Shown here piece after piece: positions 1 through 64,000 of a stretch of 64,000 nucleotides of DNA (position 1 is the stretch's first letter; every line of letters begins with the position of its first letter). The notes beneath the pieces are model-generated. The model did not search any database and had not been told where the DNA came from. It saw only the letters and a list, made by a program, of their open reading frames with translations. The DNA comes from Longimicrobiales bacterium (GTDB taxonomy: Bacteria; Gemmatimonadota; Gemmatimonadetes; Longimicrobiales; Gaopeijiaceae), in contig JAQWPM010000024.1 of assembly GCA_029245345.1 (NCBI GenBank), positions 62,001 to 126,000 on the forward strand, written 5' to 3'. Both the position numbers and the translations under genes were made by a program.

Positions 1-1
1 C

Positions 2-2764
2 TGCTCCCGCGGCCACGCTTCGCTCCAGCATCTTTATAACCCGGACCGCCTTGCTGGCCCGATGATCCGCGAAGGTGAAAACCTTCGTCAGGGCACGTGG
101 GCCGAAGCCGAACAGCTCTTGGCGGCGAAGCTCCGCGCTGCGGGCAACGCCATGTACATCGGGGGCAACACCGGCCCCAGCATGAACCGCCTGATTGACG
201 AGTTTGTGTCCGCCGTAGGTGGTACACGTGTCGAGTACGACGCGGTTTCCGACGCGGCGCTTCAGGAAGCTGCCCGCATGGCCTACGGCTCCAGCGCGCT
301 TCCGCGCTACGACATCGAGAACGCTCGCCTGCTCGTGTCGTTCGGCAACGACTTCATTGAGTCCGGCTCGTCCCCGGTGGCCCATAACAAGGGCCTCTCA
401 AAGATGAGTGCGGTGGACGATCATCAGTCCAAAGGACGCTTCGTCTATCTCGGAGCGCGACTGTCCACGACCGGCCTCAACGCCGACGAGTGGATCCCGA
501 TCGTTCCGGGCACGGAGGCAGCCGTCGCGCTTGGCATGGCTTCGGTCATTGTTGGGGATGCTTCTGATGCGGGTCCGTACGCGGACGTGCTTCGCTCCTA
601 CACGCCGACCACGGCTGCTTCAGTCGCTGGAGTCAGTGAGGACGCGATTCGTGAGTTGGCCGAGCGCTTCGTGGCTGATGGCCCAACGCTCGCCATGGGC
701 CCAGGTGCTGGTGCCAACCATCGCGGCGCTACAGCAGCGCACATCGCGGTGATGATCCTGAACCACGTCGCGGGCAACGTGGGCCGCACGGTCCATTACG
801 ATGCTGGAGTGACGGCTGCGGCGAGTTCCTACGCGGACATGGAGTCTGCGGTGAGCACGATGGCTGCCGGCCAAGTCGGAGTGGCCATCGTACATGGAGC
901 CAACCCGGCATACACGATGCCTTCCGCGTCTGGCTTCGCAGAGGCCTTTGCACAGGTCGGCTTCAAGGTCTCCTTCGCCTCGGCGATGGACGAAACGGCC
1001 GCGATGGCCGACCTGATCATGCCGGATCGCCACTTCATGGAGGCTTGGGGGGACTCGATGCCTCGCAATGGAGTCATGGCGATTCAGCAGCCGGTCATGC
1101 AGCCTGTGCCGCACTTCGACTCCAAGCAGACTGGGGATGTGCTGCTCGCAGTCGCGAACCAGCTGGGCAACGGCCTGGGCTCTGCGACGTTCTTCGAATA
1201 CCTCCGGTCTGGTCACATGGAGATGCACGACGCCTCCATGGGCGACTTCGAGACCCTGTGGGCTGACGCGCTCCGCACGGGTGCGGTCGAGCACGATATG
1301 GCGATGGGCATGGCGACGGGTAGCGACATGGCCCTGCAAGCGCCGGACGCCGCGTTGAGCTTCGATCCCCCGCCGATGGACAGCGGTGGTGACTTGATGT
1401 TGATGGTGCATCCGTCGCCGCGGTTCGGTGCGGGTGAGTTCTCGAACAGCCCGTGGATGCAGGAACTCCCTGATCCGGTCTCCAAGATCACGTGGCACTC
1501 CTGGCTCGAAATGAACCCACACACCGCGGAACAGCGCGGCATTCGTGAGGGTGACATCGTCTCGGTCGCTTCGGGCAACGGTTCGGTGGACGTGCCGGTA
1601 TGGCTCTACCCGGGCATCCGGGAGGACGCCGTCGCACTCGCGATGGGTGGCGGTCATACCGATATGGGCCGCTGGGCCACCGGAAACGGCGTCAACGTGA
1701 TGGACCTCCTGCCCTCCGAGTCGGAGCAGGTGTCCGGAGCTCAGGTGACACTCGTCACCTCGGTGACCGTGACTCCGACGGGCGAACGTCGCCGGATCGC
1801 AACGATTGAAGGGTCGAGCGATCAGCATGATCGCCCGATCGCGCCGGCGGTTGCACTCGCCGACCTCGGGCACGCCGAAGAGGGCGACCATGAGGATGAC
1901 GGGCACGGACCGCTCATGGAGCTGCAAGGTGTTGGTGGATTTGTGCCGGTCGACGCAAACGGCGGTACGCCTGAGGCGTTCCCGCTGGCCGGTACGGATC
2001 ACGGTGAATACGCGGATGCTCACGAGAAGCCGCGTTGGTCCATGGCCATCGATCTCGACAAGTGCACAGGCTGCTCCGCTTGCGTGACGGCCTGTCATGC
2101 TGAGAACAACGTGCCGTGGGTCGGTGAGGATCAGGTCCTCATGGGTCGCGATATGAACTGGGTGCGCATCGAGCGCTATTACGAGCATGTCGATGCGACG
2201 CAGGCGGGCGAACTCGACGTTCGTTTCCTGCCCATGATCTGTCAGCACTGCGGTAACGCGCCGTGTGAGCCGGTTTGTCCGGTGTTCGCGACCTACCACA
2301 CGCCGGAAGGTGTGAACGCGCAGGTCTACAACCGCTGCGTGGGTACGCGCTACTGCGCCAACAACTGTCCGTACAAGGTCCGCGTCTACAACTGGTATCG
2401 GTACACGGACGAGAACGTCCCTGAGCCGATGAACTGGCAGTGGAACCCAGATGTGACCGTTCGTACGAACGGGATCATGGAAAAGTGCAGCATGTGCATT
2501 CAGCGGATCCGGGAAACCGAGAACCGCGCTGCTCTGGAGGACGGCAGGCCGATCAACGACGGCGAGATCGTCACGGCGTGTCAGCAGAGCTGCCCGGCTG
2601 AAGCCATCGTCTTCGGCAATATCCGCGACCCGAACTCCCGCGTCTCGCAGGTTGTCTCTAGCGAGCGCACGTATCGCGTCCTCGACGAACTCATCAACAC
2701 ACAGCCGGCTGTGAACTACCTGAAGAAGGTGACGTTCCACGAGATCACGGGAGGGCACGAATAA
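2..2764 (+). CDS. actB: Alternative complex III iron-sulfur/molybdopterin-like subunit ActB (5' partial)
   Basis: Membrane-associated quinol-oxidising complex subunit. The frame is open to the window edge: the codons before the first ATG (position 62) already read as family sequence (SLQHLYNPDRLAGP), so the true start lies upstream. The N-terminal two thirds resemble the molybdopterin oxidoreductase fold. The C-terminal third carries ferredoxin-type cysteine motifs: CTGCSACVTAC from about codon 668 (counting from position 62), then CQHCGNAPCEPVCP, CVGTRYCANNCP and CSMC...CQQSCP. Together these could bind several FeS clusters. The fusion of the two parts in one chain is usual for ActB. It is followed directly by actC, with the stop and next start overlapping at 2764. 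Confidence 0.93.
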   Translation, partial: CSRGHASLQHLYNPDRLAGPMIREGENLRQGTWAEAEQLLAAKLRAAGNAMYIGGNTGPSMNRLIDEFVSAVGGTRVEYDAVSDAALQEAARMAYGSSALPRYDIENARLLVSFGNDFIESGSSPVAHNKGLSKMSAVDDHQSKGRFVYLGARLSTTGLNADEWIPIVPGTEAAVALGMASVIVGDASDAGPYADVLRSYTPTTAASVAGVSEDAIRELAERFVADGPTLAMGPGAGANHRGATAAHIAVMILNHVAGNVGRTVHYDAGVTAAASSYADMESAVSTMAAGQVGVAIVHGANPAYTMPSASGFAEAFAQVGFKVSFASAMDETAAMADLIMPDRHFMEAWGDSMPRNGVMAIQQPVMQPVPHFDSKQTGDVLLAVANQLGNGLGSATFFEYLRSGHMEMHDASMGDFETLWADALRTGAVEHDMAMGMATGSDMALQAPDAALSFDPPPMDSGGDLMLMVHPSPRFGAGEFSNSPWMQELPDPVSKITWHSWLEMNPHTAEQRGIREGDIVSVASGNGSVDVPVWLYPGIREDAVALAMGGGHTDMGRWATGNGVNVMDLLPSESEQVSGAQVTLVTSVTVTPTGERRRIATIEGSSDQHDRPIAPAVALADLGHAEEGDHEDDGHGPLMELQGVGGFVPVDANGGTPEAFPLAGTDHGEYADAHEKPRWSMAIDLDKCTGCSACVTACHAENNVPWVGEDQVLMGRDMNWVRIERYYEHVDATQAGELDVRFLPMICQHCGNAPCEPVCPVFATYHTPEGVNAQVYNRCVGTRYCANNCPYKVRVYNWYRYTDENVPEPMNWQWNPDVTVRTNGIMEKCSMCIQRIRETENRAALEDGRPINDGEIVTACQQSCPAEAIVFGNIRDPNSRVSQVVSSERTYRVLDELINTQPAVNYLKKVTFHEITGGHE

Positions 2765-4140
2765 TGTCTACCGTGGCTAAAGACCGGACCGCTCGCGGCG
2801 CGCTGACTCACCCCGACATCACTCGGCTGGACGACGTCAATCGCGATGTCTTGAAGCCTCTCACCGGACCGCCCGGTAAGGCTTGGTGGATGATGCTCGC
2901 GCTCTGCGGTGCAGGCATCGGGATGTTCTTCGGTGCTTGGGGTTGGCAGATGTACCGTGGCATCGGCGTCAGTGGCCTCAACGCACCGGTCGGTTGGGGC
3001 GTATACATCACGACCTTCGTGTTCTGGGTCGGTATCGCTCACTCCGGCACGCTGATTTCGGCCATTCTGTTTCTCTTCCGAGCGCCGTGGCGACAATCGA
3101 TCTACCGAGCGGCCGAGGCGATGACCGTCTTTGCCGTGATGACGGCGGGACTCTTCCCGCTGATCCACGTGGGTCGCCTGTGGCATGCGTACTGGCTCAT
3201 TCCGTATCCGAACTCCCGCTTCCTGTGGCCGAACTTCAAGTCACCATTGGTGTGGGATGTTTTTGCAGTCACGACGTACTTCACTGTGTCCGCGGTCTTC
3301 TTCTACCTCGGTACGATTCCCGATGTCGCCGCTGCGCGTGATCGGGCGGGCGGCCTGCGGAAGAAGCTTTACCAGGTGATTTCGCTCGGCTGGCAGGGCA
3401 CGGACCGTCAATGGCACCACTTCGGGAAGGCGTACATCTTCCTGGCCGCGCTCGCGACTCCGCTTGTGCTCTCGGTGCACTCCGTCGTTTCCTGGGACTT
3501 CGCGATGTCGATCGTGCCCGGTTGGCATGCGACGATCTTCGCGCCCTACTTCGTGGCTGGTGCGATCTTCTCCGGCGTCGGGATGGTGATCACACTCACC
3601 GTGCCCATGCGGAAGTTCTTCGGTCTCGAAGCCTATCTCACCACGAAGCACTACGACGCGATGGCCAAGCTCTGCTTGCTCACGTCGATGATCGTGCTCT
3701 ACGCCTACATGTCCGAGTTCTTCATGGCCTGGTACTCGGGTGAGGAAATCGAACGCACAGCGTTCTGGAACCGTCTCTTCGGAGACTACTGGTGGGCGAC
3801 CTGGATCATGCTGGTCTGCAACGGCATGGTTCCGATCATGCTGTGGTTCAAGCGGGTCCGGCATTCGATTCCCGCGCTCTTCGTCATCTCCATCTTCATC
3901 AACATCGGGATGTGGTTCGAGCGTTTCGTGATCGTCGTGACTTCGCTGCACCACGAGTATGAGCCGTTTGCCTGGGGTATGTACCGTCCCTCGGTGATCG
4001 AAATGATGATTATGGTCGGAAGCTTCGCTTGGTTCGGCTTCTGGTTCCTGTTGTTCACGAGGCTCCTGCCGCCCATTGCGATTCAGGAGCTCAAAGAGGT
4101 CCTTCCGCCGCCCATGCGTAAGCAGAAGGAGGCTCACTGA
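2764..4140 (+). CDS. actC: Alternative complex III integral membrane subunit ActC (NrfD family)
   Basis: A 458-residue polytopic NrfD/PsrC-family protein, the quinol-interacting membrane subunit of alternative complex III. It has a hydrophilic N-terminus of about 45 residues, then roughly ten hydrophobic segments with many Trp/Phe and conserved His residues (for example GLFPLIHVGRLWHAYW, VLSVHSVVSWDFA, SLHHEYEPFAW). The start overlaps the actB stop by one base and the stop TGA overlaps the actD ATG, so the subunits are translationally coupled. Length is normal for the family. Confidence 0.94.
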   Translation: MSTVAKDRTARGALTHPDITRLDDVNRDVLKPLTGPPGKAWWMMLALCGAGIGMFFGAWGWQMYRGIGVSGLNAPVGWGVYITTFVFWVGIAHSGTLISAILFLFRAPWRQSIYRAAEAMTVFAVMTAGLFPLIHVGRLWHAYWLIPYPNSRFLWPNFKSPLVWDVFAVTTYFTVSAVFFYLGTIPDVAAARDRAGGLRKKLYQVISLGWQGTDRQWHHFGKAYIFLAALATPLVLSVHSVVSWDFAMSIVPGWHATIFAPYFVAGAIFSGVGMVITLTVPMRKFFGLEAYLTTKHYDAMAKLCLLTSMIVLYAYMSEFFMAWYSGEEIERTAFWNRLFGDYWWATWIMLVCNGMVPIMLWFKRVRHSIPALFVISIFINIGMWFERFVIVVTSLHHEYEPFAWGMYRPSVIEMMIMVGSFAWFGFWFLLFTRLLPPIAIQELKEVLPPPMRKQKEAH

Positions 4141-4655
4141 TGAGTACCGGACTCCTAGCCTCATACGAGTACTTGGACTCCACGGTCGATGCGATCGAGG
4201 GGCTTAAAAAGGCTGGCTTCAAGGTGAAGGCGTATGCGCCTTATCCTGAGCACCACATCGAAGATGCCCTGGGTTACGGCCAGAGCCCCGTTCGAGTGTG
4301 GACGTTGGTAGGTGGCCTTACGGGTGCCGCGACCGGACTAGCATTCACGACATGGACCTCGGTGGATTGGCCGTTGATCGTGGGCGGCAAGCCGATCGTC
4401 TCCATACCGGCTTTTGTCCCGATCATCTTCGAGATGACGGTGCTCTTCGGAGCACTCTCGACCGTGATCGGCCTCTTTATTCTTAGCCGCTTGCCGGATG
4501 TAAAGCCGGCGGTGGTCTACGACCCCGAGTTCACCGCGGGACGGTACGGCGTGTACGTCGAAGCCGGTTCTGACAGAGTGGACGAAGCAAGGAAGATCAT
4601 GAACGCTCAGGAGCCGATCGAGCTCCGTGAGGGCGAGGGGGAAGACGATGCTTAG
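4140..4655 (+). CDS. actD: Alternative complex III subunit ActD (DUF3341)
   Basis: A 171-residue DUF3341 protein. The N-terminal soluble part opens with a sequence typical of ActD (GLLASYEYLDSTVDAIEGL). Two membrane helices follow (about residues 57-75 and 96-116), with a soluble tail rich in acidic residues. The ATG sits in an ATGA overlap with actC, and its 3' end overlaps the actE start by 8 bases. It is a structural subunit of alternative complex III, and its precise role in the family is unclear. Confidence 0.9.
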   Translation: MSTGLLASYEYLDSTVDAIEGLKKAGFKVKAYAPYPEHHIEDALGYGQSPVRVWTLVGGLTGAATGLAFTTWTSVDWPLIVGGKPIVSIPAFVPIIFEMTVLFGALSTVIGLFILSRLPDVKPAVVYDPEFTAGRYGVYVEAGSDRVDEARKIMNAQEPIELREGEGEDDA

Positions 4656-5298
4656 ATCTTCTGCCTGGCGGCCGATGGTCGCAGCGCTCGCACTGATGAT
4701 GCTCGCTGGCTGTAAGCCGTTGGATGATGGCTTGGTCATGATCTTCGGACGGTCGATGCGCGATTCGCGCTCTTTCGATCCGTACGAACATCCGATGGCT
4801 CCGGCTGAGGGTTCGATCTCGTTCGCTTCGGGGAATTATCCGGCGCGTCCGGGCGAGGTGAACATCGGACAGCCGGAAGGTGTGGCTGTGCCGAAGATCA
4901 CTCAGCTGGACTTGGGTGTTCCAGGTGTGGGACAGCCGATCGTTGCGGGTCTGGTGAACCCCATGGATCCGAATGACGCGACGTCGCAGGCGCGGGGCGA
5001 AGAGCTCTACATGCGCTACTGCGTCGTCTGTCACGGCCCAGACGGCGTCGGTGCCAACGCGTACATCGCGGACAAGCACCCGGTGTTGCCGGCCTACAAC
5101 GTTTCCGGCGCGCAGGTGGCGTCGTACAGCGACCAGTACATCTACGCGATGATCCGTGTCGGACGCGGGCTCATGCCCGAGTACGGCTCGCGGATCTCCG
5201 AGTGGGACAGGTGGAGTGTCGTGAACTACGTGAGGCAGCTCCAGAGAGAAGAAGGAAATGCCCCGGTGGGTAATACTCCGCCTGGAGGGGACGAGTAA
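4648..5298 (+). CDS. actE: Alternative complex III monohaem cytochrome c lipoprotein ActE
   Basis: A 216-residue periplasm-facing cytochrome c. I use the ATG at 4648, preceded by a GGGG-rich ribosome site, rather than the GTG at 4627. It gives a clean lipoprotein signal (MVAALALMMLAGC). One haem motif CVVCH lies at residues 125-129, and a later Met (GRGLMPEYG) is a candidate axial ligand. The protein would pass electrons from the complex to a cytochrome c or terminal oxidase. Its 3' end overlaps actF. Confidence 0.9.
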   Translation: MLRSSAWRPMVAALALMMLAGCKPLDDGLVMIFGRSMRDSRSFDPYEHPMAPAEGSISFASGNYPARPGEVNIGQPEGVAVPKITQLDLGVPGVGQPIVAGLVNPMDPNDATSQARGEELYMRYCVVCHGPDGVGANAYIADKHPVLPAYNVSGAQVASYSDQYIYAMIRVGRGLMPEYGSRISEWDRWSVVNYVRQLQREEGNAPVGNTPPGGDE

Positions 5299-6608
5299 TG
5301 GCACACATTCACATCCCTTCGGAGGTACCGGTTCGGTACCTGCCGCGTTCGAAGAACGCCTCCATGATGGCTGGGGTGCTCTTCCTTGTCGGTCTGGTGT
5401 CCTTTGTGATTCGCCTCAGTCAGGATCCTGACCAGGCGTGGATCAGCTACGTCAGTAACTGGTTGTTCTTCACGAGCATCGCGATCGGCGGAGTACTCTT
5501 CGGGGTGGCGACTTGGATCGTGAAGTCCAAGTGGAACTGGTCGATGCGGCGCGTAAGTCAGTCGTTCGTGGCTTTCCTGCCGTTTTCGTTCCTGCTCGCA
5601 CTACCGATGCTCCTCATGCTTCGGGAGAACTACTTCCCGTGGATCGACATGATGGGGGTAGACCCGGTCGTGTCGCAGAAGGAAGCGTACCTGAACATCC
5701 CCTTCCTGGTGACGCGAAACTTGTTCGGTATGCTGGCTCTCTTCGGCATGGCGACATACTTCGTCTACCTGGCGATTCGCCCAGACATGGGCCGGACTGA
5801 AGGCGCGGACGAGGACGATCCGGGTCGTGCGAGCTGGCGTGTACGCCTAACGCAGGGCTGGATGGGGCAAGAGGAAGAAGAGGTCAGCAGTTACAAGCGC
5901 ATGACGACGATCGCTCCAGCGTTTGTTCTGATCTACGCGATCGTGATGAGCATCTTCTCATACGACTGGGCCATGTCGCTCGAGCCGCACTGGTTCAGCA
6001 CGATGTTTGGTCCGTGGTTCTTCATGGGCGCATTCTGGGGCGGCATCGCTTGTACCGCACTTTGGAGCCTGTACCTACGTAACCAGCACACCGACTTCAA
6101 GAACCACATTGGCCTGCAGCAGCGCCATGACATCGGGAAGCTGGCCTTCGCGTTCACGGTCTTCTGGGCCTACCTGTTCTTCTCGCAGTACATCGTGATT
6201 TGGTACGGTAAGCTGCCGTGGGAGCAGGCTTGGATCATCACACGGTCCGATCCAGCAAGCTGGGGTCCGTACTGGCTGATGATCGTGTCGCTTTGCTTCT
6301 TCATTCCGTTCGTGGGTCTGATTGGGCGTAAGCCGAAGATGAAGCCGAAGCTTCTTGCCACGTTCACGGGGATCATTGTCGTTGGTCTCTGGACGGAGCG
6401 GTACGGCATGGTGGCTCCGTCGCTGTGGCATGAGGGTGATCCGATCTTCACGATCTGGCATCCGCTGATCGGGTGCATGTTCTTGGGTCTGTATCTTGGT
6501 TCCGTGCGGTGGTTCTTGAGCACGTTCCCGGCGATACAGATTTGGCAGCCGATGCAGGATCCGGAGACGGTCGAGGCTGAGTTGCCGCTGGAGGCCGCTG
6601 GGTACTAG
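5298..6608 (+). CDS. actF: Alternative complex III second membrane subunit ActF (NrfD-like)
   Basis: A 436-residue polytopic membrane protein of the ActF/quinol:cytochrome c oxidoreductase family, with about ten hydrophobic helices and a charged loop near residues 170-195 (DEDD...EEEEV). Conserved signatures include YAIVMSIFSYDWAMSLEPHW and LWTERYGMVAPSLWHEGDP. It is the last gene of the act operon: a strong hairpin terminator follows within 30 bases. No cytochrome oxidase genes follow, although these are often encoded next to act operons. Confidence 0.93.
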   Translation: MAHIHIPSEVPVRYLPRSKNASMMAGVLFLVGLVSFVIRLSQDPDQAWISYVSNWLFFTSIAIGGVLFGVATWIVKSKWNWSMRRVSQSFVAFLPFSFLLALPMLLMLRENYFPWIDMMGVDPVVSQKEAYLNIPFLVTRNLFGMLALFGMATYFVYLAIRPDMGRTEGADEDDPGRASWRVRLTQGWMGQEEEEVSSYKRMTTIAPAFVLIYAIVMSIFSYDWAMSLEPHWFSTMFGPWFFMGAFWGGIACTALWSLYLRNQHTDFKNHIGLQQRHDIGKLAFAFTVFWAYLFFSQYIVIWYGKLPWEQAWIITRSDPASWGPYWLMIVSLCFFIPFVGLIGRKPKMKPKLLATFTGIIVVGLWTERYGMVAPSLWHEGDPIFTIWHPLIGCMFLGLYLGSVRWFLSTFPAIQIWQPMQDPETVEAELPLEAAGY

Positions 6609-6637
6609 CAGGGTATTGGTGCTTCGCTGATTGTTTT

Positions 6638-6680
6638 AGAGGCCCTTTCCGCTTTGGCGGTGAGGGCCTCTTGGTTTTAT
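6638..6680 (+). terminator. Rho-independent terminator of the act operon
   Basis: A perfect 9-bp stem (AGAGGCCCT at 6638-6646 paired with 6663-6671) encloses a smaller CCGC/GCGG hairpin and is followed by TTGGTTTTAT. It lies 29 bases after the actF stop. Confidence 0.85.
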
Positions 6681-6744
6681 AGAGGGACGCGCGTGACATG
6701 ACGCCGTGCCCCTCGCACGGTTGTGTTTGGGCGCGCGACTCTCT
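6681..6744. other. Nested hairpin element of unknown role
   Basis: An outer stem pairs 6681-6694 with 6731-6744: six pairs, one A-A mismatch, then seven to eight pairs including G-U. Inside it is a 6-bp hairpin, CCGTGC at 6704-6709 with GCACGG at 6715-6720 and a CCCTC loop. It lies in a 390-base gene-free stretch (6609-6998) directly after the act terminator. I see no protein in it. It could be a structured RNA or a repeat element. Confidence 0.4.
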
Positions 6745-6927
6745 ATGCCGTTGGCCTCATCATTTAGGTTCTAGGACGTCGCCGTTCCGTCTAGGCGGAT
6801 CCGACGCGATCGCCTGGAGATGACGCCGCTTAACGCCGCGCTCCGGCTCGGGCCTCTGGCGGCGCTGGCGCGCTTCCCCGGGCCGGCACTACCGTGGACA
6901 ACCAACGGCCTGGCCCCTCGGGACACT

Positions 6928-6953
6928 ACGGTGAGAGCTGTCACTCTCACCGT
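6928..6953. other. Perfect 10-bp inverted repeat upstream of a small membrane protein gene
   Basis: ACGGTGAGAG (6928-6937) and CTCTCACCGT (6944-6953) are perfect inverted copies separated by six bases, 45 bases before the start at 6999. No T-run follows, so it is more likely an operator or 5'-UTR structure than a terminator. Confidence 0.4.
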
Positions 6954-6998
6954 CGCGTCGGGAACGCCTTGGCTCGTTATTGAACCCGAGACAAATAC

Positions 6999-7370
6999 GT
7001 GGAGAGCCCCTTGGATCTACCGGCCACGGAAGACAGCAGAGCTGAAGAGATTGTCCGGCTTCAGGGCGAGATCGACGCCGCGCATTCCGCTCTCTCTTCG
7101 ATGGGTATCAGTCGTTTCGGACTGGGGGCCTATGTAGCAGGTGCACTGACCCTCGGGAGCCTCATCGGCGTTCCGGAATCTGAGGGCGAGTTCTGGCTAT
7201 TCGGGCTCCTGGTGTTTGGAAGCGCGCTGTTACTTTTGATCCTCATGCTTACGTATCGTCAATCTCGCAGTGATCGACGGGCTCTTGCTGCTCAGTTGGA
7301 AGAACTACTCCGGGTGGGTCGATCGTTAGGTGGTGCCGAGGAGGAAGAGACGCCCGTGACATTGAAATGA
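6999..7370 (+). CDS. Small membrane protein, unknown function
   Basis: A 123-residue protein that I do not recognise. The start is a GTG just after an in-frame stop at 6981. A short hydrophilic, slightly helical N-terminus (residues 10-35) precedes two closely spaced hydrophobic segments (about 43-60 and 67-84). A basic/acidic tail (YRQSRSDRRALAAQLEELL) could form a short coiled coil. The 3' end overlaps the next ORF as ATGA, which supports real translation. No strong ribosome site is visible at the GTG. Confidence 0.6.
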   Translation: MESPLDLPATEDSRAEEIVRLQGEIDAAHSALSSMGISRFGLGAYVAGALTLGSLIGVPESEGEFWLFGLLVFGSALLLLILMLTYRQSRSDRRALAAQLEELLRVGRSLGGAEEEETPVTLK

Positions 7371-7552
7371 ACGACGTGACTCGGGAACACTCGACGCGAC
7401 GCCGACTCCGGAGCGGCGTGCTTGAGGTGGTGGTGATTGAGTTCGGCATCCTGCTCTTGTTCTCAGTGGTCGTCGCTGAGCTCAGCCGCATGCTCACCTC
7501 CGCGTCGGAAGCGGCCCTGGCTCGGTTCCACCCTAGATCTCTAAGCCGATGA
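7367..7552 (+). CDS. Small single-pass membrane protein, unknown function
   Basis: A 61-residue ORF with one central hydrophobic helix (VVVIEFGILLLFSVVVAEL) flanked by Arg-rich ends. It is linked by ATGA overlaps to the gene before (7367-7370) and the gene after (7549-7552), so 6999-9141 reads as one coupled transcript. No family recognised. Confidence 0.5.
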   Translation: MNDVTREHSTRRRLRSGVLEVVVIEFGILLLFSVVVAELSRMLTSASEAALARFHPRSLSR

Positions 7553-9141
7553 GACACATGAAAACGATATTGACGGCGCTAGCCGTGTTGCTCTTCTCCG
7601 GCTGCGGCGATCGGACCCAGAGTCCGCGCGACAGTGGTGAGGTGGATGGCCCTCTTCGTATTGCCATCGCTGGCATCGCGATCGAATCGTCGACCTTTTC
7701 TCCGGCCCAGACCACGATCGATGGATTCCGGGTGACTCGGGGAGACGAGATCTTCGGGGCGTACCCCTTCCTCTCTGAAGATTCGCCCGCTCGGGATCGG
7801 GTGGTCTGGCTGCCGACGCTACGCGGACGAGCCATTGCCGGCGGCATTGTGACCCGGGAAGCCTATGAGGCCATGACAGAAGAGACGCTTAAGCGCCTCG
7901 AAGCCGCGATGCCTCTGGACGGACTCTTCTTCGACATCCACGGAGCCATGAGCGTCGTAGGCCTGGACGATCCGGAGGGGGACCTTATCGCCCGTATTCG
8001 GGAGGTGATCGGAACGGACGTGCTCGTTTCCACCTCCATGGATCTACACGGCAATGTCTCGGAGCGGCTGGCTCAGGAGAGTGACCTGATCACCAGTTAT
8101 CGGATGGCGCCCCACGAAGACGCCATAGAGTCCAAGCAGCGAGCGACCGACAATCTCATTGATCGACTGAAACGCGGGTTGGGCAAGCCGGCCTTCAAGG
8201 CCTGGATTCCCGTACCCATTCTTCTGCCAGGCGAGAAGACGAGTACGCGGATCGAGCCGGCCCAAAGCCTATACGCCGAAGTCGGACCCATGACGCAGCG
8301 TGACGGCGTGACCGATGCGGCGATCTGGATCGGGTACGCCTGGGCGGACGAGCCGCGTAACCATGCGGTGGTCATGGCCTACGGGGATAACCAAGCCGCG
8401 GTAGCACAGGCCGCTGAAGAACTGGCGGAACACTTCTGGCGGGTTCGGCATGACTTCGACTTCGTGGCCCCAACCACCACCTTGGACACGGCGCTTGCTG
8501 CGGCCCTGGCCAGCGCGGCCAAGCCCTTCATCATCAGCGACATGGGGGACAATCCGACGGCGGGTGGAGCGGGTGATGTTACGTGGACGCTGGCTCAGTT
8601 GCTTGAACGATTGGAGTTCGAGAACCCGGATGGCCCGTCGCTGATCTATGCCTCGATTCCCGGCCCAGCACTCGTTGAGGAAGCCATTGGAGTTGGAATC
8701 GGGGGCCAGGTCGACGCAGTAGCAGGAGCGATGGTGGATGACCGCTATTCGCCGCCTGTGCGTCTACGGGGCGTTGTCGAAGCCATCGAGCACGGGGACG
8801 GGGCCGCGGAGACGGAGGTGGTTGTGCGGGTGGGGAGCATACGAGTCATCGTCACGAAGAACCGGAAGCCATACCACTACGAATCGGACTTCACGAACCT
8901 CGGTCTTGATCCGAGGGCTGCCGACATCGTCGTGGTGAAGATCGGATATCTCGTGCCGGAGTTATACGATATGCGCGGTGATTGGCTGATGGCCCTCACG
9001 CCCGGCGGGGTGGACCAGGACCTCCAGCGGCTTCCGTATCAACGGATCCAGCGACCCATGTTTCCATTGGACCCTGACATGGACGATCCCGACTTGAGCG
9101 CCAGGATGATCCCCATGGCCGGAGCTTCAGGCGGACGCTAG
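7549..9141 (+). CDS. M81 family metallopeptidase (MlrC-like) lipoprotein
   Basis: A 530-residue MlrC/microcystinase-C family protein. The N-terminus has a lipobox (LAVLLFSGCGD), so it is probably exported and lipid-anchored. The first ATG overlaps the previous stop; an internal ATG at 7558 is an alternative start. Family features include GGIVTREAYEAM, the metal-site region GLFFDIHGAMSV, DLHGN and YRMAPHED, and the C-terminal DMGDNPTAGGAGD and YDMRGDWLMALTPGGVD blocks. MlrC enzymes cleave linear peptides. The substrate here is unknown. Confidence 0.85.
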   Translation: MRHMKTILTALAVLLFSGCGDRTQSPRDSGEVDGPLRIAIAGIAIESSTFSPAQTTIDGFRVTRGDEIFGAYPFLSEDSPARDRVVWLPTLRGRAIAGGIVTREAYEAMTEETLKRLEAAMPLDGLFFDIHGAMSVVGLDDPEGDLIARIREVIGTDVLVSTSMDLHGNVSERLAQESDLITSYRMAPHEDAIESKQRATDNLIDRLKRGLGKPAFKAWIPVPILLPGEKTSTRIEPAQSLYAEVGPMTQRDGVTDAAIWIGYAWADEPRNHAVVMAYGDNQAAVAQAAEELAEHFWRVRHDFDFVAPTTTLDTALAAALASAAKPFIISDMGDNPTAGGAGDVTWTLAQLLERLEFENPDGPSLIYASIPGPALVEEAIGVGIGGQVDAVAGAMVDDRYSPPVRLRGVVEAIEHGDGAAETEVVVRVGSIRVIVTKNRKPYHYESDFTNLGLDPRAADIVVVKIGYLVPELYDMRGDWLMALTPGGVDQDLQRLPYQRIQRPMFPLDPDMDDPDLSARMIPMAGASGGR

Positions 9142-9152
9142 GGAGCGCCGCT

Positions 9153-10454
9153 TCATCCACCTCGAATGCTGTCGGCCTGCGCCTTGAGGCTCACCCTCAC
9201 AGCCGTCTGATCGGATTTGAGGGTGCCCCGTAGCAAGTCGTTCGTTTCATATGGATCCGATAGCAGGTCGTACATCTCTTCGTCGCCATCGGCGTTCTCG
9301 ATCAGCTTGTACCGTTGTTCGCGCAGCGTCCACACGTCCCGCGATCCGTCGTCGATCTCGCTGTACTGGACGTCGCGGTGTGTGCCGGCGGTCGTCAGGA
9401 GCGGTAGAAAGCTGCGGCTGTCGTGCACCTCGGTGACGTTCACCCCTGCCAGAGCCGCGATCGTTGCGTACAGGTCAGTGCCGTTGATGAGACTGTCGTC
9501 GAGACCTGTTCGCCCGACCCGATTGCCGGACACGAACATCGGCGTGTTGATGCCGCCCTGGTATAGGGAACCCTTCGATGTCGCGTTGCCATACGGGGCT
9601 TGAGCCACGCGAGGGGGCGTGCCGTTGTCGCCCAAGAAGATGATGGTCGTGTTGGACCGCTCATCGGGTGACATGCTGCCAAGAAGGCGGCCGATCTGAA
9701 AGTCCATTGCTTCGATGGCGGCCATGTAGTGCCGCGACGCGTCCATGCCGTTCGAGTACTCGGGTAGCGCGCCTTGGCTGTGCATGCCGGATGGCGCCTC
9801 ATGGAAGGGGGCGTGCGGCGCGTTGTAGGCAAGCCACATGAACCACGAATCGTCCTGCTGCTCGATCCACTCGATGGCTCGATCCGTGAGGACTTCGGTG
9901 ACGTACCCGGTATTGGTGGACGTCACGCCGTCCTCAGTGAACTGCCAGTTGTAGTAGTCGGCTACGCCGGCGCCTAGGATTCCGGCGAAGTGGTCTATGC
10001 CGAGTGACTCAGGGTTGAAGCCGGATGTGCCGGACAGGTGCCACTTCCCGATCACCGCGGTCGCGATCGCGTGATTCGTCTGGTTGCTGATGTAGTCCTG
10101 AAGGACCTCCTCGGAAGCCGGCAGAGTGCGCCCAGACCACGTCACCCCAGTCCGGAAACCGTATTTGCCGGTGATGATCGAGGCGCGAGTCGGTGCGCAG
10201 GAGGGATTCACCCACAGATTCGTGAACGTCAGTCCACGGTTCGCGATGTCGTCGAGGTTCGGCGTAGTCGCTTTGGCGAACCCTTCAGGAAACCCGTTCG
10301 TCGCGTCCTTGCCCATGTCATCTGCGATCACGAACAGGATGTTCTCCCCGACGGCCATCGGCGGAATCACGTCCACCGGGCCGGGCATATCTTCCGTGTG
10401 GCATCCCATGGCGATCGCGATAGCCATGGGTATCAGCGAATGTCTGGAAAGCAT
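9153..10454 (-). CDS. Sulfatase family lipoprotein
   Basis: A 433-residue alkaline-phosphatase-superfamily sulfatase. A signal peptide with a lipobox-like MGC at residues 16-18 suggests export. The formylglycine motif is present as C86-A-P-T-R, and metal-binding elements include FVIADDMG near residue 41 and IFLGDNGT further on. Neighbours on the same strand are an M28 peptidase and an unknown secreted protein, so this may be the last gene of a secreted-hydrolase transcript. The substrate cannot be told from sequence. Activity would need a formylglycine-generating enzyme, which is not in the window. Confidence 0.9.
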   Translation of the reverse strand: MLSRHSLIPMAIAIAMGCHTEDMPGPVDVIPPMAVGENILFVIADDMGKDATNGFPEGFAKATTPNLDDIANRGLTFTNLWVNPSCAPTRASIITGKYGFRTGVTWSGRTLPASEEVLQDYISNQTNHAIATAVIGKWHLSGTSGFNPESLGIDHFAGILGAGVADYYNWQFTEDGVTSTNTGYVTEVLTDRAIEWIEQQDDSWFMWLAYNAPHAPFHEAPSGMHSQGALPEYSNGMDASRHYMAAIEAMDFQIGRLLGSMSPDERSNTTIIFLGDNGTPPRVAQAPYGNATSKGSLYQGGINTPMFVSGNRVGRTGLDDSLINGTDLYATIAALAGVNVTEVHDSRSFLPLLTTAGTHRDVQYSEIDDGSRDVWTLREQRYKLIENADGDEEMYDLLSDPYETNDLLRGTLKSDQTAVRVSLKAQADSIRGG

Positions 10455-10511
10455 GGAATGTCCTAAGGCGAGGTGTGCTTACTCGTTAGGAGTCCATGTC
10501 GGGCGGGTTCG

Positions 10512-11984
10512 TTAGTCCCCTATGGGCCGCACCCTCGGAATTCGTTCGTCTAGCTGGGCGGCCTGCCAGGCGAAGTGGGCGAGGAAGATCGCCTGCTGCT
10601 TGAGTTCGTCCTCTGACATGCGTTCTGGCCAGTCCGCGTTTGTATGGCGGGTGCGCTCGTCGTAGCCGTCGAAGTCTTTGATAGCATTGAATGCGGCCAG
10701 GCCCATTTGATCGAATGGGACGTGGTCTGTGCTCCCGATGCCCTCGACGACATTCCTCGTGATGCCGAGGTCGCTCAGTGGCTCTAGCCACGCGTCAAAG
10801 ATCCTCTTGGCGGCCGTGTTCTCCTGCATGTACCAGCCCAGCGACCGGCCTGACCCTGGGTCGTCGTTGAGGTAGACGGACAGATTATCCTGGGACGCCT
10901 CGTCGGCGAGGTGTTCTTCGATATAAGCGCGGGCTCCGAGCAGGCCCTGTTCTTCACCGGACCAGAGGGCGAAGCGGATGGTGCGCCGCGGCTGAGCGTC
11001 GAGTGCGGCGAGAAGGCGGGCGGCCTCGATCACCGCGAGGGCTCCGTCACCATTGTCCGTTGCGCCGGAAGCGGTGTGCCAAGAGTCCAGATGTGCGCCG
11101 ACCAGAACCACTTGGTCTCGGAGTGCGGGATCGGTGCCGGGGATGTCGGCGATCACGTTGAAGGTCCGGGATTCGGTGTCGAACGCGGTGCGCAGTTCGA
11201 CTCGGAGTTCGACGGGAAGCCCTCGCTGACTCAGTCGCACGATCATGTTGTACTGCTCAGCGGAGAGCACCATGGCGGGCGGGGCGTCCTCTGGTGTGTT
11301 CCGATTGCCAAGCACACCCACGGTGCCGTCACGATAGTGGCTGGGCCGGATAATGACTCCAGCCCCCAACTCACTGAGGAGCGCATTCATCTCCCGAGTC
11401 GGCGTGGTCGAACGGACCTGGATCCGGGGCGGATTACCGGTGCGGACCCCGTCGGCTTCCATGCCTGGCTGAGGGCGGTCTAGGTCTCTGAACTCCTCCT
11501 GCGGTTGGTGCGTGAGGACGACAGCTCCGCGCAGGGCGGAGGCCATTGCTCGGATCTGGTCCGCCGTCTTGTCACCGACGTAGACGACGTTGCCTTCGAC
11601 GACTCCAGCGGTAGAGGCGGTCCAGGCGTCTGCGAAGGCGTTCAGCGGCATGTACCTGGGGGCTGTCATCTCAACGGACAGTTTCTTGAGCGTCCAGCCT
11701 CGCCCGAACTCGAACGGCTCGAGCCTGGCGTCGGTCAGTCCCCACTCGGCGAATCGATCGCGGGCCCAATTCGCAGCCTGGTCGTATGCGGGTGAGCCCG
11801 TCAGCCGTGCCCCGATTTCATCTGTCAGGGTGTGATATAGATAGAGAGCCTGTGAGCGATCTGACCCCTCTTCAATAATGCGAGCCGTCATCTCTCGATC
11901 GACCGCGACCTGAGCATGAGCGAGTGGCGGGGCGGCCAGTATGGAGAACACTGCGCCGATCATGAGGTGGCGGATACGCATCAT
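10512..11984 (-). CDS. Secreted M28 family zinc peptidase
   Basis: A 490-residue secreted M28 aminopeptidase/carboxypeptidase-like enzyme. I start at the ATG at 11984, which opens a clear signal peptide (MIGAVFSILAAPPLAHA); an open stretch extends upstream to 12053 but lacks signal-peptide character. Zinc-site blocks are VGAHLDSWHTASGATDNGDG, then ALWSGEEQGLLG and YLNDDPGSG, with a late His in GSTDHVPF. An inserted PA-like region lies in the first half. A paralogue of similar design lies at 59185-60780. Confidence 0.9.
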   Translation of the reverse strand: MMRIRHLMIGAVFSILAAPPLAHAQVAVDREMTARIIEEGSDRSQALYLYHTLTDEIGARLTGSPAYDQAANWARDRFAEWGLTDARLEPFEFGRGWTLKKLSVEMTAPRYMPLNAFADAWTASTAGVVEGNVVYVGDKTADQIRAMASALRGAVVLTHQPQEEFRDLDRPQPGMEADGVRTGNPPRIQVRSTTPTREMNALLSELGAGVIIRPSHYRDGTVGVLGNRNTPEDAPPAMVLSAEQYNMIVRLSQRGLPVELRVELRTAFDTESRTFNVIADIPGTDPALRDQVVLVGAHLDSWHTASGATDNGDGALAVIEAARLLAALDAQPRRTIRFALWSGEEQGLLGARAYIEEHLADEASQDNLSVYLNDDPGSGRSLGWYMQENTAAKRIFDAWLEPLSDLGITRNVVEGIGSTDHVPFDQMGLAAFNAIKDFDGYDERTRHTNADWPERMSEDELKQQAIFLAHFAWQAAQLDERIPRVRPIGD

Positions 11985-12060
11985 CGACCTAACCAGGGAA
12001 TGGGAGAGTTGAACAAAGTCGTGAATTCCTGCAGGGTGCGGTGCATCGTCCATGGGTCAC

Positions 12061-12603
12061 TTAGCGGCCCGGGATCATGAGGTGTGCCCCGCCCGTGCCG
12101 GCCTGCATCAGGTAGATGCCCCCGAAGTCGCGGGTGACAGGGAATCCCGTGGATTCGGCGGTCGCACCGGGCACCGCAACGGTCACGTGAATTCCGGCGC
12201 TGGCGTGGTCCGGACCTTGCGCCGCGTACCAGACTGAGCCGTACTCGACGGACGCTCGTGTGCCATCGGCCTCAGCCGCAGTAATGAGCGCGCGTTCCTC
12301 GGCACCATCCGCAGTTTGGGCACGGAAGCGGCGGTTTTGTGCAACGCGTTCGAGGTTCGTGATGTGTGTGCACTGGACCGCGAAGGGCCTGCGGTCACGC
12401 TCATCTGAACGATCGTAACAGACCAGGTGGTTCGAGCCCTCTCTGAGGGTCTCGTAGCTATGGTCCGCGTTCCACTTGATGACGGTCGCGGCGTCCTGTG
12501 CCCGGCTGGGAGCGGGGGTCAGAGCGATTTCGATCTCGCTCTGTGCGTGCACGCCCGACGAAAGAGTGAGAATCCCGACCATCGCGATGATGAGGGTCTT
12601 CAT
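12061..12603 (-). CDS. Secreted protein, unknown function
   Basis: A 180-residue protein with a good signal peptide (MKTLIIAMVGILTLSSGVHA, cleavage after AHA-like VHA-Q). The mature part is polar, with two Cys residues (CYDRSD and QCTH) that could form a disulfide, and no motif I recognise. It lies just upstream of the M28 peptidase gene on the same strand (76 bases apart) and may share a transcript with it. Confidence 0.7.
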   Translation of the reverse strand: MKTLIIAMVGILTLSSGVHAQSEIEIALTPAPSRAQDAATVIKWNADHSYETLREGSNHLVCYDRSDERDRRPFAVQCTHITNLERVAQNRRFRAQTADGAEERALITAAEADGTRASVEYGSVWYAAQGPDHASAGIHVTVAVPGATAESTGFPVTRDFGGIYLMQAGTGGAHLMIPGR

Positions 12604-12724
12604 GAGTGCCTCCCGGCTACCAGTTCAGGGGTGCTCCCCGTCAGCGAGCCGACGACTCGCTACATGAGGAAGATCCACAATATGTGGCAGCCCTGTCCGG
12701 TCAAGCCGGGCGCTGACCTCGGAC

Positions 12725-14035
12725 CTACTTGTCGCGTCGCTTTCCGTACCGCCGTCTACGGGGCCTAGAACTCTTCTCTTCTTCCGTCTTCTTGGCTTCG
12801 GGCTTCTTCTTGCCGTTCTTGGCGGCAGCTCTCTCGCGGTCCTCCCGACGCTTCTTCTGGATCGCGGCGATGCGCTGCCCGCGAGGCACTTCGAGCGGTG
12901 CCTCAGCGGTCGCTTGGTAGGCGAAGCCTTCAAGCTGTGAGCGTGGAATCGTTGTTCCCACGGCGCGCTCGATGCGCTTCATATCGCCCTCTTCTTCTGG
13001 GGACACCAAGCTGAACGCGTCTCCGACCCTTTCCGCGCGAGCAGTGCGTCCCACTCGGTGGATGTAGTCCTCGGGAACCTTGGGTATGTCGAAGTTCACG
13101 ACATGTCCTAGCGATTCCACATCGATCCCGCGCGCGGCGATGTCCGTCGCAACGAGTACTCGGAAGTCCCCGGCCTTGAAGCCGGCGAGGGCTCGCGTTC
13201 GCTGGGCTTGAGAACGATTTCCGTGAATCCGCTCGGCAGTGATACCGTTGCGGCTCAGGAGTTTGGTGACACGGTCGGCCCGGTGCTTCGTGCGAGTGAA
13301 GACCAGGGCGTCGTCCATATCACCTCGCTTGAGGAGCTCGACGAGCAAGCTTCCCTTGAGCGAGGCGGGCACGGGGTACAGCGTCTGAGCTATGCCTTTC
13401 GCAGGCGCGGCTTTGCGCTGGAGCGCGATCTTGACTGGGTTCTTCAGGATCTCCCTGGTCAGCTTTTCGATCTGCGGCGGCATGGTCGCGCTGAAGAAGA
13501 AGGTCTGCTTCACGGTCGGGATGTGCTTCAGGACACGCCGGATGTCCGGCAGGAAGCCCATATCGAGCATGCGATCTGCTTCATCGAGGACCAAGTACTC
13601 CAAGCCGGCCAGCTTGGCGTAGGGATACTGGAAGTGATCGAGGAGCCTGCCGGGCGTGGCGACGATGATGTCGGCGCCTTGTCGGAAGGCTCTCTCTTGG
13701 GGCCCCATGCCGACTCCGCCGTATACGGGCTCGGCTTTCAGCTTGGTGTGCCGCGCCAGGTCCTTAACGTCATCGACGATCTGGAGGGCCAATTCCCGCG
13801 TCGGAGCCAGGACGAGCGCGCCCGTCGTGCCTCTCGGTCGGTCCATCAGCTTGTGGAGAATGGGGAGCACGAAGGCGGCGGTCTTACCGCTGCCGGTCGC
13901 TGCGCAGGCGAGAAGGTCACGTCCCTCAAGCGCGGGTGGGATCGCCTCTGCCTGAATGGGGGTGGGGTGTGTGAAGCCGAGATCGTCGACACCGCGAAGA
14001 AGCCTAGGGTCGAGCGCTAGGGCAGAAAATGCCAA
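12725..14035 (-). CDS. rhlE: DEAD-box RNA helicase, RhlE-like
   Basis: A 436-residue ATP-dependent RNA helicase. The start is a TTG giving MAFSALALDPRLL, the expected N-terminus of RhlE-type proteins. Motifs run in order: Q motif (FTHPTPIQ), Walker A ATGSGKT, PTRELALQ, DEAD as VLDEADRMLD, SAT in FFSATMPP, and HRVGRTARA. The C-terminus is Lys/Arg/Glu-rich and disordered, typical of RNA-chaperone tails. Such proteins act in ribosome assembly and RNA decay. The gene stands alone. Confidence 0.93.
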   Translation of the reverse strand: MAFSALALDPRLLRGVDDLGFTHPTPIQAEAIPPALEGRDLLACAATGSGKTAAFVLPILHKLMDRPRGTTGALVLAPTRELALQIVDDVKDLARHTKLKAEPVYGGVGMGPQERAFRQGADIIVATPGRLLDHFQYPYAKLAGLEYLVLDEADRMLDMGFLPDIRRVLKHIPTVKQTFFFSATMPPQIEKLTREILKNPVKIALQRKAAPAKGIAQTLYPVPASLKGSLLVELLKRGDMDDALVFTRTKHRADRVTKLLSRNGITAERIHGNRSQAQRTRALAGFKAGDFRVLVATDIAARGIDVESLGHVVNFDIPKVPEDYIHRVGRTARAERVGDAFSLVSPEEEGDMKRIERAVGTTIPRSQLEGFAYQATAEAPLEVPRGQRIAAIQKKRREDRERAAAKNGKKKPEAKKTEEEKSSRPRRRRYGKRRDK

Positions 14036-14369
14036 AATGATTTGTCCGGTTTTTTAAAGCACAGCAGGCCGGCCGGTACATCCGGCGCGATAAGCTGGCG
14101 TATTATTCAGCAATTGGAGTCGGCTCACTCGAAGAGGAGCCGTGGGGGGGTGAGAACCCCGCAGCCGGGAACGTAGCGGAAGTGGAGGTGAGCTGAAGGG
14201 GCAGGACGGCTAGCACGTAGGGCTTTCGGGGGACCACGGCACAATCATCAAAAGACATGAGACTACACGGCCGGTTGGTCTTGGGCGGTATGTTCGCGGG
14301 GACGGGCTTATGGACCAAGCTTCGCGCCGCCCTCGGAGGTAACCGCGGGGCGAAGAAGGAGGACTAGCT
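14036..14369. other. Gene-poor interval between helicase and S9 peptidase genes
   Basis: This 334-base stretch holds no convincing long gene. It contains short GC hairpins (CGGCTC/GAGCCG near 14122-14143 and a GGGG/CCCC pair just after) and one 36-codon plus-strand ORF listed separately. I found no riboswitch consensus. The 5' regulatory region of rhlE must lie at its left end. Confidence 0.4.
14257..14367 (+). CDS. Possible 36-residue small protein
   Basis: An ATG-started ORF (MRLHGRLVLGGMFAGTG...) with a weakly hydrophobic first half and a basic, then acidic, end (RGAKKED). No ribosome site of note precedes it. It is the only plausible reading frame on the plus strand here. It could equally be chance. 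Confidence 0.2.
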   Translation: MRLHGRLVLGGMFAGTGLWTKLRAALGGNRGAKKED

Positions 14370-17126
14370 CTAGCGACCGCCTTCGTTCCGGCCCTTCTGC
14401 TCTAACCAGGACGCCTGCGAGCTAATCCACTCAGCTGGCTCGTCTCCCTTCAGATGGTGTCCGAAGAAGTCCAGAATCCGCTGCTGGTAGTCCGCCTGAT
14501 TTTCCTCTCCTCGTAGGCCGTGTCCCTCTCCGTAGTAGACCAGCATGGTCAGCTCCTTCTCGGCCCGGCGAGCGATGTTGTAGAGTTCTGTGCTCTGGCC
14601 CCAGTGCACGTTCTGGTCGTTGTCACCGACCTCGAGAAGCATCGGTGTGCTCAGTGACTCGATGTTGAAGACTGCTGAATTCCTGATGAAGGCTTCCTGA
14701 TCCACGTAGTAGGGCACCTCCATACGCTCTTGTCCGGTCTCGAAATGGCCGGATTCGGGAATGCTCGCGGACCAGAAGATCGACCCGTACATCGTGATCA
14801 GGTTGCTGATACCGGCGCCGGAAATCGATGCTGCGAAGATGTCGGTGTACGTCGGGACGAATTGAGCCTGGTAGCCGCCCCACGAGTGTCCGATCAACCC
14901 TACACGGTCCGCGTCGATCATGCCCGTCTCGACTGCTGCGGCCACAGCGCGCTCCAGCGTCTTGGCTGAAGAAACGCCTGGGTCGCGCGCGTCGAAGAGG
15001 ATGTCCGGCTGAAGTACGAAGTAACCCTCTGCGCTCCACACTGACGGGTTGTAGTAGTTGCGATGCGTAGGCGCCGAATACTGCTTCGCTGACTGTGACC
15101 GGAACTCGTAGATGTACGTGATCATCGGGTACGTCTTCGACGGGTCGTAATCGGCTGGGTAGAAGAGTGCCCCCTGGAGTTGGGTTCCGTTGTGATTCGT
15201 GTACTGAATCAGCTCGGTGTGGCCCCACGCGTAGTCGTCTTGGAATGGATTCGTATTGGTGACTTGGCGCGTGTCGTCGAATGCGTCACCCACGAAGTAG
15301 TCAGGCGAGTCGTCAAAGTCTTGAGCGACATATGCGAAGACGTCTGCTTCGGACGCCTTGGTGAACCGGCCGACGTTGTCGTCTTCGTACACGAGCTGGT
15401 CGACGCCACCACTCTGGACCCGACCAATTCCGTGGTGGAGCGTCCACTTGCCCCGGAGTGACACGTAGAGATCGTCCGTGTCGTAGGCGTCGGCCTCCGA
15501 GTCGAGGCGCACCACACGGTGTGCGATCTCGTCGCCGCTTCCGTCTGTCAGCCTGCGTGGAGCACCGTCTATCGGGAGCTCCCAGACGTCGAATTCGTCG
15601 TAGATGAGTAGGGACTCGTCATCCGTCGTCCATCCGGCGACCCCGAAAGACGGTACTTCGGGGACGGGATGGTCGCTGGCTGTATTGGCGAAAGACACGC
15701 CGGCAGCTGCGGACAGTTCCAGGGTCCGATCCGTGTCTCGGTCGAAGGCGAAGAACTGACCGCCCTTGTAGAAATGCACGTATCGTCCCGTGCTACTCAC
15801 GCCGTACGGGAAGCCCACACCCTCAGCCGCGACGGTGCGCTCGCCCGACGCAGGGTCGATCACGATCAGGTCTGAACTCGGCCGGCCGAACATGGCCTCG
15901 AATTCGTATGCGTCGCCGTTCGTGCCGAGCAGCACCGCTCCCCCGGCCATGACGCGCGGATTGTCCACGGTGTCGTCGGTTAGGCCCAGGACCCGGTCGT
16001 CGTCCAAGTGCCACACGAAGATCTCGTTTTGCCGTTCGTCGTTTCGTTCGTCGCGCTTCTGCGTAGGCAGCGTAAGCACGTCGGTCGACCGCCAGATCTC
16101 CATCTGCGCCGGATCGAGGTCGAGGCCCTCTGGGTTGTCGCCGTCATCATCATCGGCTTCTTCGCCGTCGCTGTCCTCCTCGTGATCTCCCTCTTCATCC
16201 TCATCGGATTCCGCAGCCTCCCACTCCTTCACGCCGAAGAAGATCGAAGACCCGTCGTCGGCCCAGGTCAGCGACCGATAGTCTACGATCCGCTGATCGG
16301 TGCCGATCGCGGATTCCGTGGTCGGATCCAAGGTCTGTGCGTTCGCGGACCCAGCGAGTCCGCGCCATGCGAGTAGCACGTGGCTCGATTCTTCGCGCTC
16401 GTCGTCCTCGAACGCACGCAGGACCGCCAAGTCCGAAGATTCGTCCCGCCAGGTGAGTTGGGCGTACTCCTTACCGCTGGAGTCGAGGCTGCGGACGCGC
16501 CCGGAGGCCGCATCATACAGTTGTACTCCGTTTCCGACGCCATCTTCACCATGGACTGCGAAGGCGAAGAGGGCTCCCTCGTCCTGCCAAGCCCAGGACG
16601 CGACGTTTCCGAAGCTCACGCGCTGTTGGTTGGCGATCTCCTCGAGGATGACGTTGCTTGTGCCGTCATCGGGGTAGCGGGCTATGGCGATGTGAGAACC
16701 GCCCCCACCCCACGCGAATCGCTGAACCTCGGAGATCACCCGTTGCTCGCCAGTGACGAGACTCAGAAGTCCGAGGTCGTCACGCACCGCCTCATCACTC
16801 TCCTCAAGGGCTTCACGATCCTCCTGTGATTTGCCGATCGCATAGGCCACCCAGCGTCCGTCTTTGGAGAAGCTCGTCCGGGTCCCGTACGCGACTACGA
16901 TGACGGAGTCCGTTCCTGTGTTGTGGAGGCGAAGTTCAGTTTCACCGTTCGTCCGCGAGATGGGCGCCGCGAGCCATTCACCGTTCGGGGAAAGCGAGCC
17001 GAAGCCTAGGGATTCCCACTTCTGATAGTCGTCGGGCTGGACTGGGTTTTGGGCCTGCGCGGGAGCTACGGCGCCAAGGGTCACCAGGAGAGCCAGCAGT
17101 GTGTGGAAAGCGGGTGTCTTCATCAT
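14370..17126 (-). CDS. Secreted S9 family serine peptidase (prolyl oligopeptidase type)
   Basis: A 918-residue exported S9 peptidase: an N-terminal beta-propeller-like region followed by an alpha/beta-hydrolase domain. I start at the ATG at 17126, which opens the signal peptide (FHTLLALLVTLGAVAPAQA); 17165 is an in-frame alternative. The nucleophile Ser is in GLIGHSWGGYQ (codon 14883-14885, about residue 748), the Asp in EVGDNDQNVHW and the His in YGEGHGLRG. A strongly acidic insert of about 35 residues lies near residues 305-340 (ESDEDEEGDHEEDSDGEEAD), unusual for the family. It probably degrades peptides outside the cell. Confidence 0.92.
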   Translation of the reverse strand: MMKTPAFHTLLALLVTLGAVAPAQAQNPVQPDDYQKWESLGFGSLSPNGEWLAAPISRTNGETELRLHNTGTDSVIVVAYGTRTSFSKDGRWVAYAIGKSQEDREALEESDEAVRDDLGLLSLVTGEQRVISEVQRFAWGGGGSHIAIARYPDDGTSNVILEEIANQQRVSFGNVASWAWQDEGALFAFAVHGEDGVGNGVQLYDAASGRVRSLDSSGKEYAQLTWRDESSDLAVLRAFEDDEREESSHVLLAWRGLAGSANAQTLDPTTESAIGTDQRIVDYRSLTWADDGSSIFFGVKEWEAAESDEDEEGDHEEDSDGEEADDDDGDNPEGLDLDPAQMEIWRSTDVLTLPTQKRDERNDERQNEIFVWHLDDDRVLGLTDDTVDNPRVMAGGAVLLGTNGDAYEFEAMFGRPSSDLIVIDPASGERTVAAEGVGFPYGVSSTGRYVHFYKGGQFFAFDRDTDRTLELSAAAGVSFANTASDHPVPEVPSFGVAGWTTDDESLLIYDEFDVWELPIDGAPRRLTDGSGDEIAHRVVRLDSEADAYDTDDLYVSLRGKWTLHHGIGRVQSGGVDQLVYEDDNVGRFTKASEADVFAYVAQDFDDSPDYFVGDAFDDTRQVTNTNPFQDDYAWGHTELIQYTNHNGTQLQGALFYPADYDPSKTYPMITYIYEFRSQSAKQYSAPTHRNYYNPSVWSAEGYFVLQPDILFDARDPGVSSAKTLERAVAAAVETGMIDADRVGLIGHSWGGYQAQFVPTYTDIFAASISGAGISNLITMYGSIFWSASIPESGHFETGQERMEVPYYVDQEAFIRNSAVFNIESLSTPMLLEVGDNDQNVHWGQSTELYNIARRAEKELTMLVYYGEGHGLRGEENQADYQQRILDFFGHHLKGDEPAEWISSQASWLEQKGRNEGGR

Positions 17127-17264
17127 CGTCGTCAGAACGTGGATCGTGTGGTACTGCAATCTCATGATCGCGTCAGATGTGGGGTGGCGCTACTGGTACA
17201 ACCGCTTGCCGCCGAGCCCACTGCGGCTAATCTCTTCGGTCGATTCCCTCGCCCGAGAAACGCC

Positions 17265-17870
17265 GTGAAGAAGACCCTCCTTGCAGCACTCGCTGTTGTC
17301 GCCTTTGTCGCGTGCGCGGATGCGCCTGAGCCCGAGGGCGCTGACGCGGCTGCAGATGACCCCCAGCTGATGTTCTGGGCGTCGCTCGAGTCCATTTGTG
17401 GACAGGCTTTTGAGGGACAAGTCGTCGAGAGTGTCCCAGCCGACGAGACAATGGATTCTGAGCGTATGGTGATGCACGTTCGTTCGTGCGGGCCCGGGGA
17501 GATTCGAATCCCGTTTTACGTCGGTGAAGATCGGTCGCGCACTTGGGTTCTTACGACGACGCGTGCCGGCATACGTCTCAAGCATGACCATCGGCATGAG
17601 GACGGCTCGGAGGATGAGGTGACCCAGTACGGTGGTGACACCAATGGGATTGGGTCCGCGACGTCCCAGGACTTCCATGCCGACGCGTTCACAGCGGAGC
17701 TCGTATCCACGGCGGCGAACAACATTTGGACGGTTGAAGTCGAGGCCGGCGGGACGTTCGCCTATGCGCTGCGCCGGACCGGATCGGATCGGGCGTTTCG
17801 TGTGGAATTCGACCTAACGAAGCCGATTGAGACGCCACTGGCACCGTGGGGTGCAGAGGCGAAAAATTGA
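17265..17870 (+). CDS. Lipoprotein, unknown function
   Basis: A 201-residue protein starting at a GTG that opens a lipoprotein signal (LLAALAVVAFVACAD). The mature N-terminus is Ala/Asp/Glu-rich, followed by a compact domain with two Cys residues (ESICGQAFEG and VRSCGPGE) and conserved-looking aromatics. No family recognised. It is divergent from the S9 peptidase gene and convergent with the interrupted lipoprotein gene at 18005-18709. Confidence 0.7.
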   Translation: MKKTLLAALAVVAFVACADAPEPEGADAAADDPQLMFWASLESICGQAFEGQVVESVPADETMDSERMVMHVRSCGPGEIRIPFYVGEDRSRTWVLTTTRAGIRLKHDHRHEDGSEDEVTQYGGDTNGIGSATSQDFHADAFTAELVSTAANNIWTVEVEAGGTFAYALRRTGSDRAFRVEFDLTKPIETPLAPWGAEAKN

Positions 17871-17940
17871 TTCGGCCCGACGGGTGATAGGCCTCGATCC
17901 GAAGAAGGCACTCGTCTCCGAATAGCGACTCCCGAAGACT

Positions 17941-17992
17941 CCCCTCTTCGCAGGCCTGCCATCGGATATGCGGCGGCCCTGCGAAGGGAGGG
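17941..17992. terminator. Hairpin between convergent genes
   Basis: CCTCTTCGCAGG (17943-17954) pairs with CCTGCGAAGGG (17978-17988), eleven consecutive pairs including one G-U. It sits between the stops of two convergent genes. There is no T-run on either side, so its terminator role is inferred from position. Confidence 0.5.
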
Positions 17993-18004
17993 TGGTGGGT
18001 CGAA

Positions 18005-18709
18005 CTAGCGCGTGCCGCCGGACTCCCGATTGTCGACCAGTCGTATCTCTGGAGTGCCACCCGGCCCGGCGCTGAAGGAATGCACGATCATCAGGCGATC
18101 CTCGGCTAGGAGCTCGAACGTATCCGTCACTTTTCCGCCGCCGTCGATCTCGCGCTCCATCTTCGGTTTCGTGTCGTCCCAGCCGAGCTTCGCCTCGTAT
18201 TCAACGGGTCCATCTTCGACTGCTATGTCGTCACCCGTCATTGGGAGTTGGAGGCCACGGCCGCGCCGGTCTGGAGTGTAGGTGAATACCGAATCGGTAA
18301 TCATGAGGGTCAATCGTGCGGGGCGTTCCGCGCCCATCCGCCGGGTCGCCTGCATGCCTTCGGGGCTCATTGAGCTTCCGCCTCCGCGACCGCGACCGCG
18401 ACCGCCTCCGGCTCCACCGCCACCTCTGCCGCCGCCACCACCTCGACCACCTCGTCCAGCCGCTCTGCCGAAATCACCGCCACCACCACCCGCGATGGTG
18501 CCTGGTTCCTGCTGGCCGCGGCGCCCCTGATTTGCCCTGGGGGCTGGATCACTCGAGTCGACGTCGAGCACCTATGTCCCGCTGTACTGAGCGTAGAGGG
18601 CCTGGGTCTCGGGACCTTGGATCCCAGGGCCACCGGATGCGCAGGCGACTGAGAGTCCCCCGGCGAGAAGGGATCCCATCAGTCGGAGACTTCTAGCAAG
18701 TCCATTCAT
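18005..18709 (-). pseudogene. Gly/Arg-rich lipoprotein gene interrupted by an in-frame TAG
   Basis: The frame opens at the ATG at 18709 with a lipoprotein signal (MGSLLAGGLSVACASGG). It reads to YAQYSGT, meets TAG at 18572-18574, and continues in the same frame for 188 more codons starting VLDVDSSDPAP. Related secreted proteins carry a GTW-(V/T)-L-D pattern here, so TAG most likely replaces TGG (Trp). Downstream lie a long Gly/Arg low-complexity run (about codons 20-65 after the stop) and a C-terminal domain with TLMITDSVFTYTPDRRGRG and DRLMIVHSFSAG, unknown in function. The coherent frame on both sides argues for a very recent nonsense change, sequence error or readthrough. Confidence 0.75.
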
Positions 18710-18717
18710 GGCGGTGC

Positions 18718-19563
18718 CTATTGGGAGCTGTCGTACACGCGAAAGAAGGTGCTGTCTGCGCTGAATGCTGAGAAGATTCCAAGCGCTCCGCGGATGTTCG
18801 TCGGAGGTTCATTTAGGTCGCGGGAATCTTGGTTTCGGCCCTGATAGAGATCGGCGTATTCGTCGTTGACCCGATACAGCTTCAGACGATGCGTCCCGCT
18901 GTGGGTCAACGTAATCACCCGAACGTTCGAGCTGTCTGCGGCAGTGGGTTGCTGGATGAGACGAGGAGCGAACCGTGAGAAGATCGGGTTCGTTGGGAGG
19001 TTGACCGGATTCTCCTCGATGTTGTCGATGACGACGAAGTGCAACTGGCTTCCCGGGTTGTCCCAGCGTGCGATTAGCCCGCCCCCTAATCCGCCTTGGC
19101 CAGGTCGGCCTTGCCCTGGTGTTCCGAAGGTCGGAGCATCGATGGAGTCCGAAGACAGGTGAAGGCCGACGGGTGGATGAGGGACCGATGTTTCTGCCGT
19201 CGCGGTTCGGTCACCCACCGTGGCCTCCAACTGAAACACCTCACCGATTCCTATGTCGAGGCCAGTGCCGGGATAGTGGTAGTGGCCTGGCTGCCCTTCG
19301 GTCTCGATCAGCTCGAAGCGTACCGAGCTTCGAATCAGCGTGACCGTCGCGCCGGAGATAGGCTCAGCTGAAGCCGTCGAGTCCGCGTCTACTGCCAAGA
19401 CTCCTGAGACCGTGACGCCCGCCACCGGCTCGCCGGAAAAGAGGAAGGCTTGGACCACGAAGATGTCCGTGTCCCCAGGCACGAAGATCGTGTCTCCAGT
19501 ACATGCCCCCGTGAAGGCGAGCATGGCCATCAGATATCTGAGTCTCTTCGTCATTGTGCGCAT
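18718..19563 (-). CDS. DUF4249-type outer-membrane-associated lipoprotein
   Basis: A 281-residue lipoprotein (lipobox LAFTGACTG). I start at the ATG at 19563, two bases after the upstream receptor's stop; the longer open frame overlaps that receptor gene and lacks signal character. The opening block PGDTDIFVVQAFLFSGEPV followed by short beta-rich segments matches DUF4249 proteins, which usually accompany carboxypeptidase-regulatory-domain TonB receptors as here. A Gly/Gln-rich loop (GTPGQGRPGQGGLGGG) lies near the middle. It probably partners the receptor in uptake at the outer membrane. Confidence 0.75.
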   Translation of the reverse strand: MRTMTKRLRYLMAMLAFTGACTGDTIFVPGDTDIFVVQAFLFSGEPVAGVTVSGVLAVDADSTASAEPISGATVTLIRSSVRFELIETEGQPGHYHYPGTGLDIGIGEVFQLEATVGDRTATAETSVPHPPVGLHLSSDSIDAPTFGTPGQGRPGQGGLGGGLIARWDNPGSQLHFVVIDNIEENPVNLPTNPIFSRFAPRLIQQPTAADSSNVRVITLTHSGTHRLKLYRVNDEYADLYQGRNQDSRDLNEPPTNIRGALGIFSAFSADSTFFRVYDSSQ

Positions 19564-19565
19564 CT

Positions 19566-22022
19566 TTAGCGTATTCCAATGCGGAGGCCGATGCTCGGCG
19601 TGAACCCAAGCGTCGTCACGTCTGTCACCAACATCGGCAGTTCTGAGAGGTCGAACTGCCGATACCAAATGTTGTTGCGGCCGTAGGCGTTGAAGAGCGA
19701 GAAATTGAGCTCGTAGAACATCGTTGCGGTCTCAAAACGACGCGTCGCTGACACGTCCAGACGATGGTATTCAGGCAATCGTTCACCATTTTTCTCGCCC
19801 ACGTGGATGTAGCTCAGCGAGCGCCCGTCCAGGAGTTTGATGGGGTACTGAGCCTCAGGTACGGTATACGGTTTACCCGATCCGTAGACCCAAGTACTCG
19901 CTAGGGTCCACGGTCCCGCCTGGTACGACGCCACGGTCTTAACCTCGTGTCTTTGATCGTGGCTCGCGGGGAAGGGGATGCCCTGGTTGAAGTTCGCCAG
20001 TTCGTAGTTCACCTCCGCCAGCGTGTAGCTGACCCAGCCCGTGAGCCGTCCCGTTTTCTTCTGGAGAAGGAACTCGATACCCTGGGCCTCACCGGTGCCT
20101 TGGAAGAAAAGATCCGTCAGGGATTGCCCCGGCTGCTGACGTGCGCGGGTCGAGAATTGAGACACCCCTTCGAGGTCTTTCTGGTACGCCTCGACATCGA
20201 AGAGATAGTCGTCAGACTCCCAGCTGATTCCGAGGATTCTGTGCTCCGCGAACGATGGGTCGATCTGATTGCCAGCCATCACCCAGAAGTCGCGACTGCC
20301 TTCGAGCACATCCTCGTTTTCTACGCGCTTCACGAATTGGTTGTAACGGCCCCAAGCACCCTTCAGGCGGACTCCGTCCATGACGGTGAGTTGCGCCGAA
20401 GCGCGTGGCTCCCAGTAGACCTGATCGGTGCGGTCGTAGTCCGAGGCCCGCATGCCGACTGTGACGTCGATTCGGTCCGAAGGCAGCCATCGGTGCTGGG
20501 CGTAGGCAGAAGTGAGCGTGCCGGCGCCGCCTAGGTCGAGCGCCCCACGGATGGAATCGCCCTGGACCTGTTGGAAGCTGTACGCGACGTCCGTCGCCGT
20601 ACTCTGAAATCCGAAAGTCACGTCCGACGCCTGTGCGGGTCTCCAGCTGTTGTCGAGACGGACTGTGAAGTCCTTCACGTCGTTGTCTTCTCGGAAGCCC
20701 CGTGTGAATTGAGTAGCCGCAACATCTAGGGCGGCCTCGCTGAAATACTCTGAGTAGGCGACCAGGGCATCACTGGTGAAGCGAGAACTCCAAGCACGTG
20801 ACCAGCGTCCGCTCACACCTTGGTTTCCCCAGTTCGATTGATCAACGCGGTCTGGGGTTTGGCGAGTCTGGCCATTCGGAGCCGTAATCTGCTGTCCGAC
20901 GGCTGACTCATTGAGATCGTCTTTTCCGGCGTAGAGTGAGATCGCAAGCACGTCGGATTGAGTCGGCGTGTAGGTGAGCTTCGAGTTGAGGTCGTAGAAG
21001 TAGAAGCTGGGTTGGATCGAGGTCTGTTGGATGTTGCCGAATCCGCCTCGGCCGCCCCGCCCACCCTGACCGGGTCCGGGAGTCGGAGCCTCCTCTTCCG
21101 CACCCTGAAGTGTGTTGAAGATCCCGTTGTACAGACCCGTCTGGACGAGGTCCGTGTATGATCGGCGGGCCGAGATGAGCCAGGACCCTTTGCCACCCAA
21201 GGGGATCTCAGCCACGGCTCGTGCGCTAAGTAGATTCATGCCGCCGGACATGTTGAAGCTCTCATTGTCGCCGGATTTCCCGACCATCTCGACCACGCTC
21301 GATGTACGGCCGCCGTACTGGGCGGGAAAGCCCCCTTTGAAGAGCCGTACGTCTTTGATCGCGTCTGCGTTGAAAGCGCTGAACACGCCGAAGAAATGGT
21401 CGACGTGATAGACCGTCATGCCGTCCAATAGTACGAGGTTCTCATCTGGCGTTCCCCCGCGAATGAACAGCCCCGAAGTGGCGTCGTTCGTGCCCCCAAC
21501 GCCCGGCAACAGTTGCAGGGCCCGAAACACATCTGTCTCGCCCAGCGATGGCAGGGCACTCAACTTCCGCGGGGAGATCGTGATGGTGCTGACCTCCCGT
21601 GCGGCCTGGACGATGTCGGTATTCGTCTCCACCGTGACGCCCTCGAGTTCGATGGCATCCGGAGCCATGAGTACACTCAGCAGACTCGCACTCCCGCCGC
21701 CGATCTCGAGCTCGAAAGTCGAGTAGCCGAGGTACTCGACCCTCAGGATGTGCGGTCCCTCAGTGACGTTCACCAAAGTGAAGCGCCCGAACTCGTCGGT
21801 GAGTGATCGATACGACTCGCCGACTAGGGAGACCACCGCGTTCGGTAGGGCCTCGTTGTTGAGGGAGTCGCGTACCGTGCCCGTCAGGTCCACGGGCGAC
21901 TGAGCGCTCAAAGGCGCCATGTGTCCGAATACAACAAACAAGGCAGACAGGACTCCGAGCCACCACTTGAGGCTGGGTGTCCGCCCCTGTGGAGGCGTTG
22001 CACTAGAACAGCGCTGCTCCAT
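19566..22022 (-). CDS. TonB-dependent receptor with carboxypeptidase-regulatory-like domain
   Basis: An 818-residue outer-membrane receptor. A signal peptide ends near APLSAQ (about residue 41). A CarboxypepD_reg-like domain follows (VDLTGTVRDSLNNEALPNAV), then a plug with LPSLGETDVFRALQLLPGV and SGLFIRGGTPDENLVLLDG, and a beta-barrel ending in the aromatic-rich strand GFTPSIGLRIGIR. A Gly/Arg insert (PGPGQGGRGGRGGFGN) sits in a barrel loop. It is co-transcribed with the downstream DUF4249 lipoprotein. The ligand is unknown. Confidence 0.93.
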   Translation of the reverse strand: MEQRCSSATPPQGRTPSLKWWLGVLSALFVVFGHMAPLSAQSPVDLTGTVRDSLNNEALPNAVVSLVGESYRSLTDEFGRFTLVNVTEGPHILRVEYLGYSTFELEIGGGSASLLSVLMAPDAIELEGVTVETNTDIVQAAREVSTITISPRKLSALPSLGETDVFRALQLLPGVGGTNDATSGLFIRGGTPDENLVLLDGMTVYHVDHFFGVFSAFNADAIKDVRLFKGGFPAQYGGRTSSVVEMVGKSGDNESFNMSGGMNLLSARAVAEIPLGGKGSWLISARRSYTDLVQTGLYNGIFNTLQGAEEEAPTPGPGQGGRGGRGGFGNIQQTSIQPSFYFYDLNSKLTYTPTQSDVLAISLYAGKDDLNESAVGQQITAPNGQTRQTPDRVDQSNWGNQGVSGRWSRAWSSRFTSDALVAYSEYFSEAALDVAATQFTRGFREDNDVKDFTVRLDNSWRPAQASDVTFGFQSTATDVAYSFQQVQGDSIRGALDLGGAGTLTSAYAQHRWLPSDRIDVTVGMRASDYDRTDQVYWEPRASAQLTVMDGVRLKGAWGRYNQFVKRVENEDVLEGSRDFWVMAGNQIDPSFAEHRILGISWESDDYLFDVEAYQKDLEGVSQFSTRARQQPGQSLTDLFFQGTGEAQGIEFLLQKKTGRLTGWVSYTLAEVNYELANFNQGIPFPASHDQRHEVKTVASYQAGPWTLASTWVYGSGKPYTVPEAQYPIKLLDGRSLSYIHVGEKNGERLPEYHRLDVSATRRFETATMFYELNFSLFNAYGRNNIWYRQFDLSELPMLVTDVTTLGFTPSIGLRIGIR

Positions 22023-22258
22023 CGATTTCTCCGATTGTCATCACTAGCAGTGAGCGCACCCCACCCAGTGCCTCGCCGACCCTATCCTCCGGGTCGCCGA
22101 CACCGTTGCCGCTGACTGGAGATGTATGACGCCGTTGTTGCGTGGATCCACACACGTCTCATGTTTTTGCTAGATGCGTTTGGCCGGAGTTCGTTAAAGG
22201 GTGCCCGACCGTGTCCCCGGGATCTGCCTTCCTTCAGCAGGTATCGACGCCCACGTGG

Positions 22259-22594
22259 ATGATGGGGAGTATGATGTGGAGCGCGCTCGCGCTGACGTTG
22301 ATGTTCCCCCTGGGCGCCGCCGCTCAGAGCCCTGAGGACCGTGCCGGTGCAGAACGTGCCGTGCTCGACTATTGGGAAGACTTCTACGAAGGCTCGACCG
22401 AAAAGCTCTGTCGTGGAGTACGTCCGGACGTGCTTAAGTTCGGCTTCTCTATGCGGGACGGAGAGTACCACCGGAGCCCGATGTCCTTCGGCGAGATGCT
22501 CCAGTGCGCGACGAGCGTGAAGAAGTCCGGCCGATTCCCAGGTGCGGATGCGCCGAAGCGTGCGGAACTACTCGACGTTCTCGATCAGACCGCT
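22259..22594 (+). pseudogene. Truncated secreted lumazine-binding-like (NTF2-fold) protein
   Basis: A signal peptide (SALALTLMFPLGAAA) leads into the start of a nuclear-transport-factor-2-like/'putative lumazine-binding' domain: RAVLDYWEDFYEGSTEKL, VRPDVLKFGF and the block ending DVLDQTA. In the family this last block is followed by a further strand pair (Trp-Gly-x-Asp-Tyr type). Here the family sequence stops at about 22594 and a permease sequence begins in another frame. The original reading frame runs on to a stop at 22625-22627. The exact start among clustered ATGs (22259-22276) is uncertain. Confidence 0.7.
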
Positions 22595-22595
22595 T

Positions 22596-22976
22596 GGCTC
22601 GCTCCTCACCATCTTCGGGATTGCTGAACTCTTCTTGGCTGCCGTGGGTCTCTACGGTGTCATGTCGTTTTCGGTGAACCAACGACGCCAAGAGATGGGT
22701 GTGCGCATGGCTCTGATCCGTGGTGCCAAGCAGCTCAGCATCGGGATGGTGCTCGGTATTGGGCTAGGATGCTTACTCGCGGGTCCCCTGAGCGTTGTCA
22801 CGTTCGGCGTAGAGACCACTGATGTGACTGCGTACGCCATGATCGTTCTGACGCTGGGTGCGGCAGGCATGCTCGCCACGATCATTCCAGCGATCTCGGC
22901 TACCCGCACAAATCCTGTGGAGGCGATGCGGCCCGATCTTTTTGCAGCTTCGGCCGAACCCTCACCTAACGCGTGA
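22596..22976 (+). pseudogene. C-terminal fragment of an FtsX-like ABC transporter permease
   Basis: Coding from GSLLTIFGIAELFLAAVGLY onward matches the last quarter of MacB/ADOP-type permeases: three hydrophobic helices, the VNQRRQEMGVRMAL block after the first, and the terminal ATRTNPVEAMRPD motif. The N-terminal membrane segment and the long periplasmic domain are missing. It begins precisely where the lumazine-like fragment ends, and its 3' end overlaps the convergent hydrolase gene by 11 bases. Probably non-functional. Confidence 0.75.
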
Positions 22977-24237
22977 GCGCCTCCACCACGGCACGCTGCA
23001 GCGTGCCCACATCTGGGTACTCCCCGCCAGCATCCACTCCGCCGTTCTGGCGATTGGTAAGCAGTACGATCGCCAAGTCCTGACTTGGCACACCCATGAC
23101 GAACGTTCCGGTGAAGCCGGTGTGCCCAAAGCTTCCTTCCAGAGCATAGGGCGGGTTCTGCCATCCGAGTGCCTGGTCGTTCCCAGTGGTGGCGAGGAAC
23201 CGATCGATGACGTCATCGGAGATGAATGCCCCGTCGCCGTGTCGACCGTCATCCAACAACAGTTCGAGAAGCACGCTCAGGTCGGACGCCGTGGAGAAGA
23301 GGCCCGCATGGCCAGCCACACCACCAAAGGCATGGTGCGCATTCCCGTCGTTCACCTCACCTGTGAGTGAATACTCCCTCCAGTCGTCCCAGGCGGTCGG
23401 GTCTCCCTCGATCTGATATCCGAAGTCGGCTTCATAGACCATACGCCGCTCGAACGGATTCCCGTGTGAGGTGGTTGCATAGGGCCCGCGGGTCGGGAGA
23501 TAGCCCGTAGTTCTCAATCCGAGAGGCGTGTATACCTCGTCCGCCACGAAGTCGTTGAGCGGCTTGCCCGATACATGCTCGACGATCCTGCCCAGAAGTA
23601 TGAAGCCGAAGTCCGAGTAGTGGCGTTCAGCCCCCGGGGTCCAAGCGAGCGGTAGCTCGCGAATGTAGGCGTACGCTTCATCTGCGTTGTCAGCGTGGTA
23701 GTACGTCGGCTTCCACTGCTCTAAGCCTGATCGGTGGGTGAGTAGGTGGGTGATCGTGATGGCTTCCTTACCGCCCCCAGCGAAGTCGGTGAGGTACCGA
23801 CTCACGGGTGCCTCGAGGTCTATGTCCCCCCGATCTGTGAGCACCATCATCGCCATCGTCGTCGCCATCACCTTTGTAACGGATGCCAGATCGAATACGG
23901 TCGCGACCGTCATTGGCACCGGCGTAGGCAGCCCGGAAAGGCCGGCACCAGGCGCCGCGGCATCAAATGATGGCGGGTACTGACCCACTCCGAAGTCGAA
24001 GCGTTCCGCGAATCCGTAAGATTGCTCCCACTCGACCTCTCCTCCACGGGTGACCCGTAACACGGCACCGGTCACCCGTCCCGCATCAACCCAGTCCGCG
24101 ACCGCGGAGTCCGCCGAAAACAGACCTGAGGCCGCGCCGACTGAGGAAGGTGACGTCCCTTCCCGTGGAACTTCGGAGGTGCACCCAAAGCCCAGGGCTA
24201 CGAGGAACAATGGGGAGAGCCGAGAGAATGTTGTCAT
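22966..24237 (-). CDS. Beta-lactamase-family serine hydrolase lipoprotein
   Basis: A 423-residue serine beta-lactamase/penicillin-binding-like hydrolase (class C/esterase type). Lipobox at FLVALGFGC (Cys19). Catalytic motifs are S119-V-T-K122, Tyr in ERHYSDFGF in place of YxN, and a C-terminal HTGF block (GSFGHTGFTGTFV). Such exported proteins act as D-aminopeptidases, esterases or cell-wall hydrolases; the sequence does not decide which. Confidence 0.88.
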   Translation of the reverse strand: MTTFSRLSPLFLVALGFGCTSEVPREGTSPSSVGAASGLFSADSAVADWVDAGRVTGAVLRVTRGGEVEWEQSYGFAERFDFGVGQYPPSFDAAAPGAGLSGLPTPVPMTVATVFDLASVTKVMATTMAMMVLTDRGDIDLEAPVSRYLTDFAGGGKEAITITHLLTHRSGLEQWKPTYYHADNADEAYAYIRELPLAWTPGAERHYSDFGFILLGRIVEHVSGKPLNDFVADEVYTPLGLRTTGYLPTRGPYATTSHGNPFERRMVYEADFGYQIEGDPTAWDDWREYSLTGEVNDGNAHHAFGGVAGHAGLFSTASDLSVLLELLLDDGRHGDGAFISDDVIDRFLATTGNDQALGWQNPPYALEGSFGHTGFTGTFVMGVPSQDLAIVLLTNRQNGGVDAGGEYPDVGTLQRAVVEALTR

Positions 24238-24256
24238 ACGAGAATCATAGTTCCGG

Positions 24257-25042
24257 TCAGTGCCCCAACGCCTCTAGCACAACGTCGTGCAGCAGCCCGT
24301 TCGAGCTGATCCCCGAGCCACCATGAACGGTCTCTTCGCGCTCAAAGGTCGTGAACCTCCCTCCCGCTTCCCGCGCGATCGTCAAAAATGGACCGGCGTC
24401 CCATGAGGCCATCTGTGGATCTACCTGAGCCTCAATGCGTCCAGTGGCCACGAGCGCGTGCCCGTAGCAATCGCCCCAGGTGCGCGAAAAAGCACACTGT
24501 CGCTGCAAGCGACGCCACCCCTCGCCTTCGGGGAGCGACAGAATCCGCTCTACGTCGGTCGTACAAATCACAGCGTCTTCTAACCGGCTGACGGAAGAGA
24601 CCGCACAAGGCGTGCTGTTCAAGAAGCAGCCGTGACCTTCACCGGCTGCCACGGTTTCGCGTAGTGGGGGGAAGTGGGCGACGCCCACCGCACTCTCTCC
24701 GTCGATCTCGATCCCGATGAGGACTCCGTAGAGCGGCACGCCACGCATGAACGAACGCGTCGCATCGATCGGATCGAGGATCCACCGCACCCGAGCACCT
24801 GCATTGGACTCGCCGTACTCCTCGCCCAGAATCGAGTGCTCGGGGTAGCGTGCCTCCACCTTCGCCCGAATCAGTTCCTCGGCTTGTTTGTCGGCGATGG
24901 TCACAGGGGAACCATCCCCTTTCGCGTCGTGCCCCACGATGCCGCCGAAATACTTGAGCGTTAGGTCACCGGCTTCGTGGGCCAATTCAGTCGCGAACGC
25001 CAACAGATCGCCGATCTCTTGGCGGGACCGTTCGTCACTCAT
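24257..25042 (-). CDS. Inositol-monophosphatase-family phosphatase (HisN-like)
   Basis: A 261-residue Mg-dependent phosphatase of the IMPase superfamily. Metal-site motifs: the residues around ILGEEYGE, DPIDATRSFMRGVPLYG (canonical DPIDGT with Ala for Gly) and the C-terminal ASWDAGPFLTIAREAGG. The VTIADKQAEELIR opening and the single-domain size fit histidinol-phosphatase HisN or IMPase, which cannot be separated by eye. It is preceded on the same strand by the decayed GAF gene. Confidence 0.85.
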   Translation of the reverse strand: MSDERSRQEIGDLLAFATELAHEAGDLTLKYFGGIVGHDAKGDGSPVTIADKQAEELIRAKVEARYPEHSILGEEYGESNAGARVRWILDPIDATRSFMRGVPLYGVLIGIEIDGESAVGVAHFPPLRETVAAGEGHGCFLNSTPCAVSSVSRLEDAVICTTDVERILSLPEGEGWRRLQRQCAFSRTWGDCYGHALVATGRIEAQVDPQMASWDAGPFLTIAREAGGRFTTFEREETVHGGSGISSNGLLHDVVLEALGH

Positions 25043-25075
25043 GGGATGTCGTTTTGGAAGGTGTCTAGGGGCCGG

Positions 25076-25489
25076 TCAGGTGCCGGATCGTCGCGAGTCA
25101 GGACGTTGGGCCTTCGCGGAGCACATGTCCATGTCTGCCGCCACCCGTTCAGTCAGACGGCCTACGTAGAGTCGTGCGCCGTCCAGTCCCAAGACCAGCA
25201 ACGACTCTGAGTCCAGGTCCTTGGTAAGCAACACCATCTTTGGGGTGCGGGTCACCTCGAAAGCCGAGCCACGATAGGAGATGTCCGACCGCTTTGCCAC
25301 GCCTCGACCCTGGTCGTACAACGCGATGCAGAAGCCCGACGCCTCGAGCACGCTCGCGGTCTCCCGGTGGATCGCTGCGAACAGGTCCTCAGAAGAGAGG
25401 GTGCCCGAAAGCGTACGGCTCGTATCGAGGAGCACTCAATAGTGTTCGTCGACGCTTGATTGACCCGTTCGGACTTCGGGTGAGGGCAT
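25076..25489 (-). pseudogene. Decayed GAF-domain gene with in-frame TGA
   Basis: The ATG at 25489 opens a 17-codon stretch (MPSPEVRTG...VDEHY). A TGA at 25436-25438 follows, and the same frame then continues VLLDTSRTLSGTLSSEDLF, ETASVLEASGFCIALYDQ, the start of a GAF sensor domain. After about 60 residues the match becomes patchy (RGSAFEVTRTPK, SLLVLGLDGARL) and the protein ends without the rest of a GAF domain or any output domain. Probably a relic of a GAF-containing signalling protein. Confidence 0.6.
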
Positions 25490-25629
25490 GAGCGATGGGA
25501 CTCCTGGGACGGCCGGGGGAGACGATCGCCGTGGTTGGTGCTTCGATGCCCCAGTAATTAGGACGGGTCCACCGAGCCTCACAACAAGAAACACCTACCC
25601 GGTGCTCCTAATCCTTGAACCTTAAGGCG

Positions 25630-26379
25630 TCAGCTGTCGCCCGAGCGATCGATGAAATGACCGATTTCATACCCGATCCCACGTAATAACTTGGCTTCAC
25701 GAAGGTCGGGTTCCGCGCGCATGATGATGGTGCGGAGTGTGCGCATTACAGCAGCAGGTTCACGGGCCTTGAAGAATTCGATCCGCCCGAGACCAGCCTC
25801 GATCACCTCGAAGGTCGTTTCCAGTTCTTCTTGCGTAGGGGGACGGGTCGCGCGGCGGCCCACCGGGAGTTCGTCTTCGCCCCCGTCTGCGGCCATGAAC
25901 ATCTCGTAGCCGAGCACGAGGAAGGCCTGGGCGAGGTTCAGGCTCGAATAGTCGGGGTCTGTGGGGATGATCGTGACCGCGTGACAGAGGTCGAGACCCT
26001 CGTTGGTGAGTCCGCGATCCTCGCGTCCCATGAGGATGGCGACCTTCCCCTCTTTGAGGCGTTCGCTCACTCGTTCGGCGGCCTCGCGTGGGCGCACGTA
26101 AGCCCGCCCGGCGGTTCGAGCCCTCGCGGTGGTCCCCACGATGAACGACACATCAGAGACAGCGTCGGCGAGCGTGTCATGGATGGTCGCCGCCTCGACG
26201 ATGTGTTCGCTACGGTGAGCGATGCCCCCGATCCGCCATCCGTCGAACTCGTCGGGATTCACGAGACGAAGCGAGGGGATACCGAAGTTCATCATCACCC
26301 GGATGACTCCGGCGATGTTCACGAGGTCCTTGGGGTGATCCAGGACAACCACGACGTTGGCAAGCGGCGAATCAGACAG
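25630..26379 (-). CDS. trmJ: TrmH/SpoU-family RNA 2'-O-methyltransferase (TrmJ-like)
   Basis: A SAM-dependent ribose methyltransferase of the SPOUT fold. The trefoil-knot motifs are VLDHPKDLVNIAGVIRVMMNF, ILMGREDRGLTNEGLDLC and IIPTDPDYSSLNLAQA, and a C-terminal helical tail fits tRNA Cm/Um32 methylase TrmJ. The first ATG/GTG/TTG in frame (GTG at 26352) falls inside the first conserved strand. A CTG at 26379, preceded at good spacing by GGGGAG (near 26386-26391), gives the fuller N-terminus LSDSPLANVVVVLDHP, so I favour a CTG start. It follows tatA closely on the same strand. Confidence 0.85.
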   Translation of the reverse strand: MSDSPLANVVVVLDHPKDLVNIAGVIRVMMNFGIPSLRLVNPDEFDGWRIGGIAHRSEHIVEAATIHDTLADAVSDVSFIVGTTARARTAGRAYVRPREAAERVSERLKEGKVAILMGREDRGLTNEGLDLCHAVTIIPTDPDYSSLNLAQAFLVLGYEMFMAADGGEDELPVGRRATRPPTQEELETTFEVIEAGLGRIEFFKAREPAAVMRTLRTIIMRAEPDLREAKLLRGIGYEIGHFIDRSGDS

Positions 26380-26390
26380 GGCAGTCTCCC

Positions 26391-26573
26391 CTACTCGTCC
26401 CCGTCTTCGGGATCGCTCAGCTCCCCCTTGAAATTCCGAATACCCGCGCCGAGTCCGCGAGCCAAGAGCGGCAGCTTCTTCGCCCCGAAAAGTACCATCA
26501 CGATGCCGAGCACCAGCAGAATCTCCCAGAACCCAAATGTGATGAGTCCCAGGGAGGGGATCATATAACTCAT
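26391..26573 (-). CDS. tatA: Twin-arginine translocase subunit TatA/E
   Basis: A 60-residue Sec-independent translocase component: a short periplasmic start, one transmembrane helix (FWEILLVLGIVMVL), then the hallmark FGAKKLPLLARGLG amphipathic helix and an acidic tail. The start overlaps the acyl-CoA dehydrogenase stop as ATGA. No tatC lies beside it. Confidence 0.92.
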   Translation of the reverse strand: MSYMIPSLGLITFGFWEILLVLGIVMVLFGAKKLPLLARGLGAGIRNFKGELSDPEDGDE

Positions 26574-27733
26574 CTCATGAGCACCTTGGCAATGGTCTGT
26601 TTTTGCATGTTGGACGTGCCTTCGTAGATCGTGCCGACCTTCGCATCACGATAGAGCTTTTCCACCGGATATTCCTTGGTGAAGCCGTACCCACCGTGAA
26701 GGTCGATGCACATGGATGCCACACGTTGGGCCATCTCAGAAGCGTAGAGCTTCGCCATGGCAGCCTGGGTGAGGAAGGGCTGACCGGCGTCTTTGAGGCG
26801 CGCAGCGTTGTAGACCAGCAGTCGAGCCGCTTCGATCTCGGTCACCATTTCTGCGAGTTGGAACTGGACGCCCTGGAATGACCCGATCGCTCTCCCGAAC
26901 TGCTCGCGTTCCTTTACGTAGCGGACGGTGTGGTTCAACGCACCCTGGGCCAGCCCGAGCATCTGAGCTCCGATCCCGATTCGGCCCTCGTTGAGTGTCT
27001 CGATCGCGGTCTTATATCCGCAACCCACTTCGCCGAGCACGTTCTCAGGAGAGATTCGGACGTTGTCGAAGAGCAATTCAGTTGTGGAGGACGCACGGAT
27101 GCCGAGCTTGTCTTCCTTCTTACCCACCGTGAAGCCGTCGAAGGCCTTCTCGACAACGAATGCTGTGATGCCCTTGTAGCCCGCATCTGTATCGACGGTC
27201 GCGAACACGATGAAGATCTCGGCTTCGTTTCCGTTTGTGATCCACAGCTTCTGACCGTTGAGCACCCAGTCATTGCCGTCCTGAGTGGCACGGCACGTGA
27301 GGGCGAAGGCGTCAGAGCCGCTTCCAGCTTCAGAGAGCGCGTACGCACCAATACTGCCGGTGGCCAGCATCGGCATGTACTTGGCTTTCAGTTCCTCGGA
27401 ACCCCAGCGGGTGAACGCGTTCACGACCAAGGTGTTCTGCACGTCCACCAACACGCCGATGGACGGGTCGACGCGTGAGAGTTCCTCCACCACCAAAATG
27501 GATGTGAAAAAATCCGCACCGGTGCCGCCGTACATCTCAGGGATCTCGATGCCCATGAGACCGAGCTCAAAGAGCTGTTGGATAATGCCCGCGTCTATCT
27601 GCTGGGCTTCGTCCATCTCCCTCACCTTCGGGGCGATCTCGGCCGTCGCGAAATCACGCACGGCCTCCTGGAACATCTGCTCCTGCTCACTCAGAGTTGT
27701 GAGGGCAGGCTGGGTGTCAGTAATGAGCGACAT
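26570..27733 (-). CDS. Acyl-CoA dehydrogenase
   Basis: A 387-residue FAD-dependent acyl-CoA dehydrogenase. I use the ATG at 27733 (MSLITDTQPAL), which gives the normal family length; the frame is open further upstream but non-family. Signatures: MYGGTGADFFTSILVVEELS, YALSEAGSGSDAF (FAD and substrate site), WITNGNEAEIFIVFA, and the catalytic-Glu region HGGYGFTKEYPVEKLYRDAK near the C-terminus. Short- or branched-chain substrates are likely. It is first in a transcript with tatA and trmJ. Confidence 0.92.
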   Translation of the reverse strand: MSLITDTQPALTTLSEQEQMFQEAVRDFATAEIAPKVREMDEAQQIDAGIIQQLFELGLMGIEIPEMYGGTGADFFTSILVVEELSRVDPSIGVLVDVQNTLVVNAFTRWGSEELKAKYMPMLATGSIGAYALSEAGSGSDAFALTCRATQDGNDWVLNGQKLWITNGNEAEIFIVFATVDTDAGYKGITAFVVEKAFDGFTVGKKEDKLGIRASSTTELLFDNVRISPENVLGEVGCGYKTAIETLNEGRIGIGAQMLGLAQGALNHTVRYVKEREQFGRAIGSFQGVQFQLAEMVTEIEAARLLVYNAARLKDAGQPFLTQAAMAKLYASEMAQRVASMCIDLHGGYGFTKEYPVEKLYRDAKVGTIYEGTSNMQKQTIAKVLMR

Positions 27734-27926
27734 GCGTCTACATCTTCTGTACGGTGGTACTGAGCTGTTGGTCGCTACTCCGGAATCGGACGGGATAGCA
27801 CAACAATCTAATCCTACGAGGCCCTGCGCGCCCGTGCTTGGGCCCAGTGCCTCAATCCGTCGGGGAGTTTGAGCTTCGTGCGGATCGGCATCTATGGCGG
27901 AGGGTGGGAATGAGGAGCCCCGATAA

Positions 27927-27940
27927 GCTTCGTACGAAGC
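27927..27940. promoter_or_regulatory. Perfect 14-bp palindrome in a divergent promoter region
   Basis: GCTTCGTACGAAGC lies between the divergent acyl-CoA dehydrogenase and gcvH genes. A -35-like TTGACC at 27954-27959, 17 bases before CATCCT, points toward gcvH. The palindrome is a plausible operator for a dimeric regulator; the regulator is unknown. Confidence 0.4.
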
Positions 27941-28022
27941 CAAATTACTAGCCTTGACCTCGCGGCGATCCGCCGTCATCCTGATGGCTACGACAGTACC
28001 TTGGAACACCCTGGAGACACGT

Positions 28023-28409
28023 ATGTCCGACATCCCCAGCGACCTGACTTACACGGAAGAGCATGAGTACCTCAAGCCGACCGACGAGGCCGGCGTGTAC
28101 ATCGTGGGGGTCACGGACTATGCCCAGGGCGAGCTCGGAGACGTCGTCTTCGTCGAGCTCCCCGACGGCGGAGCATCTTTCAATCGTATGGACGTCTTCG
28201 GTACCATCGAGGCCGTGAAGGCCGTGAGCGATCTATACTGCCCTGTGCAGGGTGAGATCGTCGGGGTCAACGCTGCCCTCGACGATGATCCGTCGCTGGT
28301 GAACTCCGATCCCTATGGTGAGGGTTGGATGGTCAAGCTCAGGGTGGCCAACGAGGGCGACCTCGACGAGCTCCTCAACTCGGACGCATACGCGGACCAC
28401 ATCGGCTAG
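28023..28409 (+). CDS. gcvH: Glycine cleavage system H protein
   Basis: A 128-residue lipoyl carrier of the glycine cleavage system. The ATG at 28023 is preceded by GGAG at proper distance, so it is preferred to the upstream open frame. TEEHEYLKP opens the fold, and the lipoylated Lys is K66 in the block [12 protein letters not shown]. The C-terminus ends with the usual [12 protein letters not shown]-type helix. Next downstream is gcvP; gcvT is not in the window. Confidence 0.96.
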
Positions 28410-28500
28410 CGCCGAAGCTCTGCGCGAAATCAAGAAATTCATGGGTCGCGGTCTGCCTCCAGGGCGATCGCGACCCTTACTACATGGGATTGTGGCAGGC

Positions 28501-31380
28501 ATGAACCGCATCGACTCGCCCGCAGATTTCGAGGCTCGGCACCTCGGCCCTCGCTCCTCTGAAATCGATTCAATGCTCGGCGTCGTCGGATACGACGGAC
28601 TCGCGGGGCTTATCGACGACACCGTGCCTCACGCCATTCGCATGGAGGGTGAGCTCGACCTTCCGGGAGCCTTGACCGAGGCGCAGCTCATGTTGCGCGT
28701 TCGCGAAGTGGCTTCCCAGAACAAGGTCTTCCGGTCGTACCTGGGGCTGGGGTACAGCGACACGATCGTCCCCGGCGTCATTCTGCGGAACATCATGGAA
28801 AACCCCGGCTGGTATACGCAGTACACGCCCTACCAGGCCGAGATTGCCCAGGGTCGTTTGGAGGCCCTGTTGAACTACCAGACGATGGTGATCGACCTCA
28901 CGGGCCTCCCCATCGCGAATGCGTCGCTGCTCGACGAGGGGACCGCCGCGGCGGAAGCGATGCACTTGGCACATGGTGAATCCAAGGGCGACGCGAACAT
29001 CTTCTTCGTGTCCGAGTTGTGCCACCCGCAGACCATTGAGGTCGTGAAGACTCGCGCGTGGCCGCTGGGGATTGAGGTGGTGGTGGATGACCACGACAGC
29101 TACGAGCTGAGTGACAATGTGTTTGGAGTGCTGCTCCAGTATCCGGCTACGGACGGAAGCGTATTGGACTATCGCTCGTTCGCGTCGAGGGCCTCGACCT
29201 TGGGTGCAGTCGTTGTTGTTGCGACAGATCTGATGTCGCTGGCCCTGCTGACGCCGCCGGGCGAGTGGGGCGCGGATGTCGTGGTCGGCAACTCTCAGCG
29301 CTTCGGCGTGCCGATGGGCTTTGGCGGCCCGCACGCGGCGTTCATGGCCGCGACCGAGTCGTTCAAGCGAAAACTCCCGGGTCGCATCATTGGTGTGTCG
29401 GTCGACGTCGATGGCAACCGGGCACTGCGCATGGCGCTCCAGACACGGGAGCAACACATCCGCCGTGAGAAGGCGACGTCGAACATCTGCACGGCGCAGG
29501 TCCTGCTCGCAATCATGGCCGGGGCCTATGCGGTCTATCATGGACCGGACGGAGTGCGCGCCATCGCAACGCGGATCCGTGAATTAGCCGGAGTGCTCGC
29601 TGCGGGACTCGAGCTCCAGGGGCATGAGCTGCTCTCCGAGACTTTCTTCGACACGGTGCACGTCCGGCCCGAGGGTGATGCCGGTGAGATCCTCGCGCTC
29701 GGGATCGAGCGAGGCATCAACCTGCGAGACTTCGGCGACGGTACGATCGGGATTGCGCTGGATGAGGTCGCGACCGCGGACGACATCGACGAGCTGTTCG
29801 AGATCTTCAATTCCGGCCAGGCCACCGAAGTCACCGCGCGTGGTCTGTCGGAGCAGGGTGGGGCGCCAGAGCTGCCTGACTGGGCGAGCCGTGCCAGTGC
29901 ATATCTCGAGCACCCTGTGTTCAACAGTTATCACTCCGAAACCGAGATGCTGCGCTACCTGCACAAGCTCGAATCGAGAGATCTCTCGCTGAATGCCAGC
30001 ATGATCCCACTGGGATCGTGCACCATGAAGCTGAACGCGACCAGCCAGATGGAGGCGGTCACGTGGCCAGAGATGGGCAGGATGCACCCGTTCGCCCCCA
30101 TCGATCAGGCGGGTGGTTATCAGGTGATCTTCTCGGAGCTCGAAGCCTGGCTCGCTGAGATCAGTGGCTTCACCGCGACATCGTTGCAGCCCAATTCGGG
30201 AGCCCAGGGGGAGTACGCTGGACTCTTGGTCATCAAGGCTTACCACGAAGATCGGAACGATCATCACCGTGATATTTGCCTCATTCCTGCCTCAGCTCAT
30301 GGTACGAATCCGGCGAGTGCGGTCATGGCAGGAATGAAGGTCGTGGTCGTTAAAAGCACGGACGACGGCACGATCGACGTGGCCGACTTGGAAGCCAAGG
30401 CGGGAGAGCACGCGGACAACCTCGCGGCGATCATGGTGACGTATCCCTCGACGCACGGTGTGTTTGAAGAGGAGATCGTCGACGTGACGCGGATCGTCCA
30501 TGAGAACGGGGGCATGGTCTACCTGGATGGCGCCAATCTGAACGCTCAGGTCGGCCTGGCTCGTCCAGGTGACTACGGTGCCGACGTCTGCCACATCAAT
30601 CTTCACAAGACGTTCGCTATTCCTCACGGTGGTGGTGGGCCCGGTATGGGTCCGATTTGTGTCAACGACAAGCTCGCTCCGTACCTCCCTGGGCATCCGC
30701 TTCACACTGTGGGCGGAGCCAAGGCGATCGGTCCGGTGTCTGCGGCGGCGTGGGGAAGCGCGAGCATTCTGACGATTTCGTGGGCCTATATCGCCATGCT
30801 CGGGCCCGACGGAGTCCGTACGGCCTCTGAGGTCGCGATCCTGAACGCCAACTACATGGTTAAGCGGTTGGAGGAGTACTACCCGATCCTCTATCGCGGC
30901 GACAACGGCTTGGTAGCGCATGAGTTCATCATCGATCTACGTCCACTGAAGAAGGAAACGGGGATCACGGAAGAGGATGTGGCGAAGCGCCTCATTGACT
31001 ACGGCTTCCATGCCCCCACGGTCTCGTTCCCGGTTGCAGGCACACTGATGGTCGAGCCGACCGAGAGTGAGCCGCTCTCCGAGCTGAATCGTTTCGTGGA
31101 CGCGCTCGTTGCGATTCGTGCTGAGGTCCACCAGGTGGAGATGGGCCTCTCGGATCGTGAGGACAACGCACTCAAGCATGCGCCCCATACTGCAGCCATG
31201 GTCACGGCGGACGAGTGGGGTCACGCGTATACCAGGAGCCACGCGGCGTATCCGGCGGCATGGACGCGGGATTTCAAGTTCTGGCCCCACGTGCGGCGTG
31301 TGAACAACGCGCACGGTGACCGGAACCTCATTTGTGCGTGCCCGCCTATCGAGGCCTACTCGGACGCCGGTACGGAGTAG
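28501..31380 (+). CDS. gcvP: Glycine dehydrogenase (decarboxylating), single-chain P protein
   Basis: A 959-residue PLP enzyme that decarboxylates glycine and loads the aminomethyl group on GcvH. The start at 28501 ([17 protein letters not shown]) matches the family N-terminus; the longer open frame overlaps gcvH. Both halves of the long single-chain form are present. The PLP Lys is K703 in [19 protein letters not shown], and [15 protein letters not shown] precedes it. Confidence 0.96.
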
Positions 31381-31394
31381 GCAGTTCGCTTTGA

Positions 31395-31440
31395 GCGCTT
31401 CCATCGGGTCGGTCTTCGAGGCTCACATTGATGGAAGTGC
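31395..31440 (+). other. Hairpin downstream of gcvP
   Basis: CTTCCATC (31398-31405) pairs with GATGGAAG (31430-31437), extended by three pairs with one G-U. It lies 14 bases after the gcvP stop. With no T-run, it may be a weak terminator or an mRNA-end stabiliser. Confidence 0.35.
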
Positions 31441-31542
31441 GGCGGTAACACGCTCGCTTTGGCTGCTGGGAAACCTCATAGTACCGTGCGGTCAGTAGCG
31501 GGCCGTGGCCGAAGACTCAAGAATCCAGTTGGGGAGCACATC

Positions 31543-31599
31543 ATGGCGAAGGTGATCTTCATGGGTCTCATGTCCCCTGGCACCGTTTTGGAATTTTAA
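31543..31599 (+). CDS. 18-codon leader ORF coupled to the lipoate ligase gene
   Basis: The ATG at 31543 has a strong ribosome site (GGGGAG, 31531-31536, spacing 6) and encodes MAKVIFMGLMSPGTVLEF. Its TAA overlaps the next ATG as TAATG at 31597-31601. The ligase gene itself has only a weak GGA upstream, so its translation probably depends on reinitiation from this leader. The function of the peptide is unknown. Confidence 0.5.
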   Translation: MAKVIFMGLMSPGTVLEF

Positions 31600-32375
31600 T
31601 GTCGACTGCTGGGATCAAGTGGCGGGTCATACGAGACGACCCTCTGTCCGGGGCGCGCAACATGTCCCTGGACCATGCCCTCGCTCTAACGCCTCGCCCG
31701 AGGGAGGGTGTGCTTCGACTCTATACGTGGGCTTCGCCTACGGTCTCGTTCGGTCGCAATGAACCTGCGAAGGAGCACTACGACCGTGCGGCGGGTGCCA
31801 ACAAAGGGATCGAGTTCGTCAGACGCCCCACGGGCGGACGAGCCGTTCTGCATGACATGGAGGCCACGTACTCGGTCGTGTTGCCTGATCGGATGTACGG
31901 TGGACCTCGCGGCATCTATAAGAAAGTGAACGAGGGGTTGGCCTCCGGGCTGGCTGAGTTGGGTGCGGAGGTTTCTGTCGCGGTGGGTGGGGTCGCTCTT
32001 TCCCCAGATGCGGGTCCGTGTTTTCGGGTGCCGGCGCCAGGTGAAGTCATGGCCCAAGGCCGCAAGCTTGTCGGCAGCGCGCAGGTACGCCTCGGCAGTT
32101 CAGTGCTTCAGCACGGGTCCATCATGCTCGCGGGTGATCAATCACTCCTGGCCAGTCTTGGCGGCGGGGTAGACGACACGGCCCCTCCGGCCACGTTGGT
32201 GTCGCTGATTGGTGAGATCGACGGGGATGACCTGGCAGAAGCGCTGACTCGAGGACTGAAGCTGGCTCTCGGCGGCGATTGGAGTGATGGCGCGTACCGG
32301 TCGGGCGAGATCGCAGAGGCGGACTGGTTGGAGAAGGAGCGATACACGACCGACGAATGGACTTGGTCCAAATAG
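31599..32375 (+). CDS. Lipoate-protein ligase A / octanoyltransferase family protein (LplA/LipM-like)
   Basis: A 258-residue member of the biotin/lipoate A/B ligase fold. Signatures are FVRRPTGGRAVLH, the substrate-binding Lys in GRKLVGSAQVR, and a Cys in GPCFRVPAPGEV in the region where LipM-type octanoyltransferases carry their catalytic Cys. It would attach octanoyl or lipoyl groups to carriers such as the GcvH encoded 3 kb upstream. Sequence alone does not separate ligase from transferase; the Cys favours transferase. Confidence 0.85.
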   Translation: MSTAGIKWRVIRDDPLSGARNMSLDHALALTPRPREGVLRLYTWASPTVSFGRNEPAKEHYDRAAGANKGIEFVRRPTGGRAVLHDMEATYSVVLPDRMYGGPRGIYKKVNEGLASGLAELGAEVSVAVGGVALSPDAGPCFRVPAPGEVMAQGRKLVGSAQVRLGSSVLQHGSIMLAGDQSLLASLGGGVDDTAPPATLVSLIGEIDGDDLAEALTRGLKLALGGDWSDGAYRSGEIAEADWLEKERYTTDEWTWSK

Positions 32376-32398
32376 TGGTCTGTAAAGGGAGCACACAG

Positions 32399-34102
32399 AT
32401 GAAGCGGTCTTTGGCGTGCGCGGCAGCGCTCATGTTCGGCGCATGCGGCGGTGATGGTGGGGGCGTGGCTTCTAGCGATCCCTTCTGCCAGCAGGTGCTC
32501 CCGGTGGTCAGCGCCTTTATGGCGGAGGCACGGGCGGACAATCCGGTACCCTCCGACGAGCGATACGGAGGCACCGCCGTCGCAGGTGGTGCGGGTGAGT
32601 TGGCTGGAGGGATGAACGTGGCAGGAGGGATGGACTACTCCGCCGTCCAGCATCATCAATTCGTGAACTTGATGACGTTGCTTGACTACGATGCGGACGG
32701 GACTCCACGCCCGTACTTGGCCGAGTCATGGGAGATCAGCGAAGACAACACCGAGATCACCTGGCACATCCGTCAGGATGTCATGTGGCATGATGGCGAA
32801 CAGACGGACGCCCATGATGTGGCGTTCACCTTCGCGGTGGTTACAGATCCCGCCACGGCGTTCCCAAATTCCTCGTATTGGGATCACTACGAGCAGGGAT
32901 CAGATGCGATCGAGATCGTCGACGACTTCACGATCAAGATGCGCCTCAGGCCGCACGCCGATTTTCTCGACCCGTGGCGCAGTGTCGCGATCATGCCCGA
33001 GCACCTTCTTGGCGATGTGCCGCACGACGAAATCGGGGCACACCCCTACGGATCTCAGTGCCCAGTTGGAAATGGTCCGTTCGTCTTCGACTCCCATGAC
33101 ATCGACGACCGGTGGATTTTTACCGCCAACCCGGTGTTTCCAGAGGCGCTCGGCGGCCGCCCGTTCTTGGATCGTTACATCTACAGAATGATCCCCGAAC
33201 AGACGACGCTCCTCACCGAGTTGCTCACTGACAACCTCGAGATTTACATCAAGGTTCGGCCTGACCAGGCGGAGCAGATCATCGATGCGCCAAGCGCCGA
33301 CCTGCTCAATTTCACGTTCCGCAATTACGTGATGGTCGTTTGGAATGCGCGCAGGCCGCAGTTCGCAGATTCCCGGGTTCGCCGGGCCATCACGATGGCG
33401 ACGAATCGCCCAGAAATTGTTCAAGCGATTCAGCAGGGATATGGTATCGTGGCGAATTCCAGCGTCCCGCCGTTCCACTGGGCGTACGACGATGGTCCAG
33501 ACTTCGGGACGGCGTACGACAGAGCAGGGGCGTCCGCCCTCTTGGACGAAGCTGGCTGGCAGGATCGTGACGGAGACGGTGTGCGTGAGAACGCAGACGG
33601 ATTGCCGCTCGAGTTCTCCATCAAGTACAACACTGGAAATCGACAGAGGCAGAACATCGCCGAGATCATGCAGACTCAGCTGAGCCAGGTTGGCATCACG
33701 GCAACGCCTGAGGTGGTCGACTTCCCCACGCTCCTGGGTCAAATCAACTCACCCGAGCGTGAATTCGACGGTGTGGTGATGGGTTGGGTGGTCGAGTACA
33801 AGCTGGATGACATGAACCTCTTCCATTCCGAGCGAATCGATCAGCCGTTCGCGTGGTCAGGGACCAACAATGCTGAGATCGACAGACTCCTCGATGAGCT
33901 CAGCTTCGTGGTGGATCGTGACGAAGCCATCCAGCTCTGGTCCGAATACCAGCGGGCCCTGGACCGGGAGCACCCCTACACATTCTTCTACTATCCAGAC
34001 CAGCTGGATGGCGTGAGTAAGCGCCTGAAAGGCGTGACGGCAGATGCTCGAGGGGAGTGGGTCAGCGTTCGCGGGTGGTATTTGGATCCGGCGAGTCGTT
34101 GA
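32399..34102 (+). CDS. Peptide ABC transporter substrate-binding lipoprotein (family 5)
   Basis: A 567-residue extracellular solute-binding protein of the oligopeptide/dipeptide type. The ATG at 32399 follows GGGAG and opens a lipoprotein signal (ALMFGACGGDGG). A Gly-rich linker of roughly 50 residues precedes the usual domain, which begins near the block ending RPYLAESWEI and includes DAHDVAFTF and VRRAITMATNRPEIVQ. It is the first gene of a five-gene import operon (SBP, two permeases, two ATPases). Confidence 0.92.
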   Translation: MKRSLACAAALMFGACGGDGGGVASSDPFCQQVLPVVSAFMAEARADNPVPSDERYGGTAVAGGAGELAGGMNVAGGMDYSAVQHHQFVNLMTLLDYDADGTPRPYLAESWEISEDNTEITWHIRQDVMWHDGEQTDAHDVAFTFAVVTDPATAFPNSSYWDHYEQGSDAIEIVDDFTIKMRLRPHADFLDPWRSVAIMPEHLLGDVPHDEIGAHPYGSQCPVGNGPFVFDSHDIDDRWIFTANPVFPEALGGRPFLDRYIYRMIPEQTTLLTELLTDNLEIYIKVRPDQAEQIIDAPSADLLNFTFRNYVMVVWNARRPQFADSRVRRAITMATNRPEIVQAIQQGYGIVANSSVPPFHWAYDDGPDFGTAYDRAGASALLDEAGWQDRDGDGVRENADGLPLEFSIKYNTGNRQRQNIAEIMQTQLSQVGITATPEVVDFPTLLGQINSPEREFDGVVMGWVVEYKLDDMNLFHSERIDQPFAWSGTNNAEIDRLLDELSFVVDRDEAIQLWSEYQRALDREHPYTFFYYPDQLDGVSKRLKGVTADARGEWVSVRGWYLDPASR

Positions 34103-34134
34103 GGCGGTTCTTTTCCTCCAGGTCCTGACCTGAC

Positions 34135-35124
34135 GTGACGAAGTACCTGCTTCGCCGTGTGCTCAGTTCAGTGCCGCTCATCTTTGGTATCTCGACCATC
34201 ATATTTTTTGTGGTCAATGCCGCACCGGGCGATCCCATCGACACCTTCTTGAGCCCCGGCATGACTGCCGAGTCAGCCGAGCAAATGCGTGTCAATTTTG
34301 GCCTCGATCGCCCCGTTCACGTCCGCTACGGCAAGTGGCTCAGCGCGACGCTTCGGGGTGACTTCGGCCATAGCGTTAGGTACGGCCGACCTGCCATCGA
34401 TGTGATCCGCGAGTTGCTTCCCAATACCCTATTGCTGAGTGCCTCAGCGCTAGTGCTGTCCCTCTTTTTCGGGGTCGTGCTCGGAGCCATACAGGCGGTG
34501 CGACAGTACTCGGTGCTGGATTCGACCCTGAGCGTCGGGCTTCTGTTCTTCTATTCCATGCCGTCGTTCTGGCTGGCTCTTATGCTCATGCTGACGCTGA
34601 GCTACATGGCCGGGCCCGCGTTTTGGGACTGGCCGATCTCGTTTCCCGTATCGGCTATGAACGGCGACGAGTACCAGCTTTTGAGCTTCTGGGGGAGGGT
34701 TGGCGACCGTATCTGGCATCTCGTTCTTCCCACTCTTTCGCTCTCGCTCGTACTCACGGCGGGCATTGCCCGTTATATGCGCTCCAGTATGCTCGAAGTG
34801 ATCCGCCAGGATTTTGTGCGGACCGCCAGAGCGAAGGGCCTCCCCGAGCGTACCGTCATTTTCAAGCACGCGTTACGGAATTCGCTGATTCCGATCATCA
34901 CGATCCTGGGCCTCTACATCCCGGTCTTGTTCAGTGGGACCGTGCTTATCGAGAGCGTCTTCGCATGGCCGGGCATGGGTAGGGCGATGGTTCTGGCCAT
35001 CGGCCAGCGTGACTACGCGATGATCATGGGTGGGAGCTTCTTTTTTGCGACGTTCGTGGTTCTGGGGAATCTCATGGCAGATGCTCTGTACGCTGTGGTC
35101 GACCCCAGGATTCGGTATGACTGA
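34135..35124 (+). CDS. dppB: Peptide ABC transporter permease, DppB type
   Basis: A 329-residue inner-membrane permease starting at GTG (MTKYLLRRVLSSVPLIFG, the classic DppB opening). Six hydrophobic helices and the EAA loop (RQDFVRTARAKGLPERTVIFKHALRN) that docks the ATPase are visible. It ends with VDPRIRYD, as usual. Its 3' end overlaps the next permease gene by 8 bases. Confidence 0.93.
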   Translation: MTKYLLRRVLSSVPLIFGISTIIFFVVNAAPGDPIDTFLSPGMTAESAEQMRVNFGLDRPVHVRYGKWLSATLRGDFGHSVRYGRPAIDVIRELLPNTLLLSASALVLSLFFGVVLGAIQAVRQYSVLDSTLSVGLLFFYSMPSFWLALMLMLTLSYMAGPAFWDWPISFPVSAMNGDEYQLLSFWGRVGDRIWHLVLPTLSLSLVLTAGIARYMRSSMLEVIRQDFVRTARAKGLPERTVIFKHALRNSLIPIITILGLYIPVLFSGTVLIESVFAWPGMGRAMVLAIGQRDYAMIMGGSFFFATFVVLGNLMADALYAVVDPRIRYD

Positions 35125-36247
35125 GCCCGCACGGTCCGTACGCAACAGGATCCTCTCCTTGGCGTTTCCTGGGTTGCCCCAGATTCTCGATGGCCGATGG
35201 GGCGTCGGCTCGATGGCGTTGCTGATTTGGTGCGGTCATCTGTGGATTGCTGCGGCCTCATTCGAGTTGATCCCCGGGGCGATGCGCGGCGCATGGGACG
35301 ACAAGTTCGCCGTGCTCACTCTAGTCGGGGGGCTCGTGGGGATGTGGCTCTGGTCGTGGTTCGACGTGAGTCGCACTAGAGTGGCCCGGGTCGTCGGGGT
35401 CAGTCAGTGGGATCTCGCGCTCCGCGCCTTCTCGCGGAACCGGACTGCCGTAGTGGGACTCATCATGCTGGTCCTGCTCTACCTGGTGGCGATCCTCACG
35501 CCCCTCATCACGCCACTGGATCCGTTGGCGCAGGCCGAGAACTTGGTCGACGGACGCTTCCTTGGGATGTCGGAGGCGCACCTGTTGGGGACCGACGAAT
35601 ACGGCCGCGATGTCTTCACAAGATTGTTGTACGGCGCCCGCATTTCGCTCACCATCGGACTCTTGGCGATGGGGATTGCGGTCACGATCGGCACACTCGT
35701 GGGTTCGGTCGCGGGCTACCTCGGAGGTTATGTCGACGCCGTCGTCATGCGCTTCGTCGACATGGTGATCTCTTTTCCAAGGCTCATCCTCCTCCTCACG
35801 ATCGTGGCAGTGTTCCGGCCCTCGTTCTCCTTGATCGTTGTCGTGCTGGGACTGACGCTTTGGCCTGCGACGGCTCGAATCGTCCGCGGTGAGGTTCTCT
35901 CGCTCCGCGAACGTGAGTTCGTCCAGGCGGCTCAGGCGTTGGGTTACTCGAAGCGGCGCATCATTCTGAAGCACCTCATTCCAAATGCCCTCGCGCCGGT
36001 CATCGTGGCCGCGACCTTAGGCGTGGGAAACACGATCGTGCTAGAGGCGGGGCTGTCGTTTCTCGGGGTCGGCCTTCCAAGTTCTACCCCGTCGTGGGGC
36101 AACATGGTCGCAGACGGCCAAGAGGTCATGTTGAACGCGTGGTGGATCGCGACTTTCCCAGGACTCGCCATCGTATTCACCGTTCTTTCGTTCAACCTGG
36201 TAGGTGACGGACTTCGTGATGCGCTCGACCCGAGACTTCGCTCATGA
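35117..36247 (+). CDS. dppC: Peptide ABC transporter permease, DppC type with extra N-terminal membrane domain
   Basis: A 376-residue permease. Start chosen at the ATG at 35117, which overlaps the dppB stop. The C-terminal 300 residues are standard DppC: OppC_N-like helix (TAVVGLIMLVLLYLVAILTP), GTDEYGRDVFTRLLYGARIS, EAA loop (REREFVQAAQALGYSKRRII) and DPRLRS end. Ahead of it lies an additional part of about 90 residues with two or three hydrophobic helices beginning LAFPGLPQILDGRWGVG. That resembles the PGLGQ-x-(Y/L)-x-GR small membrane domain found in other proteins and is not part of ordinary DppC. Confidence 0.9.
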   Translation: MTEPARSVRNRILSLAFPGLPQILDGRWGVGSMALLIWCGHLWIAAASFELIPGAMRGAWDDKFAVLTLVGGLVGMWLWSWFDVSRTRVARVVGVSQWDLALRAFSRNRTAVVGLIMLVLLYLVAILTPLITPLDPLAQAENLVDGRFLGMSEAHLLGTDEYGRDVFTRLLYGARISLTIGLLAMGIAVTIGTLVGSVAGYLGGYVDAVVMRFVDMVISFPRLILLLTIVAVFRPSFSLIVVVLGLTLWPATARIVRGEVLSLREREFVQAAQALGYSKRRIILKHLIPNALAPVIVAATLGVGNTIVLEAGLSFLGVGLPSSTPSWGNMVADGQEVMLNAWWIATFPGLAIVFTVLSFNLVGDGLRDALDPRLRS

Positions 36248-37239
36248 GTAATGTGCTGCTTTCCGTTCGCGACCTGCGCACCTGGTTCCATACGGACCAG
36301 GGCATCGCCAAGGCCGTGGATGGAGTCTCTTTCGACGTCATGGAGGGAGAGACGCTCGGCATCGTCGGTGAGTCCGGTTGCGGGAAGACCGTGACGTCAC
36401 TTTCCGTGCTCGGGTTGCTGCCTCAGCCGCCGGCGGAGGTCATGGAATCCAGCTCCATTCTCTTCGAGGGAGAGGAGCTTGTCGGGGCGACGGAAGCCAG
36501 ACTGCGAGCGCTTCGGGGCAACGAGATCTCCATGATCTTCCAAGAGCCGATGAGTTCGTTGAACCCAGTCTTTTCGGTGGGCAATCAAATTGCGGAGTCC
36601 CTTCGTCTCCATCGAGGTATGGGCCGCAAGGCAGCTCGCGTCGAGGCTGGCCGACTCCTTACCGAAGTTGGGATCTCGGAAGCTGAGCGCCGCTTGGACC
36701 AGTATCCACACCAACTGTCTGGAGGCATGCGGCAGCGAGTCATGATCGCGATGGCTCTGTCATGCGAGCCGAAGCTCCTGATTGCCGATGAGCCCACCAC
36801 CGCCTTGGACGTGACCATCCAGGCGCAAATCCTAGAGCTTCTGGCTCCACTTCGGGGGCGGTACGGTATGGCGGTCATGCTCATCACCCATGACTTGGGT
36901 GTCGTAGCGGAAGTCTGTGATCGGGTCGTGGTGATGTATGCCGGGCAAGTCGTTGAGACCGGTACCGTTGAGCAGATTTTTTCCTCGCCCAAGCACCCGT
37001 ACACGAAAGGATTGATGGATTCCCTTCCCTCCATCGATCGGGCGGGGGCTCGGCTGAATCCGATTCCCGGCACGGTCCCGAGCCCCACTGACTGGCCGGC
37101 GGGATGCCGCTTCCGTCAGCGATGTTCACAATCGGAGGACGGGTGCGCCTCCCATCAGGCTTTGGTTGAGATTGGCGACGCAGGCCGGACGTCACGTTGT
37201 TGGAAAAGCGACCTGAGAGTCCGCGGATCTGCTCCATGA
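36244..37239 (+). CDS. dppD: Peptide ABC transporter ATP-binding protein, DppD type
   Basis: A 331-residue ATPase. Walker [10 protein letters not shown]-loop [10 protein letters not shown], signature [15 protein letters not shown], Walker [15 protein letters not shown] and the switch His in LITHDLGVV are all intact. The C-terminal oligopeptide-transporter extension (GCRFRQRC) is present; its Cys residues are typical of the FeS-like motif of this family. Coupled to neighbours by ATGA overlaps at both ends. Confidence 0.95.
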
Positions 37240-38246
37240 ACAACCGTCCCATCGACCGAAGCTCTGAGCCGCTCCTCAAGGTGCGTGACCTTGAGATGCA
37301 CTTCCCCGGCAGCAGGGGTTTGTTCGGGCGCTCAGGGGGGGATGTGAAGGCCGTAGACGGCGTCTCCTTCGATCTCTGGTCCGGTGAAACCCTAGGGCTG
37401 GTAGGGGAGTCGGGCTGTGGGAAGTCGACGACGGGGCGAGCCTTGCTCCGTCTTATAGAACCGACCTCCGGTTCTGTCCATTTCGATGGTCAGGACGTGC
37501 GCGGGATGGACCGGAGCGGACTCCGTGCGATGCGGAGACGGGCTCAATTCGTTTTCCAGGATCCATTCGGTTCTCTGAACCCTCGGATGTCTGTGGGTGC
37601 GATGCTGGAAGAGGCACTCTACGTGCATGGGTTGGGGCAGCCGAACCGGAGGGCGCGAGCAGTGGAGATCTTGGAGCGGGTTGGGCTTCGTTCTGAGCAC
37701 ATTGATCGCTACCCACATGAGTTCAGTGGCGGCCAGCGACAGAGATTGGGGATCGCACGCGCTTTGTCTGTCGAGCCGGACTTTTTGATTCTCGATGAGC
37801 CAGTCTCGGCGCTGGATGTTTCCGTACAGGCTCAGGTAGTGAACCTGCTTCAAGATCTGCAGGCCGATCTCGGCCTCACCTATCTGTTCATTGCTCACGA
37901 CCTGGCTCTCGTGGAACACTTCAGCGATCGGGTCGCTGTGATGTACCTCGGGCGTATCGTAGAAATGGCGGATTCTGAGTCGTTGTACCGAAATCCGCAG
38001 CACCCGTATACTCAGGCACTGCTTTCCGCGGTGCCGCGGCCCGACCCGTCCGGGCGGGAAGACCGCACTCGGATCGTGCTAGAAGGGGACGTCCCGAGCC
38101 CGATAGATCCTCCCTCTGGATGTCCGTTTCACACGCGCTGTTTCCACCCCGGTAAGGATGCTTTGTGCACAACGGATATACCTTTGCTGGAGGCAAGGCG
38201 AACCCAGCACTTTACCGCGTGTCACAAGGTTGATCATGGCGCCTGA
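37236..38246 (+). CDS. dppF: Peptide ABC transporter ATP-binding protein, DppF type
   Basis: A 336-residue ATPase and last gene of the import operon. The ATG at 37236 overlaps the dppD stop. Walker [11 protein letters not shown]-loop [12 protein letters not shown], signature [15 protein letters not shown], Walker [15 protein letters not shown] and C-terminal GCPFHTRC are present. Together with DppD it forms the heterodimeric motor. Confidence 0.95.
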
Positions 38247-38253
38247 TAAGGGG

Positions 38254-38282
38254 TTGACACCTTTTTGGGTGAGGGCCATAAT
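38254..38282 (+). promoter_or_regulatory. Near-consensus sigma-70 promoter for exbB
   Basis: TTGACA at 38254-38259, 17-base spacer, CATAAT at 38277-38282: perfect -35, optimal spacing, one mismatch in the -10. It starts 8 bases after the dppF stop and lies about 90 bases before the exbB start, so exbB can be expressed independently of the transporter operon. Confidence 0.8.
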
Positions 38283-38369
38283 CCGACCCTCTACGAAATC
38301 CGCGCCCCGTCGCACCCGTGTGCGAGGGGGTTCTGTAACACAAACGAAGAACAACGGCTGGAGGTCGCT

Positions 38370-39065
38370 TTGGCGATTCAACTCTACGGCGCACTGCTTC
38401 AAATTCCGGGCCTCGAGGTTACGGATCAGACTCTCTCAGAAACAGTGGTGGGGCTCTGGGGTGATACGGGATTCATGCGCTGGCCGCTGGCTCTCTGTCT
38501 GCTGATCGGGCTCGTCGTGATCATGATCAAATTCGTCAGCCTTACGGGTAAGGCCATTAAGACGAAGAAGATTCTGCAGGACGTCGACGAGCTCCTGACG
38601 CAGCAGAGGATCGGTGAAGCTCTCGAGTTGACGCGGGACACCGACGCGCCGGCCGCGAACATTCTATACGCTGGCCTCGAGCGCCACGAAGAGGGAACGG
38701 ACCGTGTGATGAAGGCCATTGAGAACCAAGGCCTCATCGAGATGAGCAAGCTTGAGAAGGGTCTCGTGATCCTCGCGACGCTGACGAACATCGCGCCGCT
38801 CCTCGGCTTCCTCGGTACCGTTATCGGTATGATCATCGCCTTCGAATCTATTGAGGCGGCAGGTGAGGTTGAGGCAACGCTGGTTGCTGGTGGTATTAAG
38901 GTCGCGCTGCTTACGACCGCCATCGGTCTGATGATCGCCATCCCGGTATCGATCGGACACAACTATTTCGTGTCCCGTATCGATGGTCTGGTGATCGACA
39001 TGGAAGAGTCGGCTCAGAAGATGGTCGACACGCTCCATGCCATCGAGCACGGACGCACTGGCTGA
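38370..39065 (+). CDS. exbB: MotA/TolQ/ExbB proton channel family protein
   Basis: A 231-residue inner-membrane proton channel. The start is a TTG at 38370 with GGAGG at 38360-38364 five bases upstream; the open frame extends to 38265 but reads as non-family sequence overlapping the promoter. Three transmembrane helices are visible: near residues 39-57 (LALCLLIGLVVIMIKF), and the conserved pair in LATLTNIAPLLGFLGTVIGM and VALLTTAIGLMIAIPVSI, whose pore Thr residues are intact. ExbB/TolQ work with ExbD/TolR; none follows, and the gene is monocistronic between its promoter and terminator. Confidence 0.88.
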   Translation: MAIQLYGALLQIPGLEVTDQTLSETVVGLWGDTGFMRWPLALCLLIGLVVIMIKFVSLTGKAIKTKKILQDVDELLTQQRIGEALELTRDTDAPAANILYAGLERHEEGTDRVMKAIENQGLIEMSKLEKGLVILATLTNIAPLLGFLGTVIGMIIAFESIEAAGEVEATLVAGGIKVALLTTAIGLMIAIPVSIGHNYFVSRIDGLVIDMEESAQKMVDTLHAIEHGRTG

Positions 39066-39086
39066 TCCTTGCCACGCAAGCAGGCT

Positions 39087-39126
39087 AAAGAGGCCGCCCC
39101 TTTAGGGGGCGGCCTCTTTTTTGTTT
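39087..39126 (+). terminator. Rho-independent terminator after exbB
   Basis: A perfect 14-bp stem (39087-39100 with 39106-39119), 5-base loop TTTAG and a following T-rich run. It lies 21 bases after the exbB stop. Confidence 0.93.
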
Positions 39127-39262
39127 GGTGGACGGGACGTCGCCCTAGCCTCGCCCTGTCCGTAGCTTCTACCCCCCTCCAAACGGGGCGCCCGGGCCCG
39201 GTCGTGGAACTCCCGCGTGACTCCAGCGATATGCCATGCGCGCGTGTCTTTACCTCGGACCC

Positions 39263-41581
39263 ATGACCCGACGCCTCTCCCATACTGCCCTCATCGTTGT
39301 CGCCCTCGCTGGCGCTACGATCCCGGCCCGCTATTCCGCGGGTCCGGTGGCGCTCGTTTCCGATTCAGCCGTCGCAGAATTCGAGGCCGGCCGGTTCTGG
39401 CACGCGTCACGGCTACTCCGGGAAGAAGGCGCTGCGGAAGGATCTCCCGCGGATGTCCTGCTGCTCGCCCGAGCTGAAGCCGGATGGAACAACTGGCGTG
39501 GCGTTGTAGAGCTACTGCGTGAAGCGTCGTGGATCGGGACGGAAGGCGCCGGCGCCGGCTTCTACTTGCTCGGCCGGGGGGAGGAAGGACTGGGTGAGTC
39601 GATCGCGGCGGCCGCGGCTTACCAGGCGTTCTTACACACTGCACCCAGCGCGTCCAAGCGATATCAAACGGCTCTGATTCGAGGTGCCCGAGCGCTCTGG
39701 GAATCGGGCTCGCGAGATGAGTCTCTGGCTCTGATGGACCGCCCCGAGGCTGCCTTGAGGCTTGTCAGCTGGCTCTCGGTGGATCTTGCACTGGGACTCG
39801 ATGGCGATGTTGAGGCGCTCGAGGAGTTATTGCGCCGCATAAGTGAACCAGCGGCGAATGACCTCTTGTGGCGAGCCTTGCCGGATGCACTCGTTGAGGC
39901 CGGAGACACGGCGCGAGCACTAGGGATGTATCGCGAGATGCACACCGCCTTTTCTGGCTCGCGTAGGGCTGCCATAGCAGCTGACTTAGGTCGACTGACC
40001 CTGACGGGGGGAGACACGGTGGAAGCCCGCGTATTCCTTGTCGAAGCGTTTGCGGACGGTTCACGCGCCGCGCAGGCTCGGGCGGCCGCGCCGCTCATGG
40101 ACCTCAACGACTCGGATCAAGAGGTCACGCTTCAACTGGCTAGGAGCCTCGACCGTGCCGGAGACGGGCGTAGGGCCTTGATCGGATACGATCGAGTCGT
40201 CCGGATGGCCGCCGGAAATGAAGAAGATGCCCCGACGTCGATGCTGATCGAGCGGGCTCGACTCATGGGCACGGTGCGGAGTCGACAGGACGAGGCCATC
40301 GAGGAATTCCGTGCCATTCGTGAGGGCACCAGCGACCCGACGCTCGGACCGCGCAACCTCGACGTCTGGGCGCAACTAAGGCGCCGGCAAGGTCTCACGA
40401 GCCAAGTGAGTACTCTGCGTCGTTGGCTCATTGAGGAGTATCCGGGTAGCCCTCAGGCTGCCGAGATTGTGTTTACGCGCGCGGACCAGGCACACACAGG
40501 AGGTCGCCTCGATACCGCCCTCGAGCAGTATGCGTTCGTTGCGGCGAACGCCCGTGCGCATGCCCGCGCCGGCCAATCCAGAATGCGGGCAGGTCAGATT
40601 TACATTGGTCGCAACGATCTTGCTGCGGCTGTGGACGGTTATGAGTCCTATCTGGTCGATTTCCCGAACGGTCGCCGCTGGCAGGAGGCCTCGTACTGGG
40701 CCGGTCGCACCCGCCTGGAACTGGGCGACACGACCTCTGCTCGTGCTCACATCGATCGGATTTCGAGAGGTGATCCGGTCTCTTATTACGGTGTGATGGG
40801 GGCGGACCTCTTCGGGGAGCAGTTCGGTGTCGACGTCCCTGATGGCCAGGCTACGGACGTTCCTGAGTGGCTCACGGAGGGCCTTGGATCCATCGATCTG
40901 TATACGGAGTCTGGCCTCGAGCGGGCTGTGTCGAACGAGATCTCGGAGCTTCGGGCGCAGGCACGCCCAAACATGGGCGACATGCTCAGCTTAGCGGAGG
41001 CGCTCATTGAGCGTGGCCGCACGATCGATGGGATCAATCTGGGGTGGGCGCTACGCGACGATGGGCATGAGTGGGACAGTCGTTTGATACGAGTGGCCTT
41101 CCCATTCCCATATCGCGCGCTGGTGCAGCGTGAGGCTGCCGAGTGGGGCATCGATCCGATCACGATGGCCTCGATTATTCGGCAGGAATCGGCGTTCAAG
41201 GCGGATATCGTGAGTCACGCCGGGGCGGTCGGCCTCATGCAGGTCATGCCTCCAACGGGTGCGGAGTTGGCACGGACCCATGGCCCCCGGGGTTTTCGCG
41301 AGATCAACCTCACGGCTCCCGAAGTGAACCTGCACCTCGGTGCGGCGTTCTTTGTGGACATGAGTGCTCGCTACGATAACGATCTTCCGCTCGTGCTCTC
41401 CGCGTACAATGCCGGGCCCACTCGGGCGACGCGTTGGAGCCGGTACCCGGAGGCCGCAGATCCGCTTCGTTTTACGGAGCGAATTCCTTTTGTGGAGACG
41501 CGGGGCTACGTGAAGAATGTGCGTCGAAACGTTGGGGTGTATCGCGCGCTCTATGGGCCGATCATCCTGGGGCATGAGTAG
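39263..41581 (+). CDS. Exported lytic transglycosylase (Slt-type) with helical-repeat N-terminus
   Basis: A 772-residue periplasmic murein hydrolase. Start at 39263 (MTRRLSHTALIVVALAG signal peptide); an ATG at 39236 is an in-frame alternative. Residues 30-560 are Ala/Leu/Glu-rich TPR-like repeats that would form the superhelical ring of Slt70-type enzymes. The C-terminal SLT domain has the catalytic Glu642 in IIRQESAFK, followed by SHAGAVGLMQVMPPTGAEL and SAYNAGPTRA, and ends with RRNVGVYRALYG. It cleaves peptidoglycan to anhydromuropeptides. Confidence 0.92.
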   Translation: MTRRLSHTALIVVALAGATIPARYSAGPVALVSDSAVAEFEAGRFWHASRLLREEGAAEGSPADVLLLARAEAGWNNWRGVVELLREASWIGTEGAGAGFYLLGRGEEGLGESIAAAAAYQAFLHTAPSASKRYQTALIRGARALWESGSRDESLALMDRPEAALRLVSWLSVDLALGLDGDVEALEELLRRISEPAANDLLWRALPDALVEAGDTARALGMYREMHTAFSGSRRAAIAADLGRLTLTGGDTVEARVFLVEAFADGSRAAQARAAAPLMDLNDSDQEVTLQLARSLDRAGDGRRALIGYDRVVRMAAGNEEDAPTSMLIERARLMGTVRSRQDEAIEEFRAIREGTSDPTLGPRNLDVWAQLRRRQGLTSQVSTLRRWLIEEYPGSPQAAEIVFTRADQAHTGGRLDTALEQYAFVAANARAHARAGQSRMRAGQIYIGRNDLAAAVDGYESYLVDFPNGRRWQEASYWAGRTRLELGDTTSARAHIDRISRGDPVSYYGVMGADLFGEQFGVDVPDGQATDVPEWLTEGLGSIDLYTESGLERAVSNEISELRAQARPNMGDMLSLAEALIERGRTIDGINLGWALRDDGHEWDSRLIRVAFPFPYRALVQREAAEWGIDPITMASIIRQESAFKADIVSHAGAVGLMQVMPPTGAELARTHGPRGFREINLTAPEVNLHLGAAFFVDMSARYDNDLPLVLSAYNAGPTRATRWSRYPEAADPLRFTERIPFVETRGYVKNVRRNVGVYRALYGPIILGHE

Positions 41582-41711
41582 CCGGGAGAGGTTGCCGCGA
41601 GGGCGAGTTGGCGCCACGTCCCCCTCAAGCTCTTCAGAAATCCTAGCCGCCGTTCTGGATCGCCTGCGCAGTCCGTGGGTCCACTCCTAAGGTGAATTCG
41701 CCAAAGGGACC

Positions 41712-41897
41712 GTGAAGTGGTTCAACGACTCGAAGGGATACGGCTTCATTCATCCGCAGGAAGATGATGATATTTTCGTTCACTTCTCTGCCATTGAGAG
41801 TGAAGGTTTTCGAACGCTCGCCGAAGGTGAGGATGTCGAATTCGAGGTCCGAGAATCGGAAAACGGATCTCAGGCGGACAAAGTCATCAGAGCCTGA
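41712..41897 (+). CDS. Cold-shock domain protein (CspA family)
   Basis: A small OB-fold RNA chaperone with both RNP motifs (KGYGFI and DIFVHF). Family members usually begin Met-x-x-Gly-Thr-Val-Lys-Trp-Phe. Here the in-frame codons before VKWF are TTC GCC AAA GGG ACC, with a TAA at 41688-41690, so the position expected to be Met is TTC. The only recognised start is the GTG at 41712, which would delete the first four or five residues. An AAGGTG ribosome-site-like sequence (41689-41694) sits directly before the TTC. Either GTG is used or the start codon is mutated. Confidence 0.8.
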
Positions 41898-41910
41898 CGC
41901 CCCTCACCGG

Positions 41911-41955
41911 GTCCCCAAGCGCTCTCGGCTTCACGGCCGTGGGGCGCTTTTTGTT
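41911..41955 (+). terminator. Probable terminator of the cold-shock gene
   Basis: AAGCGC (41917-41922) pairs with GCGCTT (41944-41949) around an inner GC-rich hairpin and runs into TTTTTGTTG. It lies 20 bases after the csp stop. Confidence 0.65.
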
Positions 41956-42065
41956 GCACAGTGACCGCCTTCGCGTCGTAGTCCAAGGCGTTCTATCTTC
42001 ACCCTCTGTGGGGCGATTCGACCCACTTCAGCGGCACATTCACAGTCCACCCGATCGACGTCACC

Positions 42066-44843
42066 TTGCAGATCCCCCCTAAGACCAAGCCGCGCATTTT
42101 CTTGATCGACGCGTACGCGCTCATCTATCGTTCGTACTTCGCGTTCATCAACCGCCCCCTTTCCAACGCCGCCGGAGAGAACACTTCGGCGCCCTTTGGC
42201 TTCACTCGGTTCCTCATGGACATCCGGGAGGACTTTTCCCCGGACTACCTTGCGGTCGTGTTCGACGCCGGGGATTCGTTCCGGGACGAGATCTATCCGG
42301 AGTACAAGGCAACTCGCGAAAAGATGCCGGATGATCTGCGGGCGAGCCTGGGGCGGGTGCGTGACATCGTGGAGGGCTTCAACGACCCCATCATCGAGCT
42401 CGACGGATATGAAGCCGACGATGTGATCGGGACGCTCGCCACGAAGGCTGCTGCGGCCGGCCTAGAGGCCGTAATCGTCTCGGGTGACAAGGACTTTTAC
42501 CAATTGGTCGGGCCGAGCGTCCACCTCATGAATCCGGGGCGGGGCGGTGCGACGGGCGTCGCCGCGGACTGGGTCACCGAGGAAAATGCGGACGAGAAGT
42601 TCGGGATCCCGCCGCACCAGATCGCGGACTACTTGGCCTTGGTCGGGGATTCTTCGGACAACGTTCCCGGCGCCGCGGGAATCGGCCCTAAGACCGCAGT
42701 CATCTTGCTAGAACAGCATCCGGACATCGAAGCGCTGATTGAGCATGCCGCGGAGCTCAAGCCTCCTCGGGCGTCCAAGTCGCTCACGGAAAACGCTGAT
42801 ATGGTTCGGCTTTCCAAGCAGCTCGTCACGATTATGACGGACCTGGATGTGGAGCTCGACCTCGACGCTTTGAAAGTGGGCGAGCCAGACAGCGAGGCAC
42901 TGCGTGACATTTTTGTGCAGCTCGAGTTTAGACGACTCGCCGACCAGTTTGCGACAGTCGCCGAGATCAGTGGGGTAGCGACTGCTGAGCTGGACAAGGC
43001 CGATGTCGATTATGAGGTCGTAAATACGGTTGATGGAGTCGCCGCGATTGTTGCGGCGGTCGCGAGGGAGGGACGGGTCGCCGTCTCCTGCCACTCGTCC
43101 GCAGAAGATCCCCTAAAGGGCTCCCTCGTCGCACTTGGCCTGTCGATTGAGGGTGGATCTGCGTGGTATCTGCCCTTTGCGCATCATCAGCCTTTCGAAT
43201 TGACCTTCGAAGGAGAGGGCCCAGGGGTCGTGACCAATCTCCCCGCGCTCGATTCCGCTGAAATGGTCGCCTTGAGGGCTGTGCTCGAGGACGCTTCTGT
43301 TCAGAAGGTCGGGCACGATCTGAAGCACATCGCCCGGGCGCTGCACCAGGCCGGTGTTCGTTTGGACGGATTCAACTTCGACACGATGGTGGCGAGTTAC
43401 GTGCTCGACCCAGGCCGGCGGGACCATGGCCTTGGGGTGCGCGCCATGGAGATCTATACGCACAAGGCGGTTGGGCTCGCGGATGTCGTGGGGAGCGGGC
43501 GGAACAAGATCGAGTTTGCGGAGGCTCCGGTGGAGCGGACGCGTGACTATGTCTGCGAACAGGCGGATCTCGCGGGCCAGTTGGCTGAGCACTTCCAGGA
43601 ACAACTCAACGAGCACTCGTTGGGTGACCTCATGGCACAACTTGAAATGCCGCTCGTGCCCATGCTCCTGCGTATGGAATTGGCTGGGATTGCGATTGAT
43701 GAGGACTTCTTCCGGGCGATGCGTTCCAAGCTCAAACGTGAGCTGGATTTGATCCAGGAGGACGTGTTCAAGCTCTCTGGCGGCGACTTCAACATGAATT
43801 CGACGCAGCAGCTGCGGACGGTGCTCTTCGAGAAGCTGGACTTACCCATCATCAAGAAGACCAAGACTGGACCCTCTACGGATGCCTCGGTCCTAGAGGA
43901 GCTCGCAGCTCAGGGCCACGAGGTCCCGAGGCTGATGATGGAGTACCGTGAGCTCGAGAAGCTGCGAGGCACTTATGTGGAAGCGCTTCCTGCTCTTGTG
44001 AACAAGAATACTGTCCGCATCCACACGTCGTTCAACCAGGCCGTCGCGGCCACGGGTCGTCTTTCGTCAAGTGATCCCAACCTCCAAAACATCCCGATAC
44101 GGACGGATCTGGGTCGGGAGATCCGGAAGGGCTTCGTGGCGAAGCCGGGGCACCTCTTTTTGGCCGTGGACTACTCCCAGATCGAGCTGCGCGTCATGGC
44201 GCACTTCTCGGGCGACGAGGCCTTTGTTACGGCGTTTACTCAGGGCATCGACGTCCACAAACAAACAGCCTCGGTGATCTTCGAAGTACCCATCGATGAC
44301 GTTTCCGGTCACATGCGGGGGCAGGCGAAGACGGTCAACTTCGCCACGTTGTACGGGCAGGGTCCGTTCTCTTTGGCTCGTCAGCTTGGCATCTCCCGTG
44401 AGGAGGCGAAGCAGTTCATTGCCACCTACTTCGAGCGTTTTGCCGGAGTGCGGGACTATCTCGACGCCCAGGTCGAGATGGCGAAGACCCAGGGATACGT
44501 CGAGACGCTCATGGGTCGCCGCCGCTACGTGCCCGAGCTCCGCTCGGGGAACTGGAACATGAGGCAATTCGGTGAACGGGTAGCTCAGAATACCCCCATT
44601 CAGGGCACCGCTGCTGATCTCATGAAGAAGGCGATGATCGATGTGCAGGCTGCACTCGACGAAGCTGAGACGTCTGCGACCATCCTACTCCAGGTGCACG
44701 ATGAACTGCTGCTCGAGGTGCCTGAGGCCGAGGTCGATGCTGTGCGTGACTTAGTGGTCACACGCATGGAGGGGGCTATGGAGCTGAACGTGCCCCTCGT
44801 GGCTGATTCGGGCGTCGGTGCGAATTGGTACGAGTGCAAGTAG
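42066..44843 (+). CDS. polA: DNA polymerase I
   Basis: A 925-residue PolA starting at TTG (42066), giving the expected short leader before RIFLIDAYALIYRSYFAF. The 5'-3' exonuclease domain (residues 1-290) has intact acidic motifs (DGYEADDVIGT, VSGDKDFYQL, GDSSDNVPG). In the 3'-5' exonuclease-like domain the metal-binding Asp-x-Glu is absent (VAVSCHSSAEDPL) and motif II reads GHDLKHIAR without the Asp, so proofreading is probably lost. The polymerase domain is complete: DYSQIELR at about 702, RGQAKTVNFATLYG with the discriminating Phe, and VHDE at 877-880. Confidence 0.95.
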   Translation: MQIPPKTKPRIFLIDAYALIYRSYFAFINRPLSNAAGENTSAPFGFTRFLMDIREDFSPDYLAVVFDAGDSFRDEIYPEYKATREKMPDDLRASLGRVRDIVEGFNDPIIELDGYEADDVIGTLATKAAAAGLEAVIVSGDKDFYQLVGPSVHLMNPGRGGATGVAADWVTEENADEKFGIPPHQIADYLALVGDSSDNVPGAAGIGPKTAVILLEQHPDIEALIEHAAELKPPRASKSLTENADMVRLSKQLVTIMTDLDVELDLDALKVGEPDSEALRDIFVQLEFRRLADQFATVAEISGVATAELDKADVDYEVVNTVDGVAAIVAAVAREGRVAVSCHSSAEDPLKGSLVALGLSIEGGSAWYLPFAHHQPFELTFEGEGPGVVTNLPALDSAEMVALRAVLEDASVQKVGHDLKHIARALHQAGVRLDGFNFDTMVASYVLDPGRRDHGLGVRAMEIYTHKAVGLADVVGSGRNKIEFAEAPVERTRDYVCEQADLAGQLAEHFQEQLNEHSLGDLMAQLEMPLVPMLLRMELAGIAIDEDFFRAMRSKLKRELDLIQEDVFKLSGGDFNMNSTQQLRTVLFEKLDLPIIKKTKTGPSTDASVLEELAAQGHEVPRLMMEYRELEKLRGTYVEALPALVNKNTVRIHTSFNQAVAATGRLSSSDPNLQNIPIRTDLGREIRKGFVAKPGHLFLAVDYSQIELRVMAHFSGDEAFVTAFTQGIDVHKQTASVIFEVPIDDVSGHMRGQAKTVNFATLYGQGPFSLARQLGISREEAKQFIATYFERFAGVRDYLDAQVEMAKTQGYVETLMGRRRYVPELRSGNWNMRQFGERVAQNTPIQGTAADLMKKAMIDVQAALDEAETSATILLQVHDELLLEVPEAEVDAVRDLVVTRMEGAMELNVPLVADSGVGANWYECK

Positions 44844-44944
44844 TCCCCTCCCGCCATCCTAACGCCCCGGTGTCCAGCACATCCTTGGTGTACGTAGCTC
44901 GGAGATCGCTCCGGGCGGGTTGGACCACCAAGGGAGGGAGTCGA

Positions 44945-45310
44945 ATGAGTCGATCCGTAAACAAGATCACGCTGATGGGGAACGTCGGGCGTGACCCGGA
45001 CATTCAGCAGACCAAGAGCGGGACGAAGGTCGCGCATTTTTCGCTCGCCACGAACCGCCGGGCTCCGGCCGATTCGGATGAGACCGAGCGCACTGATTGG
45101 CACCGCCTAACGTTGTGGAATCGCCAGGCTCAGTACGCGGAAGACTTCATCCGAATTGGTGACCGCATCTACATCGAAGGGCGCCTGGAGTACGACACCT
45201 ATGAGCGTGACGGTGTCACGATCCCGACTGCTGAGATCCATGTCAGCAGCGTCGTAATGCTCAGCTCGAAGTTGGGTGGGCAGGACGAAGACGTGGAGGA
45301 AGCCGCGTAA
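44945..45310 (+). CDS. ssb: Single-stranded DNA-binding protein (short form)
   Basis: A 121-residue OB-fold SSB. The ATG at 44945 follows AAGGGAGGGAG, a very strong ribosome site; the longer open frame overlaps polA. MSRSVNKITLMGNVGRDPD and TDWHRLTLWNRQAQYAEDF are typical. The protein stops soon after the OB fold with EDVEEAA and lacks the flexible linker and acidic Asp-Asp-x-Pro-Phe tip that recruits partner proteins, so it may be an accessory SSB. Confidence 0.92.
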   Translation: MSRSVNKITLMGNVGRDPDIQQTKSGTKVAHFSLATNRRAPADSDETERTDWHRLTLWNRQAQYAEDFIRIGDRIYIEGRLEYDTYERDGVTIPTAEIHVSSVVMLSSKLGGQDEDVEEAA

Positions 45311-45315
45311 GACGG

Positions 45316-45344
45316 AGGCCCGGCGAACCTGGTTCGCCGGGCCT
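45316..45344. terminator. Perfect hairpin after ssb
   Basis: AGGCCCGGCGAACC (45316-45329) is the exact inverse of 45331-45344. It follows the ssb stop by five bases and separates ssb from the convergent outer-membrane protein gene. The T-run is poor, so termination is inferred. Confidence 0.65.
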
Positions 45345-45371
45345 TGTCGCCCGGCGCTACGTCTGCGGGGC

Positions 45372-47420
45372 TTAGAGCCAGTCGCGGAACTGTGGCGCGA
45401 CAGAGAAGATGAGTTCCCAGCCGCCTCCCGCTCCAACGCCGCGCGCCATATCGAGCCGGATCACGTCCCAGCCCAATGCGACCCCGATTCCGACGGAGCC
45501 CCGAAGTCCACCCTGGTCGCTACCGGGCCATCGATCTGGGAGCAGATCGACTAGGACGCGTTCGCCGAAGTAGGTGCCGCCCGCTGCGGCAAAAGCTCGG
45601 AAGCTCAGGAGCGGCCATCGCAGGGGGAGGTTCACTTCGGATGAGGCGAGCCAGAATCGGGTTCCGGCAAAGTCCCGGTAGCTGTGGCCGGGAAGGGTGC
45701 CTCGGCCGCCGAGGAGGAAGAGTCCTTGTTGCGGAGTGCCTTCAGATGTGACGCCTGCCACAAGGCTGAGGTCGATGCGACGACCTTCCTGCATCGACTC
45801 GACACGCCACTTCGCCGCACCCAGTAGGGTGCCGAACGTGTGTTCGCCCAACCGGCCGAGCTTCGCGTTCGCGGTCAGTTGCCCCGCTCCAGGGATCTCG
45901 ATGGCGCGCATGACGTTCAGCGCGACGAGTACGCCGTCGTCGATTCGTTTCACACGCCTCGCGTCGACACCGGGTACTTCGGACACGACGTCCTCTGCCG
46001 ACTCGTGGCGTTCCATGAGCAGCGTGACTGCAGGAGCGGAGGCATCCCCGCTCGAGAAGCTCAGGCTCATGCCCTGGGCGAAGTAGGGGTCCGTGTAGTC
46101 TTGGATCCCGAAGGACGAACCGAGAGAGCTTACCAGGCGTGACGCGCCCTGAGTTTGTCCCATGTCGCGAACATCGTTCCAATAGGCCCGCACCTTGGGG
46201 GTGATCCTGCCGGGTCCGCCTGATGCCGAAATCGAGGCCGCTCCCTCTCCGCGTCCATGGGCATAACCCAGGGAGGTACGCAGCAGCACGTCACCACCGG
46301 GCCGGAGGGTAAGGCCGCCCCCGAAGTAGGCACCCTCCGCTCTGTTGTGGCGGAGCGCGTCGGAGGCCGCACCAAGATGTAGTCGCAAAGGCGAGAGCCC
46401 ACTCAGATACCTCTGCCCAATGACCTGGCTCGCCTGCGCCCGGATGTCCTCGATCGTTGTAGACGACGAAAGACCTTCAGCTTCCAGGTCATCGAAAAGT
46501 CCCCTCGTAAACGAGAAAGCACGACGTTCTTCCTCACTCGCGGCACTGACGCCTCGGGTCAGCCAGACCTGGCGTGGAATTTCCGCGTTGAATTCGTACT
46601 GCCCGATTTCGAAACGTCCGCGAATGATGCTGCCGGCCAGAAAGTCCAGTACAGGGAGTTCTCGACGTAGCTCGGCCTCCTGTCGGTAGGGGAGCCAGTA
46701 CCGGCCGTCCCACAGTGAGTTGTCTAGCGAGATTCGGATGTAGTCGAGGTAGGGGTCCACGTACGAAGACGGCGTGAACGTGAAGTTCATCCTCACGATC
46801 GCACCGGTGTCCCGATCGATGTAGATCGACCCAATGAACCCAGGCGCTTCATAATTCTTAGGCCGGACGCTTACCTCATAGACCCGTATCTCTTCCGGTC
46901 CACTTCCGTAGCTGATGCTGAGGGAGTCGGCGAGGAGGTAGTCGTAATGGCTCCGCCCCGCAGGTCCGATAGGGTGGTGGACCTCTTCTACTTCATCGCC
47001 GTCGCCGAGGCGAATGAAGTCTCCGAAATCATCTTGGACTACGGTGAGGTGATCCAGGTGATAACGAATGTTGGTCGGAAGGACTTTCTCGTCCCTCAGC
47101 CCGACGATGCGTTGCCGGGTCTCGTTCGGGGCTCGCCAGAACAGATCCAGAGCGACTTGGTCAGCCTTTACGAGCGTTCGTTCCTCGGAATCGGGCCGAT
47201 CGATGAAGAAGTAGACGTATCCCTTGGCTTCTCCCCGGTAGGATTGGAATGCCGAGTCCACGGCTACCGAAGACCGGACAGCCTGGGCCTGATCCACAAG
47301 CTCCAGCACGCGGCCGCCGTTCCACGATTCCGGTGCTTGAGCACGCGCGTCGTGTGCGAAGCTCGCAAAGCAGGCACCGGCTATCACAGCCAAGAGGAGA
47401 TGTCCGAGTGAGAGCTTCAC
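45372..47420 (-). CDS. Outer-membrane beta-barrel protein, Omp85/surface-antigen-like
   Basis: A 682-residue exported protein. Signal peptide to about residue 28 (AGACFASFAHDARA). Residues 30-320 form a beta-rich region with lipoprotein-carrier-like strands (GSIYIDRDTGAIVRMNFTF). The C-terminal half looks like a barrel with a BamA/TamA-like late segment (LLGGRGTLPGHSYRDFAGTR) and ends PQFRDWL. The final residue is not Phe and POTRA repeats are not evident. An outer-membrane role is likely; the substrate or partner is unknown. Confidence 0.7.
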   Translation of the reverse strand: MKLSLGHLLLAVIAGACFASFAHDARAQAPESWNGGRVLELVDQAQAVRSSVAVDSAFQSYRGEAKGYVYFFIDRPDSEERTLVKADQVALDLFWRAPNETRQRIVGLRDEKVLPTNIRYHLDHLTVVQDDFGDFIRLGDGDEVEEVHHPIGPAGRSHYDYLLADSLSISYGSGPEEIRVYEVSVRPKNYEAPGFIGSIYIDRDTGAIVRMNFTFTPSSYVDPYLDYIRISLDNSLWDGRYWLPYRQEAELRRELPVLDFLAGSIIRGRFEIGQYEFNAEIPRQVWLTRGVSAASEEERRAFSFTRGLFDDLEAEGLSSSTTIEDIRAQASQVIGQRYLSGLSPLRLHLGAASDALRHNRAEGAYFGGGLTLRPGGDVLLRTSLGYAHGRGEGAASISASGGPGRITPKVRAYWNDVRDMGQTQGASRLVSSLGSSFGIQDYTDPYFAQGMSLSFSSGDASAPAVTLLMERHESAEDVVSEVPGVDARRVKRIDDGVLVALNVMRAIEIPGAGQLTANAKLGRLGEHTFGTLLGAAKWRVESMQEGRRIDLSLVAGVTSEGTPQQGLFLLGGRGTLPGHSYRDFAGTRFWLASSEVNLPLRWPLLSFRAFAAAGGTYFGERVLVDLLPDRWPGSDQGGLRGSVGIGVALGWDVIRLDMARGVGAGGGWELIFSVAPQFRDWL

Positions 47421-47507
47421 GGACCGGATGGTTCGAGTGAGCGTGCGGACCGAAGTGGGACGGACCGTGAACGTGGTACGCTCCCTATTCCCCGGCGGTT
47501 CCGCAAA

Positions 47508-47540
47508 CAGAAGGGCCCCGTCCTAGTGGACGGGGCCCTC
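47508..47540 (-). terminator. Terminator of the sigma factor gene
   Basis: A perfect 12-bp GC-rich stem (47512-47523 with 47528-47539) with a 4-base loop; reading on the minus strand it is followed by TTCTGTTT. It lies about 30 bases after the sigma gene stop. Confidence 0.85.
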
Positions 47541-47567
47541 GTTCTGCGGTGACTCTCCGGGGCTGCG

Positions 47568-48428
47568 TCAGTTGGCAGCCCAGAATCCTGACAGAGACTC
47601 GCCGTGCGGGCTCTCACGGAGCTTCACGAAAGCCCGGTTCCTGATCTGTCGAATGCGCTCGCGCGTCACGCCCAGTAAGGAACCGATCTCCTCGAGTGTC
47701 CTCTCTTCACCGTCGTCCAGACCGTAGTAGAGATAGAGAATCTTCCGCTCGCGTTCCGTCAGGTATTGCTCGAACATCGTCTCAAGGAAATCGCGACGTG
47801 CAATCGCCTCGACATCCATCTCAATGTCTGATGCTTCGGCACCCGAGAAACGCTCTCCGAAGCTCGCACTGTCACGATCGGAGCGATCGATGGGTGCGTC
47901 CAGGCTCAACTCAGACGCCGCTACGCGACGAAGAGCCCGGATTGTCTCCACGGGCTCCTCCATCTCGTTCGAGATTTCCTGATCGGTCGGCGCACGGCCG
48001 AGCGACTGCGTGAGCTGTGTGTTGGTCCGCGCGAGCCTTGCCAGATTCGAATTCTGGTTCAGCGGAATGCGGACGGAACGAGTCTGCTCTGCAAGCGCCT
48101 GTAGAACGGTTTGTCTGATCCACCAAACGGCGTATGAAATGAACTTCACGCCTTTGTCGGGATCGAATTTCTTAACCGCCTTGAGAAGCCCCTCATTGCC
48201 GATGCATACCAGTTCGGCGAGCCCAAGGCCGCGACCTTGGTACTTTTTCACATACGAAATGACGAAGCGCAGGTTCGCGGTTACGAGCCGTTCGGCTGCT
48301 TCTTTGTCACCCGTACGAGCGCGTCGAGCGAGTTCTCGCTCTTCGCCGGGGTCTTGAATGAGGGGGTACTTCTCTACGTCTTGTAGGTACTGATCGAATG
48401 AATCCAGGCCACGGGAAGAAGAAAACAT
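47568..48428 (-). CDS. RNA polymerase sigma factor, RpoD/SigA family (short)
   Basis: A 286-residue sigma-70 factor. I favour the ATG at 48428 (MFSSSRGLDSFDQYLQDV), preceded by GAGGAAA; a TTG at 48494 would add 22 residues without a ribosome site. Region 1.2 (SFDQYLQDVEKYPLI), 2.1-2.4 (LRFVISYVKKYQ through FISYAVWWIRQTVLQALAEQ), 3 and 4.2 (TLEEIGSLLGVTRERIRQIR) are intact. The long acidic region 1.1 is absent. Size fits either a compact primary sigma factor or a group 2 sigma factor; I cannot decide which. Confidence 0.9.
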   Translation of the reverse strand: MFSSSRGLDSFDQYLQDVEKYPLIQDPGEERELARRARTGDKEAAERLVTANLRFVISYVKKYQGRGLGLAELVCIGNEGLLKAVKKFDPDKGVKFISYAVWWIRQTVLQALAEQTRSVRIPLNQNSNLARLARTNTQLTQSLGRAPTDQEISNEMEEPVETIRALRRVAASELSLDAPIDRSDRDSASFGERFSGAEASDIEMDVEAIARRDFLETMFEQYLTERERKILYLYYGLDDGEERTLEEIGSLLGVTRERIRQIRNRAFVKLRESPHGESLSGFWAAN

Positions 48429-48560
48429 TCGTTTTTTCTTTTCCTCATCTGGGGTGTCGAACAGACCTGGCGCAGCGCAATCGACCGCAGACAACCCGCT
48501 TCAAAGCTGGGATATCACGCGGTCGACAAAGCTGCCAGGAAACATTTTAGGATGAGAGAC

Positions 48561-48589
48561 AAGGTATAAAAGCCTGTTTGTAGGGTCAA
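48561..48589 (-). promoter_or_regulatory. Sigma-70-type promoter for the sigma factor gene
   Basis: Reading on the minus strand: TTGACC (48589-48584), 17-base spacer, TACCTT (48566-48561), with an A-run upstream of the -35. The predicted start lies about 125 bases before the ATG at 48428. Confidence 0.6.
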
Positions 48590-48615
48590 AGGTTTTTTTT
48601 CGGCCCCTGATTCGA

Positions 48616-49422
48616 CTACCCCAAAAGGAACTCGGCGCGGAGGCTTTCCGTGCTCGGGCCGCCCGACGCAAAGAAGAGACAAGCACCCGGATCAGCACCT
48701 TTTCCGAGGTCGACTCTGCGGAAGAAGCCCCTGTCCACGATCTCGTCGACCCGAATCCGTTCCAGGTCGACAAGGCTGGGTCCGCCCCACTTCCGGAACA
48801 CGAACACGGGCGCGTCGCCGGTCACAATGAGCCAGCCCATGATGAAACGGGGCGCGTCAGGGAGTCGATGGGCGGCGACCGGACTTCCGCGTAGACCTCC
48901 CCCGAGAGCCATCACGTCACCCGCGAGTGCGGTCCTGACCCACGGGTGGAATCCGTCCGTGTCCGTCCAGCGCCAGGGGCTCAGGGTCGTGAAGACTCGG
49001 ATTCTCGAGGCTCCCCCGATCGTTCCGAAGACTCCGAGGAGCAGGGGGTTCGAGCAGTCACCCTCCTCGAACAGAACCTCCCTGAGAATGAAGCTTTGGC
49101 GAATCGTGATGTGAAGCGCGTTGGCGAGCCCGTACAGCCAGCGCAGAGGACTCCCCTTGGGAAGCTCCTCGACCTAGAAGGTGGATCTGTTGTCCACTGT
49201 GGTTGTGGAGATCCGGCCGACCTCGCACACCTGAGGTGCCGTCGCCTGCGCGTGGGCCCCGATCGGTGTGAGCGCCCCTACGGCCGAGGCTAGCGCCGGT
49301 CCCAGTAAAAGGATTGCAGCGACTGGATTTCTGGCGCTTTCGCCGGGCTCGGTTCTCGCGGGGATGAGGCGCTCCCGAGATCGATCGGATTGCATGGCAT
49401 CAGAGGCTCTTCTACGCTTCAT
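48616..49422 (-). pseudogene. Secreted-protein gene interrupted by an in-frame TAG
   Basis: The ATG at 49422 opens a basic N-terminus and signal peptide (VAAILLLGPALASAVGAL...AHA), then APQVCEVGRISTTTVDNRSTF, then TAG at 49174-49176. The same frame continues without a stop for 186 codons: VEELPKGSPLRWLYGLANAL, EGDCSNPLLLG, SPWRWTDTDGFHPWV, DAPVFVFRKW, ending ACLFFASGGPSTESLRAEF. No ATG begins the downstream part until about codon 88, so it is not an independent gene with a normal start; a CTG after AAGGGGAG near 49144-49156 is the only other candidate. Function unknown. Confidence 0.75.
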
Positions 49423-49463
49423 CTTGAGCAAATCCCCTAAAAAGTTCCCGGAGTAACGCCTAC

Positions 49464-51731
49464 ATGCCGAACCGGCGCAAAGAGGCCCTCGACTACCACA
49501 CCCAGGGCCGTCCAGGGAAGATAGAAGTGGTCCCCACGAAGTCCGTGGCGACCCAGCGCGACCTTTCGCTCGCCTACTCTCCCGGCGTGGCGGAACCGTG
49601 TCTCGCGATCGCCGAGAACCCCGATGATGTCTTCAAATACACCGCCCGCGGGAACTTGGTCGCCGTCGTTTCCAACGGCACTGCGGTATTGGGCCTCGGG
49701 GATATTGGTCCGCTGGCCTCGAAACCAGTCATGGAGGGGAAGGGCGTCCTATTCAAGCGATTCGCTGGAATCGACGTGTTCGACATTGAGGTCGATTCTA
49801 GGGACCCGCAGGAAATCATCCGCTTCTGCCAGATGCTCGAGCCCACCGTTGGCGGGATCAATCTCGAGGACATTTCCGCACCTGATTGTTTTGTGATCGA
49901 GCGGACGCTCAAAGAGACGATGGACATCCCCGTCTTCCACGATGATCAGCATGGTACGGCGATTATTGCGGCCGCTGCGCTCGTGAACGGCCTCGAGATC
50001 GTCGACAAGAAGATCGGGGAAGTTACGGTCGTGTTCAGCGGCGCCGGGGCCTCGGCCCTCTCTACAGCCGAGCATTTCCAGCGCTTGGGCGTTTCCAAGA
50101 ACAACATCCTGATTTGTGACTCGAAGGGAGTGATCTACGAGGGCCGCGAAGCTGGGATAAACGAGTACAAGGCACCGTTCGCGGTTCCGACAGCAGCGAG
50201 GACCCTCGGGGACGCGCTGGTAGGGGCTGACGTCTTCATCGGCCTGTCCGTGAAGGGTGCGATGAGCCAGGACATGGTGAAGTCCATGGCCAGAGACCCC
50301 TTGATTTTTGCCCTCGCGAACCCCGACCCGGAGATCCTCCCGGAGGACGTGTATGCCGTACGGGACGACGCGATTACGGCCACGGGACGATCAGACTATC
50401 CCAATCAGGTGAACAACGTCCTCGGCTTCCCTTTCATTTTCCGGGGAGCACTCGATGTGCGCGCCCGAGGGGTCAATGCGGAGATGATGTTGGCAGCGAC
50501 ACATGCCTTGGCCGATCTGGCGCGTGCAGAGGTGCCGGACACAGTACGGGGCGCGTATGACGGATCGGAGATCAGCTTCGGGAGGGAGTATCTGATTCCG
50601 AAGCCGTTCGATGATCGCGTGTTGTTCCACGTCGCACCCGCGGTAGCAGAGGCTGCGTTGAAGACCGGCCTCGCTCGTACCGAACTCGACATGGACGAGT
50701 ATCGCGATCGGCTCAGAGCATCGCTCGGGCCGGGTCGGGAGGTCATGCGGTGGATGACCAATCGTGCGCGTCGAAAGGCGGCACGTATCGTCTTCCCGGA
50801 AGGACACAACGACAATGTGATCCGTGCGGCTACGCAGATGCTCCAGGACGGGATCTGCACTCCGGTGTTGCTCGGGCGCCCGAGCAGAATCTCCGAGAAG
50901 GCCGAGTCGATGGGTGTCGACCTGGAAGGCGTCGAGGTCATCTATGCCGCAGAGGACGAGACCAAGCGGCACGAATTCGCGGAGACCCTGTTCCAGCGAC
51001 GCGCGAGGAGCGGGCTGACGCTCGCCGAGGCGCAGTGGAATCTCTACAAGCCCATCTACTTCGCGGCTTCGATGGTCGAAGCGGGGGAGGCCGATGCGAT
51101 GGTTGCGGGGATCGAAGCCAACTACGGTGAGGTTCTCCGCCCAACGCTTCACGTGGTCGGTCCTGCCGAAGGAGTGAAGCATGTTTCCGGACTCTACATG
51201 CTGGCATTCCCGAACCGTGAGCTGCTGTTCTTTGGTGACACGACCGTCAACATCGAGCCAGACGCCGAGACGTTGAGGGATATCGCTCTTCAGACCGCGA
51301 ATTTCGTTCGCGAACTGGGGATCCAGCCCCGCGTGGCGATGGTGGGTTTCTCGAACTTCGGGTCAGCGCAGCACGAAGAGTCGAGCCGCATGGCGGAAGC
51401 GGTTCGGTTGGTCCGTGAAGCAGATCCGGATGTGGAGATCGACGGTGAAATGCAGGCAGACACTGCTGTCGATGCCATCAAGCTTCGGGACATCTATCCG
51501 TTCACGAATCTTAAGGGCCCGGCCAACGTCCTGATCTTTTCGCGGCTGTCGGCGGCGAATGCGGCTTACAAGCTGTTGGATCAGCTCGGTGGAGCCGATG
51601 CGATCGGGCCAGTGCTGCTCGGAATGGCCAAGCCCGTCCACATCCTGCAGCGTGGTTGTTCGCTCCAAGACGTGCTGAATCTGGCGACCGTGGCGTCGGT
51701 AGACTGGCAGGCGAGAAACAAGCAGATTTGA
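49464..51731 (+). CDS. maeB: NADP-dependent malic enzyme with phosphotransacetylase domain
   Basis: A 755-residue two-domain malic enzyme: oxidative decarboxylation of malate to pyruvate. N-terminal catalytic half: [48 protein letters not shown] and the NAD(P)-binding [17 protein letters not shown]. The C-terminal 330 residues from about residue 425 are a phosphotransacetylase-like regulatory domain ([19 protein letters not shown]). A ribosome site GGAG precedes the ATG. A terminator follows, then pckA. Confidence 0.96.
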
Positions 51732-51737
51732 AACCCT

Positions 51738-51776
51738 GCCCGGACGCTGATCGGAGTGCGCCCGGGTTGTTCTTTT
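51738..51776 (+). terminator. Terminator between maeB and pckA
   Basis: CCCGGACGC (51739-51747) pairs with GCGCCCGGG (51758-51766) with one mismatch, followed by TTGTTCTTTT. It is seven bases after the maeB stop. Confidence 0.7.
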
Positions 51777-51852
51777 GGTGATTAATTTGCCGGCGCCGGG
51801 TGTATGTGTGGGTAGGGCACGGAGCCGGATTTAGCAGGAGATAATCGGAGCA

Positions 51853-53472
51853 ATGACAACGCGGACCATGGAGCAGTCTGAAACCGCATCCGGCGAGGGC
51901 GTTTACGGTTTTCAGAATCACGGCCTGAACCCAACCAAAGACGTACACTACAACCTGTCCCCGGCGCAGCTCTACGAAGCTTCGTTCGCGAAGGGCGACG
52001 GCCAGCTGGTTCACATGGGCGCCATCGCCGCTGTAACCGCGCCGCACACGGGGCGGTCGCCTAACGACCGCTTTGTCGTCCGCGACGAGAACAGCGAAGG
52101 GGTGGTCGACTGGGGCAAGGTGAACGTGCCTGTGTCACCTGAGCACTTTGCCGCGCTGCGCACGGACGTGGTTGCCTACCTGAACGACCATGAGATCTAT
52201 GTGCAGGATGCTCGGGCCGGGGAGGACGCAACGCATGGAATCAACGTCCGCGTCATCAGTGAGAGCGCATGGCACTCACTTTTCGCGTACAACATGTTCC
52301 TTCGCCTCTCGGCTGAGGAACGCGTCGATTTCGTGCCTGGCTTCACGGTGCTGCATGCTCCGCACCTGAAAGCGGACCCTGCCCGGCACGGTGTGAACTC
52401 TGAAACTGCGATCATGGTGAACTTCACGGCTCGCGAAGTCGTGGTGTGTGGCACTCGGTACGCCGGTGAGATCAAGAAGTCGATCTTCTCGGTCCTCAAC
52501 CACATGCTGCCGGAAGCTGGCGTGCTCCCCATGCACTGCTCGGCGAACATCGGACCCGAGGGAGACACTGCACTCTTCTTCGGCCTTTCTGGCACCGGTA
52601 AGACGACGCTCTCCGCGGATGCATCGCGTGGCCTTATCGGTGACGACGAGCACGGCTGGAGCGAAGAGGGCACGTTCAACTTCGAAGGTGGTTGCTACGC
52701 GAAGACGATCCGTCTTTCACCTGAGGGTGAGCCGGAGATCTACCGGGCCACGCAGATGTTCGGGACGATTCTCGAGAACGTGATCCTTAGTGAGGCCACC
52801 CGGGAGATCGACTTCGAGGACGGCTCCATTACGGAGAACACGCGGGCTTCCTACCCAATCCACTACATCCCGAACGCGGTTCTGCCGAGCCGCGGCGGGC
52901 ACCCGAAGAACGTGGTCTTCCTGACTGCGGATGCGTTCGGCGTGTTGCCCCCGATTTCCCGCCTGACGCCTGAACAGGCCATGTACCACTTCCTGTCCGG
53001 TTATACCGCTAAGGTCGCAGGGACGGAGCGGGGCGTGACGGAGCCGCAGGCGACGTTCAGCGCGTGTTTTGGCGGACCGTTCTTACCGCGTCATCCTGGT
53101 GTCTACGCGAAGATGCTGGGTGAGAAACTGCGCGAGCATGGTGCCAAGGTCTGGCTTGTGAACACCGGCTGGTCCGGTGGTGGTTACGGAGTTGGGAGCC
53201 GCATGAAGTTGGCCCACACGCGTGCCATGGTGAACGCGGCGATTGCCGGTGACCTGGAGGGCGCGGAGTTCGTGACGGACGAGGTCTTTGGCCTGGATGT
53301 TCCGACGGCCGTCCCCGGTGTGCCTTCCGAGGTGCTCAGTCCACGGAGCACGTGGACGGACGGCGAGGCGTACGACGCGTCTGCTACGAAGCTGGCTGAG
53401 ATGTTCAAGGCCAACTTCGAGAAGTTTGCTGACCAGGTCGGTGACGAAGTGAAGGCGGCGGGTCCTAAGTAG
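51853..53472 (+). CDS. pckA: Phosphoenolpyruvate carboxykinase (ATP)
   Basis: A 539-residue ATP-type PEPCK converting oxaloacetate to PEP. Substrate motif GRSPNDRFVV, kinase-1a P-loop GLSGTGKTTLSAD, metal-binding LIGDDEHGW, and NFEGGCYAKTI are intact, as is TRASYPIHYIPNA. A GGAG site lies just before the ATG. With malic enzyme next door this is a C4-to-C3/gluconeogenic locus. Confidence 0.97.
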   Translation: MTTRTMEQSETASGEGVYGFQNHGLNPTKDVHYNLSPAQLYEASFAKGDGQLVHMGAIAAVTAPHTGRSPNDRFVVRDENSEGVVDWGKVNVPVSPEHFAALRTDVVAYLNDHEIYVQDARAGEDATHGINVRVISESAWHSLFAYNMFLRLSAEERVDFVPGFTVLHAPHLKADPARHGVNSETAIMVNFTAREVVVCGTRYAGEIKKSIFSVLNHMLPEAGVLPMHCSANIGPEGDTALFFGLSGTGKTTLSADASRGLIGDDEHGWSEEGTFNFEGGCYAKTIRLSPEGEPEIYRATQMFGTILENVILSEATREIDFEDGSITENTRASYPIHYIPNAVLPSRGGHPKNVVFLTADAFGVLPPISRLTPEQAMYHFLSGYTAKVAGTERGVTEPQATFSACFGGPFLPRHPGVYAKMLGEKLREHGAKVWLVNTGWSGGGYGVGSRMKLAHTRAMVNAAIAGDLEGAEFVTDEVFGLDVPTAVPGVPSEVLSPRSTWTDGEAYDASATKLAEMFKANFEKFADQVGDEVKAAGPK

Positions 53473-53646
53473 GCGGCCCTGTCCAAGAAGCGACCCCGCC
53501 GTCCTGCAGAACGACGAGGTCTAGATCATCAGAGCCCCTCTCGCCTCGTCAGGCCACTTTTCTGCGGCGTCCCCAGCGGAGCCTCCAGCGCCCATCTAGC
53601 TCTAGGGTCTGGAGGTGTCGAGGAGACTGCAGACTTTCAACAGTTG

Positions 53647-53928
53647 ATGAAGCGCAGGGTGCCGCAGGTGGTGCTTATCACCGGCGGTGCAGGCCTTGCC
53701 CTGATGTCTCTGATGAACAAACTAACCGCTGATCAGGAGTTGCTGCCCGACGTCTTGTATAATCTCACGCTGCCTTTCGCCGCGTGTGGCGTCGCTTCTG
53801 CGATCATCCTCGCCTGGTTCCATGGTGAGGCAGGAAAACAAAAAACGAACGTTCTCGACTGAATTGTACTCAGTGTGATTGGAGTCGTTTGGCTTTCGAT
53901 CAGCGCTTGGATTGTCTTAGGGAGTTGA
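53647..53928 (+). pseudogene. Small membrane protein gene with in-frame TGA
   Basis: The ATG at 53647 (a TTG at 53644 is possible) encodes KRRVPQVVLITGGAGLALM, a hydrophobic helix, a second helix and ILAWFHGEAGKQKTNVLD, resembling the membrane-anchor segment of TPR/TolB-type sensor proteins. TGA at 53860-53862 stops it at 72 residues. The same frame continues IVLSVIGVVWLSISAWIVLG, a third membrane helix, to TGA at 53926-53928, two bases before the next gene's ATG. Trp would be a natural residue at the internal stop. The short form may instead be the real protein. Confidence 0.5.
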
Positions 53929-53930
53929 AC

Positions 53931-55298
53931 ATGAAATTTTGGCTACTTGCCGCCGTGACCTTGACCCTTCCTGCGGGGATGGCCGCACAGGCCCCCGCTA
54001 ACGTTCCGGACAACGCACCGGCGCGCATTCATCCGCTCCCCACGTTGCGTGAGCAGGCGGTAGAGCAGCAGGCCTGGCTCGAACAGCGCATGAATCGGGT
54101 GCTGCCCGAACTCATGGCGGAGTACGACGTGGACATGTGGATTCTGTCCATGCGCGAATATGCTGAGGACCCGGTGTTTTGGTCGATCACGTCGCCGACT
54201 ACCTTCGCGGCGCGTCGGCGGTCCATTTACGTGTTCACGCGTCAAGAAGATGGTGCTATCGAGCGGCTGGCTCTGGGGGGGACGGCTCAGGGGGGGGTGT
54301 TCACCGCCTTTCGCTCGATCCGCCCGGCTCCGACCGAGGAGACGATGGAGTTGGTGGGAAATGAGCAGTGGCGGCTTCTCCGTGAATTGGTCGAAGACCG
54401 CGACCCCGGCAACATCGTTCTAAATATTGATCCTGACTGGGCGTTCTCAGATGGACTCCACACGGGCGAGTACGAAGCGCTCACCGATGCGTTGGGGGCG
54501 GAATACGCCGGTCGCGTGAAGCGCGAGTCACGTCTCGCCATGAACTACATAGCGCTGCGGATTCCCGAGATGATGCCGCGCTACCGTAGAGTCACAGAGA
54601 CGGTGCATGCAATCATCTCTGAAGCGTTTTCCAACGCCGTGATCACCCCCGGGGTAACCACCACAGACGATGTGCTTTGGTGGATGCGTCAACGTATTCA
54701 GGGCCTCGGATACACGACCTGGTTCCAGACCTCCGTCGACGTGCAGCGAGAGGGCGTCGTGCCGGCGGGCGGGCCCGTTGTCATCCAGAAGGGTGATCTA
54801 CTGTGGACTGACTTCGGCGTCGTCGCTGAGAACCTCCACACGGACACCCAGCACATGGGTTATGTCATGAAGGACGGAGAGTCCGAAGTGCCCGCCGGGT
54901 TGAGACAGTGCCTCGCGAACACCAACCGGCTCCAGGACATCCTGCTCAACAACATGGAGCCGGGCCTGACCGGAAATGAGATCCTCGCGGGCACGCTCGC
55001 TCAGATGCGGGCGGACGGCATTGATGGCACGATGTACACGCACCCCATCGGCGATCATGGCCACGGTGCTGGCCCGCTCATTGGCATGTGGGATCAGCAG
55101 GACGGTGTTCCGGTGCGTGGGGACGCGGTCCTCTTGGCGTCCACGTGGCATTCAACCGAGATGCAGACGACAACGCCCGTCCCGGAATGGGGTGGAAAAC
55201 CTGCGTCCTGCAGACAGGAAGAAGAAGCCTACCTGGATACGGACGGGGATCGGCATTGGGTGTATCGCAGGCAGAACAGAATGCACGTGGTTTGGTAG
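53931..55298 (+). CDS. Secreted M24 family peptidase (Xaa-Pro aminopeptidase-like)
   Basis: A 455-residue exported pita-bread-fold metallopeptidase. Start at 53931 (MKFWLLAAVTLTLPAGMAAQ signal peptide), preceded by AGGGAG. Metal ligands are visible as GDLLWTDFGVV, LHTDTQHMGYV, THPIGDHGHGAGP and PVPEWGG, with a late acidic cluster RQEEEAYL. The N-terminal half is creatinase-N-like. It likely removes N-terminal residues from extracellular peptides. Confidence 0.87.
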   Translation: MKFWLLAAVTLTLPAGMAAQAPANVPDNAPARIHPLPTLREQAVEQQAWLEQRMNRVLPELMAEYDVDMWILSMREYAEDPVFWSITSPTTFAARRRSIYVFTRQEDGAIERLALGGTAQGGVFTAFRSIRPAPTEETMELVGNEQWRLLRELVEDRDPGNIVLNIDPDWAFSDGLHTGEYEALTDALGAEYAGRVKRESRLAMNYIALRIPEMMPRYRRVTETVHAIISEAFSNAVITPGVTTTDDVLWWMRQRIQGLGYTTWFQTSVDVQREGVVPAGGPVVIQKGDLLWTDFGVVAENLHTDTQHMGYVMKDGESEVPAGLRQCLANTNRLQDILLNNMEPGLTGNEILAGTLAQMRADGIDGTMYTHPIGDHGHGAGPLIGMWDQQDGVPVRGDAVLLASTWHSTEMQTTTPVPEWGGKPASCRQEEEAYLDTDGDRHWVYRRQNRMHVVW

Positions 55299-55357
55299 GC
55301 GTCCCGTCCGGGGACCGACCCTGGATCGAGGCCCTCCCGGCCAAACGGACCTGACGC

Positions 55358-56776
55358 TTGGCCAAAGACACCTCTCGTAAAGCAAAGTCCTTCGATCGAT
55401 CGATCGTCGAAGGTCCCATCCGCGGTGCCGTATGGAAGCTCGCGTGGCCCACGATGCTGCAGAACATCATCGGTGGGCTCCAGGGTATCGTCGATCATGC
55501 TATGGTCGGGAACTACGTCGGCTACATGGGCAATGCCGCGATCGGCGTGTCGTGGCAGATCTTCCTAGTGGTCGTCGTCTTCATCAGCTCGCTGTTCACG
55601 GGCATGGGGGTGCTCGTGGCGCGCTTCACCGGCGCGAACGAACCGGAGAAGGTGAATCGAACGGTCTATCAGGCGTTCCTGACATCAGTGATGCTCGTCG
55701 TGGGTGTGATGGCACCGGTTGGGTACTTCGCGTCACCGATGCTTCTGAACCTGGTGAACGCAGCACCCGAGGTGCAGGTCCAAGCACTCCCTTATCTGCG
55801 CATCATGTTCATGTTCTCCTTCGGCATGCTGATGTTCTTCATGCTCGGTGGAGCCCTGCGGTCCGCGGGTGACGCCAAGACGCCCTTGCGGCTCGGTATT
55901 GCGATGACGCTGCTGAACATCGCGCTGAACGTCGTATTCATCCGCGGCTTCGGCCCCATTCCAGCGTTCGGCACCACCGGCGCGGCGATGGGCACCGTGA
56001 TCGCGGGTGCGACCGTGAGTATCTACGCGCTAGTACGGCTGATGAGTGGAACGTGGGTGGTCCAGTTCCACCGTGGCATGAACTGGCGTCCCGACTGGGT
56101 GGTCATCAAGCAGCTCTTCAAGTTCGGGCTCCCGACCGGAATTCAGGGTGTGGCTATGAACGTGGGTGGTGTCTTCCTTCTGGCGTTCATCGGCTCCTTG
56201 GCCATGAGCGCGCAGGCACAGGCCGCGTACGTGGTCAGCTACACGCAGCTCTTCTCCTTCATCACGTGGACATCCGTGGGCATCATGGGTGCGACGGCTG
56301 CGGTCGCGGGTCAGAACCTCGGAGCGGGGAAGCCCGACCGTACTGCGAAGTCGGTCAACGTGGCAGCCGGGTTTGGTCTCATGCTCGCGGCTGGAATCGG
56401 GGTGACCTTTATTCTGATCCCTGAACTGCTATTGGGCATCTTCGGCATGGACGACAACGTCGTGCTCGAGATCGCCGTTGAACTCCTCCGATACCTCGCG
56501 GTGTCTGGTCTCTTCATCACGGTGGCACTCGCATACACGGGCGGCCTGCAGGGCACCGGTGACACCAAGAGTCCGATGTACATATCGATTCTGTCGCAGC
56601 TCGTAATTCCGCTCGGCATGTGCTTCCTGATCAAAACGTTCGGCACCCTCGAGCCACATCACATCTGGATGGCGATCGTCTCCGGACACTTCGCTCGCGC
56701 GGCGCTCAGCGTGGTGATCTTCAGGCGAGAGAAGTGGCGTGATATCGAGGTCGATATCGGGACGTCTGAACTCTGA
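55358..56776 (+). CDS. MATE family efflux transporter
   Basis: A 472-residue multidrug and toxin extrusion antiporter, starting at TTG (55358). Twelve hydrophobic helices in two pseudo-repeats; signatures LAWPTMLQNIIGGLQGIVDH near the start, MFFMLGGALRSAGDAKTPL in the first half and LAYTGGLQGTGDTKSPMY in the second. Cation-coupled export of unknown substrates. It is followed 22 bases later by a methyltransferase gene. Confidence 0.92.
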   Translation: MAKDTSRKAKSFDRSIVEGPIRGAVWKLAWPTMLQNIIGGLQGIVDHAMVGNYVGYMGNAAIGVSWQIFLVVVVFISSLFTGMGVLVARFTGANEPEKVNRTVYQAFLTSVMLVVGVMAPVGYFASPMLLNLVNAAPEVQVQALPYLRIMFMFSFGMLMFFMLGGALRSAGDAKTPLRLGIAMTLLNIALNVVFIRGFGPIPAFGTTGAAMGTVIAGATVSIYALVRLMSGTWVVQFHRGMNWRPDWVVIKQLFKFGLPTGIQGVAMNVGGVFLLAFIGSLAMSAQAQAAYVVSYTQLFSFITWTSVGIMGATAAVAGQNLGAGKPDRTAKSVNVAAGFGLMLAAGIGVTFILIPELLLGIFGMDDNVVLEIAVELLRYLAVSGLFITVALAYTGGLQGTGDTKSPMYISILSQLVIPLGMCFLIKTFGTLEPHHIWMAIVSGHFARAALSVVIFRREKWRDIEVDIGTSEL

Positions 56777-56798
56777 CGAAGGTCGTTCGAGGATTACC

Positions 56799-57395
56799 GT
56801 GAAAGAATATGACCGTGAGTATTTCGAGCGATGGTACCGCGGCCGCTTCGCGGCGATCGGTTCTGCACCGACGCTGAAGCGGAAGATCGCTACGTGTGTC
56901 GCGATGGCTGAGTTCGTCCTGGATCGGCCGCTCCAGAGCATACTGGACATTGGGTGCGGTGAGGGCCGTTGGCAGCCCGTTCTGTATGAGCTGAGGCCAG
57001 ACGCGAGCTACATCGGGATCGACTCGAGTCGCTACGCGGTGGACCGTTTCGGGACCGAACGAAACCTCCGCATGGGCAAGTTTGAGCAGCTTGAGTATCA
57101 CGTCTTCGAAGACCGCTTCGACCTGGTAGTCTGCTCGGATGTAATGCACTACCTGACGAGCGCGCAGATCGACGCGGGCCTTCCGGTTCTCGCAGACCTT
57201 GTCGAGGGCGTTGCTTTCCTGGAGACGTTCACCCGAGCCGATGAGGTGGAAGGGGATATGGTCGGCTTCAAGAAGCGCCAACCCGGCACCTACCGGGAGA
57301 TGTTCCGGGAGGTAGGTTTGGTGCCCATCGGGATGCAGTTCTACGTCCCTGACGACGTCGCCGACATCTTGGACGCTTTGGAAGTCCCGGGCTGA
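56799..57395 (+). CDS. Class I SAM-dependent methyltransferase
   Basis: A 198-residue methyltransferase. GTG start at 56799 with GAGGA upstream. Motif I is SILDIGCGEGRW, motif II YIGIDSSRYAV, and FDLVVCSDVMHYL is the post-motif region. No substrate domain is evident, so the target is unknown. It is probably co-transcribed with the MATE gene. Confidence 0.82.
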   Translation: MKEYDREYFERWYRGRFAAIGSAPTLKRKIATCVAMAEFVLDRPLQSILDIGCGEGRWQPVLYELRPDASYIGIDSSRYAVDRFGTERNLRMGKFEQLEYHVFEDRFDLVVCSDVMHYLTSAQIDAGLPVLADLVEGVAFLETFTRADEVEGDMVGFKKRQPGTYREMFREVGLVPIGMQFYVPDDVADILDALEVPG

Positions 57396-57470
57396 CCCGA
57401 CGTGACGTGCGGCCATTGGCCCCCCATCTTGATGGTCCCTGAAAACACATCCTCGAACGGGAAGGCATAG

Positions 57471-57935
57471 GTGGCCAAGCAGTATTGGTTGATGAAGTCG
57501 GAGCCAGACGTCTATTCGATCGACGATCTAGAGAAAGAAGGCTCGACGTGCTGGGAAGGCGTCCGCAACTACAAGGCCCGCAACAACATGCAGGCCATGA
57601 AGATTGGCGACGAGGTGATCTATTATCACTCGAACGCCAAGCCGCCTGGAGCAGTGGGAATTGCTCGAGTCTGTGGGCTGGCCTACCCGGACCACTTCGC
57701 GCTCAAGAAGGGGCACAAGTACTTCGATGCGAAGTCTGACCCGGAGAAGCCGCGTTGGTTCATGGTCGACGTCGAATTCGTAGGGAAATTCGATGACATT
57801 GTTGGTTTGCCCGAACTGAAGGCCGACGCTGCACTCGCGGACATGGAGTTGATCCGGTACGGCCGGCTCTCTGTTCAATCCGTGAAAAAGGCCGAGTTCA
57901 CCCGAGTGAAGAAGATGGCTGGGTATAAGGGATGA
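57471..57935 (+). CDS. EVE domain-containing protein
   Basis: A 154-residue single-domain EVE (PUA-like) protein. GTG start after GGAAGG. The family hallmark opening YWLMKSEPDVYSIDDL, WEGVRNYKARNNM, and GDEVIYYHSNAKPPGAVG are all present. EVE domains bind modified bases in nucleic acids; a cellular role is not established by this context. Its stop overlaps the next ATG as ATGA. Confidence 0.93.
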   Translation: MAKQYWLMKSEPDVYSIDDLEKEGSTCWEGVRNYKARNNMQAMKIGDEVIYYHSNAKPPGAVGIARVCGLAYPDHFALKKGHKYFDAKSDPEKPRWFMVDVEFVGKFDDIVGLPELKADAALADMELIRYGRLSVQSVKKAEFTRVKKMAGYKG

Positions 57936-59161
57936 GAATCCTCTCCGCGTCGGCTCTCTTGTTGTTGCTCGCTGCCTCAGGGGTTGCCGCGCAGAAAGTC
58001 CCCGACGCTCGGTCCCTCGGCATCCCACTCACGGGAACGCCAGGGCCGAACAACGCGATCACAGATGTGGCTGGCGTCGAGGTGGGACATAGCACGATCA
58101 TTCGTGGTGAAGGGAGATTGGTCGTTGGAGAGGGTCCGGTTCGCACAGGCGTGACGGCCATTATGCCGCGCGGAAGGAATGCCGGTGATTCGGTGTTCGC
58201 AGCGTGGTATAGCTTGAACGGCAACGGTGAGATGACCGGCACTACCTGGATCGAGCACTCGGGGATCATGGAGAGCCCCGTCCTCATTACGAACACTCAC
58301 AGCGTGGGTGTCGTTCGGGATGCGGTGATCGACTGGATGCGCTTGCGTGACCCGAGTTTTCTCTGGGCCCTGCCCGTCGTTGCGGAGACATATGACGGCA
58401 GCCTGAACGACATCAACGGCTTCCATGTGAAACCCGAACATGCTTTCCAGGCCATTGAGAACGCGCACGGCGGTGCCGTCGAGCAGGGTGCGGTGGGCGG
58501 TGGCACGGGCATGCGCTGCCATCAATTCAAGGGTGGTATTGGGAGCTCGTCCCGAGTGGTCGGGGAGTACACGGTCGGGATTCTCGTGCAGTGCAATCAG
58601 GGACTTCGTGCGGACCTGCGTATTGCCGGACTGCCGGTTGGCGAGATGATGCCGCAGCCCGCAGCGTGCTACGCGGATCGATCCATCCCAGCCGAGGCGC
58701 TCCGCCGCAACGTTCCCTGGTGCGATTCCGGTGACGATGCCGAGGGAGCCCTAGAGGAGATCCCGGACGGCGCAGGCTCCATCATCATCGTGCTCGCGAC
58801 AGACGCTCCGCTGTTGCCGACTCAGATCAAGCGACTCGTCACTCGGACGTCATTGGGCCTCGCGCGCATCGGGGGGATGGGGTACAACGGTTCGGGCGAT
58901 ATCTTCCTCGGATTCAGCACGGCGAATCGTGAAGCTGCCGCGGCGCGTTCGGGGACACCGGCACTTAGAATGTTGCCGAACGACAGACTCAACGGTCTGA
59001 TCGCGGCGTCTGTCCATGCCACTGAAGAAGCGATCTTAAACGCGATGCTCGCAGCAGAAACGCTGACGGGCATCGACGGATATACAGTACCTGCGCTCCC
59101 GCATGATCGTCTCCGCGAGATCATTGAACGGGCAGGGCCGGCGCTTGGAAGTTCTCGGTAG
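57932..59161 (+). CDS. Secreted P1/S58 family peptidase (DmpA-like aminopeptidase)
   Basis: A 409-residue Ntn-type self-processing aminopeptidase with signal peptide (SALLLLLAASGVAAQ). Family blocks: GPNNAITDVAGVEVGHSTI, GVTAIMPRG, GGGTGMRCHQFKGGIGSSSR carrying the autocleavage/nucleophile Ser, and RIGGMGYNGSGDIFLGFST. It cleaves N-terminal residues (including D-amino acids or beta-alanyl peptides in relatives). Coupled to the EVE gene; an M28 peptidase follows 23 bases later. Confidence 0.92.
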   Translation: MRILSASALLLLLAASGVAAQKVPDARSLGIPLTGTPGPNNAITDVAGVEVGHSTIIRGEGRLVVGEGPVRTGVTAIMPRGRNAGDSVFAAWYSLNGNGEMTGTTWIEHSGIMESPVLITNTHSVGVVRDAVIDWMRLRDPSFLWALPVVAETYDGSLNDINGFHVKPEHAFQAIENAHGGAVEQGAVGGGTGMRCHQFKGGIGSSSRVVGEYTVGILVQCNQGLRADLRIAGLPVGEMMPQPAACYADRSIPAEALRRNVPWCDSGDDAEGALEEIPDGAGSIIIVLATDAPLLPTQIKRLVTRTSLGLARIGGMGYNGSGDIFLGFSTANREAAAARSGTPALRMLPNDRLNGLIAASVHATEEAILNAMLAAETLTGIDGYTVPALPHDRLREIIERAGPALGSSR

Positions 59162-59184
59162 TTCACTCTAAAGAGGTGGATTCA

Positions 59185-60780
59185 ATGCGTAGCTTTGTTC
59201 GTTTGACTCACCTGTCGGCTGCGGTTGTGGCCTTGGTGATTTTTGTCCCTCGTGCGGCGGACGCTCAGTCGCTCGCGACCGACGATCCGGTTCTTCGTGC
59301 CATTTGGGCCGAAGGCATGAACAACTCCCAATTCGAGCCCCTCGCGCAGGCGTTGCTCGACTCGGTCGGGCCGCGACTTACTGCGTCGCCAGGCATCGAG
59401 GCCGCTCAGGGCTGGGCCGTAAAGACGCTTCAAGGCTGGGGCGTCGAAGCCAAGACCGAGCAGTATGGGACTTGGGAAGGTTGGGCGCGCGGCGTAAGCC
59501 ACGTCGACCTGATCTCGCCACGGGTCCGCTCGCTAGAAGGCCGCATTCTCGCATGGAGCCCCGGCACTGACGGCCGACCGGTCGAGGGTGAAGTCACTGC
59601 TCTTCCGGTGATCGATTCGCCGGGAGACTGGGAAGCGTTTCTCGGCACGGTGAGCGGGAAGTGGGTCATGATGTCCTACCCAGAGACGTCGTGCCGAGCC
59701 AACGAGCAGTGGGCCGAATTTGGTGCACCCGGCTCTGCGCAGCGTTACGCACAGGAGCGTTCAATGGGACAGCGCCGCTGGGCGCAGAGCCTAGCGGCAA
59801 CGGGTTCGCAGGACGGCCGTCGCCGTGATCTGCACGCGGCGCTGGAGGAAGCCGGCGCTGCGGGGATCATCACGTCACAGTGGCCGGGATCGTACGGCAC
59901 GACGCGGGTCTTCAATGCCTACAATCGTGACTCCCCTACGTTCGAGCTTGGGTGCGAGGACTACAGCCTCGTGCATCGCCTGACCGCGAACGGTCAGAAC
60001 CCGGTGCTGCGCCTGACGGCAGAGGCCGAGAACCGTGGAGAGGTCCCGGTCTTCAACGTGGTCGGCGAGATCCGCGGGACCGAGCGCCCAGATGAGTACG
60101 TGATGCTGTCCGCCCACTTCGACTCCTGGGAAGGCGGATCCGGGGCCACGGATAACGGGTCCGGTTCTGTTCTCATGATGGAGACGATGCGGATTCTCCG
60201 GAGCACGTACCCGAACCCAAAGCGGACCATTCTCATCGGTCTGTGGAGCGGTGAAGAGCAGGGGCTGAACGGTTCTCGCGCGTTCTCCGAGGACCATCCT
60301 GAGGTTGTTGCAGGCCTCCAGGGGCTCTTTAACCAAGACAACGGTACGGGCCGAATCGTGAACATGAATGCTCAGGGGCTGACCGAAGCGTATGGCTCCC
60401 TGGCGCGCTGGATCGGGCAGGTGCCGGCAGAGGTCACGAGAGGCCTTTCGCACAACTTGGGCAGCCCGGGCAGTGGAGGTTCAGACTATGCGTCGTTCAT
60501 CTGCCACGGTGCGCCCGCTTTCAACCTCGGAGCATTGGGTTGGGATTACGGCTCTCACACCTGGCACACGCACCGGGACACGTTCGACAAGCTCGTTTTC
60601 GACGACTTGCGGAATAACGCAGTGCTGACTGCGTCTCTGGTGTACCTCGCGTCTGAGGACGATGAATTCACGGACCGGACGCAACGTACGGAGATCCAGG
60701 GCCGTGGGGGCCAGCAGGGATCGTGGCCGGCCTGCTCGCTCGCGGTCCGCAGCTCCAGTACGAGTCCGCGGATGCAGTAG
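59185..60780 (+). CDS. Secreted M28 family zinc peptidase (second copy)
   Basis: A 531-residue exported M28 peptidase. The ATG at 59185 has GAGGTGG five bases upstream and opens a signal peptide (LSAAVVALVIFVPRAADA). Zinc blocks: MLSAHFDSWEGGSGATDNGS, IGLWSGEEQGLNGSRAF, FNQDNGTG, and a late His near GALGWDYGSHTWHTHRDT. A PA-like insert occupies residues 130-260. Similar in plan to the gene at 10512-11984. The C-terminal tail after residue 505 is polar and Gly/Ser-rich. Confidence 0.9.
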   Translation: MRSFVRLTHLSAAVVALVIFVPRAADAQSLATDDPVLRAIWAEGMNNSQFEPLAQALLDSVGPRLTASPGIEAAQGWAVKTLQGWGVEAKTEQYGTWEGWARGVSHVDLISPRVRSLEGRILAWSPGTDGRPVEGEVTALPVIDSPGDWEAFLGTVSGKWVMMSYPETSCRANEQWAEFGAPGSAQRYAQERSMGQRRWAQSLAATGSQDGRRRDLHAALEEAGAAGIITSQWPGSYGTTRVFNAYNRDSPTFELGCEDYSLVHRLTANGQNPVLRLTAEAENRGEVPVFNVVGEIRGTERPDEYVMLSAHFDSWEGGSGATDNGSGSVLMMETMRILRSTYPNPKRTILIGLWSGEEQGLNGSRAFSEDHPEVVAGLQGLFNQDNGTGRIVNMNAQGLTEAYGSLARWIGQVPAEVTRGLSHNLGSPGSGGSDYASFICHGAPAFNLGALGWDYGSHTWHTHRDTFDKLVFDDLRNNAVLTASLVYLASEDDEFTDRTQRTEIQGRGGQQGSWPACSLAVRSSSTSPRMQ

Positions 60781-60810
60781 GATCGGCGGCGCTCAGCGCT
60801 GTGGAAACTG

Positions 60811-60843
60811 GCGGGGGTCGACTTGTGTCGGCCCCCGCTTTTT
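60811..60843 (+). terminator. Rho-independent terminator
   Basis: A 12-bp stem (60811-60822 with 60827-60838, one G-U), TTGT loop and five Ts. It ends the EVE-S58-M28 transcript. Confidence 0.9.
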
Positions 60844-60950
60844 CGTCGCATATGCCGTCGTACGCGATCGCTGGATCATGGATGGCGACCCTCGGTACCG
60901 CCGCCTACTTTTGCCCCCCCCTCCGTCAGACACTCTAAGGCAGCGACGAG

Positions 60951-62429
60951 ATGATTCAGAACTATTTGGGCGGAGCCTGGCGCGAAGCCTCGGCGACCGA
61001 GTCGCTTCCCATCAGAAATCCAGCCACGGGAGAGGAGATCGGGCGAGTCCCGCTTTCCACTGCTTCCGATGTCGACGCAGCAGTTCAGGCTGCGAAAGCG
61101 GCGTTTCCGGCGTGGCGGTCCACGCCATCTCCGGAGCGTGCGCGCGTCATGTTCCGGTTCAGGGCACTCCTGGAAGAGCACAAGGAGGAGCTCGCCACGC
61201 AGCTGACAATCGAGCACGGCAAGATCATCGCGGAGACGCGCGGTGAGGTTCAGCGTGGCATCGAGAACGTCGAGCATGCGTGTGGTATCCCCACGCTCAT
61301 GATGGGCGACACGATCGAGGAGATCTCGAGCGGAATCGACTCGGCTTCGTGGCGGCAGCCCCTAGGGGTATTTAGCGTGATCACGCCGTACAATTTCCCG
61401 GTGATGATCCCGCTCTGGTTCTGGCCTTACGCGGTCGCTACCGGCAACACAGTCGTTCTGAAACCCAGCGAGCAGGACCCGCTAACACACCAGAAGATCG
61501 TAGAGCTGGCAGAACAAGCCGGCCTACCGCCCGGTGTCCTCAACGTGGTCCACGGTGGGCAGCAGGTCGTAGAGTCGATCTGTGATCACCCAGACATCGT
61601 CGGTGTCTCATTCGTTGGCTCGAGTCGCGTTGCGGAGATCGTGTACAAACGTGCGGCGAACGCGGGGAAGAGAGTCCAGACGCTGGGCGGAGCGAAGAAC
61701 TACCTCATCGTTCTTCCTGATGCGGATATGGATGCGACGCTCGACGCATGTGCCGGGTCGATCTTCGGTTCGACGGGTCAACGGTGTTTGGCAGGGAGCG
61801 TGGTCGTGGGAGTGGGCGATGCTCACCCACAGATCCGCGAGCGTCTCATGGACTACGCCTCATCAATTCGGCTTGGAGACGGTCTGGTGCCCGGGACCGA
61901 CATGGGCCCTGTCATTTCGGCGCCGCACCGAGATCGTGTGAACGCCTTCATCGACCAGGGGGTGGCCGACGGAGCAACGCTCTCGCTCGATGGCAGGGAC
62001 GCCTCGGTAGAGGGTTTCGAGAACGGCTATTGGATCGGCCCCTCGGTCTTCGAGGACGTGGCGCCCGACATCTCCATCGGGACCGAGGAGATCTTCGGAC
62101 CGGTCGCGACCATCAATCGCGCGAAGACTGTCGACGAAGCCATCGCCATGATGCAGGCGAGCCGGTACGGTAACGCGTGTTCGCTCTTCACCAACAATGG
62201 TGGCGCGGCTCGTGAATTCAGATATCAGGCCGGTATCAGTATGATCGGCATCAACATCGGTGTCGCGGCACCCATGGCCTTCTTCCCGTTTGGCGGCTCG
62301 AAGGGGTCGTTTTTCGGTGACCTGAAAGCCCAAGGCCGGGACGCCATCGCGTTCTATACGGATCAGCGTGTGGTCATCTCTCGTTGGTCCAACGTCTCTG
62401 CAGACCCCCATCACCCCAAAGAATCATGA
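60951..62429 (+). CDS. mmsA: CoA-acylating methylmalonate-semialdehyde dehydrogenase
   Basis: A 492-residue aldehyde dehydrogenase of the MmsA branch, converting methylmalonate or malonate semialdehyde to propionyl- or acetyl-CoA. The catalytic Cys279 sits in GSTGQRCLAG. FSVITPYNFPVMIPLWFWPYA and the C-terminal PFGGSKGSFFGDLKAQGRD are typical of MmsA. It acts in valine, beta-alanine and thymine/uracil breakdown, fitting the coupled aminotransferase that follows. Confidence 0.94.
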   Translation: MIQNYLGGAWREASATESLPIRNPATGEEIGRVPLSTASDVDAAVQAAKAAFPAWRSTPSPERARVMFRFRALLEEHKEELATQLTIEHGKIIAETRGEVQRGIENVEHACGIPTLMMGDTIEEISSGIDSASWRQPLGVFSVITPYNFPVMIPLWFWPYAVATGNTVVLKPSEQDPLTHQKIVELAEQAGLPPGVLNVVHGGQQVVESICDHPDIVGVSFVGSSRVAEIVYKRAANAGKRVQTLGGAKNYLIVLPDADMDATLDACAGSIFGSTGQRCLAGSVVVGVGDAHPQIRERLMDYASSIRLGDGLVPGTDMGPVISAPHRDRVNAFIDQGVADGATLSLDGRDASVEGFENGYWIGPSVFEDVAPDISIGTEEIFGPVATINRAKTVDEAIAMMQASRYGNACSLFTNNGGAAREFRYQAGISMIGINIGVAAPMAFFPFGGSKGSFFGDLKAQGRDAIAFYTDQRVVISRWSNVSADPHHPKES

Positions 62430-63742
62430 CCGCACCCAGCCTCGCCGCAGGCGCCACGAGCGCCGAGATCGTCCACGGACAGCGAGAGTACCTGCTGCCA
62501 TCGATGCTCCACATGTACTCCGAGCCACTCAGCCTGGTGGAGGGGAAAGGTGTTCGTGTGAAGGATGCGGAGGGGAGAGAGTACCTCGATCTCTTCGCGG
62601 GCATTCTCACCACTTCCGTCGGGCATTGTAATCCCCGCGTAAATGATGCGGTGAACACGCAGATGAACCGGCTGGGCCATGTGTCGACGCTGTATTCCAC
62701 GGGAATGCAGGTCGAGGCTGCCAAGAGGATTGCTGAGATTTCTCCGGGTGAACTTAGGCGCACCTTCTTCAGCAATTCAGGCACGGAGGCCATTGAGACG
62801 GCGCTCATGATGGCGTGCCTGGCCACGGGCCGAAACGAGATCATCGGGCTAAGGGTTGGCTATCACGGCCGGTCGTTCATGGCCACGAGCGTCACCGCGC
62901 ACTCGGGCTGGCGTCCGCTCTCTACCCCCATCGCGGGCATCAAACACGCGAAGTCTCCCAACGCATACCGGTGCCCCTACAAGCAGCCTTGTGACGATAC
63001 CTGCGTCGACAAATTTGTGGACGACCTCGAAGAGGTGATCGTGACGTCGACCAACGGACGGCCTGCCGCGTTCATTGCGGAGACGATTCAGGGTGTGGCC
63101 GGCTACGTGGTGCCCCCGCCGACTTATTTCGAGAAGGCCGCTGAGGTGATCCACAGCTACGGCGGACTCCTCATCATCGACGAAGTGCAGGCTGGTTTTG
63201 GTCGATGCGGTAAGCACTGGTTCGGCATCGATCACTGGGGAGTCGAGCCGGACATCATGGTCATGGCCAAGGGCATCGCGAACGGTGCGCCGGTGGGTGC
63301 AACGGTCACGACCGACGAGATCGCGCACGCTTGGAAGGGGAAGACGATCTCCACCTTTGGCGGAAATCCGGTTTCGATGGCTGCGCTGTGTGCGACCCAA
63401 GACGAACTGAAAGCGTGTGACGCGCCCGCGAATGCGGAGGCTCGTGGTGCGGAACTGCGTGCGGGCCTAGAGGCCATTCAGGGTCGTCACCCTTGGGTTG
63501 GCGACGTCCGGGGCATGGGCCTCATGCAGGCCATGGAAATCGTGAAGGATCCCATGACCAAAGAGCCAGACAACGACCGGACTGCTGCGTTTCTTCAGGC
63601 GACGCGCGACGAGGGCTTGTTGATTGGTGTCGGTGGCCTGAACGGAACTGTCGTGCGCATCGGACCGGCCTTGAATATCAGTTCAGAGGATATCGCGGAG
63701 GGGCTGGCGAAGCTTGGGAGGGCAGCGGATAAGGTAGGGTAG
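62426..63742 (+). CDS. Class III aminotransferase (AGXT2/beta-alanine-pyruvate type)
   Basis: A 438-residue PLP-dependent omega-aminotransferase. Start at the ATG at 62426, overlapping the mmsA stop (ATGA). Signatures: SNSGTEAIETALMMA, GYHGRSFMATSV, LIIDEVQAGFGRCGKHW and the PLP Lys in MAKGIANGAPVG. A Cys-rich loop YRCPYKQPCDDTC matches AGXT2-like members. With MmsA it would convert beta-alanine or beta-aminoisobutyrate to acyl-CoA. The acceptor is probably pyruvate or glyoxylate. Confidence 0.92.
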   Translation: MTAPSLAAGATSAEIVHGQREYLLPSMLHMYSEPLSLVEGKGVRVKDAEGREYLDLFAGILTTSVGHCNPRVNDAVNTQMNRLGHVSTLYSTGMQVEAAKRIAEISPGELRRTFFSNSGTEAIETALMMACLATGRNEIIGLRVGYHGRSFMATSVTAHSGWRPLSTPIAGIKHAKSPNAYRCPYKQPCDDTCVDKFVDDLEEVIVTSTNGRPAAFIAETIQGVAGYVVPPPTYFEKAAEVIHSYGGLLIIDEVQAGFGRCGKHWFGIDHWGVEPDIMVMAKGIANGAPVGATVTTDEIAHAWKGKTISTFGGNPVSMAALCATQDELKACDAPANAEARGAELRAGLEAIQGRHPWVGDVRGMGLMQAMEIVKDPMTKEPDNDRTAAFLQATRDEGLLIGVGGLNGTVVRIGPALNISSEDIAEGLAKLGRAADKVG

Positions 63743-63839
63743 GACGGAGGAGTTCTTGCAACTCCCGGAGACGAGGCGCGAATTGGCACCTATGTGAGAC
63801 GGAAAATCATTCTGGAATGAGCTGAAGGAACGCTGAATT

Positions 63840-64000
63840 GTGCGGGTCGGGTCGGTCTGCCTACCTAACTACCAACCTATCGTCGAGGCCGGGCTCCAGG
63901 AGATGCGGCTACGAGCCACCGGTGATGCAGAGTTGGAAGCCGCCGTTGAGGCGAAGCTGCTGAACAACCAAGTGCTGGGCCGTCCGTCTCGTGTGCGGGA
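63840..64000 (+). CDS. Possible 5' fragment of a gene running off the window
   Basis: A GTG at 63840, right after an in-frame TGA (63834-63836), opens a frame that stays open to the window end (53 codons). The sequence VRVGSVCLPNYQPIVEAGLQ, then ELEAAVEAKLLNNQVLGRPS, has natural composition while the other two forward frames carry stops. GAAGGA lies about 11 bases upstream. No family recognised. Confidence 0.4.
   Translation, partial: MRVGSVCLPNYQPIVEAGLQEMRLRATGDAELEAAVEAKLLNNQVLGRPSRVR

Follow-up and report, generated by a model that had tools for sequence, protein, structure and literature searches.

The open frame on the minus strand at 48616-49422 of the window (the whole 64,000-nucleotide stretch analysed here) is best read, with a probability of about 0.92, as a young deletion-fusion pseudogene of two tandem genes that also carries a nonsense codon. 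The earlier note, which gave no strand, had taken the frame for a long and unknown secreted protein that was split in two. Its parents are instead two separate and recognisable genes, one for an Omp85-family protein and one for a DUF4126 protein. The locus bears the disabling lesions of a pseudogene, namely an in-frame TAG and deletions of ~2,074 and 36 bases, and the corresponding genes of the congener G001 stand intact and in tandem within the same flanks, between a sigma factor and a malic enzyme. We infer that the remnant has no function.

The first open piece (49174..49422, minus strand) runs from ATG 49422 through 82 sense codons to TAG 49176-49174. It consists of a putative signal peptide and the start of an Omp85 N-terminal domain; the hydrophobic segment, ending in AHA-Q, is signal-peptide-like by eye. 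Beyond this TAG another 185 sense codons follow in frame before a second TAG at 48618-48616 (minus strand), and the first 86 codons of this part contain no ATG, GTG or TTG. With the base composition of the window, so long an open run has a chance of ~0.003 per stop, and after the TAG the GC content is 0.76 at third positions compared with 0.51 at second positions. The length of the run and its coding-like third-position GC therefore indicate that the two-piece frame is real. Strong protein homologues were found among the relatives searched for both parts. In these respects the earlier description, of a signal-peptide ORF ending at the TAG and a protein-like continuation in the same frame with no early ATG, was accurate.

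The relatives were searched with the joined translation, its stop written as X. In G001, the one congener compared, the query matched two ORFs on one contig, one of 633 aa with query residues 3-133 and one of 346 aa with query residues 124-267, and the two matches are ~2 kb apart. The gene order in G001 is sigma factor, DUF4126 protein (327 aa), Omp85-family protein (596 aa), malic enzyme and pckA, with polA, ssb and a DUF5686-like protein on the far side, and the window has the identical order save for the missing material. Both flanks are intact in the window and common to relatives: a sigma-70-type factor (47568..48494, minus strand) and a maeB-type malic enzyme (49464..51731, plus strand), which is transcribed divergently from the remnant. 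Among named records, those closest to this sigma factor come from Gemmatimonadota MAGs, one of them labelled Longimicrobiales, at 86-87% identity. The 327-aa protein of G001 matches Pfam DUF4126 (PF13548, E=3.3e-17) over a domain at residues 12-179, and the 596-aa protein matches Pfam Omp85 (PF01103, E=5e-5) with 23.4 bits, just below the 24-bit curated cut-off. An Omp85 gene also adjoins maeB in G005, G008, G017, G018, G019, G020 and G024. A Pfam scan of the window proteins, joined and split, gave nothing significant, a contig search with the second part as query found no relative, and a literature search on DUF4126 yielded nothing relevant. The homology search that the earlier note had proposed thus finds the two parts in separate genes, against a single protein, but does not divide them where the note had. 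The joint lies 44 codons past TAG 49176-49174, so the stop and the gene boundary are different things.

BLAST aligns the Omp85-family remnant (49036..49302, minus strand) with the 596-aa protein of G001 over residues 7-95 of the latter, at 62% identity. The 3' remnant of the DUF4126 gene (48616..49044, minus strand) corresponds to residues 174-324 of the 327-aa protein at 62-65% identity, the match itself spanning 49044-48628. What is left of the Omp85 gene, from its start to about codon 95, passes without a change of frame into the final ~150 codons of the DUF4126 gene. Nine bases are shared by the two matches; they form a Leu-Leu-Leu stretch (49036..49044, minus strand), and it is here that the alignments place the deletion joint, with an accuracy of a few codons. 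Both parent genes have Leu codons at this site, a short homology that makes a deletion between short matches plausible. In all, ~2,074 bases of G001 are absent from the window, and the start codons of the sigma factor and the malic enzyme are 1,027 bases apart in the window versus 3,168 in G001. At a second deletion point (48999..49000, minus strand), 12 codons (36 bases) of G001 and G006 are missing, again in frame.

In the N-terminal part, the remnant resembles the Omp85 superfamily (BamA/TamA/ShlB-like, PF01103), aligning to residues 7-95 of intact Omp85-type proteins from the same phylum and the same locus. Unlike members of the superfamily, it lacks the barrel and most of the periplasmic N-terminal region, with no Pfam Omp85 match and residues 7-95 alone aligning, and it cannot act as an Omp85 protein. 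Likewise, its C-terminal ~150 residues align with the neighbouring DUF4126 (PF13548) gene product past the DUF4126 domain, whereas the membrane domain that characterises DUF4126 proteins is almost wholly deleted; the window holds residues from about 174 on, and these give no Pfam match. The ancestral locus would have comprised an Omp85-family gene followed in tandem by a gene for a DUF4126 membrane protein, between the sigma factor and the malic enzyme. A single deletion of ~2.1 kb, probably between the short Leu-codon matches, would have removed the rest of the N-terminal periplasmic part and the whole barrel of the Omp85 protein together with the membrane part of the DUF4126 protein, leaving the joint in frame. 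The 36-base deletion and the change from Gln to TAG would be further events. Ribosomes would now halt at the TAG, and the product would be at most a short exported peptide.

The source genome is a draft of 30 contigs, 98% complete with 3.7% contamination, and in such an assembly the large deletion might be a misjoin in an organism that has both genes intact. We consider this very unlikely, since it would require that a misjoin, a second deletion and the nonsense change all fell together, and since a search of the rest of the assembly found neither the missing parts nor any further piece of the parent genes at such identity. In addition, the contig that contains the joint is 235 kb long, and the flanks on both sides are intact and syntenic.

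In the joined frame the TAG (49174..49176, minus strand) stands at codon 83, where the aligned genes of G001, G008, G020 and G024 encode Gln. A nonsense mutation had been among the alternatives listed in the earlier note, and the sense codon of the relatives bears it out. Two others, readthrough and reinitiation at a CTG, find no support in the data. TAG is an ordinary stop in the window, where it ends 15 of the 34 long ORFs and is the commonest stop; this usage led us to reject recoding of TAG, a codon that is not avoided as a stop here and whose place is taken by a sense codon in the homologues. The case for reinitiation came from the Shine-Dalgarno-like string AAGGGGAG shortly ahead of the in-frame CTG, but this stretch encodes the Omp85 motif LP(E/K)GSPLRW, and the string is not conserved, being absent from G001. 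Moreover, the second part starts within a domain of one gene and finishes in a different one, and the relatives have no stop at this site. Synthesis of the second part by programmed readthrough, recoding or reinitiation is therefore extremely improbable. Another in-frame TAG, at 17192-17190 (minus strand), was considered as a second candidate and set aside. The frame there is open on both sides of the TAG, but a normal peptidase gene follows whose likely start (MMKTP) comes after the TAG, and the part upstream seems to be open by chance.

Between the window and G001, the Omp85 remnant has a dN/dS of 0.22 and the DUF4126 remnant one of 0.16, in comparison with 0.14-0.24 for the same N-terminal region of intact homologues and 0.02-0.15 for the flanking genes; all these values are rough because dS is near saturation. 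Since the remnants resemble intact homologues in this respect, their inactivation appears recent, which also accounts for their strongly protein-like sequence. Through most of the period after the window genome and G001 separated, they would have gone on evolving as genes. Some observations count against a pseudogene: the lack of any frameshift in 268 codons, the two frame-preserving deletions and the low dN/dS could also be explained by a fused ORF that was coding for some time. The fusion might even be a working new chimeric exported protein, composed of a signal peptide and the C-terminal domain of the DUF4126 protein, with the TAG due either to a sequencing error or to a recent polymorphism among strains. 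The frame survives both deletions and is open but for one stop, its substitution pattern is gene-like, and an internal stop in an assembly is often erroneous (PMC11017572). We nevertheless regard a working chimera as improbable. The frame lacks the Omp85 barrel, the rest of the Omp85 N-terminal domain and the membrane part of the DUF4126 protein, such a fusion occurs in no relative searched, and a recent loss predicts a low dN/dS anyway. A single-base assembly error at the TAG is possible, but it would restore neither gene and would still leave a fusion without the working parts of both. We give similarly little credence to a translated chimeric exported protein that the deletion created, that selection maintained for a while, and that today is either polymorphic for the TAG or read through at it.

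A deletion-fusion pseudogene has a parallel in the gene remnants of Rickettsia, where bacterial pseudogenes arise by nonsense change and deletion (PMC2374718). As in Rickettsia, a stop and indels break the gene into short ORFs, and intact positional orthologues reveal what it was. Unlike the Rickettsia remnants, the deletion in the window fuses two neighbours in frame, so that the result resembles a single long ORF broken by one stop. The locus in itself is of little importance, but it illustrates that a deletion across two genes can leave behind what looks like a long ORF interrupted by one in-frame stop.

The window genome has an intact Omp85-family gene elsewhere (C12:401255-403027), which agrees with ordinary gene decay at the remnant. 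In the tree, this C12 gene is sister to one on contig C49 of G006 (support 100/100), in a different clade from the malic-enzyme-linked genes; the remnant groups with the Omp85 genes that lie at the maeB locus in the nearest genera, with weak support on 73 columns. No other gene shared between the surroundings of the C12 and G006 C49 genes was found in the stretches compared. The C12 type is present in 19 other genomes of this Gemmatimonadota family, 17 of which yielded maeB, and an intact Omp85 gene lies beside maeB in none of these 17. This suggests, as the likely background, that one Omp85 copy displaced another, and the malic-enzyme-linked copy likely became dispensable once the C12-type paralogue had taken over. 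The window genome and the 17 genomes with the locus would then offer a snapshot of gene displacement, with the malic-enzyme-linked Omp85 absent or broken alongside the second type.

Within the family, the C12 type and an intact malic-enzyme-linked Omp85 look mutually exclusive. In G141 (contig C45, 1613-3351), one of the 17, the Omp85 gene beside the malic enzyme is split between two frames, either as a decaying copy or through an assembly frameshift. A second DUF4126 copy was searched for in the window genome and not found. Loss of this gene seems to be tolerated elsewhere, given that several relatives lack it and that it lies in pieces at the same locus in G131 (L157, 659-1599) and G125 (L158, 872-1570). 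A search of other genomes for leftovers of Omp85 between the DUF4126 and malic enzyme genes found none. At three loci (L150, L151 and L154), an ORF that is ketoacyl-synthase-like, as judged by its translation, lies between the DUF4126 and malic enzyme genes, at the position that Omp85 occupies in other relatives.
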